DNA from: Amaurobius ferox
Lineage: Eukaryota > Arthropoda > Arachnida > Araneae > Amaurobiidae
DNA length: 64,000 nucleotides
NCBI GenBank assembly: GCA_951213105.1
Contig: OX578138.1
Span: 97,431,114-97,495,113 of the forward strand
Direction of reading: 5' to 3'
A program made the translations under genes and the position numbers. The notes beneath the pieces were generated by a model, which worked only from the letters and a program-made list of their open reading frames with translations, had not been told where the DNA came from and searched no databases. Shown piece after piece: positions 1 through 64,000 of this stretch (position 1 is the stretch's first letter; every line of letters begins with the position of its first letter).

Positions 1-436
1 TTCATGTATCCACTCTAGCTAAAATACTAATTGACCAAATTTCACAAAATTTGGTAGATAAGTTACTTGTAGGATGATCTGGTGCTGATTAGATTTTAGT
101 TCGATTCGAAAAAGAACAACCTGCCTGCTTTTACGAAATGACCAGACAAAATCGCCAAAATCTAAAATAAAAACTACGTATGCTCAAATATATCCATTAA
201 ATACTTGTTTTATACGTAGTTTTTAACGAAGAAAAGAATAAGACCAACGCCATTACACTAGGACTAGCCGCTCTCGAGATATTTTACTTTTTTCGTATTT
301 TCTCTATGCCACCTTTATAAGTTCAGCTACCAAATGAGAACGAAAATTGAATTAAAAGTGAATTAAATTTAAATAAATTAAAGAGAACTTGGATATAAGT
401 CTGCAGGGAAAGTCATGTGCTGCCCACATCAGATTA
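1..436 (+). repeat. Family B2 repeat, 3' part (cut by window edge)
   Basis: Matches the 3' half of the copies at 12917-13725 (inverted) and 33312-34107. It carries the shared phrases TTTCACAAAATTTGGTAGAT, GGACTAGCCG.TCTCGAGATAT and the family terminus GGAAAGTCATGTGCTGCCCA followed by CATCAGAT. No reading frame. Class of element unknown; non-autonomous by appearance. Confidence 0.8.
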
Positions 437-724
437 TTATCTATATTTTATAATCCTTTATAATATTTTATTATCCTTTTTATAGCCTGTTGTAGAAAAG
501 GCCGTAAATCTTGTGGATTAAAATAATGTCAAAAATAATATTATCTTTTAAATTCCTGACACCTCAGTGATCGCTGAGATGCCCAGCTACCCGTTCAGGG
601 TCATACATATAAGATGCGGGTCCTCGCGTCCCTAAATGCGGGTCCTCGCGTTCCATTTGTCACACACACACACCTCTTCCACATTTGATATTTGACAACA
701 AATTTTTCATTCTCTTCCCTTAAG
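437..724. other. Unassigned AT-rich sequence with a short tandem duplication
   Basis: No gene seen. A 16-bp string, ATGCGGGTCCTCGCGT, occurs at 613-628 and again at 636-651 (23-bp period), next to a short (CA)n tract at 660-673. This GC-richer patch stands out from its surroundings. Confidence 0.4.
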
Positions 725-786
725 AAAAAAATTAGATATGAACAGCACATGATTTTTCCTATATAATGCAATGAATTTATGGTTCT
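725..786 (-). repeat. Family B repeat, diverged 3' tail only
   Basis: Inverted match to the last ~60 bases of family B (compare 34425-34498 and 30768-30852). The GTGGGCAGCACATGACTTTCC signature is changed at several positions. It abuts the start of the family A copy. Confidence 0.55.
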
Positions 787-798
787 TCCATAGTGGAA

Positions 799-1695
799 AC
801 AAGAAAGATCAATCATGCATAAAGCATTGATTATGAAACACTTTCCAACTCAAATGCAATTTTATTTAAATATCTCTAAAATGCGATACATTCAGCGGTG
901 ATATATTTTAAATTATCACAGTACTGCAATAATTTATTACATTTGAAAACTTGAAACTTTCTAAAAAAAAAAATGAACTTTATTCAAATGATGTCATCGA
1001 AATATAAATCGTCTGGATCTCCATATAAAAACAATAAATATTTCGTTCATATCACCTATATTCCAGACTCCAAAGCTACATAATTTTGCGTTAAAAAATC
1101 TTATACAACTCATCTTACAGATTGATTTGTTTACATTCTGAGTACCTTAAAATTAGGCTTCGTTGTAGAAATAATCAAAGTTTGATGATCATTTAAACTG
1201 AAAAGTATTGGAATTGCGTTGGCGCAGAATACAGATGCACAGAAAATTAGCAAAAATAAAGTGGTTTCAGGGCGGATGCAACATTAAATATAAATTTAAA
1301 TCAATTTTAAAAATCACGATTTTTACTCTGGGAAAAATAATGAATGCCATATTTTATTTTGAAGTGGGTTACGTGATCTCTTCATATAATATGGGTGTAA
1401 TTATTATTTTAATTTTTATTTAAAAAAAAAAATTTTATTTTATGAAATAATTTGAATATTTATTAAAAATATATTTGAAAAATTAATATGTTTGAAAAAT
1501 TAGCTCCCATAGGGTTCAATGTATTTCACTTTTTCAATCCGGGTTCAATCCAAAACTAATTGGTTGATATTATTCATTTACATTCCCATATGTCCCACAG
1601 ACCGTCTGAACGACATACTAGAATTTCATTTTGATAAGAGTCATTTTTACGGCAGTTATCGTGCGACCAGACAGACAGACAGAATGACCAAAGTC
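799..1695 (+). repeat. Family A repeat, copy 1 (5' part, interrupted by a hAT element)
   Basis: Defines family A: starts ACAAGAAAGATCAATCATGC and ends with (GACA)n, then CATAAACACTTTTCAAC. Copies lie at 39778-40960, 41283-42183 (inverted), 45785-46144 continued at 56604-56809, and 56810-58070. Near each end sits an inverted string of the form AAACACTTTNCAAC, seen near 832 here and at the far end of other copies. A TGACGTCA-like site before AAATATAAATCG is retained in most copies. No long frame. The last 8 bases, CCAAAGTC, are the hAT target duplication; the copy resumes at 3486. Confidence 0.8.
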
Positions 1696-1804
1696 CAGTG
1701 GCGAATTAACATACAGGCGAACTCGGCGAATATCGGGGGGCCTCATTTTGAACGAAAAATAAAAGTAAAAAATAAAAGTAAACTTTTTAAGAAAAAAAAA
1801 AATT

Positions 1805-2092
1805 CTTAAAAGTTTTACTTGTGAAGAAGGAAATAAGGACGAACTGGAAAATGAATCCCGAAAAGTGGATTTAAAGTGTTTGTATTCGTATTTACGTGGA
1901 GAAAACTTAATTCAAGCGTTTCCAAATGTTGAAATAGAACTTCGTACTTATCTGTGTTTGATGATCGACAACGCTAGTGGGGAAAGGTCATTCTCGAAAA
2001 TAAAGCTAATCAAAAACAAATTAAGCGTAATGACTGAAAAAAGGCTGAATTATCTGCCAATTCTTAGTATTGAGAACGAACGACCTTGTTAA
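1805..2092 (+). pseudogene. hAT transposase C-terminal fragment (dimerisation domain)
   Basis: A 95-codon open stretch ending in TAA. It contains NASGERSFSKIKLIKNKL followed by RLNYLPILSIEN, the hATC dimerisation signature common to hAT transposases of the ZMYM/zinc-finger-MYM-like group. hAT transposases normally exceed 500 residues with an RNase-H-like catalytic core; neither that core nor the BED zinc finger is present. No convincing start codon opens the frame, which reads in from the deletion junction. It lies inside the 8-bp-duplication-flanked hAT element and would not make an active enzyme. Domain assignment is secure; the finer hAT subgroup is inferred. Confidence 0.85.
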
Positions 2093-2116
2093 AACGTTAG
2101 ATTTTACAGTTGTTAT

Positions 2117-2250
2117 TACTTTCCTTATATACATAATGTATAAGGAAAGTATTGTGACGGGGTCGAAAATTCGAATTCGAGTTTTCGACGGGAGAGCACG
2201 TTTCAAGCATCCCTGATCACGAATCAAACATTTTTGAAGTGATGTCTGTG

Positions 2251-2310
<60 letters not shown>

Positions 2311-3079
2311 AGTGAGTCTGTGGAGACGATAACTGACGAACGAATGGACCGATTCGAACCAAATTTGGTACAAAAATCACAATCTGTAAACACTGGAAGC
2401 CTATTGCTTTTATACGCAATCGAATGTTCAGAACCCCCCTAAATTTTCGAATGAAATTTTGAAAAAACCGTCAAAAAATCAAAACCAGTAATAAAGTTAC
2501 GTAAATAGACATTTCTTATGTAATTTTTCATTAGGAAACGATTGACATAAATCTTAGAACGCTAACATGAACCGTTCTCGAAATATTGAACATTTTTCAA
2601 AAAAATTATCAAAAAGTCATATAAAATAGAAAAAAAAAATATTTCCTATTGAGAAACATGTTCACTTTTCATATATAATATCATGCGATAAATTGGGTGA
2701 CATCATTCTCGTGGATCTAGCTCGTTCCATTCATGATAAAAGATACTTTGAGTAATACTTTTGCATTTGAACGCCAATTTATCTGCTGTAAGAATAACTT
2801 ATTTCTTCGTCCATAACGCTTGGCGAGATTTTGGCGACGAAATTGGCGGAATGTCGCCAACTTGGCGACTTTTTTAAATGTTGCCAAATTAACGAAAATC
2901 TTGCCAAATGGATAAAAATGACGATAAATCAATGAAAATGACGACTAATTGTCGAAAATTCAATATTTTGGAAAGGATATTAGTATCTACTAGAAGAAAA
3001 ACCTATTTATTTTACTGTGAAAGTAGTAAATTCATTTCATTATATAAGGAAAGTCATGTGTTGCCCACATCAGATTTTT
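2117..3079 (+). repeat. Family B repeat, copy 1 (inside the hAT element)
   Basis: Defines family B, ~0.9-1.0 kb. The order is: a foldback start TACTTTCCTTATATAC.. ..GTATAAGGAAAGTATTG; a second dyad around TCGAAAA..TTTTCGA; (GT)n at 2249-2309; a conserved block GACGAACGAATGGACCGATT; CCGTTCTCGAGATATT-like phrase; a stretch dense in TTGGCGA/TCGCCAA (2815-2910); and the terminus GGAAAGTCATGTG, TTGCC, CACATCAGATTTTT. No usable frame: apparent (Val-Cys)n or (His-Thr)n peptides are only the microsatellite. No clear target duplication found. Confidence 0.85.
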
Positions 3080-3485
3080 GATACTGTTGCTGCAGCAAAA
3101 GCCAGAAAACGTCCAATTTAAAGTACCCTAAGAAGTTTTAGTTCTTTCCTTGGTATTGTGCTGTAATATCAATATTTACCGCACAGTTTAACAAATAAAA
3201 ATGTATAATATTTAAAAACGTGTATCGTTCAGTATTTTCATAAAATATTACTATTCTCATTTTAATTTAATTTCTGTTCAAACTTTTGGGTGCAAATATT
3301 TCAAGTATGTTTACAGGATGAAAAAAAAGCCTAACAAGATTTGTATAGAGCAAGATTCAACGTGTTTATTTTTATGTACTTTTCAATTTTTTTTCTTTTT
3401 TTTCTCTTTTTGTTTTTAGGGGGGGGGGGGGGGGGCTCTTGGGAAACGACTGCCTGGGCCCACACTCTCCCATAATTCGCCACTG

Positions 3486-3522
3486 CCAAAGTCATAAACA
3501 CTTTTCAACTATGGAAAGTGTT
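3486..3522 (+). repeat. Family A repeat, copy 1 (3' end)
   Basis: Resumes family A after the hAT insertion, beginning with the duplicated CCAAAGTC and ending in the short dyad CACTTTTCAACTATGGAAAGTG. Confidence 0.8.
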
Positions 3523-4648
3523 AAAAACAATGACATAAAATCTGCACTAATATTTTTAGCTATAGCAAGAAGATTATATTGAAAGAAGGAAACTGCATAT
3601 TCTTTAGCCTTGGATTCTACAAAGAAGCCCTAGTGGCACATCTTAGAAGAAAATCTTTTTCTAATTGGACTGTAGTCATGACCTTGAAAGTTAAGTTGAC
3701 ATTATTTATTGCTGCAGGGGGGTATCAAATTCATTTTCATTGTTTTGGACTTTTCCTATAATTTGTGGGAATAATCTAGCATTTTGGGAAGAAAGGAAAA
3801 AGGGATTTATTTCTTCAAAAGGAACAATGGTGCTAAAATAAATCCAATTAAGCTTTTATATTATTTGAAATTATACAATTCAGCTATCAATATAGTCACA
3901 AGAGGAATATTTAAAAATACTTCTTTGTATTTTAATTCTTTCTACAAAACTGATAATTATCAATAATATATAAAAATTGGTAATTTTTAATTAATAAATT
4001 CAGTTAATTATACATAAATTTATTAAATGGGTAAAATGTTTTTTTTTTGTAAGAAATACTGTATAAAGAACATGTAAAAAAATTATCGGGAAATTTAAAT
4101 ATGGAGTTCATCTTGAAAAAAATTGTTTTTAATGAAATTAAAAGAAACATTTTGTTTTACATTTTTCAAATTTGACGCAAAAATTGACAAGGTTTTAATT
4201 AAAATATTATCAAAATGCATGATGTTTGACAATAAGCATATATTCTAGAATATCCATAGAAAAAATTCTGTGTTTCTGACAATTAGGTGCAGAGCAAGAA
4301 ATAATTTTATCAAATATAAAGTTTTAGTTCGTGCATCTGCAAAGCAGCACCTAGTGAATTATCCATCTCTTTAAAACTGTATTGCTAAAAAACTAATGCA
4401 TGGAATGAACTAAAATTTGTACGGTATTATAAGTGTGTACTATGTAACTTTATATAAAATTTCAGAAAAATCGGAAGGGGGGGGGGTGACATGCCTTGAT
4501 TGAATTGTCATAGTACGGCCCATTAATGAAAACAAATAGTTGGTCATTATCGTTGATAAAGACTGAAAGTTCTACTCTTATTCCTTGTTCTGGCAGTAAG
4601 TATTGCGCAATACACGGTGCAATTTTACAATATTTTCTTTTGGAAGCA
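3523..4648. other. Unassigned AT-rich sequence
   Basis: No supported gene; frames of 60-70 codons lack family motifs and codon structure. A G-run occurs at 4478-4487. The last ~150 bases may continue the hAT relic on the minus strand but are too diverged to read. Confidence 0.4.
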
Positions 4649-5182
4649 TCAATTGTTGGTCACAAAATTTGATCTATTTAAATCTCCAAGAAGTTCATTC
4701 ATTGCCATTGGCGCAATCACATTAAAAACGATGGCTTCACACTTCGTTCTGAGAAAACCAAACTTCGATTCAAAGAAATTACATATTAATTTGAATGAAG
4801 AATCAGACGTTTTGAAACTCATACCGTGAGCAGCAGTATAGTATGCCTCTTTAGCATCTATGTCATCAACTGGATCAGTGCTTTTGAGGAAAGAGGAAAA
4901 TTTTGAAGAACAAGCGTCTGCAAACAAACTAGTTTTATGTTTTGCATATTTCAAATGGTTTATTATGTCAGACCGCCCACCGTGAGAAACAGAAAATTCG
5001 TATACGTACTGTTCATATTTCATCTTATCAACTTGACAACAAATGTTTTTCAAAGAAATATATTCTTTTTCTAATTTGTCCGTAAATTTACAGTTCTTTT
5101 CGTGATTTTTAATACGTAAATTAAAAACTTTTAAAATGTGTCTAAATATTCGCTTTATAATGTATACTTTCACTTCATGCAA
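4649..5182 (-). pseudogene. hAT-like transposase N-terminal fragment
   Basis: A 177-residue open stretch. Residues ~60-90 include SVSHGGRSDIINHLKYAKHK, resembling the BED-type zinc-finger/DNA-binding region of a widespread animal hAT-like transposase (pattern GGRSDIxxHxxxxxH). Farther on is FFESKFGFLRTKCEAIVFNV, matching the conserved RTKCEAI..NV..P segment that precedes the catalytic core. The cysteines expected before the two zinc-finger histidines are replaced (YEQYVYEF region), and the frame stops where the first catalytic aspartate would follow. No terminal inverted repeats located. It is a decayed relic unrelated to the hAT element at 1.7 kb. A domesticated gene fragment is possible but less likely. 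Confidence 0.6.
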
Positions 5183-7084
5183 AAGACAGGAACAAACTCC
5201 CTCTGAATCACCGGGGGAATTTTCATTTAACCGTTAAACCTTTCATCTTTATACCATTAATTATATCCATAAATAGATTTTTTGAATATTTTCTAAAAAT
5301 ATATTCTTCAATATACTCAGAAAGGTGTATATTACGATTTTATTCCCTTAGTGCGCAAGAACTTTTTTAGTATTCCCAGATATCTCCAATGTTTTTGGGG
5401 TTTATGGATTTATTTTCGGGATTTAAAAAGTTTTTGGAATGGTTTACAGCATCGTGGTACCATCCGTTATTTTTGACGTTAGAATATCCTCCCCACATAT
5501 CTGATAAAATGAAAATTTCTTTTTCAACAGCGTTTCCCAATACGCTAGTGTTTTAAGTTCTCTTCCTTGATATACAATAAAAAAATTTCTCCTTTCCCTA
5601 TCAACCCCACCAAACAACCACGTCTATGGTGTAAAGTGTTAAAAACGAACCGTTCCGAATACTAATGGTTGATTTTTTACATGTTTTAGCCTTACACCCC
5701 CATTGCTCTCCATCAATTCCCTTTACTGATTTTAATTCCATCTCTTTCTTGCATTTTTGGTTCACATTTTTCAACACCAGGAGATGACAATTTCTGGAGC
5801 TAATATTTATTTTATAAAACTATCTTCTGTTTATTTTTTTTATTTTCTTCAATATCCATTTCTAGGGGGAAGGGGGTACTAATTTTCACTTTAGCCTAAT
5901 ATTTCTTGGGAAATACTTAATAAATTTGAATTGTTGGTTCTGTAAAAGTCATTCATGTCAAATCATCGAGGCCATGGAACCCACCACCTCAGAAGTTAAT
6001 GGAAATTGACCTGAATATATACCCTATGGGTCTTTTGAAAAATACAGAATTTTAGCTTCCAACTTAAGATAGTTTAAGAAATACGGGTCCTTGAAGTTTT
6101 GTAGAAGAATTAAAATGGCTGCTTGAGAATTAAGCAATGATACATTCGAAAATCCCTTTAGTTCACTTATTTTCAAGCCAATGTCAATGAAATTTCATCT
6201 GTTCGTAGTACTGAATGTGGGGGTTGCAAAAGTATACTTGAAATAAAGTGAAATGAAAAAATCATAATAAAAACGAAGCAACAGACCAAACAGCTCATGC
6301 ATAAAAAGTCACGGCTAGATGCAAAATCCTTTTGGTCAGCAAACTTGATGGTATGAACTAATACACACTCTCTATAAACTATTTTGTATGCAAATCTAAT
6401 CTTAAAAATTACTCTTCAGTTACACGAATTTTATTTTGAATTTTAGATAAATTAGATTTCTGCCTCGCACTCTTTTTTTTCTCTTATTATTATTTTTTTT
6501 TTTTCAAATTGTTTGCCTCCTTCGTAGGCCTTAAAAATTCAGTAGGCTTTAGGTACTGTGCCTACAGTGTCTAATGAGAAATCCGGCCCTGGCCACAGGC
6601 AATATAAAACAAACTTTATAGGATTTTTTATAGATATTAACGCAACTTCGATACCAAACTCCCGCCAGTCCGTCCAAAAGAAATCGCCCCACCCCCCCCG
6701 ACAAAAAAAAATCCTCTCCATTTTCAAAAGTTTAGTTGACAAGGCAGCATTCACAGAGCGTCAAATTGTCCCGCATACGCAGTGATGATGATGTTAGGGG
6801 GGGGGGGGGGGATTTGGACAAAACATTTCATGAAAAGGAATTTTTTTTTTCTAAAGGGGCATTTTATGCAACCCTGAAAGGTGGAGAGTTCTTTCACGAT
6901 CTGAGAGTCACGATTTGAGAGTTCTTCACTGATTTAGAGCACAAAGTAACGCGACTTTAGTGTTTGTCTACTAACCGGGACAAAACGAGAAACCAGCCGA
7001 GACTCTGGGACGCGTCCTTCGAATCGGGACAATCCCGGTCAAACTGCAACGTACAGTAACCCTAAGCATATAGTTAACATTTAT
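5183..7084. other. Unassigned sequence with homopolymer runs and a possible hAT end
   Basis: No gene supported. AATCCGGCCCTGG near 6582-6594 looks like the outer end of a hAT-type element (compare 41094-41108), but no partner end was found. A 15-16 base G-run lies at 6796-6811. Overlapping short frames at 6540-6920 have no recognisable motif. Confidence 0.4.
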
Positions 7085-8095
7085 AGACTTCCCCCATGGA
7101 CTACATACTACCTTCATTTTTTTCCTTAAAAGAAATACTGCTATGCAATTTTTAAAATTAGAATAATTTGAATTTCAGACATGAAAACTACTAAAACATC
7201 TTATGAAAAATTTTAGCAAATTTTGATTTTTTGAGCAAGGCAATTAACTGATTTTATTGGTGGCAAAAATTTTGCCATGCTGTTGTTTTTGAGAAAAAAA
7301 AAATTCTTTGAAACATCTATTTCTCAGAATTTGGTATAAATTGAGCTCAGTTAGCGATCGATGTAGATTTAGCATTAAATTCTAGAGAAGATTAGAGGTT
7401 CACTAAGGATTTCTACAACTGGTTCTTTTCCATTTCCGGTTCAAAATTTTTCATTTTACTGGATATATCCATTTTTCAAAATTGGTTATAGATAGGGCCT
7501 ACAGAATAGATGATAACTGAAATAAATTGACTATAAAATTCTAGAGGAGGTTGGGTGGTTCATTAAGAACTTTCACTTCCGGTTGCTTTTCCACTTCCGG
7601 TACAAGAATTGCCCTTGGAATATCTATTTTTCAGGAATGGCTATATAGTTGGAGCTTAGATAATGACTGTCGTAGATTCAGTATCGAATTCCGGAGGGGA
7701 TTAGTGACTTACTAAAGATTTACACTTCCGTTTCTGGAGATGTTACTTTCGGTCTTCTTACATTTATATTGAAACATCTATATCTATCTGCTTTATAGTT
7801 CAAATTATAATTGATATGAATTTAACATAAAATTCTAGACTAATATGAATTCATCATTGCATTCCGGAGGAGGTAGGAAATTGTCTAAAAATGTACCCTT
7901 CCGGTTAAAAAACTTCCTTAAAATATTTCCTAGTTCTCAGAAGTAGCTATACTGATGATTATATGACAACAGATATGGATTCAACATTAAATAACAGAGG
8001 GGGCTGAGGGGTTGACTAAGGACTTATTTTCCTGGTTCTGGAGGTATCACTTCCGGTTTTCCCGAAAATTCGTATAACTGTACGAATTAAGTATG
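7085..8095. repeat. Degraded ~155-175-bp tandem repeat with ETS-like sites
   Basis: At least four diverged units, with starts near 7378, 7532, 7686, 7858 and 7988. Each begins ATTCTAGAG or ATTCCGGAGG followed by a purine-rich GAGG..GG, then GTTCACTAAGGA-like, ACTTCCGGTT, TATC.ATTTTTCAGAATTGGCTATA and GATTCA.CATTAAAT. CACTTCCGGT is exact at 7574, 7592 and 8048 and near-exact at 7431, 7723 and 7896. No coding capacity. Probably an old satellite or internally repeated element. Confidence 0.65.
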
Positions 8096-8393
8096 GAATA
8101 AAGCTTAACAATGTTTAACACTCTCCTCAAAAATGAAGTGTTTTCAATCACCATTTACCACCACACAATGTCTCCTTCATATATTTCTTATTCTTTATGA
8201 GGCCCTTTTCTTGAAATATGTAGACGACAGTTTATAGGTAATTATCATTTCTGATATTGTGAGGATTTTACTAATTTATTATCATTTTATCCTAATTCTA
8301 CTTTTTCCTGATTTTAACATTTGTCCTGAACTTTCTCAACTTCCATTCCAAAAGAATCGCATACTCATGATTGGCCAGATCTATCAAAATACA

Positions 8394-8397
<4 letters not shown>

Positions 8398-8430
<33 letters not shown>

Positions 8431-8450
8431 TGTGCGTGTGTATATATATA
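8398..8450. repeat. (TA)n microsatellite used as an insertion target
   Basis: Dinucleotide TA tract continuing between the elements at 9323-9345, 9431-9454 and 11229-11252. The three mobile pieces that follow are separated only by remnants of this tract. Confidence 0.85.
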
Positions 8451-9314
8451 CCGGGTGTCCCAAAAAGATTGAAACGTGCTTTAATTCTTTACCTGTTGGA
8501 GATAAGTGGGCAATGTAAATTGCAAAAATGTTGAAAGTAGGGTAGGAAATAAGACTGCGTTAATGAAGTAATCCGCCCATTAATTTTCAAAATGTTACAC
8601 TTTTTAAATTTTTATACGACCCTGTTAGACAAATTTGGTCAATTAGAAATTTTTTATTTTTAATGCAACAAGATCATGAGAAAAAAACCCTGCATATCTG
8701 TATCTTTAAAATCAACTGAATTATGATAAAGGAAAAAACCTGAATTATGTCACTTTTCCGTACCATGTGAAGGGCTGTTTCACCACTGAAAATTGGAATC
8801 CTAAAAAAAATTGACGATGGAAATTGTTTAGATAAAAAAAGTACCAAAAAGTACTTAATTATTCAAAAAGTACTGAGAGTTATTGAAAAGTACTTAAGAA
8901 TCAGTGATTGCATTGTGAGTCGACGCGGAATTCGCAAAAATATGTCCTATGTATTATCATCCAGTTTTATCTTTTTTGTGATATGTCATATGTTTACACT
9001 TCTAATTTGATATATGATCCTCATTTACAATGTTAAATTTTCATTACATATAACTCGCTCAATTAAAAAGATACAGATATGCGGTGTTTTAATGATCTTG
9101 TTGCATTAAAAAAAAATTTTCTGATTGACCAAATTTGTCTAAGGGGGTCGTATAAAAATTTAAAAAGTGTAACTTTTCGAAAATGAATGGGAGGACTATT
9201 TCATTAACGTAGTCTTATTTCCTACCTTACTTTCAACATTTTTGCAATTTACATTGCCCACTTATCTCCAACAGGTAAAGAATTAAAGCGCATTTCAATC
9301 TTTTTGGGACACCC

Positions 9315-9316
<2 letters not shown>
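8451..9316. mobile_element. Foldback MITE C, copy 1 (mariner-type ends)
   Basis: Ends CCGGGTGTCCCAAAAAGATT and, inverted, AATCTTTTTGGGACACCCTG. Inverted arms extend at least 200 bp each, including TTACCTGTTGGAGATAAGTG and its complement. Family members at 25232-26092 and 28253-29107 are 855-866 bp long. Flanked by TA sequence as expected for TA duplication. No transposase; non-autonomous. This copy differs from the other two in its centre, with AAAGTACT repeats near 8840-8895. Confidence 0.88.
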
Positions 9317-9345
<29 letters not shown>

Positions 9346-9348
<3 letters not shown>

Positions 9349-9431
9349 CAGGGTGTCCTAAAAACCTTGGCCTCGGTTTTTATTCCTTAAATATTGATCT
9401 TAGACATATATAATAAATTACAAGGTTGAGT
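9346..9431. mobile_element. Short fragment of another terminal-inverted-repeat element
   Basis: An 86-bp insert between TA tracts beginning CAGGGTGTCCTAAAAACCTT. The first bases resemble MITE C ends, the rest does not. No matching second end, so it is either a truncated copy or a minimal derivative. Confidence 0.45.
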
Positions 9432-9454
9432 ATATATATATATATATATATATA

Positions 9455-11228
9455 CCGGGTGGTCAGAATTAAAACACCCCTACTCTGAGCTCTCTATACA
9501 TCGAACTACTCAGTGTAAAGGCTCCAAAATTGTTGAACCTACTACTCAAGACATGGGGAAAGGGATTACGCGAAAAAAAAAATTAGTTCCAGAAACACCG
9601 ATAGGTGGCGCTGTACAACAGAAAATATGCTGAAAAGACACAAAATTCACATTTGTAACACATTTTATTCGAACGTACCAAACATTCATATCACAAGAAC
9701 CTTATCGATGCAGGGAATGCTGCTCAATATGGTTCCCTTCTTCAAGATGTCAAATCTGCAGTTTGTGGACAGCTTGTTCAACTGCAGATCGTAATTGGTC
9801 GAATGAGATGCTTCTCACATGCCGAGTGATACTGTCTTTCAAATCTGGCAAGGTTACAAGACGTCCTCGATAAACAAGACTTTTTAAGTATCCCCACAGT
9901 CAAAAATCACAGGGATTAAGATCTGGAGAACGAGATGGCCAGGTTGCCGGAAACGCACGACTAATTACTCTACCATTAGTAAAATGTTGCCGAAGAAACT
10001 GCTGTACACAGAGTCCAATGTGTGGAGGCGCTCCATTTTGCATAAAGGTAATTGAATCAAGACATTGGTGCTGTTGCAGTTGGGGTACAACAAAATTTTC
10101 CAGCATGTGTTTGTGCCTCCTGGTCGTCACGGTGCATGTCACAGGGCCATTGGGAGTAGCTCCTTCGAAAAAGAAAGGTCCAAGAATGAATGTGGCTGTG
10201 AATCCACACCAGACTGTAACTTTCGGTGAGTGAAGTGGAATCTCTTGGAAGGTACGAGGGTTTTCCGTGTCCCAAATGCAACAGTTATGGGTGTTGACTG
10301 TTCCACTTAGATGGAAATGCGCTTCATCGCTCCATAGAATCTGCCATGGCCACGATGCATCCACTTCAATTCTAGCCAGAAATGTACATACAAAAGTCAG
10401 TTGCATCTCCCTGTCGATGGTCAGCAAGTGGTGATTGTGGCTAATTTTGTACGGGAAAAAAATGCACTATGTTTCTCAGTACGTTCCGCACTGTGCTGTA
10501 GGGAACACCCAAGTGTCGTGACACTCCACGTGCACTACTACAGCTTACAACGTTATCCATTGATTGTTCAACAATAGCGGTGGCAACATCGTCAACGACA
10601 TCTGGACGAGTCGATTTGCGTCCTCGACCCGGCTGAACTCCAAGATGTCCAGTTTTCTCGAATCGAGCGATCATTCTCCTGAGAGCTTGTGGAAGTAATG
10701 GTCCTTTGCGCAAATTCTTAAGTCGACGAAACTCTTGAAGTGCAGCTGCAGCATGTCCTTTGTTTTCATAAAACAGCTTCACAAGCAAAGCGCGTTCTGG
10801 CAGTGTGACAGCCATCGCTGATAAGAATGAAAATTTCCCAGTTGTATCCCCTTTTATGCCCAGAACATAGTAGCTGCAAACCAAGGGTTTATGCAAATTT
10901 TTGTGCTTACAGTGGGGAATTGCAGTTACAATGACAGTTTAAGTTTCTTCACTTTTTTATCTTCTTTTTTTATCATATCAGCAAAAGAAATTAAAAAGGA
11001 AAAATTCCATATCGCATGTTTTTTTTTTTTTTTGTGATTATTTTGTGTCTTTTCAGCATATTTTCTGTTGTACAGCGCCACCTGTCGGTGTTTTTGGAAC
11101 TTTTTTTTTTCAAGTAATCCCTTTCTCCATGTCTTGAATAGTAGGTTCAACAATTTTGGAGCCTTTACACTGAGTAGTTCGATGTATAGAGAGCTCAGAG
11201 TAGGGGTGTTTTAATTCTGACCACCCGG
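9455..11228 (-). mobile_element. Tc1/mariner-type transposon with ~190-bp inverted repeats
   Basis: Starts CCGGGTGGTCAGAATTAAAA and ends with its complement (…CCACCCGG), flanked by TATA on both sides, consistent with TA duplication. The inverted arms run roughly 9455-9644 and 11041-11228 and include CTACTCTGAGCTCTCTATAC. The single gene inside (9750-10815, minus) is broken. Length, 1,774 bp, is normal for a complete element of this superfamily, so both ends and the whole body are present although the enzyme is dead. Confidence 0.93.
9750..10815 (-). pseudogene. Mariner-like DDE transposase, inactivated (DUF4817-type N-terminus)
   Basis: The start ATG is at 10815-10813. The N-terminal half carries a DUF4817-like helix-turn-helix region (LPERALLVKLFYENKGHAAA, then RRMIARFEKTGHLGVQPGRG) and a second helix-turn-helix around SRHLGVPYSTVRNVLR. 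The catalytic half has the first acidic motif WSDEAHFHLSG and the third, RSPDLNPCDF. Three lesions are visible. A frame change lies near 10441-10460 in a run of A/T. The second catalytic motif reads MQNGAPPH where the family has aspartate before GAPPH. A TGA stop follows CDF (9897-9899), where tryptophan of the LWGYLK motif is expected. A further stop ends the frame at 9750. It encodes the cut-and-paste transposase of the surrounding element. Confidence 0.88.
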
Positions 11229-11252
11229 TATATTATATATATATATATATAT

Positions 11253-11539
11253 GTCTGTGTGTATGTTTTAGGTTTCCAGCGAGATTAGCTGTGAATAAAG
11301 TAGTGTATTTGTGTAAGTGACGTGACTTTTTCGTCAAATTCTAGTCCTTAGGTTATTTGAAGTATAATTTAGACTGAAATCAAAGTAGAAGGGTTCAACA
11401 CAAAAGTCACCATATTAAGTAGAAAGTAGAATATTACTATATATAAATTTTATAAATTTAAATCCTACGTAATTATTCAGTTACCAATTTAAATTTACTT
11501 ATGCCCCCCCCCCCCTCCTCGAAAATACCTCACCAGAAT
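11253..11539. other. Unassigned sequence
   Basis: Short GT/TA tract, then AT-rich DNA with a C-run at 11504-11514. No gene seen. Confidence 0.4.
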
Positions 11540-11876
11540 GAATGCATGCTTTGCATTTCTAGTGTCTATGAACCTCGCTCTTGAAATTTGCTTCCTCAGA
11601 ACATGTCACGAATAGTTACAATATATTAATTGGATATGACAATATTACTGTCTCGAGCCTGTTACTTACTGCGTGTCCGGAAGTGTTCACTCCATATTAG
11701 AACAATCAGCGATCCTTGTCCTAGGAGTGTGTCGGCATTAACTGCGTTGTAGAACACTCATGAAATTAGAGGTTGGGTGATAGCGAGGAAGGGCAGTTTC
11801 CAAGTACTTCGAGAAGACGTACGTTGATTGAATGTGCCATGTCCAGCAGCATTCAGCTGAAATAGCCGATATATAT
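11540..11876 (+). repeat. Family E repeat, copy 1
   Basis: Collinear but diverged match to 20270-20590. Shared strings are CTAGTGTCTATGAAC, ATTAATTG then AT.TGA.AATATT.CT, CATGAAATTAGA/CATAAAATTAGA and CACTTCGA..A.AC.ACGTT..TTG.ATGTG. Truncated on the right by family B. No coding capacity seen. Confidence 0.5.
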
Positions 11877-12787
11877 TACTTTCCTTATATACATAATGTA
11901 TAAGGAAAGTATTGTGACGGGGTCGAAAATTCGAAATCGAGTTTTCGACGGGAGAGCACGTTTCAAGCATCCCTGATCACGAATCAAACATTTTTGAAGT
12001 GATGTCTGTGTGTGTGTGTGTGTGTGTGTCTGTGAAAGTATGTGTGTGTGTGTGTGTGTGTGTCAGTGAGTCTGTGGAGACGATAACTAACGAACGAATG
12101 GACCAATTCGAACCAAATTTTGTACAAAAATCACAATCCGTAAACACTGGAAGCCTATTGTTTTTATACGCAATCGAATGTTCTGAACCCCCCTAAATTT
12201 TCGAATAAAATATTGGAAAAATTGTCAAAAAATCAAAACCACTAATAAAGTTACACAAATAGACATTTCTTTTGTAATTTTTCAATAGAAAACGATTGAC
12301 ATAAATTTTAGAACGCTAACATGAACCGTTCTCGAGATATTGCACATTTTTCAAAAAAATTATTAAAAAGTCATATAAAATGTAATACCATGCGATAAAT
12401 TGGGTGACACAATTCTCGTAGATCTAGCTCGTTCCATTCATGAAAAAAGATACTTTGAGTAATGCTTTTGTATTTGAACGCCAATAATCATTTTTCTGCT
12501 GTAAGAATAACTTATTTCTTCGTCCATAACGTTTGACGAAATTTTGACGACGAATTTGGCGGAATGTCGCCAACTTGGCGACTTTTTGAAATGTTGCCAA
12601 ATTAACGAAAATCTCGCCAAATGGATAAAAATGACGCTAAATCAATGAAAATGGCGATTGATTGTCAAAAATTCAATATCCTAGAATATTAGTATCTACT
12701 ATAAGAAAAACCAATTTTTTTACTGTAAAAGTAATAAATTCATTACATTATATAAGGAAAGTCATGTGTTGCCCACATCAGATTTTT
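11877..12787 (+). repeat. Family B repeat, copy 2
   Basis: Full-length by its two termini. Two (GT)n tracts separated by GAAAGTA (12004-12062), and the TTGGCGA/TCGCCAA stretch at 12530-12625. Slightly short owing to a deletion near 12380. Confidence 0.85.
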
Positions 12788-12916
12788 ATTATTAGATACA
12801 CGGGGTGGCAATCTAAATGACGGTGTAAAAGAGTTTTAGCTGAAGTGTATGCTTTGAAAGCATGCGTTCTTATTTATAGTGTTTAGTTTTTCTTGTAACG
12901 TAAACATTATCAAAAT

Positions 12917-13544
12917 AAAAAATCTGATGTGGGCAGCACATGACTTTCCCTGCAAACTTATATCCACGTTCTATTTATTTCAATTAAATGTAATTCACTT
13001 TTAATTCAATTTTCGTTCTCATGCGGTAACCGGGCTTATTATCAAAGGTGGCGTAGGGAAAGTACGAAAAACTAAAATATCTCGAGAACGGCTAGTCCTA
13101 GTGTAATGGGGTTGGTCTTATTCTTTTCGTCGTTAAACATTACGTATTAAACGGGCATTTAATGGATATATCTAAGTATACCAAGTTCTTTAGTTTAGAT
13201 TTTGAAGATTTTTGCGGGCCGTTTTGCAAAAAAAGGCAGGTTATTTTTTTCCGAATCGTACCAAAATCTAATCAGCACCAGAGTGACCTATACGTGACTC
13301 ATCTACCGAATTTTGTGAAATTCGGTTCATTAGTTTTTCAGCTAGAGTGGATACAAGCTTTTGCGGGCCATTTCGCAAAAAAAGGCGGGTTCTTTTATTC
13401 CGAATCGTACCCAAAACTAATCAGCACTAGCCCCGCCCACAAGTGACTTACCTACCAAATTTTGTGAAATTCGGTCGATTAGTTTTTTAGTTACAGTGGA
13501 TACAAAATCTGCACAGACAGACAGACAGACACACAGACAGACAC

Positions 13545-13583
<39 letters not shown>

Positions 13584-13725
13584 CACGCACAGACGTCACG
13601 CTAAAAATGGTTTTTTCGTATTCTAGGGGTCTCGAAACGTGTAGATCCGTCGAAAACTCGAGTTGTGATTTTCGGCATGATTCCAATACTTTCCCTATAC
13701 ATTACCATGTATTGCAGGGAAAGTA
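12917..13725 (-). repeat. Family B2 repeat, copy 2 (inverted)
   Basis: Complete copy, ~809 bp. On the minus strand it starts TACTTTCCCTGCAATACATG (a foldback start like B) and carries a (CTGT)n/(GT)n tract (13512-13590 on the plus strand). Two tandem blocks each contain CGAATTTCACAAAATTTGGTA, then CTCGAGATATTTTAG, then the shared terminus with GTGCTGCCCACATCAGATT. The same order of blocks as B makes B and B2 sister families. Confidence 0.85.
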
Positions 13726-13791
13726 AAAAATGATGTATGTTTTTCCGATTTAATACTTTTTTACTTTCCCTGCAATACATGGTAATGTATA

Positions 13792-14180
13792 TGAGCCAAT
13801 GGCCCTGCCGTGCTGAAAACACCGGTTCTCGTTAGATCACCGAAGCCAAGCAACATCGGGCGCGGTTAGTATTTGGGTGGGTGACCACCTGGGAACACCG
13901 CATGCTGTTGGCACATTTCGGGCGCGGTAGCCCGGTGGTTTGCGCGCTGGATTTGCAAGCTGCCACAACTGCCGCCGTGTTCATGCGGAGTACGATCACG
14001 TCAAACATGTGGGTCCGTAAGTCCTTCCGAGAGGTTGGTGGTAGGGGAAGGAGGGTACGGTCCCTGTGGATGCCTCCCCCATTGGGTTCCGGTCTAAATT
14101 GGGTGGCACTTCCCGGCCGTCCAAATGGTTACCTTGCAACTTCTGGTAGGTCGGACGGTCTGGGTCTCAACAAGAACATT
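13792..14180 (+). mobile_element. 5S-rRNA-headed SINE (SINE3 type), copy 1, 389 bp
   Basis: A 10-bp target duplication, GTAATGTATA, flanks it (13782-13791 and 14181-14190), and its removal restores family B2. The head (13795-13912) is 5S rRNA-like with the internal RNA polymerase III promoter. The body has no similarity that I recognise: it includes CCGAGAGGTTGGTGGTAGGG and GGTCGGACGGTCTGGGTCTC. The 3' end is CAACAAGAAC rather than poly-A. A second copy of exactly the same length is at 26616-27004. Confidence 0.9.
13795..13912 (+). rRNA. 5S rRNA-like sequence forming the head of a SINE (not a stand-alone gene)
   Basis: 118 bases closely match eukaryotic 5S rRNA: the ends GCCAA..TTGGC can pair as helix I, and the internal control region is present (box A near GAAGCCAAGCAAC, then CGGGCGCGGTTAGTA, box C near GGGTGACCACCTGGGAACAC). 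Sequence continues into the SINE body without the T-run that ends a true 5S gene, and the unit is flanked by a target duplication. Annotate as retroposon-borne. Confidence 0.85.
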
Positions 14181-14468
14181 GTAATGTATAGGGAAAGTAT
14201 TGGAATCATGCCGAAAATCGCAAATCCAGTTATCGACGGATCTACACGTTTCGAGACCTCTAGAATACGAAAAAGCTATTTTTAGCGTGACGTCTGTGTG
14301 TGTGTCTGTCTGTGTGAATGTGAAATGTATGTATCCACTTTTAACTCAAAAACTAATAGATCGAAATTCATAAAATTTGGTAGGTAAGACCCTTGGGTGT
14401 GACCCTGGTGTTGATTAATTTTTGGTACAATTCGGATATTTTGCGGGTATTACGCCCACGTATGTAAG

Positions 14469-14640
14469 TTTCGATTCATGACCTTATTTAGGGAGTAGAC
14501 ACTTAACGGCCGTTCGCCCTTTCGCAGCGGCCACAAAGACATTCGTTCAGAGCATATAACACCGACTACGTGGATGTAACGAATTGCATAAGTGGACCAA
14601 AAGCAATTTGGAAACAACTAAAACGTTCCATGCTGTCATT
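14469..14640. other. Unassigned sequence
   Basis: GC-richer stretch (AACGGCCGTTCGCCC near 14506) with no recognisable gene or repeat partner in the window. Confidence 0.35.
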
Positions 14641-15080
14641 CAATCCGAAACGAGGTGCAACACACAAGATTGGCGTGTGCCGAAACATAACTGGAATATC
14701 TCTACAAGACGAGTCAAGTTCGAACAAGAAAAAATGAGACCCAACAAGACGAAAAATAGGTTAAAAATACACACATAAGTACACCAAAGGAACAGAACGA
14801 AAAAAGTGGAAAATTTTACAAGGCACTCTATATCAGACCGTGGACAAAAAAGGAGTTTTTTTATCCACGAAGTGCCCTGTACATTTTTCCACTTTCTTCG
14901 TTCCATTTCCTAACCTTTGAGGAATGCGTCGTTTTAACCTGTTTTTCATCTTGTTAGGTCTCATTGTTTGGACTTTGCTCGTCTTTTTTTCTGTTGGACT
15001 TGACTCGTTTTGTCAGAATTTCCCTGTTGTGTTTTGGCACACGCCAATCTTGTGCGTTACTTCGTGTTTCGGATTGGCTG
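14641..15080. repeat. Large imperfect foldback (~440 bp)
   Basis: The left arm includes AAGATTGGCGTGTGCCGAAAC and AATGAGACCCAACAAGACGA; the right arm carries their complements, for example TCTTGTTAGGTCTCATT and CACGCCAATCTTGTGCGTTA. Pairing continues inward through GAACGAAAAAAGTGGAAAA / TTTTTCCACTTTCTTCGTTC to a centre near 14855. Probably a MITE or inverted duplication; target duplications were not identified. Confidence 0.75.
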
Positions 15081-15176
15081 GACTATTCTTCATTCTGCTG
15101 TCTGATTGGCTGGGCTATTCTTTATTCAGCTGTCTGATTGGCTGGGCTATTCTTCATTCTGCTGTCTGATTGGCTC
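15072..15176 (+). repeat. 32-bp tandem repeat carrying inverted CCAAT boxes
   Basis: Three 32-bp units start at 15072, 15104 and 15136, and a partial fourth at 15168. Each begins GATTGGCT, the complement of the NF-Y core CCAAT with good context, followed by GG(A/G)CTATTCTT. Only a few substitutions separate units. Confidence 0.9.
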
Positions 15177-15240
15177 TCCTCTCAAGTGAGCTAGTTCTTA
15201 ATCCAGGTCTTGGGTATATAACCCCTTCTGTTTCTTCTAC
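15168..15240 (+). promoter_or_regulatory. Candidate RNA polymerase II promoter (CCAAT array + TATA box)
   Basis: The last of four GATTGGCT boxes is at 15168; GGGTATATAACC with a TATATAA core lies about 45 bp downstream (15212-15222). This spacing is that of a CCAAT/TATA promoter. Start would be expected near 15245. No long frame follows; downstream is a short GATGAAGCGACCCGGCG..GTTGAAACAT segment (15290-15322) of the kind often seen in Penelope-like or other retroelement ends. Activity is inferred from motifs only. Confidence 0.5.
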
Positions 15241-15322
15241 TTGCACCCATTCCTCTTTTGAACTTTAGGTTTGTTGGTTCTCTAGCACTGATGAAGCGAC
15301 CCGGCGTATCGTTGAAACATCT

Positions 15323-16248
15323 GTATGCTGCGTTATTCCGTTACCCGCGTTTATATACGCTGCTCTATTTCTCTTATCCTTTGCACAAATAGTATTTTAC
15401 TTATTGGCAACTTCATTTTTTGCTCCATTAGTCATCGCTAGTCATCGGTGCAGATTGAAAGCAATTTCTATTTCAATATTAGTTTTTGGTTTGAACTATC
15501 TGGTACTCACTTTACTTCGAGCTAATTTGGGAGTTAAACTTATTTCGCAATGCTTGATGCATCACAATGCTTGCAATGCTTGATGCAATGCTTGATGCAT
15601 TTGCCCCTCTTGCAGCTCTAAATTGACCCTAGTGAGGATTTCTTAGTTAATTTATTCTTCACAAAAATCGCTAATCCCTGTTTTGTTGAGTATTGAGCTA
15701 ATTTTGATTTAATTATTTCCTGTACCCATATCGTTGAAGAACAATGATATTTTATTTATAATCAACTTGCAAAAGAATAGATTTTTGGAATACGTGAGAA
15801 CCAGGGGCGTAGCTATGCAGTAACAAAAGCACTCAAGGCTTAGGGGCCTCAGATAGAACAGCAGAAATATCTGCCAATCGCTGAGGGAAATTTTGAAACT
15901 AACTCATTTGGATTTATTGCAAAACAATGCGAAAATATTCGAGAAAAATATTCCGACCTTCTATTTACTTAATTTACCATTCAAAATATAAATTGATGGA
16001 AAACGCGATGGTATTTTCTGTATTATTGCTGCTTTCGCTCTGCCGGTCACTGTAGACTTTGTTGATAAGTCATTAAACAAGTAAAATCTATACAAAGGAA
16101 AATTCTATCAGACAATCACAATTAATTGACTTAGCCCTTCTGGTAATCGAACATAGTGAGACCAGAAAAATGATTGTGACAGAAAGAAATTGGCTGCTGA
16201 AAAGGCTCGATTTTTTTTTTTTTTTTTTACACGCTTATTTACTTACAA
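15323..16248. other. Unassigned AT-rich sequence
   Basis: No gene supported. A short direct repetition of CAATGCTTGATGCA lies at 15548-15602, and an 18-base T-run at 16211-16228. Confidence 0.4.
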
Positions 16249-17628
16249 GCAGCATATCCGTTCTTCGTACGGAGTACATAATAAAAAGAAACTTATAATT
16301 CGCAATCATGTGATCATGTGCAAATTCTGTTAAAATATTAAATTTATTACTCCTAAAGAGAAGTTTAAGAATATCTGTTCTCACTATGCAAAATTATCTT
16401 CACGGGCAGATCTAAAGAATAAAACATCCTGGCCCCTTTTGTAAGCGAATTTACAAAAAAAAAAGGAATTGAATGACTATATGCAACCCCGTACTACTTA
16501 TATTGTCGCAGATTAGAAAATATGCCAGTGTGTTAGTAGAAGATTACCCGTATTACAATGAGTCTCAAAAATATTTTCCAAAATAAAAGAGATGACGTAA
16601 TAAATTGAAAATATCAATAATTCCCGTACTCTTTATACCAGAAGGTCATAAGTGATTCCAATATATGCCAATATATATCAAAACATATGCCAATATACCT
16701 GTGCTACTTATATTCTCGTAGATTAGAAGTATTAGACCCGTGTATTTGTAGAAGATTACTTGTACAACGTACAATGCATGAGTTTAAACAATTTTTGCCA
16801 TAATAAAACAATTGCATAATAACTTGAAAATATCAATAATCGCTGAATCAATAATTCCCGAAAATATCAATAATAATAACGTTTAAACCTGAAGACCGTA
16901 ATTGATATTATGCAGTCAAAAATGCCATAAGAAAAATCAAATCGTTCTTTTCTAAAATATATTTTTATATCCATTTATTTATTATTCAAATCGAAAAAAT
17001 AATAATTAAAATTAACAGACAGATTTAATTTAATTGCGCGTTTCTGTGCAACATGATATAAGATAGAATCTTCCTGATAAACTGCGAAATTAAATAACCA
17101 TTTTGATTTCTTTATACTTTTCATTGTTCGCTTGTAAAAAATAAACCATGGAGATAGATTTCCCATTTAAATCATGTTTCAAACAATTCATGTTTTCAGA
17201 AAGTGACTAATTAGCGCAAAAAATCTCCCATCAAACTCAGAGATAAAGTTTTAATTCACTTTCAAACGATTTTCAAGCTAGAGAGTAAGACTCCTAGGAA
17301 AAAGTTTCGTTTTTCATTAATATCTCGACAATCCCTGGTCTTATATACTCGAAACTTGGGCTAAATTTATGGGGGGCTATTTTAAGGCTATGTACACAAT
17401 TTCATCAAATTCGGTTCAACCGTTCTCCCGTGATGATGAGACAAACGAAAAATTCGTTTTTTACTAATATCTCGAGAACCACTGATCGTAGAAACTCCAA
17501 ACATGGACTAAATTTTAAGAGGGACTATTTCCAGGCTACCCACAAAATTTCATGAAATTCGATTCAGCCGTTCTCCCGTGATGACGGGACAAACAGACAG
17601 ACAGATTTTCAATTTTATTTATATAGAC
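16249..17628 (+). repeat. Family D repeat, copy 1 (LINE-tail-like 3' end)
   Basis: Starts GCAGCATATCCGTTCTTCGT and ends GACAGACAGATTTTCAATTT then TATTTATATAGA. Such a beginning (CCGTTCTTCGTACGG) and an ending with GTTCTCCCGTGATGACGGGA, (GACA)n and TTATATAGA resemble short elements and LINE tails widespread in arthropods, but no reverse transcriptase is present. Internally it contains two ~220-bp units around CTACTTATATT.TCG.AGATTAGAAG, and two ~147-bp units around AATATCTCGA.AA.C.CTGGTC (17319 and 17466). Confidence 0.7.
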
Positions 17629-18660
17629 TAGCAGCATACCCGTTCTTCGTACGGAGTATATAATATAAATAAACTTAAAATTCATAATCATGTGCAAATT
17701 CCTATAGTATACTAAATGACATGCTTAATCAAAATATTCTGTTAAAATATTTAATACAATGCTCCTAAAAAGAAACCTCAGGATCTCTGTTCTCACTATA
17801 CAAAATTATCTTCACGGGTAGATCTGAAGAATAAAATATCCTGGCCTTTTTTGCAAGCAAATTTATAAAAAGTATGGAATTGAATCAATGTATGCAAAAT
17901 AATAGCGTATTGTATGGGACCCGTACTACTTATATACGCGAATATCAGAAGATATGACCTGTATTATGACATTACATGTATACATTGAAAATATCAATAA
18001 ATCCGTAATCTTTAAACCAGTAGGCAGTAATTAATTCCAATATGTGCCCAAGTGAAAGTGCTAAAATTATATGGAAAGATAAACCCGTACTACTTATAAT
18101 GTCATAGATTAGAAGATATGTCCTAGTGTTAGTAAAAGATTACCCGTATTATAATATTTAGTTTGAAAAATGTTTGCCAATATATAACAGATTACTTAAT
18201 AAATTAAAAATATCAATAATCCCCGTGATCTTCACACCGAAAGGCTTGATTCCAATATATGCCAATATACATGTACTACTTATATTCTCTTACATTAGAA
18301 GATATACCCGTGCATTTGTAGAAGATTACTCGTACAACGTACAATATATGAGTTTCATCAATTTTTGTCGCAATAAAACAATGCCATAAGAAATTGAAAA
18401 TATCAATAATCTCTGAATCAATAATCCCCGAAAACATCAATAATAATAATGTTTAAACATGAAGATCGTAATTGATATTATCCAGTCAAAAATACGATGG
18501 CAATGAAATTTATTTTATATACATATCTTCATCATTAAAATCGGAAAAGATTTAATAAAAATCTTCTTCCTCATAAACACGTTAAATTTAAATCCGTTGT
18601 TAAGCGACATGTTATGATTTGCTTCAAATAAATTGGTGGTCAAAATATCGTCTGAATATC
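17629..18660 (+). repeat. Family D repeat, copy 2 (5' part)
   Basis: Directly follows copy 1 head to tail with TAGCAGCATACCCGTTCTTC. Matches copy 1 through the two CTACTTATATT units and the AAACATGAAGATCGTAATTG segment, then loses similarity after ~18600. Lacks the 3' tail. Confidence 0.65.
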
Positions 18661-18697
18661 TCTAATGAAGGTTTGGCGACATTTTAAAAAATCGCCA

Positions 18698-18750
18698 AAT
18701 TTATCGCCAAGTGGGACTGTAGAACTGACAGTCCCACTTGGCGATAAATT
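18698..18750. repeat. Perfect 23-bp inverted repeat with 7-nt loop
   Basis: Arm 18698-18720 (begins AATTTATCGCCAAG, ends GGGACTGT), loop AGAACTG, and an exactly complementary arm at 18728-18750. The arms contain TCGCCAA/TTGGCGA, the motif repeated in family B. A transcript from either strand would form a hairpin of pre-miRNA size order, but no transcription evidence is available. Confidence 0.9.
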
Positions 18751-19310
18751 GACGAACCATCATCAAAATATTATCCCCTAAAAAAAACACAATTTCGTTT
18801 ATTTAGGGCAATTTATCAATTTCAAAATATTTTTATGGATTTATAAATATTTTTATCAATTTGGTGACATTTTAAAAATTCGCTAAATGGGTTACTAAGT
18901 AGGGCGGTTGGACTGACAGACAAATGCTAACAAAACACCATTTCAGTACTTTTAACAAAACAAATTTAATTTCATTGATTTGCGTCACTTTTATCAATTT
19001 TGAGACATTTCCACTAATTTGGTAAAGTTTAAGAAAAGTTACCAAGTTAGCGATATTCAGCCGAATTCGTAGCTCTAAATTCGCAGATCTGAATAAAATA
19101 TCGTGATCCAGTTTGTATATACTAAATGAAAACACAAAAATATTATTAGAAGATATACCCATTCTACTCTTTTTCTGTTTAAACAATTGGATAAATGAAT
19201 TTATTGGGTAAACAGTATATAAGTTTATTAGCTAAACACAATATATAAGCTTAAAACCTCTTTGCTAAAATACATGAAAGTGATGTATGCAGTTCGCAAT
19301 TAATATAATT
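18751..19310. other. Unassigned AT-rich sequence between family D pieces
   Basis: Contains scattered family-B-like phrases (ATTTGGTGACATTTTAAAAA, ATCAATTTTGAGACATTTCC) suggesting a very old B relative. A 104-codon minus-strand frame (18872-19186) covers this and shows no known motif. Confidence 0.35.
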
Positions 19311-20061
19311 AAAAAAAATCAAACCGATCATTTATAAGATATATTTTAATATCCATTTATTTATTATTCAAATCGAAAAAATAATAATAATCATTAACAA
19401 ACACATTTAATTCCATTCCTTTGTCGAGCAACATTATATAAGATAGCATCTTCCTCATAAAATGCGAAATTAAATAACCATTTTAATTTCTTTATACTTC
19501 TAATCGTTGAGTAAAAGCGTGTGAAATATAAAACATGGAGGTAGATTTTTCCATTTAAATTCATGTGTCATACAATTTATGCTTTCAGATAGTGACTATT
19601 TAATGCAAAAATCCTGCATCAAACTCAAAAATAAAGTTTTAATTCCCTTTGACGTTTTAAACAAACGATTTTTATCCTTTCCGTTTGGATAAACCAGGGA
19701 GTTGGAGAGTAGAACTCCTATAATAAAAGTTCCGTTTTTCATTAATATCTCGACAACCCCTGGTCTTAGAAACTCGAAACTTTGGCAAAATTTATGGAGG
19801 GATATTTCAAGGCCACCCACAAAATTTCATTAAATTCGGTTCAGCCGTTCTCTCGTGATGATGAGACAAACGAAAGTTTCGTTTTTTACTAATATCTCGA
19901 GAACCACTGGTCGTAGAAATTCCAACTATAAACTAAATTTTAAGTGGGGCTATTTCTAGGCTACCCACAAAATTTCATCAAATTCGGTTCAGCCGTTCTC
20001 CCGTGATGACGGGACAAACAGACAGACAGACAGACAGATTTTAATTTTTATTTATATAGAT
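19311..20061 (+). repeat. Family D repeat, copy 3 (3' part)
   Basis: Matches copy 1 from 16930 to its end, including CATCTTCCTCATAAAATGCG, two AATATCTCGA units and the tail GACGGGACAAACAGACAGAC then TTTATATAGA. Complements copy 2, which has only the 5' part. Confidence 0.65.
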
Positions 20062-20269
20062 TTGTATCATTCAATTGTGTGTTATTTCTTGCATATAATA
20101 AATAAAATTCATCGGTTGTAAATTAATTCAGGATACATTAAAAAAATTTCAGCTTAAAAAAGGCAGGAGTGGGGGGGGGGGCTGAAAATAATTTTGCTTG
20201 TGAGCCAAACATTGTAGTTAGGCCACTGGAGTGAACCCACTAATTTAATTTGAGAACTGTGTCACCTTG
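20062..20269. other. Unassigned sequence with G-run
   Basis: G-run at 20169-20180; no gene. Confidence 0.35.
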
Positions 20270-20590
20270 TTACGTACTTTGTCTAGTGTCTATGAACTAG
20301 TTCGACAAAGCACTCACTCATTACATCAAGAGTTCTGACAAGATATTAATTGAATGTAATAATATTGCTCTCTGAAAATTGCTCCTCCAGAGAAACCTTC
20401 ATCTCATGTCAGAATATTCCACCATCACTATCACACGAGTGTTTGATCTCAACTACATACTGAAATCTCATAAAATTAGAATTTGGCATCTAGCTTGCAG
20501 AGATGGTTTTCACGCACTTCGATAAAACAAGCGTTAATTGGATGTGGATATTTCTATCTATATTAGCTATACTGGACGCTATAAAGCTCT
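20270..20590 (+). repeat. Family E repeat, copy 2
   Basis: Diverged partner of 11540-11876 with the same order of short shared strings. No coding capacity seen. Confidence 0.5.
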
Positions 20591-22408
20591 ACTGCTGCTT
20601 ATACGCTGCACTGTAAATGTTATGCACGATTGTAATATACAGGCTTACTAAAATAGTCATTAGGAACCCCCAATAACTTTATAAAGAAAGATCCGTGAGT
20701 GTACACATTATGTCTATCTATAGCGAAGTGACTATACCCAAACGAATAAAACAGTTTGCAGTCAAAGTTAATATAATTAATTGGGCAATAAAGCATGATA
20801 AAAGAAGAAATATTAATTTTGAAGTTCATGTTTTGTTATAGATTTTCTAAATTATAGCATTTTCGTTCGTGTTTTTAAAGAAAGTTGCAAAGATGAAATT
20901 ATTTTACCTTTCAAACCACCCGCATAAATCAAACATTCGAACATCTGTATGGCATAGAAACCCGAACAAGATTATGCCCCCCCCCCCCCCAAAAAAAAAA
21001 AAAACATGTGCAAACTAACCATTTTAACAACAACATAACGGCACAGCATCAGAACACAGTTTCCCAACACAATATCATATTTGTTCAATCAAATCGAGGG
21101 ACCGATCACATAAAGCTCTCCAGAATAATGCAACTTTACTAATAATACAATTAGCAACGCAACTTCAATAATTATGTCAGTCAGATCGTCAACTTTAGTC
21201 CCAAAATAATGTAACTTTAATAATCAACTCTCAATAATGTCACTTTTGGACAGAACTGGGAGAATAAGATGTTTTAAGTCGAATCCATTTCTGTAGGTCT
21301 ACACCAGATGGATTTTAGAGGGGCACTTGAGAGCTACCCTTCCTTTTTTTTAAAGAATAAATCTAACCGAACTAACACATGAGAGTTACATTTATAACAT
21401 ACCCAATTATCCATTCACGATAGGGCTTCACAGTGCCAAACCCACTATATAAAGCGAAATTTACCTCAGAACGATAACATGTTATATCGAGGAAGTAAGC
21501 CTATTTGGCCTACTTTGGCTGGGCCGCTTTAAATTTTGCATTCTACGCCAAAATCTGACCCCCAGAAGGACAGAGATAGATTTTCCTAATTTTCTTTTCT
21601 TGCAGATTGCAAAAAAAAAAAAAAAAAAATCGCAAGCTATTTAAGATTTAAAAGTTGAGCCAAACACCACCTTATTTTAATTATTATTTAATTTTAACTC
21701 CCCCCCCCCTCCATGTTAGATATTTTAAAATTTACACAGGCAACACCTCCGGCCACCCTAACGGTTACTCTAAGTCCTCGGACGAGTCGGGTGGTCTGGG
21801 TTTTCGACGTTCGACAGGCAACACCTTAAAATCTTTTAAGATATATTTTCCAAAAACATAAACCTAAATCTTTTCCAAAAACTTATTGCCCAATTTTCAT
21901 CGGGCTAAAGGTTACTCCCCCCCCCCCCCCCCCTCCCACTAAGAGGCTTCCATTTCAAATATGTCAAAACACATCAAGACCACGGGACATTAACGAATAA
22001 AGACACCCCTGAACGGGTTCTGCACTTCACCCAAAGGAGCAGCCATTAGTGAGGCTATTCCGGAACACTGTCTTAAGAGTAGTAACATTACTGTGGAAGA
22101 AAAGGCCTGAGCAGATTTGAGAAGATGCTTTAATTGAATGTTGTAACATTTCCTTATACATGCAAGCCATCTGTAATAATGTAGTTTCAACTTTCGCGCG
22201 GCTAACGAGGAATAGATTTAGTATGGAATTTTTGTTCACTAGAGTTGTGTATATATCGTGACAAGAAAAAAAAGCGAATTTTTGATTTATTTTTTATTGG
22301 ATATATATGCAAGGGAAACCTTTCTTGAAACAGTAAAATAGTTTGTTGAGATTTCTTCACGGAAAAGAAAAAGTTATGTAAAAATGCATTTTTATCTTTT
22401 ACGAAATA
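20591..22408. other. Unassigned sequence with C-runs and a SINE tail fragment
   Basis: No gene supported. C-runs at 20977-20988, 21701-21710 and 21918-21933; A-run at 21610-21629. Within it 21742-21800 resembles the 3' part of the 5S-headed SINE. Short minus-strand frames at 21990-22440 have no motif. Confidence 0.4.
21742..21800 (+). repeat. Diverged 3'-end fragment of a SINE
   Basis: CCGGCCACCCTAACGGTTAC..CTCGGACGAGTCGGGTGGTCTGGGT follows the same order as CCGGCCGTCC.AA.GGTTAC and GTCGGACGGTCTGGGT in the 5S-headed SINE (14115-14165). The 5S head is absent. Either a 5'-truncated copy or a member of another SINE family with a common tail. Confidence 0.45.
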
Positions 22409-23980
22409 CAGTGCTCGAAAAAAGTATAAGGACAACATGTAATTGAATGAAAATATACTTTATTTTCACTTTATCAAAACGAATTTTTGATATTTCTGAC
22501 CTCTAATATGAAATTATACAATAACATATACAACACATAAAAGAACAAATATGAACCTTACAAAGGTTCACCTAATAAAGATTATCATTAAGGAAAAATA
22601 GAAAAAAATATAAGGACATGTTCTAAATTACTTAACATTTCTCTTAATAATCAAGAAAACAACATTTTTTTTTCAATTACTTGAATAAGCCGAGAGGTCA
22701 TCCGTGCTGAAAGTTCTTTTAAAGTGTCTATGGAAATGTTATTCCAAGCTTGTTTGATGGCTAACACAAGATCCTGTTTACACTGATATTGTGTGCCATT
22801 TTTATAAACTTCTCGGGCTAGAAGGCCCCGTAAATTTTCTATTGGATTGAGGTCGGGACTCCACGCCGACTAATCAAGTAAATTTACTGAATTAGCTTCA
22901 AACCAGAGTTTTGCACTCTTAGAAATGTGTATGGAAGCGTTATCCTGTTGGAAAATATAGTCTCCTGAAGTAATTAGTGGGGCCTCAGGTAACAAATTTT
23001 CGCCTAACATATCAACATATTTGTCAGAGTTCATTTTGTAGTTGATAAAGACTATAGGCATGGTTCCGTTTGCTGCAAAAGCGCCCCAAATCATTACTGT
23101 GCCCCCACATTGACGTTTGGAAAAAACTTCTTTGGTTTTACGCAGATTATACCAAAAATAGCGAAAACCATCTGGTCCATCAAGATTGAATTTCTTTTCG
23201 TCCGAAAACATTATTTACATCAATCCATTTTGGATCGAGAGAAATTTTTTTTATTATTATTATTCCTGTCTTATTTCCTTATGTTCCTTTTTAAGAGGCG
23301 GACGTGACATTAACTTTCCATACCAAATATTCGGATGTTTATTCAAAATATTTAGAATTGTTCGTGTGGAACATGGTAAGTCCAAATTTCTTCTAACTTC
23401 ATCTGCAGTTTCTTTTTTCTCGCAAGCTCTTCTTACAACCATTATTTTCTGTCGATGAGTTAAAATTTCTGGTCTTCCAGTTCATTTTTTCATTCCATGC
23501 ATTCCAGGTTCTTTTAGAAAATTATAAACTGCAGTTTTAGATATTTTAATTTTTTTTCGAAATCTCATGCCCACTCAATCCACATTCTTTAAAAGCAAGA
23601 ATTCCCCCTTTTTCAAGGTCAGACAGATGAGTTCCTTTCGGCAACGTATAAAAATCATGACGAAATGATGCAAGTGTGAATTTTGTTTAGAAACCCAGTC
23701 CTTATATTTGAAATGATCATTTTCTGCTTTCAAATATGCAAATTTTACTATAATTTTAGATGAAAAACAGTTGTCCTTATACTTTTCTCCAAGATCATAT
23801 GGGTTTATAATTTTTAAAGTAAATTTATACATATTTATTTTTGGAATATTTAACTAATTTACATGAAAAAGAACTTAATTTTATCAATATTTTTACTTAA
23901 GAAATTTGCATATATTTCCGTCTAGAAGATTTCTAGATTTGGCGAATTTTCGCTTGTCCTTATACTTTTTTCGCGCACTG
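22409..23980 (-). mobile_element. Tc1-like DNA transposon (1,572 bp, decayed)
   Basis: Terminal inverted repeats CAGTGCTCGAAAAAAGTATA (22409) and the complement of TATACTTTTTTCGCGCACTG (to 23980) have one mismatch in the first 20. TA precedes the left end; CA follows the right end, so one duplication base has changed. The transposase is on the minus strand. Confidence 0.93.
22651..23645 (-). pseudogene. Tc1-type DD34E transposase, inactivated
   Basis: Recognisable pieces in order are: an N-terminal helix-turn-helix segment (ILAFKECGLSGHEISKK, ~23560-23600) with stops; a second DNA-binding segment with KKETADEVRRNLDLPCSTRT (~23360-23420); then the catalytic part. The first acid is in FSDEKKFNLDGPDG, the second in IFQQDNASIH and the third in WSPDLNPIEN, so all three catalytic positions are retained. 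Damage includes a TAG at 22871-22873, where tryptophan usually follows LLD; several stops and frame changes near 23210-23260; and stops near the N-terminus. The enzyme would have cut and pasted the surrounding element at TA sites. Confidence 0.88.
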
Positions 23981-24243
23981 CACAATGCTTGTGTTGTTTA
24001 TTGCCTTTTGTTGCATACAACCCTTACAGGCAGCCATTCCTATTGCGTGAAATGAAGTAGGGATTCAGTATTTTTCGAGGCATCGATGCCACATTTGGCG
24101 ATTTATCATGAACGTATTGCTTCTGGCGAGTTTTCGAATATATTAGAACTTTTTCGAAATATCGAATATTCTTGGAAATGCAAGCACTTACTAGAAATTT
24201 AATCTAGTAAGAATTAGTATATAATTAATCATCGCTCAGCGTT
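23981..24243. other. Unassigned sequence
   Basis: No gene seen; ATTTGGCGATTTATC near 24094 echoes the family B motif. Confidence 0.35.
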
Positions 24244-24558
24244 ATGGCTCTCCCAAGTAGAAAAACGATGATGGAAGAGTTAAGCGAGATGATGGAATTA
24301 ATGAAAGCTGGACAAAAAGCTATAAAGGGCTACATAATAGCAATGCAAGGCGGACAAGAAACAATAGCAGAACAGATACAAGAAAAGATGAAAGTTGGAC
24401 AAGACGAGATGAAAGAAACAATGAAACCTGGACAAGAAGCGATGGCAGAAAAGATTAAAGTCGAACAAGACTAGATGAAAAAAGCGATAAAAGCCTCACC
24501 AGACGAGATAAAAGAAATAATGCAACAAGAGATTAGAGCCGGACGAGAGAAGCCATAA
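24244..24558 (+). pseudogene. Coiled-coil, GQ-repeat fragment resembling arthropod retroelement Gag N-terminus
   Basis: ATG at 24244; 76 codons to TAG (24472-24474), then the same frame continues 27 codons to TAA (24556-24558). The protein is almost entirely built of a degenerate 11-residue repeat, M-K-x-G-Q-x-x-M-x-E-x, rich in Glu, Lys, Met and Gln and predicted by eye to be a charged coiled coil. Similar repeats occur at the N-terminus of Gag-like proteins of arthropod LTR retrotransposons; that link comes from general knowledge of the family and is not certain. No capsid, zinc-knuckle or protease sequence follows and no LTRs were found nearby. Alternatives are a short independent coiled-coil gene or an internally expanded repeat. 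Confidence 0.5.
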
Positions 24559-25231
24559 AATGTGTTTTTGTATTCGCAATATATTATTTTATATTAAACA
24601 TTCCAGAGAACAAGATTGAGTACATCTTGAAAGAATCTTGACTAAGATGAAACGGAAGTACGTAACGGATGTGACATCATATTGCTACAAATACGTAACA
24701 AAAAAAACCATTTTGAAAGTCTGGGTCGCTTGACCTCGGCGACAAATTCTGCGGCAATGAGTTTAGCGTTGGCAAATTCAATGGCCTTGGCAATGAATTT
24801 GGCGACATTCTAGTAACGTCTAGAAACCTCGAATTTTTCAGATTAATAAATGAGTTAACGAGTTACGAGCTTCTCTCCAGAACTGTCCACAGAGGGTGTG
24901 GTATATAAACTCGCCATCGTTCCATTGAATTGTTGGCATGATATGAGTAAAAATGTGTACCAAACTTAATACAGAACTCAATGTATAATTTTTCTTATAA
25001 TTAAATATATCCTTTAAGCTATATTATAAAACAATACTGGTAGAAAAGAGGAAAAAATATTAAATTTGAAATCTGCGACATCTGTGCATCAACGTCTTCG
25101 TTATACGTCAGTATGCGCTTAATTGCTGTCACAGACCACAAGCTTGTTTAGTGGAGTAACTGCAAACATTACATCCAAACACCTTCGTCGCCTTCACCTG
25201 TGGTCCAATTCAGGCAAAATATACTGATATA
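24559..25231. other. Unassigned sequence with a TTGGCGA-like cluster
   Basis: At 24734-24815 GGCGACA, GCGGCAA, TTGGCAA and TTGGCGACATT recur within 80 bp, as in family B, but without B's termini. No gene seen. Confidence 0.4.
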
Positions 25232-26092
25232 CAGGGTGTTCCAAAAGGATTGAAAAGCGCTCTAATTTTTTACATGTTGGAGATAAGTGAGCAATGTAAA
25301 TTGCAAAAATGTTGAAAGTAAGGTAAGAAATAAGACTACGTGAATGAAATAGTCCTCCCATTAATTTTCAACAAGTTACACTTTTTAAATTTTTATACAA
25401 TCCGCTTAGACAAATTTGGTCAATCAGAAAATTTTTATTTTTAATGCAAAAAGATCATTAAAAAAAAACCGCATCTCTGTATCTTTAAAATTGAGCGAGT
25501 TATATTTAATTGAAAATTGAACATTGTGAATGAGGACCATATATCAAATTAGAAATGTAAATTTGTGACATATCACAAAAAAGATAAAACTGGATGATAA
25601 TACATAGAATACCCAACTGTGTAGTGAGTTCCCCTGCTTTATATGATCTCTGTCTATGTAATGCTTTATTTAGATGCATTTGTGATAAAAACATTTGACA
25701 CATATTAAAGTATTTTTGAACAATTTCCATCGTCAATTTGTTTATGATCCCTATTTTCACTGATGAAACAGCCTTTCACATGGTATGGAAAAGTGGTATA
25801 AGTCAAATTTTTTCCATTATCATAATTCAGTTGATTTTGAAGATACAGATATGCGATTTTTTTTTAATGATCTTGGTGCATTCAAAAATAAAAATTGTCT
25901 GATTAACCAAATTTGTCTAAGAGGCGCGTATAAAAATTTAAAAAGTGTAACTTTTTTTTAAATTAATGGGAGGACTATTCCAATAACGTAGTCTTATTTC
26001 CTACCTTACTTTCAACATTTTTGCAATTTATATTGCCATATCTGCAACAGGTAAAGAATTAAAGTGCGTTTCAGTCTTTTTGGGACACTCTG
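25232..26092. mobile_element. Foldback MITE C, copy 2
   Basis: CAGGGTGTTCCAAAAGGATT to GTCTTTTTGGGACACTCTG between TATA flanks. Central part matches copy 3 in the opposite orientation (TGATATGTCACAAA, GCATTACACAGATAGAGATC and complements). Non-coding. Confidence 0.9.
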
Positions 26093-26598
26093 TATATCAA
26101 AACTGTATAATTTGATGAATTTAAAAAATTACACTAGGTACCACGTTTAATCGACACACACAACACACATTTTCTCATTCAAAATATGCGAAGTTGCACA
26201 TCAATCTATAACGAGTAACGGAATTGCTTCTTTTTATTTCAGTTGAAACCTGTTGAAGATACCTAACCAAAAGCGAAAAAGTTAATTATGGCACACAAAT
26301 TGCTGTCCATTATAAAAATTCGGCATAATTTTCTACAAAAATCTCACGATTGACATTTCATTATATGTAGATGAATTAAAATAGAGTTACTGAATAAAAA
26401 TAGTAAAGAATCTATAGCAAACAAAAGTATTCAAATACCAACCAGAAAAAACTGAAGAGAATGTCAGAAATCACCCATTATATTTAAAACAAAAATACTA
26501 AATAAAATGAGAATATCAATTAATAGACTGATGTAATAGTAAAGTGCAGGGGGGGGGCGAATATTATATACATCAATTTCAATTAACACATTTCATTG
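26093..26598. other. Unassigned AT-rich sequence
   Basis: No gene seen. G-run at 26550-26557. Confidence 0.35.
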
Positions 26599-26615
26599 AT
26601 TGACCTGTTACTGTT

Positions 26616-27004
26616 GTTGTTGTTGTTGAGACTCAGACCGTCCGACCTACCAGAAAGGTGTAAGGTAACCGTTTGGAAGGCTGGGAAGTGCCACCCAATT
26701 TAGACAGAAACCCAGTGGGGGAGGCATCCACGGGGACCGTACCCTCCTTCCCCTACCACCAACCTCTCGGAAGGACTTACGGACTCACATGTTTAACGTG
26801 GCCGTACTCCGCATAAACACGGCGGTAGTTGTGGCAGCGTGCAAATCCCAGCACGCAAACCACCGGGTTACCGCGGCCAAAATGTGCCAACAGAACGCGG
26901 TGTTCCCAGGTGGTTACCCACCCAAGTACTAACCGCGCCCGATGCTGCTTGACTTCGGTGATCTGACGAGAACCGGTGTTTTTCAGCACGGTAGGGCCGT
27001 TGGC
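26616..27004 (-). mobile_element. 5S-rRNA-headed SINE, copy 2, 389 bp
   Basis: Flanked by a perfect 17-bp duplication ATTGACCTGTTACTGTT (26599-26615 and 27005-27021). On the minus strand it reads 5S head, unique body, then a (CAA)n tail (26616-26630 on the plus strand is (GTT)n). Its length equals copy 1, so both are probably full length. The longer, perfect duplication suggests this copy is the younger. Confidence 0.93.
26886..27004 (-). rRNA. 5S rRNA-like head of SINE copy 2
   Basis: 119 bases match 5S rRNA from GCCAACGGCCCTACCGTGCT to CGCGTTCTGTTGGC on the minus strand, with the box A and box C regions well kept (GAAGTCAAGCAGC; GGGTAACCACCTGGGAAC). Part of the retroposon, not a stand-alone 5S gene. 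Confidence 0.85.
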
Positions 27005-27021
27005 ATTGACCTGTTACTGTT

Positions 27022-28252
27022 AACAAAAGGTCAATAGTAGCCACTATATGCCAAAAATGGAAAATGTTTGAGAAATTTAAAAAACTATATAGAACTGAAT
27101 ACAGTGAAAAAAAAATAGAATTGACTTACACGTGTGTAGAAGTTATAACAGCTAAACCATATCAACATAATGTGCTAAGAAGATGTTGCTAATCCTAAAG
27201 AATAATGTCCATATTGCCATTCTTAAAAATTGTAAATAGTAAATCCATTCTAAAGTATTAGAAGGTATAGAAACCAGATAAACTGCATGTAAAATACTAC
27301 GAGTTCCTATTAATACATATAAATAAAATTTATAATCATTATTAACCTATAAAATAAATTAAAGAATTAATAAAATATGTATCGAATAGACAATCGAATA
27401 TTAATCGATTATAGAAATTAGACAAGGCCTCCCACTAATTCCTTGCATCTATCTCCTGGCAAAATGCACTGTCAGATAATGCAAGTATAAAGAAATGCGT
27501 AATAATAGAAAATATAACTGTAAGTATCAGTAAGTAAATAATAGGAAATAAATAGGGTATGACTACAATTCTATAGTGATTTAGAATAATAAAATGAATT
27601 AACAACGCTATGTTACCTTCAACTTTTTTACTATACTGTTAACCAAATATAATAGATAAAAGTATGATTTACCGTTAACCAAATATAATAGATTTTACTG
27701 TTAACCAAATATAATAGATAAAAGTATGATATTTTTAATATGTAATTGATGAAACTTTTTATCTGATAATCTATAAATTCGAAACAATTAATTTTTAAGG
27801 ATGTTATGAAAAATTTGAACCAAATTACAAGAAATAAAAGGTAATAATTTATCGACATTAAAATTCAAATGAGAACAATTTTTTTCACAGAACTTTCTAT
27901 AAAATCATATAAAGATTTTCTGAAAGCAGTTTCGGAATTTTTCAATTAATCAGGAAAATTCTGAAATACTAGAAATATTAATGCATAACTTTTAACTGAA
28001 AATCGTATCATTAGTAAGGCATATGTCCAAGAAACTATGCTGGATTATTTTAAAAGTTTATCTCAATAAAAAATATATTTTTTTATTAATTTCTTTATTT
28101 TGTTTCATGGTAAGCAGTAATATTTTGTCTGTAAGTCAATTTATCTAAATTTAAAAGCATGGTAGTAAGCTAACAGTCAAGGCCATGGGTTACACTATTT
28201 TTTTTAATTTACATATACTCGTGTGATCGCAGTATGTAAAAATGTATGTATA
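27022..28252. other. Unassigned very AT-rich sequence with a small tandem repeat
   Basis: At 27638-27730 TGTTAACCAAATATAATAGA recurs three times (spacers AAAAGTATGATTTAC, then TTTTA). No gene seen. Confidence 0.45.
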
Positions 28253-29107
28253 CAGGGTGTCCCAAAAAGATTGAAACGCGTTTTAATTATTTACCTATTG
28301 GAGACAAGTGGGCAATGTAAATTGCAAATATGTTGAAAGTAAGGTAAGAAATAAGACTACGTTAATGAAATAGTCCTCCCATTCATTTTCAAAAAGTCAC
28401 ATTTTTTAAATTTTTATACGACCCCCTTAGACAAATTGGGTCAATCAGAAAATTTTTATTTTTAATGCAACAAGATCATTAAAAAAACCGCATATCTGTA
28501 TCTTTAAAATAACTGAATTATGATAATGGAAGAAATTTGACTTATGCCACTGTTCCGTACCATGTGAAATGCTGTTTCATCAGTGAAAATAGGGATCATA
28601 AACAAATTCAGTATGGAAATTGTTTAGATCAAAAATACGTTAATATGTGTCAAAAATTTTTATCATAAATGCATCTAAATAAAGCATTACACAGATAGAG
28701 ATCATATAAAGCAGTGGTACTCACTACGCGGTTGGGTATCCTATGTATTATCATCCAGTTTCATTTTCTTTGTGATATGTCACAAATTTACGTTTCTAAT
28801 TTGATATAGGGTCCCCATTCGCAATGTTTAATTTTCAAAAAAATATAACTCGCTGAATTTGAAAGATACAGATATGCGGGGTTTTTTAATGATCTTGTAT
28901 TAAAAATAAAAATTTTCTGATTGACCAAATTTGTCTAAGGGGGTCATATAAAATTTAAAAAGTGTAATTTTTTTAAAATGAATGGAAGGACTATTTCATT
29001 AACGTAGTCCTATTTCCTACCTTTCAGCATTTTTGCAATTTACATTGCCCACTTATCTCCAACAGGTAAAGAATTAAAGCCCGTTTCAATCTTTTTGGGA
29101 CACCCTG
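28253..29107. mobile_element. Foldback MITE C, copy 3
   Basis: CAGGGTGTCCCAAAAAGATT to AATCTTTTTGGGACACCCTG, flanked on both sides by GTATA, the cleanest TA-duplication context of the three. Arms exceed 200 bp; centre non-coding. Confidence 0.92.
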
Positions 29108-30000
29108 TATACATATTTAAAATAATTAAATTAGCTATTATGGTATAATATAGTATTAATCAGGTGCATCTAAATATACTTTTCAGAATTTTTAAAGTAT
29201 ATTGCTTAGATGAACAAATACACATGGGCTACATGCATTTCCAGTTAAACCTTAAATTTCACTTTTCCTGAAATTACCTGCCTGAAACGGACACCTTTTC
29301 AAGACGGAAAATTCTTTCGATCCCTTAAAATTCCGTTTAAGTCAGGTTTGACTGTACTACGTTTAAAAAAAATTTCCCCTTTTCATAAATCTTGTATAAA
29401 ATTTATCAATGTCTTAAACTTCTGCAAAACTAATTTGCTTAAATCAAATTTTAATTAAACAGCAAATTTAACTGACACAGAATAGAAGTATTCTTGTGAA
29501 ATGTCTTAGGAACCTGCAAAATAACACAAATTTCATTTTGCAGACGATGCATCAAAGCAAATGATTATTCTGTCTTAGAAATGCAGAGAACTTAAGATTT
29601 ATATCTAGCAGTATTTCTTGGGTGTCAAAGCAATGTATTATTTCAAATTATTCTTTGGCTATATGGACACAAGATTATATAAATTACCACTAAGGGAAGA
29701 ACATTTTGTATTCGAAGTGCGGAATTAAATTTTTTGAATGTGATGTCCTTATTTTTGGCATTATTTTGGGAATATTTTCTTGCAAATATTTGATGGGAAT
29801 AAGTTTTGATTTCCAAATGTATCGCAATTTCAACAATTACAACGAATTTGAAGTATTTTATATACAAAGCATCGCCAAACTCATTAAGTGTTTTTTCAGA
29901 ATTTGAAGAACTGGAATTTGAAGAACAATATAAGACTTTCCTTACAAACCAAAATGCATTTTAATTTTCCTAGTACATATGGGAAGCACAGGAATGAGGT
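29108..30000. other. Unassigned AT-rich sequence
   Basis: No gene supported. Complementary 66- and 74-codon frames at 29643-29906 overlap on opposite strands and show no motif. Confidence 0.35.
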
Positions 30001-30270
30001 TGAAAATTGGAATTCGAAGTATTAACACACATACACACACCACATACTGAACACAGCAAAAAACGAAAAAACAATTTTAGCGTGTCTCATCAACTATGTC
30101 TCTATAAGCGTATGTTTGTGTCTTTATATCTGTGTGTAGTGTATGTATCTATATATCTACGTCATTTCGTTTGTGCAATGTATGTATCCACTCTACCCCA
30201 AAACTATCAGATGGCATTTCATGAAATTTGGTAATTAGTCATTTATGAGATACCCTGATGCTGAATATTA
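30001..30270 (+). repeat. Diverged B2-like remnant
   Basis: TTTTAGCGTGTCT, ATGTATCCACTCTACCCCAA and TTTCATGAAATTTGGTAATT then GATACCCTGATGCTGA follow the same order as family B2. The termini are lost. Confidence 0.5.
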
Positions 30271-30767
30271 CTGTTAGATAGTATTAATTATTGATTATTA
30301 TTAATGAAACGTATTATAAATTCATAATAATTATTATTAATATAGTATTCTTTAAAGTGGGAAAACATCTAAAATTTTCTTAAACATATTTTTTTTTTCA
30401 TTTTTTTTAATATTTAATGTCCCTGAACACGTTTCTTTCCAAATCTGTAAATACTTTTAAACCTGTTCGTTATTAATACAACCAAAAGCATTTCTCTGAA
30501 GCAGAATTCCCCATTATTATATATGTATTCAACGTTTCTTTCTCGATTTACAAAAAACAGTTATTTATGCTATAATTTATCTATAATAACTAAGCCATAA
30601 TTTATTAAACTATTGGTTTGTGCTATAATTTTGTTAGTTTCTGGGGCTCAGAAGCTTTAGAAGAAGAGTTTGCAACTAAAAATAAGTAAATATATTTAAA
30701 ATTAAAACTACTAGCATTCATAGACAAAACAAAATTTAAAAAAAAAAAAAAATTTCTCTATAAATTA
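30271..30767. other. Unassigned AT-rich sequence
   Basis: No gene seen. Confidence 0.35.
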
Positions 30768-30852
30768 AAAAAAAAACTGATGTGGGCAGCACATGACTTT
30801 CTTTGTATAATCCAATGAATTTACTACTTTTACAGTAAAAAAGAAATCGATT
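30768..30852 (-). repeat. Family B 3' tail fragment (inverted)
   Basis: CTGATGTGGGCAGCACATGA then ACTTTTACAGTAAAAAAG; only the last ~85 bases of the family, immediately next to the start of copy 3. Confidence 0.75.
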
Positions 30853-30854
30853 AT

Positions 30855-32086
30855 TACTTTCCTTATATACATAATGTATAAGGAAAGTATTGTGACGGGG
30901 TCGAAAATTCGAATTCGAGTTTTCGACAGGAGAGCACGTTTCAAGCATCCCTGATCACGAATCAAACATTTTTGATGTGATGTCTGTGTGTGTGTGTGTG
31001 TGTGAAAGTGTGTGTGTGTGTATGTGTGTGTGTGTGTGTGTGTGTGCCAGTGGGTCTGTGGAGACGATAACTGACGAACGAATGGACCGATTCGAACCAA
31101 ATTTGGAACAAAAATCACAATCTGTAAACACTGGAAGCCTATTGTTTTTATACGCAATCGAATGTTCAGAACTCCCCTAAATTTTCGAATGAAATTTTGA
31201 AAAAATCGTCAAAAAATCAAAACCAATAATAAAGTTATGTAAATAGACATTCCTTATGTAATTTTTCATTAGAAAACGATTGACATAAATTTTAGAACGC
31301 TAACATGAACCGTTCTCGAGATATCGCACATTTTTCAAAAAAATTATCAAAAAGTCAAATAAAATAGAAAAAAAATATTTCCTATTGAGAAACATGTTCA
31401 CTTTTCATATATAATATCATGCGATAAATTGGGTGACATCATTCTCGTGGATCTAGCTCGTTCCATTCATGAAAAAAGATACTTAATATAGATATAGAGT
31501 AATACTTTTGCATTTGAACGCCAATTTATCTGCTGTAAGAATAACTTATTTCTTCGTTCATAACGCTTGGCGAGATTTTGGCGACGAAATTGGCGGAATG
31601 TCGCCAACTTGGCGACTTTTTGAAATGTTGCCAAATTAACGAAAATCTCGCCAAATGGATAAAAATGACGCTAAATCAATGAGAATGACGACTAATTGTG
31701 GAAAATTCAATATCTAATAAGTTATATAATATATAAATATATAATAATAGTTATATAATATATGTCGAAAATTCAATATCTAATAAGTTATATATATATA
31801 ACTTTTTTCTTTGTCCATAACGCTTGGCGAGATTTTGGCGACAAAATTGGCGGAATGTCGCCAACTTGGCGACTTTTTGAAATGTTGCCAAATTAACGAA
31901 AATCTCTCCAAATGGATAAAAATGACGCTAAATCAATGAAAATGACGACTAATTGTCGAAAAGTCAATATCTTGGAAAGGATATTAGTATCTACTAGAAG
32001 AAAAACCTATTTATTTTACTGTAAAAGTAATAAATTCATTTCATTATATAAGGAAAGTCATGTGTTGCCCACATCAGATTTTTTTT
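30855..32086 (+). repeat. Family B repeat, copy 3 (internally duplicated)
   Basis: Complete termini, but ~180 bp containing the TTGGCGA/TCGCCAA stretch appears twice (31550-31720 and 31810-31975), separated by AT-rich sequence with ATAATATATAAATATATAAT. Two (GT)n tracts flank GAAAGTG at 30984-31045. Confidence 0.85.
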
Positions 32087-32087
32087 A

Positions 32088-33008
32088 TAGTAGATAGTTA
32101 TATTATTTTCCAGATATTGAATTTTCGTCAATGAGTCGTCATTTTCACGGATTTGGCGTTATTTTTATCCATTTGGCGAGGTTTTCGTTAATTTAGCAAC
32201 ATTTAAAAAAGTCGAAAAGTTGGCAACATTCCACCAAATTCGTCGCCAAAATCTCGCCAAGCGTTATAGACGGAGAAATAAGTTATTCTTACATTCTTAC
32301 AGCAGATAAATGACTATTATTGGCGTTCAAATACAAAAGTATTACTCAAAGTATATTTTTTCACGAATGGAACGAGCTAGATCCACGAGAATGATGTCAC
32401 CCAATTTATCGCATGGTATTACATATGAAAAGTGAACATGTTCCTCAATAGGAAATATTTTTTTTTATTTTACAAGATTTTTTTAAATTTTTTTTTAAAT
32501 GTGCAATATCTCGAGAACGGTTCATGTTAGCGTTCTAAAATTTATGTCAATCCTTTTCTAATGAAAAAGTACATAAGAAATGTCTATTTCTGTAACTTTA
32601 TTGGAGGTTTTGATTTTTTGACGATTTTTTCAAAATTTCACTCGAAAATTTAGGGGCGGTTCTGAACATTCGATTGCGTATAAAAACAATAGACTTCCAG
32701 TGTTTACGGATTGTAATTTTTGTACTAAATTTCGTTCGAATCGGTCCATTCGTTCGTCAGTTATAGTCTCCACAGACTCACTAACACACACACACATACT
32801 TTCACACACACACACACACACATACTTTCACACACACACACACACACATACTTTCACACACACACACACACACATAGACATCACTTCAAAAATGTTTGAT
32901 TCGTGATCACAGTTGCTTGAAACGTGCTCTCCCGTCGAAAACTCGAATTCGAATTTTCGACCCGGTCACAATACTTTCCTTATACATTATTGTATAAAAG
33001 GAAAGTAA
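32088..33008 (-). repeat. Family B repeat, copy 4 (inverted, lacks its 3' terminus)
   Basis: Joined tail to tail with copy 3, starting internally at ATAGTAGATA, so one copy of the shared terminus serves both. (CA)n is broken by three CATACTTTCA spacers at 32789-32875. Confidence 0.8.
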
Positions 33009-33311
33009 AACAGTAGCTGATGCGCCCTGTTTGACAAATTTCTCGTTTATCGAGTTTCTCTGCTTCGTACAGCAAAAGCTAATGCATGCAAAAATATACA
33101 ATTTGGTACACTTGTAGAAAACGGTTTAGGGAATAAGTTAAAATAAACAGTTTTCGATGTAAATTGTAGTTTAAGAAATATTTATTGTCAAAGTCATAAT
33201 ATTTGAGCTGCGAGTTCGCGTCCTGCATAGACTAACAACAGCAAGTCCCAGAATTTTTGCAATCAGGTACCTACATAGTTGAATTTTTGAAGGTTGGATT
33301 CCTTTTTTTTT
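33009..33311. repeat. Family G segment, copy 1
   Basis: 33035-33180 (TTTCTCTGCTTCGTACAGCA..AAAATATACAATTTGGTACA..GATGTAAATTGTAGTTT) is a diverged direct repeat of 34165-34295. The pair brackets the B2 copy at 33312-34107. No gene. Confidence 0.5.
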
Positions 33312-34107
33312 TTACTTTCCCTGCAATACATGGTAATGTATAGGGAAAGTATTGGAATCATGTCGAAAATCGCAACTCGAGTTTTCGACGGATCTACATG
33401 TTTCAAGACCTCTAGAATATGAAAAAACCATTTTTAGCGCGACGTCTGTGTGTGTGTCTGTGTGTCTGTCTGTCTGCGTGTCTGTCTGTCTGTGTGTCTG
33501 TATGCCTGTCTGTGCAGATTTTGTATCCACTCTAATTAAAAACTAATGGACTGAATTTTACAAAATTTGGTAGGTAAGTCACTTGTGTGCGAGTCTGGTG
33601 CTGATGAGTTTTGGGTACGATTCGGGATAAAAGAACCCGCATTTTTTTTAGAAATGGCCCGCAAAAGTTTTTATCCACTCTAACTGAAAAACCAATGGAC
33701 CGAATTTCACAAAATTTGGTAGAGGAGTCACTTGTGGGTAACCCTGGTGATGATTAGACTTTGGTACGATTTGGAAAAAAATAACCTGCCTTTTTTTGCA
33801 AAATGGCCAGCAAAAATCGTCAAAATCTAAACTAAAGAACTACGTATGCTCAAATATATCCATTAAATGCTTGTTTAATACGCAATTTTTAACGAACAAA
33901 AGAATAAGACCAACCCCATTACACTAAGACTAGGCGTTCTCCAGATATTTTAGTTTTTTGTATTTTCTCTACGCCACCTTTGAAAATAAGTCCAGTTACC
34001 TAATGACAAAGAAAATTGAATTAAAAGTGAAATAAATTTAATTAAAATAAAAAGAATGTGGATATAAATCTGCAGGGAAAGTCATGTGCTGCCCACATCA
34101 GAATTTT
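33312..34107 (+). repeat. Family B2 repeat, copy 4
   Basis: Complete copy with both termini, a (CTGT)/(GTGT) tract at 33448-33512, and two tandem CACAAAATTTGGTAG blocks (33558 and 33708). Confidence 0.85.
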
Positions 34108-34424
34108 AACTTTGATGTAGTTCACAAGATATTTTACTTTTTATGCACTTCTGAAATGAAATGTCCATCGATTTGCTCTGTTTCGTACCGTAAAAACTAT
34201 AGAATACAAAAATATGATATTTTGTACAGTTATAGAAAAATAATAAGGTAACACGATAAAATAAAATGTTTACCGATGTAAATTTTAGTTTGACTTGAAA
34301 TAGCTCGTAAAGCGAGCTCTGCGAGTATGAGGATAAGCCTCCCGACTCGCGAAGGGAGTTATGGACTTGGCGATGCATAGCGAGCAGAGGGCAGACCCTG
34401 TAGTTATTAAAAAAAAAAAAAAAT
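34108..34424. repeat. Family G segment, copy 2, and short dyads
   Basis: 34165-34295 matches 33035-33180. Followed by AGCTCG-TAAAG-CGAGCT, a 6-bp dyad at 34301-34317. No gene supported. Confidence 0.5.
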
Positions 34425-34498
34425 CTTATGTGGGCAGCACATGACTTTCCTTATATAATGCAATGAATTTGTTCCTTTTACAGTCAAAAACTAATGTA
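34425..34498 (-). repeat. Family B 3' tail fragment (inverted)
   Basis: TGTGGGCAGCACATGACTTT then CAATGAATTTG and TTTTACAGT; about 75 bases only, with nothing of the rest of the family. Confidence 0.7.
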
Positions 34499-34669
34499 TA
34501 AGATCCACGATCCTGTGCTTTTAACGTTGATTGTACATTTGGTGATTTTCCGGATGACAACATGTAAAACTATATCAAAGTACCCAGTTAGCTTTTATTT
34601 CGTGCAACTCTAAACAAATAATTATCAATATTGATAGCATCCTCAATAAGCGACATAGTTCATATATTA

Positions 34670-35487
34670 AAAAAATCTGATGTGGGCAACACATGACTTT
34701 CCTTATATAATGCAATGAATTTACTAATTTTACAGTTTAAAAAAATGTTATTCTTATAGTAGATACTCATATTCTTTCCAAAATACTGAATTTTCTTCAA
34801 TTAGTCGTCATTTTCATTGATTTAGCGTCATTTTTATCAATTTGGTGAGATTTTTGTTAATTTGGCAACAATTAAAAATGTCGCCAAGTTGGCGATATTC
34901 CGCCAAATTCGTCGCCAAAATATCGCCAAGCGTTATGGACGGAGAAATAAGTTATTCTTACAGCAGATAAATGACTATTGGCGTTCAAATACAAAAGTAT
35001 TACTCAAAGTATCTTTTTTCATGAATGGAACGAGCTAGATCCACGAGAATGATGTCACCAAAATTATCGCAATGTATTACATATGAAAAGTGAACATGTT
35101 TCTCAATAGGAAATATTTTTTTTTTATTTTATATAACTTTTTGATAATTTTTTGGGAAAATGTGCAATATCTCGAGAACGGTTCATGTTAGCGTTCTAAA
35201 ATTTATGTCAATCGTTTTCTAATGAAAAAGTACATAAGAAATGTCTATTTGCGTAACTTTATTAGCGGTTTTGATTCTTTGACGATTTTTTCAAAATTTC
35301 ACTCGAACATTTAGGGGGGGGGGGGGTTCTCAACATTCGATTGCGTATAAAAACAATAGGCTTCCAGTGCTTACGGATTGTGATTTTTGTACCAAATTTC
35401 GTTCGAATCGGCCCATTCGTTCGTCAGTTATCGTCTCCACAGGCTCACTGGCACACACACACATACTTTCACACACACACACACATA

Positions 35488-35547
<60 letters not shown>

Positions 35548-35673
35548 TCACTTCAAAAATGTTTGATTCGTGATCAGGGATGCTTGAAACGTGCTCTCCC
35601 GTCGAAAACTCGAATTCGAATTTTCGACCCCGTCACAATACTTTTCTTATACATTATGTATATAAGGAAAGTA
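34670..35673 (-). repeat. Family B repeat, copy 5 (inverted)
   Basis: Both termini present. G-run (plus strand) at 35314-35326 replaces the usual short G stretch; (CA)n at 35452-35542 with CATACTTTCA spacers. Confidence 0.85.
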
Positions 35674-35839
35674 ATAATAGAAGTATACGCTTTTAAGTGC
35701 GTCTTTGTATCATTTCTCATGCGTTTGTTCATCACCATATTAAATATAAAGGGATAGAAACAATATTAAAAAATATATTAAGAAAAAAATATTTGATTGT
35801 TCGCCTACCTTCTTAACAAAATTGAATTAGTTCCTTTTT

Positions 35840-35976
35840 TACTTTCCTTATATACATAATGTATAAGGAAAGTATTGTGACGGGGTCGAAAATTCGAATT
35901 CGAGTTTTCGACGGGAGAGCACGTTTCAAGCATCCCTGATCACGAATCAAGCATTTTTGAAGTGATGTCTGTGTGT

Positions 35977-36045
<69 letters not shown>

Positions 36046-36814
36046 AGTGAGTCTGTGGAGACGATAACTGACGAACGAATGGGCCGATTCGAACGAAATT
36101 TGGTACAAAAATCACAATCCGTAAACACTGGAAGCCTATTGTTTTTATACGCAATCGAATGTTCAGAATCCCCTTAAATTTTTGAGTGAAATTTTGAAAA
36201 ATTCGTCCAAAAATCAAAACCGCTAATAAAGTTACGCAAGTAGACATTTCTTATGTAATTTTTCATTAGAAAACGATTGACATAAATTTTAGAACGCTAA
36301 CATGAACCGTTCTCGAGATATTGCACATTTTTCAAAAAAATTATCAAAAAGTCGTAAAATAAAAAAAAATATTTCCTATTGAGAACCATGTTTACTTTTC
36401 ATGTGTAACACCATGCGATAAATTGGGTGACAACATTCTCGTGGATCTAGCTCGTTCCAGTCATGAAAAAAGATACTTTGAGTAATACTTTTGTATTTGA
36501 ACGCCAATAGTTATTTATCTGCTGTAAGAATAACTTATTTCTTCGTCCATAATGCTTGGCGAGATTTTGGCGACGAATTTAGCGAGATGTTGCCAACTTG
36601 GCAACTTTTTTAATTGTTGCCAAATTAACAAAAATCTCGCCAAATGGATAAAAATGACGCTAAATCAATCAAAATTACAACTAATTGAAGAAAATTCAAT
36701 ATCGTGGAAAGAATATAAGTATCTACTATAAGAATAACATTTTTTAACTGTAAAAGTAGTAAATTCATTGCATTATATAATTAAAGTCATGTGTTGCCCA
36801 CATCAGATTTTTTT
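35840..36814 (+). repeat. Family B repeat, copy 6
   Basis: First of three head-to-tail copies. Long (GT)n at 35972-36045. Both termini present. Confidence 0.88.
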
Positions 36815-37653
36815 TACTTGCCTTATATACATAATGTATAAGGAAAGTATTGTGACGGGACCGAAAATTCGAATTCGAGTTTTCGACGGGAGAGCACGTT
36901 TCAAGCATCCCTGATCACGGATCAAACATTTTTGAAGTAATATCTGTGTGTGTGTGTGTCTGTGTCAGTGAGTCTGTGGAGACGATAACTGACGAACGAA
37001 TGGACCGATTCGAACCAAATTTGGCACAAAAATCACAATCCATAAACACTGGAAGCCTATTGTTTTTATACGCAATCGAATGTTCAGAACTCCCTTAAAT
37101 TTTCGAATGAAATTTTCAAAAAATCAAAACCACTAATAAAGTTACGCAAATAGACATTTTTTATGTAATTTTTCATTAGAAAACGATTGGCATAAATTTT
37201 AGAACGATAACATGAACCGTTCTCGAGATATTGCACATTTTTAAAAAAGTTATCAAAAAGTCATATAAAAAAAAATATATTTCCTATTGAGACACATGTT
37301 CACTTTTCATATGTAATACCATACGATAAATTGAGTGACATCATTCTCGTGGATCTATCTCGTTCCATTCATGAAAAAAGATACTTTGAGTAATACGTTG
37401 GTATTTGAACGCCAATAGTCATTTGTCTGCTGTAAGAATAACTTATTTCTTCTTCCATAAGGCTTGGCGAGATTTTGGCGACGAATTTGGAGGAATGTCG
37501 CCAAATTGGCGACTTTTTGAAATGCTGGCAAATTAACGAAAATCTCGCCAAATGGATGAAAATGACTCTAAATCAATGAAAATGACGACTAATTGTCGAA
37601 AATTCAATATCTTGGAAAGAATATAAGTATCAACTATAAGAAAAACCTATTTT
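36815..37653 (+). repeat. Family B repeat, copy 7 (3' truncated)
   Basis: Starts directly after copy 6 and ends at GAAAAACCTATTTT, where copy 8 begins, so it lacks the final ~100 bases. Short (GT)n (36944-36965). Confidence 0.85.
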
Positions 37654-37790
37654 TACTTTCCTTATATACATAATGTATAAGGAAAGTATTGTGACGGGGT
37701 CGAAAATTCGAAATCGAGTTTTCGACGGGAGAGCACGTTTCAAGCATCCCTGATCACGAATCAAACATTTTTGAAGTGATGTCTGTGTGT

Positions 37791-37831
<41 letters not shown>

Positions 37832-38633
37832 TATGTGTGTGTGTGTGTGTGTGTGTGTCAGTGAGCCTGTGGAGATGAAAACTGACGAACGAATGAACCG
37901 ATTCGAACGAAATTTGGTATAAAAATCACAATCCGTAAACACTGGAAGCCTATTGTTTTTAAACTTAATCGAATGTTCAGAATCCCCCTAAATTTTCGAG
38001 TGAAGTTTTGGAAAAATCGTCAAGAAATCAAAACCGCTAATAAAGTTTCGCAAATAAACATTTCTTATGTAATTTTTCATTAGAAAACGATTGACACAAA
38101 CTGTAGGACACTAGGATTAACCGTTCTCGAGATATTGCGCATTTTTCAAATAAATTTATCAAAAAATCAAGTAAAATAAAAAAAATATTAACTCTTAAGA
38201 AACATGTTCACTTTTCATATGTAATATCATGCGATAAATTTAGTGACATCATTCTCGTAGATCTAACTCGTTCCATTCACGAGAAAAGATACTTTGAGTA
38301 ATACTTTTGTATTTGAACGCCAATTGCCATTTATCTGCTGTAAAAATAAGTTATTTCTTCGTCCATAACGCTTGGCGACATTTTGGAGACGAATTTGGCG
38401 GAATGTCGCCCACTTGGCGACTTTTTTAAATGATGCCAAATTAACGAAAATCTCGCCAAATGGATAAAAATGGCGCTACATCAATGAAAATGATGACTAA
38501 TTGAAGAACATTCAATATCTTGGAAGGAATATAAGTATCTACTATAAGAATAACATTTTTTCAACTGTAAAAGTAGTAATTTCATTGCATTATATAAGGA
38601 AAGTCATGTGCTGCCCACATCAGATTTTTTTTT
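37654..38633 (+). repeat. Family B repeat, copy 8
   Basis: Third of the head-to-tail copies, complete. (GT)n at 37782-37858 split by GAAAGTA. Confidence 0.87.
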
Positions 38634-38830
38634 CACAGTGATGCACATAAAATAATGAAAACCGAAATAAAAGAATGCTTATGGTTATAGTATGTATTTA
38701 ATAAATGCTTGTTTTATACATAATTCTTCATAACAAAACGAATAAAACCAATCCCTTTATTCCATGATAAATCGTTCTTGAGAAATTTCAGTTTATTGGA
38801 AATTTTAAAATGCTTAAAATGAGCACATTT
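38634..38830 (+). repeat. Diverged B2-like remnant
   Basis: AATAAATGCTTGTTTTATAC, AACGAATAAAACCAATCCC and CGTTCTTGAGAAATTTCAG follow the order of the B2 3' half. Confidence 0.5.
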
Positions 38831-39777
38831 CATGTAATTTAAAATAAGTACCTATTATTATGTATTGTTTGTTTTGTGCTACAAAACTAAAACTAATGTA
38901 TATTAAGAAATTCGTTGAAAAACAATTCACCTCACCAAAAAGTGATTTAGAGGCCTAAATGACGTTGCTTCCTTCTCTATCATCCAGCCAATGGCGCAAT
39001 AGCCGGGGAAACAGGATCTTTAAAGCCGGGGCCCCGCGGCCTTCGAGGGGCCCGTGAAAGGGAAGTTTAAATTGTTACAAAAACAGCAGAAATGTGCGAC
39101 CGACTAATTTATATACAGATTATGAACAATTAAAATAATTGGATAGTTGAAATTTATTTATACTGTACGATTTCATTAAATTATAATACTTTTAATTTCA
39201 TCGTCGTGTTTTAAGTAGTGCAAAAAATTGTTTATCTTCAGACAAACTTATCTGGCCCTGCCCGACGTTCGAATACGGATCGCGGGATACCGTTAAGCCT
39301 TGCCCTATATATCAAGATTTCTGAACATAATAGTATGAAGGTCGAGAATCTCTACCTTCTATCTTCATGATAATAGGCAATATGCCAGTGACGTCAAAGT
39401 CACGGGATCACGGTCCACGTGCTAATGTTGTCAGTAGAGATTCTACTATATGTACATGCTTTGATATCATCATACAAAAGTCCATTTATTATATAAAAAA
39501 CATGGTTAAATCTTAAATTTAGCATTTAGAAGACATAATGTGTCGAATTCGGTAACACTAAAGCCACTTCATGAAGCAGTACAGCTTTAAAAATATCGAA
39601 CTGTCGGCGATCGTATCAGTAGCTTCCCGAGGTTTTCTGAGGCCCCCAACTGAACTTTCATAAAGTGGCCTCGTTTGAACAATAAATGCATTAGCACTTC
39701 AAACATCCAAACATTGTGAATCCGAAATATTGATTTTCCAACAATTTAATTATACTGTTTTTATAAGTTCAAGAAAA
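38831..39777. other. Unassigned sequence with a GC-rich patch
   Basis: No gene supported. GC-rich patch GCCGGGGCCCCGCGGCCTTC at 39023-39042, and a TGACGTCA octamer at 39389-39396 followed by AAGTCAC. No repeat partner in the window. Confidence 0.4.
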
Positions 39778-40960
39778 ACAAGAAAGATCAATCATTCAAA
39801 AAGCATTGATTATGAAACACTTTCCATCTCTAATTTTATTTAAACATCTCTAAAATGCGATGCATTCAGTGGTAATATTTTTAAAATTATCACAATACTG
39901 CAATAATTATATTTGAAAATTTAAAACTTCATCGAGAAAATCGAACTTGATTCAAATGACGTCAACAAAATATAAATCGCCTGGCTCTGTGTTGAAGACC
40001 CAGGCCGTCCGACGACTTGAGCAGCTATTTGGGCGCCCGGGCCTGGCTCTCTGTGTAAAAGCAGTAAATATTTCATTCATCACAGTACTACAATAATTGA
40101 TTCTACTGAAAAACTTAAAACCATGGAGGTAAAAGTAATTTAACTCTATGCATAAAACTTCATCGAAAAAGTCTACTATAAAATCGTCTGTAAAATCAAA
40201 GAATGTTTCATTCATATCAGCTATATTGCAGACTCCAGAGCTAAATAATTTTACGTTAAAGATATGCAGCAATTCTTATACAACTCATCTTACAGCCTAA
40301 ACTGTTTACATTCTCCATAAGTGAAAATTGGGTTTCGTTGTAGAAATAATCAAAGTTTGATAATCACTTAAACTGAAATACATTGTAATTATGTTGTTTC
40401 AGATTACAGATGCACAGAAATTAAACAAAAATAAAGCGGCCTTAGGACGGATACAACACTAAATATAATTTAAAAATCACGATTTTGACAGAAGATGGAT
40501 GTCATGTTTTAGTTTGAAGATTGTCACGTGATCTCTTCATATAATGGTCACGTGATCTCTTCATATAAAGAGCGTAATTATTATTTTAATTTTTATTTAA
40601 AAAAATACTGAATATATTTTGCTGAATTTTTTTATATGTTTTATGGGATAATTTGAATATTTCCTAAAACTTTCGAAGCAATTTGTGAATTTTAAATTCG
40701 CTTAAAAAATGTTTGAAAACTCACGCCCCATAGGGTTCGATGTATATCATTTCCTCTACCCGGGTTCAATCCAAAACCAATTAGGTGATATTATTCATTT
40801 ATATTCCGATAGGTCCCACAGACCGTCTGAAGAACATACTAAAATTTCAATTTGATAAAATCATTTTTACGGCAGTTATCGTGCTAACGGACAGACAGAC
40901 AGACAGACAGACAGAATGAACAAAGTCATAAACACATTTCATCTACGTTGTAAAGTGTTT
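39778..40960 (+). repeat. Family A repeat, copy 2
   Basis: Both family termini present. A 57-bp foreign piece is inserted at ~39993-40048. CACGTGATCTCTTCATATA is duplicated in tandem (40527 and 40550), a feature shared with copy 5 but not copy 1. Confidence 0.8.
39993..40048 (-). repeat. Very short SINE-tail insertion
   Basis: TTGAAGACCCAGGCCGTCCGA resembles the minus-strand 3' end of the 5S-headed SINE (TTGAGACTCAGACCGTCCGA at 26628). GCCTGGCTCT occurs on both sides (39979 and 40042), consistent with a target duplication around a drastically 5'-truncated insertion. Confidence 0.5.
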
Positions 40961-41282
40961 AGAAAACAGATTTATTAAAATACTGACATATACATTAATA
41001 TTTAAACTTTAGGTTCTAGAATAGAATTTTGGGCCCCCGGATCAACAATATTTCGGGGCATAAAATGTTCCGGGTCGAAACTACATTGTTCCAATTTGTA
41101 ATCCGGCCCTGGTTATATAATAAAGAGCACAATATGAATTATAATATCCCAGATCCCAATATGCAAAACTACAATTCGATAAAAATGATTTAGCTAAAAC
41201 TTTGTAAAGAACACAATAAAGTGATACACAAATGCCTAATAATAAAATGTAGAATTACATAAAATACCAAGAAAACGTTGAA
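40961..41282. other. Unassigned sequence with a possible hAT end
   Basis: GTAATCCGGCCCTGG at 41095-41109 resembles the outer end of a hAT element, as at 6582; GGGCCCCCGGAT at 41030 may be related. No partner end or duplication identified. Confidence 0.35.
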
Positions 41283-42183
41283 CAATAACTGCCGTAAAAA
41301 TGAGTTTATCAAAATGAAATTTTAGTATCTTGCTGAGACGGTGTTGGGACATATGAGAATGTAAATGAATAATATCATCCAATCAGTTTTGGATTTAACC
41401 CGGGTTGAAAAAATGAAATATATAAGACCTAATTTTTCAAACATTTTTTAAGCAAAGTTAAAATTCACAAATTGCTTCGAAAATTTCAGGAAATATTCAA
41501 GTTATCCTATAAAATATATAAAAGAATTTCAGAAAAATATGTTTGGTAGTTTTTAAAATTAAAATTAAAATAATAATTACATCCATATTGCAAAGAGATC
41601 ACGTGACACACTTCAAAATAAAATATGGCATCCATCTTTTTTTTCCCAGTGAAAAAATCGTGATTTTTAAAGTTCTTTTAAATTTAAATTTAGTGTTGCA
41701 TCCGTCCAAAAACTGCTTTATTTTTGCGTATTTTCTGTGTATCTATATTCTCCGCAAACGTAATTACAATATTTTTGAATTTAAATGATCATCAAACTTT
41801 GATTATTTCTACTATGAAGACTAATTTTATTGGGTGCAGAATGTAAACAAGTGATTGTAAGATGAGTTGTATAAGAATTGCTGAATTTTTTTTCACGCAA
41901 AAGTATTTAGCTCTGGAGTCTGGAATAAAAGTGATATGAATGAAATATTTATTGCCTTTACATAGTTAGCCAGAAGATTTTTATTAGGATGACGTCATTT
42001 GAATAAAGTTCATTTTTTTCTCGATGAAGTTTTGCGTTTTCAAATATAATAAATTATTATAGTACTGTGATAATTTAAAATATATCACCGCTGAATATAT
42101 CGCATTTTAGAGATATTTAAATAAAATTGCAGTTGGGAAATGTTTCATAATCAATGCTTTATGCATGATTGATCTTTCTTGTA
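41283..42183 (-). repeat. Family A repeat, copy 3 (inverted)
   Basis: Runs from AACTGCCGTAAAAATGAG to CATGATTGATCTTTCTTGT, the complement of the family start. The (GACA)n end is missing, so the 3' end is truncated. Confidence 0.8.
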
Positions 42184-42225
42184 ATACTTTAAAACATTTT
42201 TTTTCTTTTCATTTTTATTACTTTC

Positions 42226-43030
42226 ACTCGAAATATGTAATAAATTATAAAAGATGGTTGTAAATTGTAAACGACAAAATTACGTGCCACAAAATTTATT
42301 ATTAAAATCTATATTTATTATTAAGTATCTGTACGAGCGATTTTTTTTTCTTAATTTTACTCGAAATATCATAGAAACTATAAAAGTTAAATATAAATAA
42401 GCGACAAAAATATGTATTAGGAAATTTAGTTTTTGTATCTATATTTATTTTAAAAAAAAAAAAAAACCTCTTATACTCTTCGAGTAATCGTCTTGTCAAG
42501 TTGAAAGAGATTAAACATTTTCCATTTTTCAAGTGTGCTTATATCTTAAAAACTAATAGAGCTAGCTTTGAACAATAAGCAGGACTTTGTAGCTCTTTGA
42601 AAGCCCCACAGGTGTATATAATTGGATTTTAGATCGAGTTCTATTTTTTTTTTAATTTTAGTATGTGTATCTGTTCAAACGAGGTTCTTACCCCCCACCC
42701 CCTTTCAATTTTCATACTTTGAAACTATCTAACTCGAAATAACTTTGAAACTATAAAAGATAGATATAAATAATAAGAGACAAAAATATGTATGAGGAAA
42801 TTTAGTTTCTATATCTATATTTATATTAAAAAAATATGTTATAGCTTTCAAGTAACCGTCTTGTCAAATGAAGAAGTATGAAAATTTTCTGTTTTTCAAG
42901 TTTGTAATGCTTATATTATCTTATCTAAAAATGATAGCTATAAACAATAAGCAAGAATTTGTAGCTCTTTGAAGGCCTTATAAGTGTATATAATCCAATT
43001 TTGGATAGAATTCTTTTTTCTTCGATTACA
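42226..43030 (+). repeat. ~373-bp tandem repeat
   Basis: ACTCGAAATA..AAACTATAAAAG at 42359 recurs at 42732. Both are followed in order by CAAAAATATGTAT..GGAAATTTAGTTT, CGTCTTGTCAA, CAATAAGCA and TTGTAGCTCTTTGAA. A third, internally deleted unit begins at 42226. No coding capacity seen. Confidence 0.75.
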
Positions 43031-43480
43031 AAAATTGTTTATTTTACAAAAAATTTTACAAAAAATTGAATTTTATTTTACAAAGTTATTCCCGCTAAAT
43101 TATTTTCGCTCCATCGGACTGGAACCAGCGCAAATTTTTTTTTAATAAAGATTTTATTTCTAAAATTATATTAGCACATAACCCTTACAAAATATATGCA
43201 CCCTCGTAAATAGTAAGATACAAAGTGAAAATTGTCATATTTTTATTATTAGTAATTAATAAATAGAACAGTAAGTACTCTTGTAGTATTTTATTTAAAA
43301 ACGTTAGTTCAATATAATTTATTAATTCTACTTCTTTTCATATGTGATTCGCAATTTACTCTGCTTCTGTTATTTTGTATATCTGTTATTTTGTCTGTTT
43401 CTGTTATTTTGTACCAAATATGTTAGGCCTTCCCCGATTTTTCAACATATATTTCAAAGGCTCCTCCATACAAAAAAATT
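43031..43480. other. Unassigned AT-rich sequence
   Basis: No gene seen; TCTGTTATTTTGT is repeated three times at 43364-43414. Confidence 0.35.
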
Positions 43481-43522
43481 TACGACGTCTTAGGTTGGAC
43501 TAAAGCTCCTATAGGTAGGATT

Positions 43523-43534
43523 CACGTGACGTCA
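43523..43534. promoter_or_regulatory. Composite E-box / CRE site
   Basis: CACGTGACGTCA joins a perfect E-box (CACGTG) and a perfect palindromic CRE (TGACGTCA) sharing two bases. It lies in a stretch with several CpGs, ~1 kb upstream of the THAP-like frame. Binding by USF/MYC-type and CREB/ATF-type factors is inferred from consensus only. Confidence 0.4.
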
Positions 43535-43695
43535 CAAACGAAGCGTATCCACCTAGCGGAGTTTCGTTGTACAAACAAACGATCAACGTACATTAGGTCT
43601 GTAGTAAAAGTTGCTAATTCTTCAAATATTTTAGTGTTTTTTTTTTAATAAAAAAACGTTTTATCTAAAACCCAGACGTACATCAATATACATTC

Positions 43696-43698
<3 letters not shown>

Positions 43699-43755
<57 letters not shown>
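43699..43755. repeat. (TA)n microsatellite
   Basis: About 28 uninterrupted TA units. Confidence 0.95.
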
Positions 43756-43763
<8 letters not shown>

Positions 43764-44411
43764 TATATTATATATTACAGAGAAAGCTTAAAAAAATTTG
43801 TCTAATTTTTCATTCTTGGAAGTAAATATTCTATATCAAAACATAGGTAACATATCGAAAGCCATGTCTGTCTAAGTATGATACAATCTTGAACTAATAA
43901 ATAAAATGAAACTTAAATGATTTAACAGCGCGAGTAAAATCAAATAATTTCTCACAACAATCTTTACCTCCTCCCCCCCCCCCCCAAAGCACTAAAATAC
44001 AAAATAATATGTTAAAAGACACAATATTTGTAAAAGGTTGTTCTCATATTTCTTTTAAGCATATAGAAAAAAAAATGAATTACAGTTCGCATTTATGGCA
44101 AAGAATATGTATATAAATAAAATATTAAGCATACCTCCCCTCGTGAAAAAATAACGTCATCCGGGATTCTTCATCTGTTGCGTATACCCAACCAACCACT
44201 AGTGAAATAATTTATGAATGCTTTCATTTGCTCTTGGGTAACGCTGTTAGTTGGGCACGTGAAGTAGTTAAATAAATCAAAATATCTAGCCAAAGATTCG
44301 AATTACTTTCGTAAAGGTCTTTACTTTCAATTTTAGCTCAAAATATTTGATATTCAACATGCAGCCGCGGAAACTATGTCTTCCTATGCTGTTTCATGGC
44401 GCTATTGCTGT

Positions 44412-44510
44412 TCTTTGTACAAAGCAGCCGTTGCTATGGACGGTTGCTAAGGGAGCGTGACGTAGGAGATTCCTCTCTATATATAGAGAGCTGTCGCATC
44501 CGCCATTTTA
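44412..44510 (+). promoter_or_regulatory. Candidate promoter of the THAP-like frame
   Basis: In order: CTTTGTACAAAG palindrome (44413-44424); GTTGCTATGG..GGTTGCTAAG with two RFX-like half sites (44430-44450); TGACGTAG (44458); CTCTCTATATATAGAGAG (44473-44490), an 18-bp perfect palindrome containing a TATA box; and CCGCCATTTT (44500-44509), the complement of a YY1-like AAAATGGCGG core. A start near 44510 would lie ~55 bp before the ATG. The region has several CpGs in an AT-rich window. Motif evidence only. Confidence 0.45.
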
Positions 44511-44564
44511 ATTCTATTGCGCAGTGACTCGATCCCGGGCATTGTGGTATAAATTCGCAATAAA

Positions 44565-44774
44565 ATGGGAGGATGTTCGGCAGCAAATTGCTCTAAAAAT
44601 TCCCGGAAAGGGACACGAATGTTTAGATTCCTGATTCTGAATGAATAAGAAAAAAGAAAATTGGATAAATTGTCGAAGAGATTAATTCAAGAATATCGTT
44701 TTTCGCCGCAGTCTGCGATAATGCTAAGAAAACTGACGCAGATTCTCACTCCTTGTCGCCAAGGTGACTCCTAA
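44565..44774 (+). pseudogene. THAP-domain reading frame, broken after 27 codons
   Basis: ATG at 44565 opens MGGCSAANCSKNSRKGTRMF then RF, the start of a THAP zinc finger: first cysteine pair C4 and C9 (C-x4-C) and the conserved MFRF. THAP domains bind DNA through a C2CH zinc site and occur in host regulators and in P-element transposases. A TAA at 44646-44648 ends the frame where Pro and the Trp-containing helix should follow. The same frame then continues RKLDKLSKRL..FSPQSA to a second TAA at 44772. The second zinc pair (C-x2-H) is not seen. Either a decayed gene, or exon 1 of a gene whose splice donor I could not locate. The promoter-like upstream region argues for a once-functional host gene. 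Confidence 0.55.
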
Positions 44775-45784
44775 TTGAGTTACTGGGACCGAATTGCAAG
44801 TTCTTATCGCCGACGTGGATTCTTCTAAATCGTATGCTGCTCATATCAGATTGTTCTTTTTTCAAATTATATTCATTGAATTAAGTTTCTATGCACAAAA
44901 AAGCACTTTAAATCAATATATATATTTTTTCATATTACAAGGAAACAGGTTTTTGAATAATTTCTCTCTTTATTAACCGGCTTGGCTTATTTTTAACTAA
45001 TGTCAGCTTGCAAAAACCGCAAAAAAAAAAGGGAAAAAAAATTACATTATAATAAAACGTTTCAAGATGTTTTAATAGGAGTGTTTTTATTTTTATTTTC
45101 AGCAAACATTACATGTGATACAACATTTAATTCATTAATATAATTTAAAAATATAGTTTTATATTATATATATTTTTTTTATTTTTTGGGCCCTTTTGAA
45201 AAATCAAATTTAATATTTTTACTCCTCATACGAATTCGTTTTTCCATGCTAAAGGGATTGTCTTAAAATACTCATTTACAGTTTGCTTTGCCTGTATTTC
45301 GCCATTTTAAAAGAAACCCGATATTCGAATTCCTAATAACAACCTATCTTAGAATATTAAATCGTTTGCAATTTAAATAGTTAAACGTTTTTTTTGTTTT
45401 TTTTCAAAATACGGATGCGATACTGCGGACGTAAGGGACCCGTTATACAGAAAATTGTGAGAACTTGTTATTTCTATATAACAACCTATATTTATTCAAA
45501 ATTGGTTTCTATAGAGCCAGTGGTTTCTGATTAAAATCTGTTAGAAATAATCTATTCAGCAGATGGCATGGAAGTCATATAAAGTAAATTCTGGAGAACT
45601 GTAGCAAGTGAACCTGAATTTCGAACCAGGATTATTTTCTAAAGGAAAATTAGTGCTGCACACGCGAAAATAAAAAAATATCCTAAATAATAACCTTAAG
45701 CTCCAATGCAGAATTGTCCAACTTGAATAAGAATATGCTTAGATAACAAGTTTAAAATTGACTAAATAACTAAAATTTATTTAA
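44775..45784. other. Unassigned AT-rich sequence
   Basis: No gene supported. No second THAP exon or transposase-like sequence was recognised. Confidence 0.4.
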
Positions 45785-46144
45785 ACAAGAAAGATCAGTC
45801 ATGCATAAAGCATTGATTTTGAAACACTTTCCAAATGAAATGCAATTTTATTTAAACATCTCCAAAATGTGATACATTCTGCGCTGACAGTTTTTAAATT
45901 GTCACAGTAATACTACTTGAAACCTTAAAACTTCATCGAAAAAGACAATGCTAGTTACATAAAATGAATTTTATTCAAATGACGTCATCGAAATATAAAT
46001 CGTCTACCTCTCTAAAATCAATGAATGTTTTATTCATATAACTTATATTCCAAACCCAGAGCTAAATAATGTGGCGATAAAAAAAATTCAGCAATTCTTA
46101 TATAACTCACCTTGAAATCGCTTAATTTGTTTGCATTCTACATG
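45785..46144 (+). repeat. Family A repeat, copy 4 (5' part, left of the Gypsy insertion)
   Basis: Starts ACAAGAAAGATCAGTCATGC; interrupted after TTGCATTCTACATG by the LTR retrotransposon. The final CATG (46141-46144) is the target duplication. Confidence 0.85.
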
Positions 46145-48155
46145 TGTTATGGTGATTTCTGAGAAAGTTAAATTGATATGCTCTTAAAGCAGTAATAAAT
46201 AATTTTAATCTAATATAAAATAAATAACTTAAATATTTATAACTCTAAATATAGTCTAATCTTAATTCTAACTGTTAAATGAGAATCTTAAAGGATAACT
46301 GAACTAAAATAACTCACCTTTTAATAAATATTAAATTTGTAAACTAATAACCCTAATTGATTCTTATATTTGTTTAACTTTAGTGAACTTAAATTTGAGC
46401 AATCCTTAACTTCTATAAATTTATTTAACTTACTTAATATTGTTTTGCTCTGGTAATTGCTCAGTTCAAGTAATGATTATTTAATCTTGAAGAGGTGTAA
46501 ATAAACGTAACTTTAATACAAATAAGTGTTTACCTGCCTAACAGGACTTTGTGATCTTTTTAAATACACCTTTTCCCAGTAAATATTATATCGGCTGGAA
46601 ATTTCCCACCCCAATTTCCGGAACAGAGCTGCTTTATAAGCAATCAAAACACGATGTAGCATACAAGTTTTTGTAAACATTATGTCTTTTTCACCCAGGG
46701 AAATTAACAATGTTTTAATAATGATATGTAAATGTTTATACTTTTAATAATGTGCATGTTTCGTAAGTTCAACTGCATTTTTACACAAAATACAAAAGCT
46801 TTCAAGATGGCGATCAAAACAACGCTATCTGAGCGTCGCCGGCAACTTGAAACAGGCATATCAAATGTCTCAAAGGAGAAAACAGATGTGGAACGCCGGG
46901 TTGACAGATTTGGCATCTTCAGCTCGCCAAGAAGTCCGGTGCCGGGTTATCAGTTGTAACCGCGGCGACCGAAATTCAAATTCTTTCTCGCCAAAAGGGG
47001 TTGCCGTTCCGGGACCTCACGCCAAGAGAGAAACTTCTCGTCAGTCGTGAAGTAAATACCAACATGTAAGGTTGCTGCCCGCGGTCATTTTAACTTCCTT
47101 CGCTTTTTACAACTCCTCTCGGAGTCACCACAAGGTGCTGCTAACATGTACACAGTAAATTCCACCATTTTGTAAGAACAGGATGTTCTTATCCATAGCC
47201 AGAAAACACTTTTCCTAAATTTTCGAAGAGGACATCGCCTTGACACCCTCAACATGCCTATCCACCAAGGGCCCGAGATAACGACGGGACCCTCTAACAT
47301 CTGACGTTCCCCAGCGTGCTCCAGCACCCACTGTACCAGTTCAACATCTACGAATCCGAGGCCTCTGCACTTAACTAGGTCGGTTCATCAGATGCCTATG
47401 CCCGCAACAGACGCCCGAACACCGCTCCAGCACCCTCAGTCCCAGTTCAACATCCACGAATCCGAGGCCCCTGCACTTATCTAGGCCGGTTCATCAGACG
47501 CCTAAGCCCGCAGCTGACTCCTGTCTCGGCGCCGTCCGATCACCAGCGCTAGTGGCCTCACGGGGAGAGGTAGAAGAAGTGAGTGTGTGTGTGTGCGCGT
47601 ATGCAGCAAGAAAAATAGTGGCCTCCAAACTGAGGCGAAGAGCTGTGAGTTTTGGCATGTTAACAAAATGCCTAAAAAAATCAAATCAACATCAATTTCT
47701 ACAAGTATTTTTGAGCTCTCAAAGAGCTAACACAGTAAATGGCGATGCCATCGTTAGATATTTTTACATGAATGTTTTCTTTTTACTTTGTACTTGAACA
47801 GAGCTGTCAAAATTTTCCCTTTTTTTATTTCTTTGAAACCCTGGGTGAAATGATTTAATTAAGTTTTAATAGAAATTCTAATAAATTTTTCTTTTAAATT
47901 TAATTCTGGGTTTTCATTCAATTCTTAACACTGTGTCTCTGTGTAATAGTCATTTGTTTAACATATTTTGTTTTGAGAGTAAAAACACAACGCAATTTCC
48001 GAATTTTTAGAGAGTAAGATGTTGGCCATTGAATAAACTAAAAGTAAGTTTAAAATTCTTTTATTTAATTCCTTTTTATTTTTAATATTTTAGTTTAGTT
48101 TTTTTTGTTTACTTTTTTATTTAAATTTTATGCTGATGTCGAAAAAGGCACAGCA
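46145..48155 (+). repeat. 5' LTR of the Gypsy element
   Basis: 2,011 bp, TG..CA ends. Contains AAGATGGCG (46804-46812, YY1-like), a 106-bp tandem duplication (47318-47423 and 47424-47529, each starting GCTCCAGCACCC), and a GC-rich middle unlike the AT-rich ends. Short frames inside are present identically in the 3' LTR and are not treated as genes. Confidence 0.96.
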
Positions 48156-48359
48156 TATTAACTGGTGCATGTGACCAGTCTTTTGAGAGCTCTGTTTGAG
48201 TATAATATGTTTGAAATTACCTTTTGAATGTTTACTGTGCATTTTGGGGGAGATATTTCCAGTCTGTTTTATATTTTAGTTAACCTTAACCCTTACCTGA
48301 CCACAGGAATATCATTTATTTTTTTTTATTAAACTTTACTTTTCTTGATTTCTTGAAAA
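48156..48359 (+). promoter_or_regulatory. Gypsy leader with tentative primer binding site
   Basis: TGGTGCATGTGACCAG begins at 48163, 8 bases inside the LTR edge. It starts with TGG, as expected for pairing with a tRNA 3' CCA, but I cannot name the tRNA. The remainder to the Gag ATG at 48360 is AT-rich untranslated leader. Confidence 0.4.
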
Positions 48360-49640
48360 ATGTTTAACAACTTAGTTGAGGATAATAATACTTTTTCAGT
48401 GGAGGATCCACATAATAGAAGTCAGGTTTCTAGTCCTAACCCTTTTCATAACAGGGGAGATAATTTAGAGATGGAGGAAAATCGATTTAATGCAAGAGTT
48501 ACCACTGAGAATCAAGGTCCTCCCATGTTATCTAGAGCTGATGATCCACACTTTAGTGGTCAATCTTCTTCTTTGATTGGAGCAAGCCAGATTGTGCAAC
48601 ATATTACACATACTGCTCCACTGGGGGGTTTCCTAGATAGCATTCCTGTCTTTTGTGGAACTGAAAGTGATTCTTCACTTGAAGATTTCATATCCACAAT
48701 AGACATGATTGCAAGCTATGCAAATTGGGGAGAGAGCGACAAACTTTTAGCGATAAAGCTAAAGTTAGGAGGAGAGGCGGCACGTCTCATTAAAGATAAT
48801 CCGAATTTAAGAGTGGAGAAAATTTTAACTGTGCTAATTAAAGCCCTCCGTGATAGATTTTCATCACCGGAATATGCACACAAGCATTTAAGGTCCCTCC
48901 TTCAAAGTTATCAGCGCCCACACGAGACGGTGAGGCAATTCGCTGCAAGGGTGGAGTAATTGTCCTTTAAAACTGTTCCTGCTGACTTACTCCAAAATTC
49001 TGTGGCTGATAAAAATCGCCAGGATGTTCTGACATCAGTTTTTATTGAGGGTCTTACCCCGCATATTAGAAGACTAGTCCTACCCCAGAACCACAAAACC
49101 TTCAAAAATGCCAGAAATCAGGCAGTGGCTGAGGAGGAAGTCTGGAGTCATCAGAACTCACAACAGTCAGTAGAGGTCAAAAGTATTACACATTCTGAAT
49201 CAGATGAGTTTAAAAACATTATTTTGAAACAACAGACCATGATAGCTGCGCTCACTGATTCTGTAGCTGCCTTACAGTTACAAGTAAAGGAAGTAATTTC
49301 TGCTCCTAAGGGGAATAACACAAAGGGTTACCCACAAAAGAGACAAGGGTCTCAAGATGCAAGAAACTTCTCTCCTACTTGTTTTAATTGCAATAGAAAA
49401 GGGCACATAGCACGAGAATGTCGTAATCAATCGCGCAGCCAATTCCAACAACAGGAGTTCAGAAGGCAGTACATACCACCACAAAATAATCAGGGGTATG
49501 CGTTCCAAGGATTTGATCAGCAACAAAGTAGTTTTCAAGGTCATCAGCCAGTGCTTCCACCTAGACCTCAAAGGAATACAAACCCTTTTAACCAAGTCCA
49601 ACAGCAGTCATGGCAGGCACCTTCAAGTAATTTAAACTAG
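48360..49640 (+). pseudogene. gag: Gypsy Gag (nucleocapsid-capsid), one internal stop codon
   Basis: Gag forms the cytoplasmic virus-like particle that packages element RNA. The frame starts at ATG 48360 and is 426 codons to TAG 49638-49640, interrupted only by TAA at 48957-48959 (codon 200). Reading continues in the same frame on both sides, so a single-base change is the simplest cause. The capsid-like region spans roughly codons 95-260 (around GEAARLIKDNPNLRVEKILT and GLTPHIRRLV). A zinc knuckle of pattern C-x2-C-x4-H-x4-C (CFNCNRKGHIAREC) is at 49380-49421, followed by a Gln-rich tail. The last two codons form the frameshift site into Pol. The stop blocks particle protein and Gag-Pol from this copy unless supplied from elsewhere or suppressed. 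The context TAA-TTG gives no specific hint of read-through. Confidence 0.93.
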
Positions 49641-49679
49641 GTGAGGGTGACGGAAGTACTCACCCTAGCTTACCGTCGC
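49631..49679 (+). promoter_or_regulatory. -1 ribosomal frameshift signal between Gag and Pol
   Basis: Heptamer TTTAAAC (49631-49637) is in the correct phase, U-UUA-AAC in the Gag frame, and the Gag stop TAG follows at once. The Pol frame, one base back, opens exactly here: its preceding stop is TAA at 49628-49630. Downstream, AGGGTGA (49644-49650) can pair with TCACCCT (49660-49666), 6 nt after the heptamer. Alternatively GGTGAG (49640-49645) pairs with CTCACC (49659-49664) while GTGACGG (49647-49653) pairs with CCGTCGC (49673-49679, one G-U), giving an H-type pseudoknot. UUUAAAC is a well-known slippery sequence. Function here is inferred. Confidence 0.85.
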
Positions 49680-49708
49680 AGACCCATTTTGAGGTGTCAT
49701 TTCTTGGG

Positions 49709-52700
49709 ATGGCAGTTTCATCTGTTAGAGCCCAACTTCCTTTGATATCAGGCACTATTCAGAATCAAAACCTTTTATTTTTAGTAGATTCAGGTGCATC
49801 AATTAATGTTATATACACCAGTACACTTAAACTTTTGTCTATTGAGCAGTCACACATTGAACCATGCAATATTTTTCTTAAAGGAATCTCTAGACAACAA
49901 TTAAATGTAAAAGAGAAAGTTACTTTACCCATTCTTTTTGGAAGAGAGAGTATAGAGGTAGATTTTTTTATTTTAAATGATTCATTTACCCCTCCACATT
50001 ATTCAGCTATTTTAGGTACTAAATTTTTATCAAGACATAAATTTAAAATTGATTTTGAAAATGAAATTTTGGAAAATGATGTTGTTATTGTGCCTTTTGA
50101 AATGTCAAATCAGCATGCCCAGCCTTTGCCTGTTAATAATAATATAAATTCTTCTCAAAATTCTTCCCACCAAACACAGGAATCTTTTAATTGTTTCACC
50201 CTTAATAAATTCAACTTAGAACCCTTTTCTGAATGTTTTATTAAAGTTCGCTGCAAGTCTAGCCAAAATTTTTATTCTGATATCATTTTAATAGAACCTA
50301 ATTCTCATAACAGTAACATTGTTGCTGCTAGATCCGTCCATAATTTTTCTTCAGATGATATTTACACTATAAAAATTGCAAATTTTTCTCGTTCAAGCAT
50401 ACATGTCAATAAAAATACTAAGGTTGCCACTCTATCATCTGTTTTTTCTGTCCCATCCTACCCTGTTAATGCTATTCAAAATTCTGAGGCAGAGGAAGGA
50501 GATGACTTTGAGGTTTGGGGAGGGAAATTTGATTTTTCACACTTGCAAGATTCGCACAAGTTGCCCTTGCTAGACTTACTCAAGGAATTTAAGCATGTTT
50601 TTGCTAATTCCGTTTCTGACCTCGAGGGATGTGATACAATTTATCACAACATTAATTTAAATAATTCTGTCCCTGTAAGACTAAGACCCTACCGTGTCCC
50701 TTTCCATCTTAAAGACGAGTTAGATAAGCAAATTAATGAGCTTTTAGAAGCTGATGTTATTCAAGAATCTGGTAGTCCTTTTGCTTGCCCTGTTTTGTTT
50801 GTTAAAAAGGCTGATGGCACTTTTAGGCTCGTATGCGATTTCCGGAAATTAAATGATATTACAATTGCAGAAAACTTCCCCATTCCCAATATTCAGGAGA
50901 TGATCGATGATTTAAATGGGGCCAAATATTTCTCAACCCTAGACCTAACTTCAGGTTTCTACCAGATGAAGCTCCATCCAGATGACACATATAAGACTGG
51001 GTTCTCCACGCCGTCTGGACACTATGAGTGGAAAAGGGTACCTTTTGGACTCAAAAATGCCCCCTCATCTTTTCAACGTTTAATGTCAATCGTTTTAGCT
51101 GACCTTTCTCCCATGCAAATAGGTATATACATCGATGATATCGTGATTGCTTCTACGACTTTTGAAGAGCATCTAAATAAGTTGAGAATTGTTTTCGATC
51201 GTCTGCAGACTCATAACCTTAAACTTAAACCGAGCAAGTGCATTTTTTTTAAACCTTCCATTACTTATTTAGGATTTCAAGTTTCACAAGGTATTGTCCA
51301 ACCAGATCCCACTAATTTACGAGTAGTTCAAAATTTTAAAATCCCATCTTGCAGAAAACATATTAGACAATTTTTAGGCCTTACAGGATTTTATCGTAGG
51401 TTTATTCAAAATTATGCTGAAAAATCACTTCCACTAACTGAATTAACAAAAAATTCTTCTAATTTTGTTTGGACAGAAAAGGCGCAAACTGCCTTTGATA
51501 CACTAAAGCAAGAACTGCTTCAAAAACCCATTTTGCAACTTCCTGATTTTTTAAAACCTTTCGCTTTATGCACCGATGCCTCAAAATTTTCTTTGGGAGC
51601 TGTTCTATGTCAAGAAGATGAAAACAAATTCCTACATCCTGTGGCTTATGCCAGTAGAAAGTTGAAAGCAGCTGAATTAAATTATAGCACTGTAGAAAGA
51701 GAAGCTTTAGGTGTTGTTTGGGCCACTGCCTATTTTAAACATTATCTTTTGGGGAAGCATTTTGTTGTGTATTGCGACCAAGCTTCCCTGTCTCATGTAA
51801 TAAATCTCAAAGATCCCACTTCACGCATTGCTAGATGGATAATGAGTCTTACAAGTTATGATTTTAAGATTATTCATAAGCCAGGAAAATTAAATGTTAC
51901 CGCTGATTTCCTTTCAAGGTGCATAAATACTATAGATACTGTAAATGTTAATGAACCCAAAAATTTAACTATTGATTCTAGCCTTTTTACTCGAATTTCT
52001 AATTCTCAAATATCAGATGCTAAATGTAATAAAATTAAATTTCTGTTAAGTAATAATAAGGAAACTTACCCTAAAACTCTTAAATTTTTTTTGAAAGATG
52101 ATGTTCTGTATACAGTTCACAAGAGACCCAAGAACAGATATCAAACTATGGAAAGAATTTGTGTTCCCTTAGACTTAGTCCCTGATATTCTAAATTTGTG
52201 TCATGATTCTCCCACTGCAGCTCATGGTGGTTTCAAAAGAACTCTGATTAGAATTCAAAAACATTTTTATTGGCCAAGAATGTATGCCCATGTTATGAAT
52301 TATGTTAAGTCCTGCCACACTTGTCTACAAAGACGTGGTTATAAGGCTCACCAGAAGGCACCTATTCAACGATTTCCAGTCACAACTTATCCTATGGAGA
52401 GAATTGCAACAGATATAGTTGGCCCTTTGCCAGAGACTATAGCTGGAAATAAATATATTTTGGTCGTTACTGACTACTTTACAAGGTGGCCTGAAGCTTA
52501 TCCTATTAAAAACACTAAATCCGAAACTATTTTGGCTTGCTTAGAAAATTGGGTTTCTGCTCATGGTGTTCCTAGACACTTGGTCACTGATAAAGGTTCG
52601 AATTTTATATCGAAGGTAGCTAGGAATTTTTACAAAAAATTAGGGATCAACAAACATACTACGACAAGTCACAATCCTCAAGCAGATGGGGTCTGTGAAC

Positions 52701-53365
52701 GTTTAAATTCGACCTTAATTAAGTCTCTCAGTACCTTAATTTCCAGCACACAAGATGACTGGGATAGGCACTTGCACTTTGCCCTTATGGCACATAGAGT
52801 AGCAAAACATAGTGCGACAGGAGAATCACCTGCATTTCTGTTGTTTGGAAGAGACATCACTTTACCTGAGGATATATTATCTAATATTAAGACACCAGCC
52901 TTTGTTTCTGTACAAGATTACTCTGATGATTTGGTCATTCGCATGAAAAACTCCTTCAAAATTACAAATCAGAATTTAGTTAGAGCAGCTGAACAACAGG
53001 AGAGTTATCAGCATAAGCATGCGGTGCATAAAAACATCAAAGTGGGTGATCAAGTTTTCTTGTACACTCCAGTTGTTCGCAAAGGACAAGCTCGAAAGTT
53101 GACAAATTTCAATAAGGGACCGTATACAGTGATATCACAGAAAACAAATGTCAATTTCGTGATCACAAACACTCAGGCTCCTTTTGATACACAAACGATT
53201 CATGTAAATAGGCTCACTCGCATCACAGATAGACAGCAGGCTCTTATGCCAACAGGTTCTACAAGCCAGGAACTCAACGACTCCAATGTCACTGATTCAG
53301 CTAGAAATTTACCTAGCGTTTCTAACAGTCCTGAGCATAGATATGCACTGAGACCTAGAATCTAA
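49709..53365 (+). CDS. pol: Gypsy Pol polyprotein: protease, reverse transcriptase, RNase H, integrase
   Basis: Uninterrupted frame to TAA at 53363-53365; it is open from 49631, and the first ATG is at 49709, but translation is expected through the -1 shift rather than from that ATG. Numbering from 49694, domains are: aspartic protease, VDSGAS at 31-36; reverse transcriptase with LDLTSGF (416-422) and catalytic YIDD (479-482); RNase H with CTDAS (626-630), Glu670, Asp695 and ADFLSR (737-742); integrase zinc finger H837-x6-H844..C874-x2-C877; DD35E core D907, D966, E1002; GPY module at 1142-1144. No chromodomain. Every catalytic residue and the canonical 35-residue D-E spacing are kept, so this protein looks functional. 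It copies element RNA into DNA and integrates it in the nucleus. Confidence 0.97.
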   Translation: MAVSSVRAQLPLISGTIQNQNLLFLVDSGASINVIYTSTLKLLSIEQSHIEPCNIFLKGISRQQLNVKEKVTLPILFGRESIEVDFFILNDSFTPPHYSAILGTKFLSRHKFKIDFENEILENDVVIVPFEMSNQHAQPLPVNNNINSSQNSSHQTQESFNCFTLNKFNLEPFSECFIKVRCKSSQNFYSDIILIEPNSHNSNIVAARSVHNFSSDDIYTIKIANFSRSSIHVNKNTKVATLSSVFSVPSYPVNAIQNSEAEEGDDFEVWGGKFDFSHLQDSHKLPLLDLLKEFKHVFANSVSDLEGCDTIYHNINLNNSVPVRLRPYRVPFHLKDELDKQINELLEADVIQESGSPFACPVLFVKKADGTFRLVCDFRKLNDITIAENFPIPNIQEMIDDLNGAKYFSTLDLTSGFYQMKLHPDDTYKTGFSTPSGHYEWKRVPFGLKNAPSSFQRLMSIVLADLSPMQIGIYIDDIVIASTTFEEHLNKLRIVFDRLQTHNLKLKPSKCIFFKPSITYLGFQVSQGIVQPDPTNLRVVQNFKIPSCRKHIRQFLGLTGFYRRFIQNYAEKSLPLTELTKNSSNFVWTEKAQTAFDTLKQELLQKPILQLPDFLKPFALCTDASKFSLGAVLCQEDENKFLHPVAYASRKLKAAELNYSTVEREALGVVWATAYFKHYLLGKHFVVYCDQASLSHVINLKDPTSRIARWIMSLTSYDFKIIHKPGKLNVTADFLSRCINTIDTVNVNEPKNLTIDSSLFTRISNSQISDAKCNKIKFLLSNNKETYPKTLKFFLKDDVLYTVHKRPKNRYQTMERICVPLDLVPDILNLCHDSPTAAHGGFKRTLIRIQKHFYWPRMYAHVMNYVKSCHTCLQRRGYKAHQKAPIQRFPVTTYPMERIATDIVGPLPETIAGNKYILVVTDYFTRWPEAYPIKNTKSETILACLENWVSAHGVPRHLVTDKGSNFISKVARNFYKKLGINKHTTTSHNPQADGVCERLNSTLIKSLSTLISSTQDDWDRHLHFALMAHRVAKHSATGESPAFLLFGRDITLPEDILSNIKTPAFVSVQDYSDDLVIRMKNSFKITNQNLVRAAEQQESYQHKHAVHKNIKVGDQVFLYTPVVRKGQARKLTNFNKGPYTVISQKTNVNFVITNTQAPFDTQTIHVNRLTRITDRQQALMPTGSTSQELNDSNVTDSARNLPSVSNSPEHRYALRPRI

Positions 53366-54588
53366 TTGGGTTGAACATTTTCCCCATCCTTTGATTTTGT
53401 CATTTTATTCACCTCATGTTTTTCAGTTTTCATTTTATTATATGTTTTCAGTTTTATTCATTTTTAGTACAATTTTTGAAGCATTAGTACATCCACGGAT
53501 AAAATTAAGTGGTTGATACTTTTAGAATGTTTCATTTGCATTTTCCGTGTTTTTCTATCGAATCATGTACATATTATGAGTCTTTAGGGATTGGTTTCAG
53601 AGGGTAGCACACTTCCAATTTTGAGACAGTTATGTGTTTAAGTAAAAAGTATTATGTTCTTCTTGACAGAGATATCAAGTCGAAGTGCATTTATGAGTAG
53701 TGCTGAATGGTGTTTATAGAATTTTATGTGTGGAAGTTTGTGTTAAATTTTCTTGAAGGTTTAAGTAGAAACCAATCTTTAGAAAATTTCAGTGTTAGTA
53801 ATGTTTTCATGAGTTTTTATTTAGGTTTATATTATCATCATTTTCTTTAAGCTTAGGTTGTGGAAAACCTTTTTTTTAAGTAGTTTGGTATTTTGTTTTT
53901 GTGTAGTCTACAAGGATAGACTAGTTTAGTAGAATTCATTGAACTTCTGGGAGATTGGCGAATGTCTTTAACAGGCAAAAATTAATGTTTAGTCATTTTA
54001 ATGGAATATTTAGGACTGTATACTGCTGTGGGCCTACAATAGTTTTCAAATGATCTTGCTGGTTCAAGTCATTCCTTCAAATTAAAGTTAATTTTCCCTC
54101 CTTTGCCTGCAGAGTATATGGTTCTATCATATCTGTTTGAAACATTTTATTTCGGTTGATTGAAGAGAGCTAGGCGCCTGGTTCTTCTGTTGAAGGTATT
54201 CATCCAATTACCTTTGGTTCTTTAACATTTTTGAAAATTTTCTTCCACCTTTTTATGGGATAATGCTCGAATATGTCAAATATAAGAAGACATATCATTG
54301 TTTTTGTTTTTAATTTTCCCACAGTCATTCCATTGTTTTGTTCCTATTCAATCAATCCATTTTACAAGTACTTTCACATTTTGTTATTTGAAACCACAGT
54401 GTTTCACCCTTTTCAGTTTGTACAATTTTATTTTATTTTTAGATTTCATACATGTTTTACATCTCGACTGCCTCATCGTCTCCTGTGCTTAGAGTTTAGA
54501 AATTTTTTTTAACACCTTTGATCCTGTTTGGGTAGTAAAATTTTTTTTTCTACGAAACAAAAATTTTAAGGTGGTCAGGGAGGTAATA
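53366..54588 (+). other. Gypsy 3' untranslated region and purine-rich tract
   Basis: About 1.2 kb, T-rich on the sense strand, between the Pol stop and the 3' LTR. No envelope-like frame: the longest, 54273-54512, is 79 codons without signal peptide-transmembrane layout or known motif. The final GGTGGTCAGGGAGGTAATA (54570-54588) is purine-rich and is the likely plus-strand primer tract. Confidence 0.8.
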
Positions 54589-56599
54589 TGTTATGGTGAT
54601 TTCTGAGAAAGTTAAATTGATATGCTCTTAAAGCAGTAATAAATAATTTTAATCTAATATAAAATAAATAACTTAAATATTTATAACTCTAAATATAGTC
54701 TAATCTTAATTCTAACTGTTAAATGAGAATCTTAAAGGATAACTGAACTAAAATAACTCACCTTTTAATAAATATTAAATTTGTAAACTAATAACCCTAA
54801 TTGATTCTTATATTTGTTTAACTTTAGTGAACTTAAATTTGAGCAATCCTTAACTTCTATAAATTTATTTAACTTACTTAATATTGTTTTGCTCTGGTAA
54901 TTGCTCAGTTCAAGTAATGATTATTTAATCTTGAAGAGGTGTAAATAAACGTAACTTTAATACAAATAAGTGTTTACCTGCCTAACAGGACTTTGTGATC
55001 TTTTTAAATACACCTTTTCCCAGTAAATATTATATCGGCTGGAAATTTCCCACCCCAATTTCCGGAACAGAGCTGCTTTATAAGCAATCAAAACACGATG
55101 TAGCATACAAGTTTTTGTAAACATTATGTCTTTTTCACCCAGGGAAATTAACAATGTTTTAATAATGATATGTAAATGTTTATACTTTTAATAATGTGCA
55201 TGTTTCGTAAGTTCAACTGCATTTTTACACAAAATACAAAAGCTTTCAAGATGGCGATCAAAACAACGCTATCTGAGCGTCGCCGGCAACTTGAAACAGG
55301 CATATCAAATGTCTCAAAGGAGAAAACAGATGTGGAACGCCGGGTTGACAGATTTGGCATCTTCAGCTCGCCAAGAAGTCCGGTGCCGGGTTATCAGTTG
55401 TAACCGCGGCGACCGAAATTCAAATTCTTTCTCGCCAAAAGGGGTTGCCGTTCCGGGACCTCACGCCAAGAGAGAAACTTCTCGTCAGTCGTGAAGTAAA
55501 TACCAACATGTAAGGTTGCTGCCCGCGGTCATTTTAACTTCCTTCGCTTTTTACAACTCCTCTCGGAGTCACCACAAGGTGCTGCTAACATGTACACAGT
55601 AAATTCCACCATTTTGTAAGAACAGGATGTTCTTATCCATAGCCAGAAAACACTTTTCCTAAATTTTCGAAGAGGACATCGCCTTGACACCCTCAACATG
55701 CCTATCCACCAAGGGCCCGAGATAACGACGGGACCCTCTAACATCTGACGTTCCCCAGCGTGCTCCAGCACCCACTGTACCAGTTCAACATCTACGAATC
55801 CGAGGCCTCTGCACTTAACTAGGTCGGTTCATCAGATGCCTATGCCCGCAACAGACGCCCGAACACCGCTCCAGCACCCTCAGTCCCAGTTCAACATCCA
55901 CGAATCCGAGGCCCCTGCACTTATCTAGGCCGGTTCATCAGACGCCTAAGCCCGCAGCTGACTCCTGTCTCGGCGCCGTCCGATCACCAGCGCTAGTGGC
56001 CTCACGGGGAGAGGTAGAAGAAGTGAGTGTGTGTGTGTGCGCGTATGCAGCAAGAAAAATAGTGGCCTCCAAACTGAGGCGAAGAGCTGTGAGTTTTGGC
56101 ATGTTAACAAAATGCCTAAAAAAATCAAATCAACATCAATTTCTACAAGTATTTTTGAGCTCTCAAAGAGCTAACACAGTAAATGGCGATGCCATCGTTA
56201 GATATTTTTACATGAATGTTTTCTTTTTACTTTGTACTTGAACAGAGCTGTCAAAATTTTCCCTTTTTTTATTTCTTTGAAACCCTGGGTGAAATGATTT
56301 AATTAAGTTTTAATAGAAATTCTAATAAATTTTTCTTTTAAATTTAATTCTGGGTTTTCATTCAATTCTTAACACTGTGTCTCTGTGTAATAATCATTTG
56401 TTTAACATATTTTGTTTTGAGAGTAAAAACACAACGCAATTTCCGAATTTTTAGAGAGTAAGATGTTGGCCATTGAATAAACTAAAAGTAAGTTTAAAAT
56501 TCTTTTATTTAATTCCTTTTTATTTTTAATATTTTAGTTTAGTTTTTTTTGTTTACTTTTTTATTTAAATTTTATGCTGATGTCGAAAAAGGCACAGCA
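54589..56599 (+). repeat. 3' LTR of the Gypsy element
   Basis: Same length as the 5' LTR and identical in every stretch compared except A at 56393 (G in the 5' LTR). The 106-bp tandem units lie at 55762-55867 and 55868-55973. Confidence 0.96.
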
Positions 56600-56603
56600 C
56601 ATG

Positions 56604-56809
56604 CTATAATTTAGCGTTAAAATTAGACTTCGTTGTAGGAATAAAAAGAATTTAGTGATCATTGAAAATAGAAAATATTGTATTCGCGTTGTCATGGAAT
56701 TTAGATACACAGATAATACGATAAAATAAAGCGGTTTTCTGGCGGACGCAACAATATATATAAATTTAAACGATCTTTAAACATCTACGAAAAACACACA
56801 CAGCTTAAA
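56604..56809 (+). repeat. Family A repeat, copy 4 (continuation right of the Gypsy insertion)
   Basis: GTTAAAATTAGACTTCGTTG matches family A just after the point where the left part stops (compare 1148-1167). Ends early, where copy 5 begins. Confidence 0.75.
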
Positions 56810-58070
56810 ACAAGAAAGTTCAATCATGCATAAAACATAGATTATTAAACACATTCCAACTTCAATGCAATTTCATTTAAACATATCTAAAATGCGATAC
56901 ATTCCTCGGTAATATTTTTTAAATTATCACAATACTAGTACATTAATTTATTATATTTGAAAAATTCATCGAAAAAAGTGAACTTCGTTCAAATGACGTC
57001 AATTAAATATAAATCGCCTGGCTCTTCGGTAATGTTTTTAATATTATCATAATACTACAATAATTTATTATATTTGAAAACTTCATCAAAAACAACTGAA
57101 ATTTATTCCAATGACGCCATCGAAATATAAAATGCCTGGCTCTCTCTATAAAAGCAGCATTTCATTTATAAATATTTTCCCATTCATTTCATTCATCACA
57201 ATACTATAATAATTTATTTTATTTAAAAGACCATGGAGGTACAAGTAATTAAACTCTATGCGTAAAACTTCATCGAAAAAAATCGTCCTACTCTTTGTAA
57301 AATCAAAGAATATTTCATTCATATCAGCTATGCAGACTCCATGAACTAAATGATTCTGTGTTAAAGAAATACAGCAATTCTAATACAACTCATTATACAT
57401 ATTTTGCTGTTTACATTTTACATAGGTGAAAAATAGGCTTCGTTGTAGAAATAATCAAATTTGGATGAGCATTTAAACTCAAATATGTTGTCATTGAGTT
57501 GTTTCAGTATGTAGATGCACAGAATTTAGGCAAAAATAAAGTGGTTTTAGGACGGATACAACACTCAATATGAATTAAAAAGAACTTTAAAAATCACGAT
57601 TTTTAGACAAGATGGATGCCATATATCATTTTGAAGTGGGTCACGTGATCTTTTCATATCATGGTCACGTGATCGCTTCATATAAGAGGTGTTATTATTA
57701 TTTTAATTTTTATTCAAAAAACTACTGAATATATTTCGCTGAATTTTTTTTAATATATTTTATGGAACAATTTGAATATTACCTAAAATTTTTGAAGCAA
57801 TTTGTGGATTTTAAATCCGCTTAAAAAATGATTGAAAAATTAGGTCCCATAGGGCTCAATGTATTTCATTTTTTCAACCCGGGTTCAATTGAAAACTAAT
57901 TGGGTGATATTATTCATTTATATTCCCATAGGTTCTACAGACCGTCTGAACAACATACTAAAATTTCATTTTGATTAAGTCATTTTTACGGCAGTTATCG
58001 AGCTAACGGACAGACAGACAGACAGAATGAACAAATTCATAAACACTTTTCAACTTTGTTGTAAAGTGTT
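56810..58070 (+). repeat. Family A repeat, copy 5
   Basis: Complete by its termini. An internal ~90-bp segment with AATATAAA.CGCCTGGCTCT is duplicated (56995-57035 and 57115-57150), and TCACGTGATC is doubled at 57641 and 57664, as in copy 2. Ends with (GACA)n and the CACTTTTCAACTTTGTTGTA dyad. Confidence 0.8.
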
Positions 58071-58379
58071 AATAAAATGGAATGCATATAATACTGAATG
58101 TTTTTTCAACGGCAGTAAAAATATTTTGATCAAAAATATTACTCGGTATTCTATCGATGTTGAACAGCGTTGTATAAAGCGTAAAATTTAGAATGAAAAA
58201 CCTGTTAAATATATGATTTTCTGTTTCACCATCTTTTTTTTTTCTTTTTGGATATAAATCAATTATTCATACTCAAAACGTACTGTGCACTTTTCAGTAA
58301 ATACAAAGGTTTATGACGTACAAGAAAATTCTTTCAACCCGAACTCTAATAAATATTTACGACCATTAAAGTAAATAAA
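58071..58379. other. Unassigned AT-rich sequence
   Basis: No gene seen. Confidence 0.4.
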
Positions 58380-59369
58380 ACAATCTGATGTGGGCAGCAC
58401 TTGACTTTCCTTATATAATGCAATGAATTTACTACTTTTACAGTAAAATAAAATAGGTTATTCTTATAGTTGATACTTATATTCTCACAAAGATATTAAA
58501 TTTTCGTCAATTAGCAGTCCTTTTCATTGATTTAGAGTCATTTTTATCCATTTGGCGAGATTTTCGTTAATTTGGCAACATTTAAAAAAGTCGCCGTGTT
58601 GGAGACATTTCGCCAAATGCGTTGCTAACATCTCTCTCTCTCTCTCTCCAAGCGTTACTAGTAATAGAGAAATAAGTTATTCTTATATAAATGGCTATTG
58701 GTAAAATGGCTATTGGTACATGGCTATTGGTACAAAAGTATTACCTAAAGTATATTTTCTCATGAATGGAACTAGAATGATGTCACCAAATTTATCGCAT
58801 GATATTACTTATGAAAAGTGAACATATTTCACAATAGGAATTTTTTATTTTTTAATTTTATATGATTTTTTGATAATTTTTTTTTTAATGTACAATATCT
58901 CGAGAACGGTTGGTTCATGCTAGCGTTCTAAAATTTGTGTCAATCGTTTTCTAATGAAAAATTACATCAGCGATGACAATTTGCGTAACTTTATTAAAGG
59001 TTTTAATGTTTTGATGATTTTTTCAAAATTTCACTCGAAAGTTTAGACGGATTCTGAACATTCGATTGAGTATAAAAACAACAGGCTTCCAGTACTCATG
59101 AATTGTAATTTTTGTACCGAATTTCGTTCTAATCGGTCCTTTTGTTCGTCAGTTATCGTCCCCACAGACTCATTGACACACATACATACACACACACATA
59201 CTTTCACACACGCACACATACACACACTTTCATCACACACACACACACACATCATCTCAAAAACATCTGATTCGTGTTCAGGAATGCTTGAAACGTGTTC
59301 TTCCGTCGAAAACTCGAGTTCGAATGTCACAATACTTTCCTTATACATTATATGTATATAAGGAAACTA
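58380..59369 (-). repeat. Family B repeat, copy 9 (inverted)
   Basis: Complete but more diverged than the 30-38 kb copies. A (CT)n tract at 58631-58648 has expanded inside the TTGGCGA stretch, and ATGGCTATTGGTA is repeated three times at 58691-58732. Confidence 0.8.
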
Positions 59370-60788
59370 ATTAAATATTTATGAAAATATGCATATCCGT
59401 TAAACCAAATAGCAACACCGTGAAACGTTTAATAAAAATCTGCCTTTTCACACTCCACAAGTTCCAGCTTCGTACTGCACAAATTATTTTCATATTATAC
59501 AAATTATGCGCTACTGTATGTTAAAAGCCCCTGATAGATAGGTACAGTGCGTGAATTAACTAATCGAAGCTCAAAATAATTACCCAGCAGATAATCCTAC
59601 ACTCTAAAAAGGCAGTTCTTGGAAAACTGGCATCAATGAATCCTATTTATGAATTCCAGATTTCATCAAAAACCAAAATTCTTTAGGATGAATTTTTGTG
59701 AAAATAATGAAGCGTAATATTGTGAGCGATTAGTAAATACTAAAATACATGGCTACACGTCTGAAAATTAAATTTTAGTGCTGCACAAGCAAGAACAAGT
59801 GCTGCACAAGCAAGAACACTTTGTAAGAAAAGTATTTATTTGATCACACTGATAAGACGTTAAGATCACGTTAAAAATCAGAGAGCTTTCAGAAGTTAGA
59901 TGCCCATCATCAGTAGCAATTATGAAAATTTTTCCTTGTGTTATCTGGCAATTTGTATGCAAATTTTGTTCGCCATTTAGGACTAAACACTAGATCCCAT
60001 GGATCCCCCTCCCCGTTCCTTTTTACTTTTTCATACTATGTAATATAGTATATGTTTTAAGACCTCCTGAACACGTTTTGACTATTCTTGGAGTGATGTC
60101 TGTGGTCAATGTGTCGTGTACACGATAGCGGCCACAAATATTAATGGATTTTCACGAAACTCTATAGCCTGTGTGATTCGTTTTTCAAAATATGTAGAAC
60201 CAGATAGAATTTTGTCTTTTAATGCGAGCGAAAATTTTATATTTTTTAACATGTCAACATAGGACAAAATTGCATATAATCATGAATAAAAGGGTTTATT
60301 TATGGCTGGATGGTCACCATACTTTATTGTTTCAATTATCGTTGTGAAAAGTAGCCGAGATACAATTTTTTGTTTGTGATGTCATTAGCCCCCCTTATGG
60401 GAGCAAGTTACCCCCCCCCCCCGTGAGGTACATTGTCAAGTATGGTATAAATCGAAAGATTTTCTCAAGCCCTTTATGTGAAGGGTAACACACTATAATT
60501 GTAGTCATCTGAACTCATAATATCAATTTTTTCGAAATTTTTCTTGGAAAATTTGGGGAAAAAAATATCTACTAAAAATGGATTCTGGTATGAGTCGAGT
60601 TGAGCCACTCATGTTATTCGTTAAAAGATCGGTAGACAGTATAAAATATTGCTCTGAGAAAGTTTATGTCGGTTTCTGACAAAGGCCAATAAATTGGATA
60701 AGGATTAATCCGACAAACTCGATTTTAAATAAAGAGGACTTCTGCATAAAAAGCTCTATGTCTTCTTCAATGGCACCATCTACTAGCA
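59370..60788. other. Unassigned sequence with a 21-bp perfect duplication
   Basis: 59777-59797 and 59798-59818 are identical 21-bp units (AGTGCTGCACAAGCAAGAAC + A). C-run at 60410-60422. No gene supported. Confidence 0.45.
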
Positions 60789-61615
60789 AGGGAACCTCAA
60801 CTTTTGTTCCGGCTAGTTTCAGCTGAAATTGGGTGGAAACGGTAGGTAGTAGCGAGAAATTTAAAACTCCTTTGACATTTTGCTTCCGTCACACCCTTAT
60901 AGAAAATCCACAACTTTCACTGTGTACTAACATTCTATTTTTGAGATGTTCTTGGTGCAAAACTCCCTGTGTTTCACAGATTTCTGCGAAAAGTATCATT
61001 ATCGCGAAGAATATGTTGAATAATTGTAATTTCATCATACAGTAATTTGTATTCGTAATAAAATATTTGGTTTCCATTACAAAATAATGTGTGTGTACTA
61101 ATTCCCCCGTGGTGAAGGGGCGTCTACGCACCACGTCCACAAGGCCCCCCCAGGGTGTCCCGTGGCGAAGGGGAGGAGATTTGCAGCTTCACTTTTATAG
61201 AGCCTCCCCCCGAAGGGTGGAAATCTGACTTGGCCTCGACATGACAACATCCATGCCCGCTGGCTGGTTTCGAACCCAATCCAGCGATCAAACGGAAACG
61301 CATGGCCCTGCCCGCTCGACCACAGGATCGGCACAAAAATAATGTACAATCATGAATGTAATATTGCGTCAGTTTTACATAAACATACCGCATGTACGTT
61401 TGTTTCTGCATAATCACACACACTATGTAAATATACATATTATACTTCAAATAAGAGCCATTAAACATGCTAATCCATGTAAACTTTGGGATTTTTTTTT
61501 CTACGGATCTCCACGCTCAATTCAAGAGATATTTCAGGGACTTGTTCCTCGCTAATACCTACCGTTTCCACCCAATTCCAGCTGAAACTAGCCGGAACAA
61601 AAGTTGAGGTTCCCT
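60789..61615. mobile_element. Terminal-inverted-repeat element, non-autonomous (~827 bp with insert)
   Basis: The left end AGGGAACCTCAACTTTTGTT (60789) is matched by its complement at the right end (61596-61615). Arms of about 66 bp continue through CCGGCTAGTTTCAGCTG and GGGTGGAAACGGTAGGTA with one or two mismatches. No transposase frame. It contains a tRNA-derived SINE; removing that leaves about 580 bp. Target duplication not resolved; superfamily unknown. Confidence 0.8.
61091..61335 (-). mobile_element. tRNA-derived SINE, 245 bp
   Basis: Flanked by the 10-bp duplication AAAATAATGT (61081-61090 and 61336-61345). On the minus strand the head has an A-box-like TGGTCGAGCGGG and a B box GGGTTCGAAACC, the internal RNA polymerase III promoter of a tRNA, most like tRNA-Ser by GTCGAGCGGG (inference). 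The body includes GGGGGGAGGCTCTATAAAAG. Nested in the inverted-repeat element above. Confidence 0.85.
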
Positions 61616-62238
61616 AGTTCAGATGTACCGTTTTTGAAATAGAAATTTCAGAAACATATCGGCAAAAGCGACGCAGGTGCAAATGGGGAAAGCAATAAGG
61701 CAAATCTCATGAAATACACATTTTAGTTTTTAAATATATAAACTGTTGAATCTACGACATAAGTGAGAAAGAAAAAGCTCTGAAAAAAAAAATAACAGGT
61801 TCTGCGATCAGAATGTAAATATGAGACAAAAAAAAATAAAATAACATAAAATAAAATAATCTGAGTTTACAGCTGGGAGGTACGAAATTAAATTCAGGAA
61901 AGAAATAACAATGGTGAAAATTTTAATAAAGCAACGGTGCTCGCTTAAGACAATATTGAATTTTGCAGAAGTAGGGTGAGACAGAATCCTTTTTGAGAAT
62001 CTTCAATTCTTTGTGACATTTTCATTTGTTCTCTTTAAATTTCAAATATTATATAAGACGTCTGACAAAAAAAAAACTCATTTAGCTGGAAAATAATTCC
62101 ATTTTAAGCAGATCTCAAGGTTACGAAGGTACTGGCCAGATCAGATTTTTTTTTTTGTATGAACTGTAATTTTTGCAAAATAGACACAAGTGCAATATAT
62201 AATATACGACCACAAAAAGCATCATCACAGAACACATT
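61616..62238. other. Unassigned AT-rich sequence
   Basis: No gene seen. Confidence 0.4.
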
Positions 62239-62946
62239 TGTGGCGGTTAACTATTGCCAGTTATGCCACCTGCACCAAAACGAACTAGAAGCGGCTTTTC
62301 TCAGTGTATCTGATAACTGAGGAAACCGCATACCATTTCCTGTTTTGGGACGTCTGACTTTCAAAGATTCCCGATGGGGATGTACACATAACTTTAACGC
62401 CGGTGACAGTATGTTGGCATGTGAAAGCCATAATTTTCGTCACCGGCATGTGTGAAAAACAAGACGATGGTGCACACCGAAAACACGTGGCGTGCATGGG
62501 GAGCACCCCCATTAATGAGCCCCAGACCGACGACGACCAATAAGATGGTCGGTCACTCCTTCTGGGGCGTTTACAAAATTCAGTTTGGAAAAGAACTTTC
62601 ATCTTTTCGGACAGAGACTAGCTCCTAAAATCTCGACCTAATCGGTCGACTCTCGGTCTACTTGCTTTCGAACTTTGGAACTACGCAGTCGAAACCTCCT
62701 TCCGACTGCTTCGAACTTAACGTTCCAACGATCAGGATTTATCCGCTTGTCGCAGAATTTCTCTGCAAAGTATTAGTATGCTGTATATATATTTGTAAAA
62801 TTTAATGTAAATAAATGTTATTTTATGCAAGTTAACGTTCTGCCTAGAGAACAAAACAACAACAACAAATGTCGGGGATTTGTGCTGGGCATTAATACCG
62901 CATGTCAGGTTCAGCCCACACAAACAAACCAACAATAAACCCCGCA
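62239..62946 (+). repeat. Putative 5' LTR of a second Gypsy element
   Basis: Proposed from TGTGGCGG (62239) to CCCCGCA (62946), TG..CA, ~708 bp. TGTAAATAAATG near 62803 includes an AATAAA signal. Immediately after it comes ATGGTGACCC, the kind of LTR-leader junction seen in arthropod Gypsy elements of the Mag group. The right LTR is outside the window, so the left edge is a best guess. Confidence 0.6.
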
Positions 62947-63540
62947 ATGGTGACCCTATGGACTTGAACGCCCGAGCATATGGAACAATTCTCTACGGAT
63001 GCCAACAATGGAGCAATACTCTACTTGTCAACAGCAATAAATTACTGCTCATATAAGACTGCTCTCTCAAAGACAAGCATGCTCGCAGACGCAAACAGTG
63101 CTACCCAACAGCTGATGACGACTTCGCAAAGCAACTGAGTTCCTTCCTGACACAATGAATGACCGCTTCCGATTACAAGCAATGAACGGAAAGTTAACCC
63201 AGGAGAACCCCCGTGGAGCAACTTCACCTTCCTCGGACCCCGGCTATTCATCTCCGGACTTTTAAAAGATATCCTTTCCGGCGGCTAAGAGCTCTCCCCT
63301 TCCATGCCAACACAGACGTCGCTGAAAGGCAGGATCCTCCGAAACAACTGCAGTTCATTAAGGTCAGCACAGGTCAGTTCCTTTTTTCCCTTCCCACAAA
63401 ATTATTTTTATTTCGGGACAGTGTGTATTCGCGTTATTACCGCTAATTCGCAAAATTACGCGTGCTAGGGAATCCTGTGTAAAAATTGTTTATATTCTAT
63501 TAATTTGTATTTTAATTATATATATTTCTATATCTTAAGC
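62947..63540 (+). other. Leader of the second Gypsy element
   Basis: TGGTGACCC at 62948 is the tentative primer binding site. The remaining ~590 bp before the Gag ATG has no supported frame. Confidence 0.5.
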
Positions 63541-64000
63541 ATGGATGGAAACGACGAGCAACCCCAAATTAACAGGGTTACATGCAAAATCCCTCCTTTT
63601 TGGAAAAAGAATGTAACCCTATGGCTAGCTCAGGTTGAGAATGCGTTCCAAATTTCGCATATCACAAAGGATGAGACGAAATATGCATATCTCGTAGCGG
63701 CGATAGACTCGGAAGCATTATCCCATGTAAGTGATGTAATCTTGAATCCACCGCAGGAAAACAAATTCAGGACCTTAAAAGATAGGCTAATTACAGAATT
63801 TGCAGATTCGGAATTAACGCAAACGAGAAAACTTTTATCAGAATTGCAACTAGGGGACCTCAAACCATCCGCATTATTGAGGCAGATGAGAGAATTAGCT
63901 CTCGATAAAGTGAACGAGGATTTTTTAAAATCTCTATGGCTAGATCGCTTACCGCCAAACGTCCGCGCAATTTTATCGGCAAGCTCGGAAAATTTAAGCC
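63541..64000 (+). CDS. gag: Gypsy Gag N-terminus (DUF7041-type), cut by window edge
   Basis: ATG at 63541 opens a frame with no stop through the last base (153 codons). The sequence has the DUF7041 pattern of arthropod Gypsy Gag proteins: PPFWKKNVTLWLAQVENAFQ near residues 19-38, then TKYAYLVAAIDSEALSHVSD (~50-69), LKDRLITEF, and a downstream LRQMRELA..FLKSLWLDRLPPNVRAIL (~117-145). It should form the capsid of the element's cytoplasmic particle. Its sequence is unrelated at first glance to the Gag at 48.4 kb, so two Gypsy lineages are present. The upstream LTR and leader support it. No lesion is visible in the part seen; Pol would lie beyond the window. Confidence 0.9.
   Translation, partial: MDGNDEQPQINRVTCKIPPFWKKNVTLWLAQVENAFQISHITKDETKYAYLVAAIDSEALSHVSDVILNPPQENKFRTLKDRLITEFADSELTQTRKLLSELQLGDLKPSALLRQMRELALDKVNEDFLKSLWLDRLPPNVRAILSASSENLS

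What the first reader, a model, noticed from the sequence alone, without database searches (positions are those of the whole stretch)
49631..49679. Gag-Pol junction built on a textbook -1 frameshift heptamer with a possible pseudoknot
The Pol frame opens exactly at TTTAAAC, which sits in the correct U-UUA-AAC phase and is followed at once by the Gag TAG. Gag and Pol overlap by only 10 nt, so the slippery site is the whole overlap. Downstream bases can form a 7-bp hairpin 6 nt away, or alternatively a pseudoknot with two stems of 6 and 7 bp. UUUAAAC is best known from nidovirus and some retroviral frameshifting. Its use so compactly in an arthropod Gypsy element is worth documenting.
Basis: partly seen in the sequence, partly recalled or inferred. 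Interest (0 to 1): 0.75.

Follow-up and report, generated by a model that had tools for sequence, protein, structure and literature searches.

The report
Retrotransposon ribosomal frameshift signal, conserved
A young retrotransposon in a large animal genome appears to make its enzymes by letting ribosomes slip back one base at a classic slippery sequence, next to an RNA hairpin that related elements also keep; this is a known type of signal, well documented here by comparison.

Summary
The sequence observation is right. TTTAAAC at 49631-49637 lies in Gag phase (T TTA AAC TAG), Pol is in the -1 frame, overlap 10 nt. The element is a young 10,455-bp Ty3/gypsy-type element with 2,011-bp LTRs differing at one site. 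Relatives in the same genome test the claim: of 67 junctions at distinct places, 66 have the Gag stop directly behind the heptamer and 50 keep TTTAAAC, including 8 of 8 from family D, about 41% alike in the protease region. Family C (12) has GGGAAAC (2) or GGAAAAC (10). RNAalifold on four family representatives predicts a 13-bp bulged hairpin 7 nt behind the heptamer; 52 of 52 cells pair, three pairs doubly substituted. All nine A/B differences fall in its unpaired positions (P = 0.0001). Best explanation: ordinary -1 programmed frameshifting with a hairpin stimulator. The window copy has a private nonsense codon in Gag (48957). No frameshift product was measured.

The parts
46145..48155 (+). 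5' LTR, TG...CA, 2011 bp, preceded by target duplication CATG (46141-46144)
54589..56599 (+). 3' LTR, one mismatch to the 5' LTR, followed by CATG (56600-56603)
48360..48959 (+). First part of the Gag frame, ATG 48360 to an in-frame TAA at 48957-48959, not seen in the 22 other loci covering this codon
48960..49640 (+). Rest of the Gag frame with one CCHC zinc knuckle, ending at TAG 49638-49640
49631..53365 (+). Pol, -1 frame, 1244 aa: protease motif (by eye), RT, RNase H, integrase (Pfam)
49631..49637 (+). Slippery heptamer T TTA AAC
49638..49644 (+). 7-nt spacer: Gag stop plus 4 nt
49645..49685 (+). Conserved bulged hairpin: 49645-49648/49682-49685, 49649-49653/49673-49677, 49654-49657/49668-49671; bulges 49672 and 49678-49681; loop 49658-49667
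   Evidence: RNAalifold on families A-D; pair counts; codon randomisation

Best explanation
This is the Gag/Gag-Pol switch of a Ty3/gypsy-type LTR retrotransposon. Ribosomes translating Gag pause with UUA and AAC in the P and A sites because a bulged hairpin 7 nt downstream (9 nt if only its inner part forms, as may be so in family A) resists unwinding. Both tRNAs re-pair one base back on UUU and AAA. A minority of ribosomes thus make Gag-Pol, while the rest stop at the UAG directly behind the heptamer. Shown here: frame, phase, stop, and conservation of heptamer and pairing between families. Inferred: that slippage occurs, its rate, and that the hairpin stimulates it.
For: Phase and frames. 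67 junctions at distinct places: Gag stop directly behind the heptamer in 66. TTTAAAC in 42 of 47 A/B copies (40 of 45, plus L091 and L093) and 8 of 8 D; C has GGGAAAC in 2 of 12 and GGAAAAC in 10 of 12. RNAalifold hairpin of 13 pairs, three with both sides changed. 52 of 52 cells pair against 33-54% when slid, shuffles reaching this in 5 of 500. 94.9% of 351 cells in 27 distinct rows. Synonymous-codon randomisation, all 13 pairs: P = 0.00014 (A), 0.00014 (B), 0.00084 (C), 0.0039 (D). A/B differences avoid paired sites, 0 of 9, P = 0.0001. With the first 7 nt unavailable, inner-pair probabilities are 0.93-0.99 in A, 0.82 or more in B, 0.96 or more in C, 0.64-0.84 in D.
Against: No product was measured. 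The hairpin was defined on the same four families that score it, and B is close to A. Shuffles reach its number of doubly changed pairs in 48 of 500. The rival pseudoknot has a similar covariation score: 0.333 against 0.346 on four rows and 0.168 against 0.151 on 27 rows. In A the outer four pairs are weak (0.19-0.28, or 0.00 with the spacer free), and in D every pair is at 0.27-0.35 with the spacer free. Minimum energy beats synonymous codons only in C and D; A has z -0.64, B -1.09. Old copies do not keep the pairing: 9 of 24 paired-site changes, as expected of dead copies but no support. GGAAAAC of most C copies is not a classical heptamer. This copy's Gag is truncated upstream.
Confidence: 0.78

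Rival explanations
1. -1 frameshifting stimulated by the reader's H-type pseudoknot (49640-49645/49659-49664 with 49647-49653/49673-49679), or by its stem 1 combined with the inner part of the conserved hairpin.
For: All pairs exist in family A. Stem 1 alone pairs 18 of 24 cells, three pairs doubly changed; 9 of 500 shuffles reach its paired cells and score. On 27 rows it pairs 79.0%, slid versions 34-55%. Whole structure: 3 of 500 shuffles for paired cells and for score.
Against: 41 of 52 cells pair; stem 1 has two mismatches in B, three in C and one in D. It would begin 2 nt after the heptamer, against a typical spacer of 6-9 nt (PMC3835772 passages). Five of the seven stem 2 pairs are shared with the conserved hairpin.
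Confidence: 0.14
2. Pol is made by reinitiation at the next Pol-frame AUG (49709) or from a spliced RNA, and the heptamer is incidental.
For: That AUG has a G at -3 and +4 (sequence; context rule recalled), and families A, B and C have it.
Against: Family D has another sequence there. It would not explain a heptamer and pairing held between families. Splicing was not examined.
Confidence: 0.04
3. The heptamer and pairing are kept only because Gag and Pol proteins are constrained there.
For: The Pol-frame peptide G-D/E-G-S is kept in A-D.
Against: Codon randomisation keeping the protein rarely gives the pairing. Pair 11-35 changes C-G, U-A, A-U at two third codon positions. A/B amino-acid changes lie in spacer and loop.
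Confidence: 0.04

Closest known systems
-1 frameshift Gag-Pol junctions of animal LTR retrotransposons (2003 survey, as told in PMC5009743 section 11)
   Same: pol in the -1 frame; a classical heptamer
   Different: I could not read the survey itself (not held). Here a candidate stimulator is supported by covariation between families.
Coronavirus, arterivirus and torovirus UUUAAAC sites (PMC3835772, Table 1 passages)
   Same: Same heptamer; spacers of 3-7 nt in the rows seen
   Different: Listed there with pseudoknots; here a hairpin is the best-conserved structure. No homology claimed.
Betaretroviral GGGAAAC sites (PMC3835772, Table 1 passages)
   Same: GGGAAAC, as in two family C copies; 7-nt spacer
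   Different: Listed there with pseudoknots.

Membership tests
Canonical -1 programmed frameshift site | X XXY YYZ heptamer in zero-frame phase | tested here: met
   T TTA AAC in phase
Canonical -1 programmed frameshift site | Downstream structure after a spacer of typically 6-9 nt (PMC3835772) | tested here: met
   Predicted hairpin at 7 nt, pairs kept in A-D; activity not tested
Canonical -1 programmed frameshift site | Conservation of site and frame in relatives | tested here: met
   50 of 67 TTTAAAC; C has GGGAAAC or GGAAAAC; one fused frame
Canonical -1 programmed frameshift site | Trans-frame product above background | not testable with these tools
   needs an assay
H-type pseudoknot stimulator | Two crossing stems conserved | tested here: inconclusive
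   41 of 52 cells paired; stem 1 18 of 24, mismatches in B, C and D, yet above shuffles
Ty3/gypsy (Metaviridae; defining features recalled) | Pol order PR-RT-RNaseH-INT | tested here: met
   RT, RNase H, integrase by Pfam in order; protease only from the DSGA motif, read by eye
Ty3/gypsy (Metaviridae; defining features recalled) | LTRs TG...CA with a short target duplication | tested here: met
Ty3/gypsy (Metaviridae; defining features recalled) | tRNA primer-binding site | tested here: inconclusive
   A TGG-containing stretch follows the 5' LTR; no tRNA search was made
Errantivirus (gypsy sensu stricto; feature recalled) | env gene | tested here: not met
   No open frame of 100 aa or more between 53365 and 54589 in this copy

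The most novel reading that the evidence does not exclude
A lineage of Ty3/gypsy elements keeps one hairpin stimulator while the slippery heptamer before it is replaced: UUUAAAC in families A, B and D, GGGAAAC or mostly the non-classical GGAAAAC in family C. The stimulator would then be the more constant, modular part of the signal, and G_GAA_AAC a natural weak or unusual shift site. The order of the changes was not worked out.
Probability: 0.45. Interest if true: 0.5.

Novelty: new member of a known kind. Interest (0 to 1): 0.36.

Why it matters
It gives a naturally replicated test of a frameshift signal: four related families in one genome, with the heptamer held or exchanged and a hairpin held through compensatory changes. 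That lets stimulator and slippery site be studied apart. The phenomenon itself is expected for animal LTR elements.

Tried and rejected
Pseudoknot and 7-bp hairpin were counted (one search had stem 2 entered one column off and is replaced). The 7-bp hairpin has no doubly changed pair. Rfam: two matches far below cut-off, neither a frameshift element. Viral contigs gave no relative. The prokaryote genome collection gave two, 33% and 40% identical (L096, L097), too distant for the junction and not followed. A protein search with the Pol N-terminus found nothing; with RT-RNase H it found 4268, the best 120 listed. P0010, 66% identical there, has Gag and Pol in one frame, so the wider clade varies. 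I had no DNA for the relatives, so all junctions compared are from one genome. A search of the genome with a more distant relative (P0011) listed places that I read as family D by their coordinates and frame lengths; no further family was found. How many D copies keep the heptamer genome-wide was not obtained; 310 exact copies of the D stop plus 23 nt were counted. Rows dropped: L028, L029 and L057 from the per-site counts; L028 and L029, which took L001-L040 only; L028, L029 and L057 (indels), L086 and L089 (not anchored) and L091 and L093-L095 (fetched later) from the 27-row alignment. L087 and L092 show no junction. Duplicates among L041-L070 were matched by hand from printed coordinates.

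Full report
What is there. The junction is as described: T TTA AAC TAG in Gag phase at 49631-49640, with Pol open in the -1 frame from 49631 to 53365. The element around it runs from 46145 to 56599, with 2,011-bp LTRs differing at one site (47949) and CATG on both sides, so it is a recent and structurally complete insertion. Pol has RT, RNase H and integrase by Pfam and a DSGA protease motif by eye; Gag has one zinc knuckle. No open frame of 100 aa lies between Pol and the 3' LTR. The Gag frame of this copy carries TAA at 48957. Of 24 loci checked, 22 have a sense codon there, one is the window itself and one is not covered. Ribosomes starting at the Gag ATG of this copy would therefore mostly stop before its junction (inference).

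Relatives. The window lies in a 3.56-Gb assembly. Searches with the junction DNA and with the protease region of Pol gave copies in four groups: A (the window's), B (about 82% identical DNA), C (about 54-58% identical protein) and D (about 41%). After matching coordinates by hand, 69 distinct places were fetched and 67 show the junction: 47 of type A/B, 12 of C, 8 of D. In 66 of 67 a stop follows the heptamer directly in Gag phase, and in 55 of these 66 the -1 frame is open for 60 codons or more; ten of the other eleven are cut by a stop and L095 is limited by the stretch fetched. TTTAAAC is intact in 42 of 47 A/B copies; the five others are L028, L029, L030, L033 and L057. It is intact in 8 of 8 D copies, which have TAA instead of TAG. 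C has GGGAAAC in 2 and GGAAAAC in 10, followed by TAG. In the 18 loci where both ORFs were mapped, Pol is in the -1 frame. L057 has one extra A and an open frame of 1704 aa.

Structure. Folding the A junction alone gave either a hairpin at 49647-49657 with 49668-49679 (53 nt) or competing folds (90 and 150 nt); z-scores were -1.93, -1.42 and -0.70. One representative of each family, chosen by me (L001, L036, L073, L079), align without gaps behind the stop. RNAalifold then predicts a 13-bp hairpin with bulges of 1 and 4 nt, starting 7 nt behind the heptamer. Counting from the first base after the stop, pair 8-42 is U-A, U-A, C-G, U-G in A, B, C, D; pair 11-35 is C-G, C-G, U-A, A-U; pair 14-31 is A-U, A-U, G-C, G-U. 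All 52 cells pair; sliding the partner by 1-3 columns gives 33-54%. Shuffles reach the paired cells and the covariation score in 5 of 500 each, the number of doubly changed pairs in 48 of 500. With 27 distinct rows 94.9% of 351 cells pair; shuffles reach this in 0 of 500, the doubly changed pairs in 36 of 500.

The pseudoknot pairs 78.8% and 81.2% of cells in the two sets, with covariation scores close to the hairpin's: 0.333 against 0.346, and 0.168 against 0.151. Five of its stem 2 pairs belong to the hairpin. Stem 1 alone pairs 18 of 24 cells with three doubly changed pairs; 9 of 500 shuffles reach its paired cells. On 27 rows it pairs 79.0%, with 0 of 500 shuffles. So stem 1 is not kept intact in any of B, C and D, but is better than chance, and a pseudoknot is not excluded. 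The 7-bp hairpin pairs 82.1% and 86.8% with no compensatory change, no better than shuffles.

Could coding explain it? Positions 11 and 35 are third codon positions of Pol. Random synonymous codons give all 13 pairs with P between 0.00014 and 0.0039 per family using the window element's codon usage, and between 0.00024 and 0.0013 with uniform usage. The nine differences between A and B in the 45 bases behind the stop all fall in unpaired positions (P = 0.0001); for the other five family comparisons P is 0.0034-0.091. These tests use a structure defined on the same families, so they support rather than prove; the inner nine pairs, which the 53-nt fold of A alone contains, hold 9 of 9 in C and D with P = 0.0063 and 0.0143.

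Limits. In A the outer four pairs are weak (probability 0.19-0.28 with the first 7 nt removed, 0.00 with them), while the inner nine are 0.93-0.99 and 0.57-0.61; in D every pair is 0.27-0.35 with the spacer free and 0.64-0.84 without it. The effective spacer in A may be 9 nt. Among L001-L040, old copies do not preserve pairing (9 of 24 paired-site changes). Energies beat synonymous codons only in C and D. All junctions come from one genome, and the host was not identified.

Literature. [quoted passage not shown] PMC3835772 (passages only) gives UUUAAAC for arteri-, corona- and toroviruses; the retroviral rows I saw, a cut list, have other heptamers. I noticed no paper describing UUUAAAC in a Ty3/gypsy element in the listings (listings only; one search returned nothing), but the 2003 survey is not held, so this is no claim of novelty.

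Verdict. A conserved and, as far as sequence can tell, ordinary -1 frameshift signal. The curious point is family C, where the hairpin stays and the heptamer changes.

Noticed in passing
48957-48959: Nonsense codon in Gag, not seen in the 22 other loci covering it, in an otherwise very young copy
   Followed up: yes
47318-47512: The 2-kb LTR holds a 106-bp tandem repeat (1.8 copies), partly inside a 140-aa open frame without a Pfam match
   Followed up: partly
L057: An extra A in the heptamer puts Gag and Pol in one open frame of 1704 aa
   Followed up: partly
L071-L076, L085, L086, L089, L090, L094, L095: Family C has GGAAAAC in 10 of 12 copies and GGGAAAC in 2; both kinds occur with 1272-aa Pol frames
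   Followed up: partly
9900-10938: Two minus-strand frames with sub-threshold transposase-like Pfam matches (DDE_3, HTH), possibly a decayed DNA transposon
   Followed up: no
56913-57092: Two 63-bp direct repeats, 79% alike, just outside the element
   Followed up: no
L096, L097: Two contigs filed under bacterial MAGs encode Ty3/gypsy-like Pol (33% and 40% identical), perhaps eukaryotic contamination
   Followed up: no
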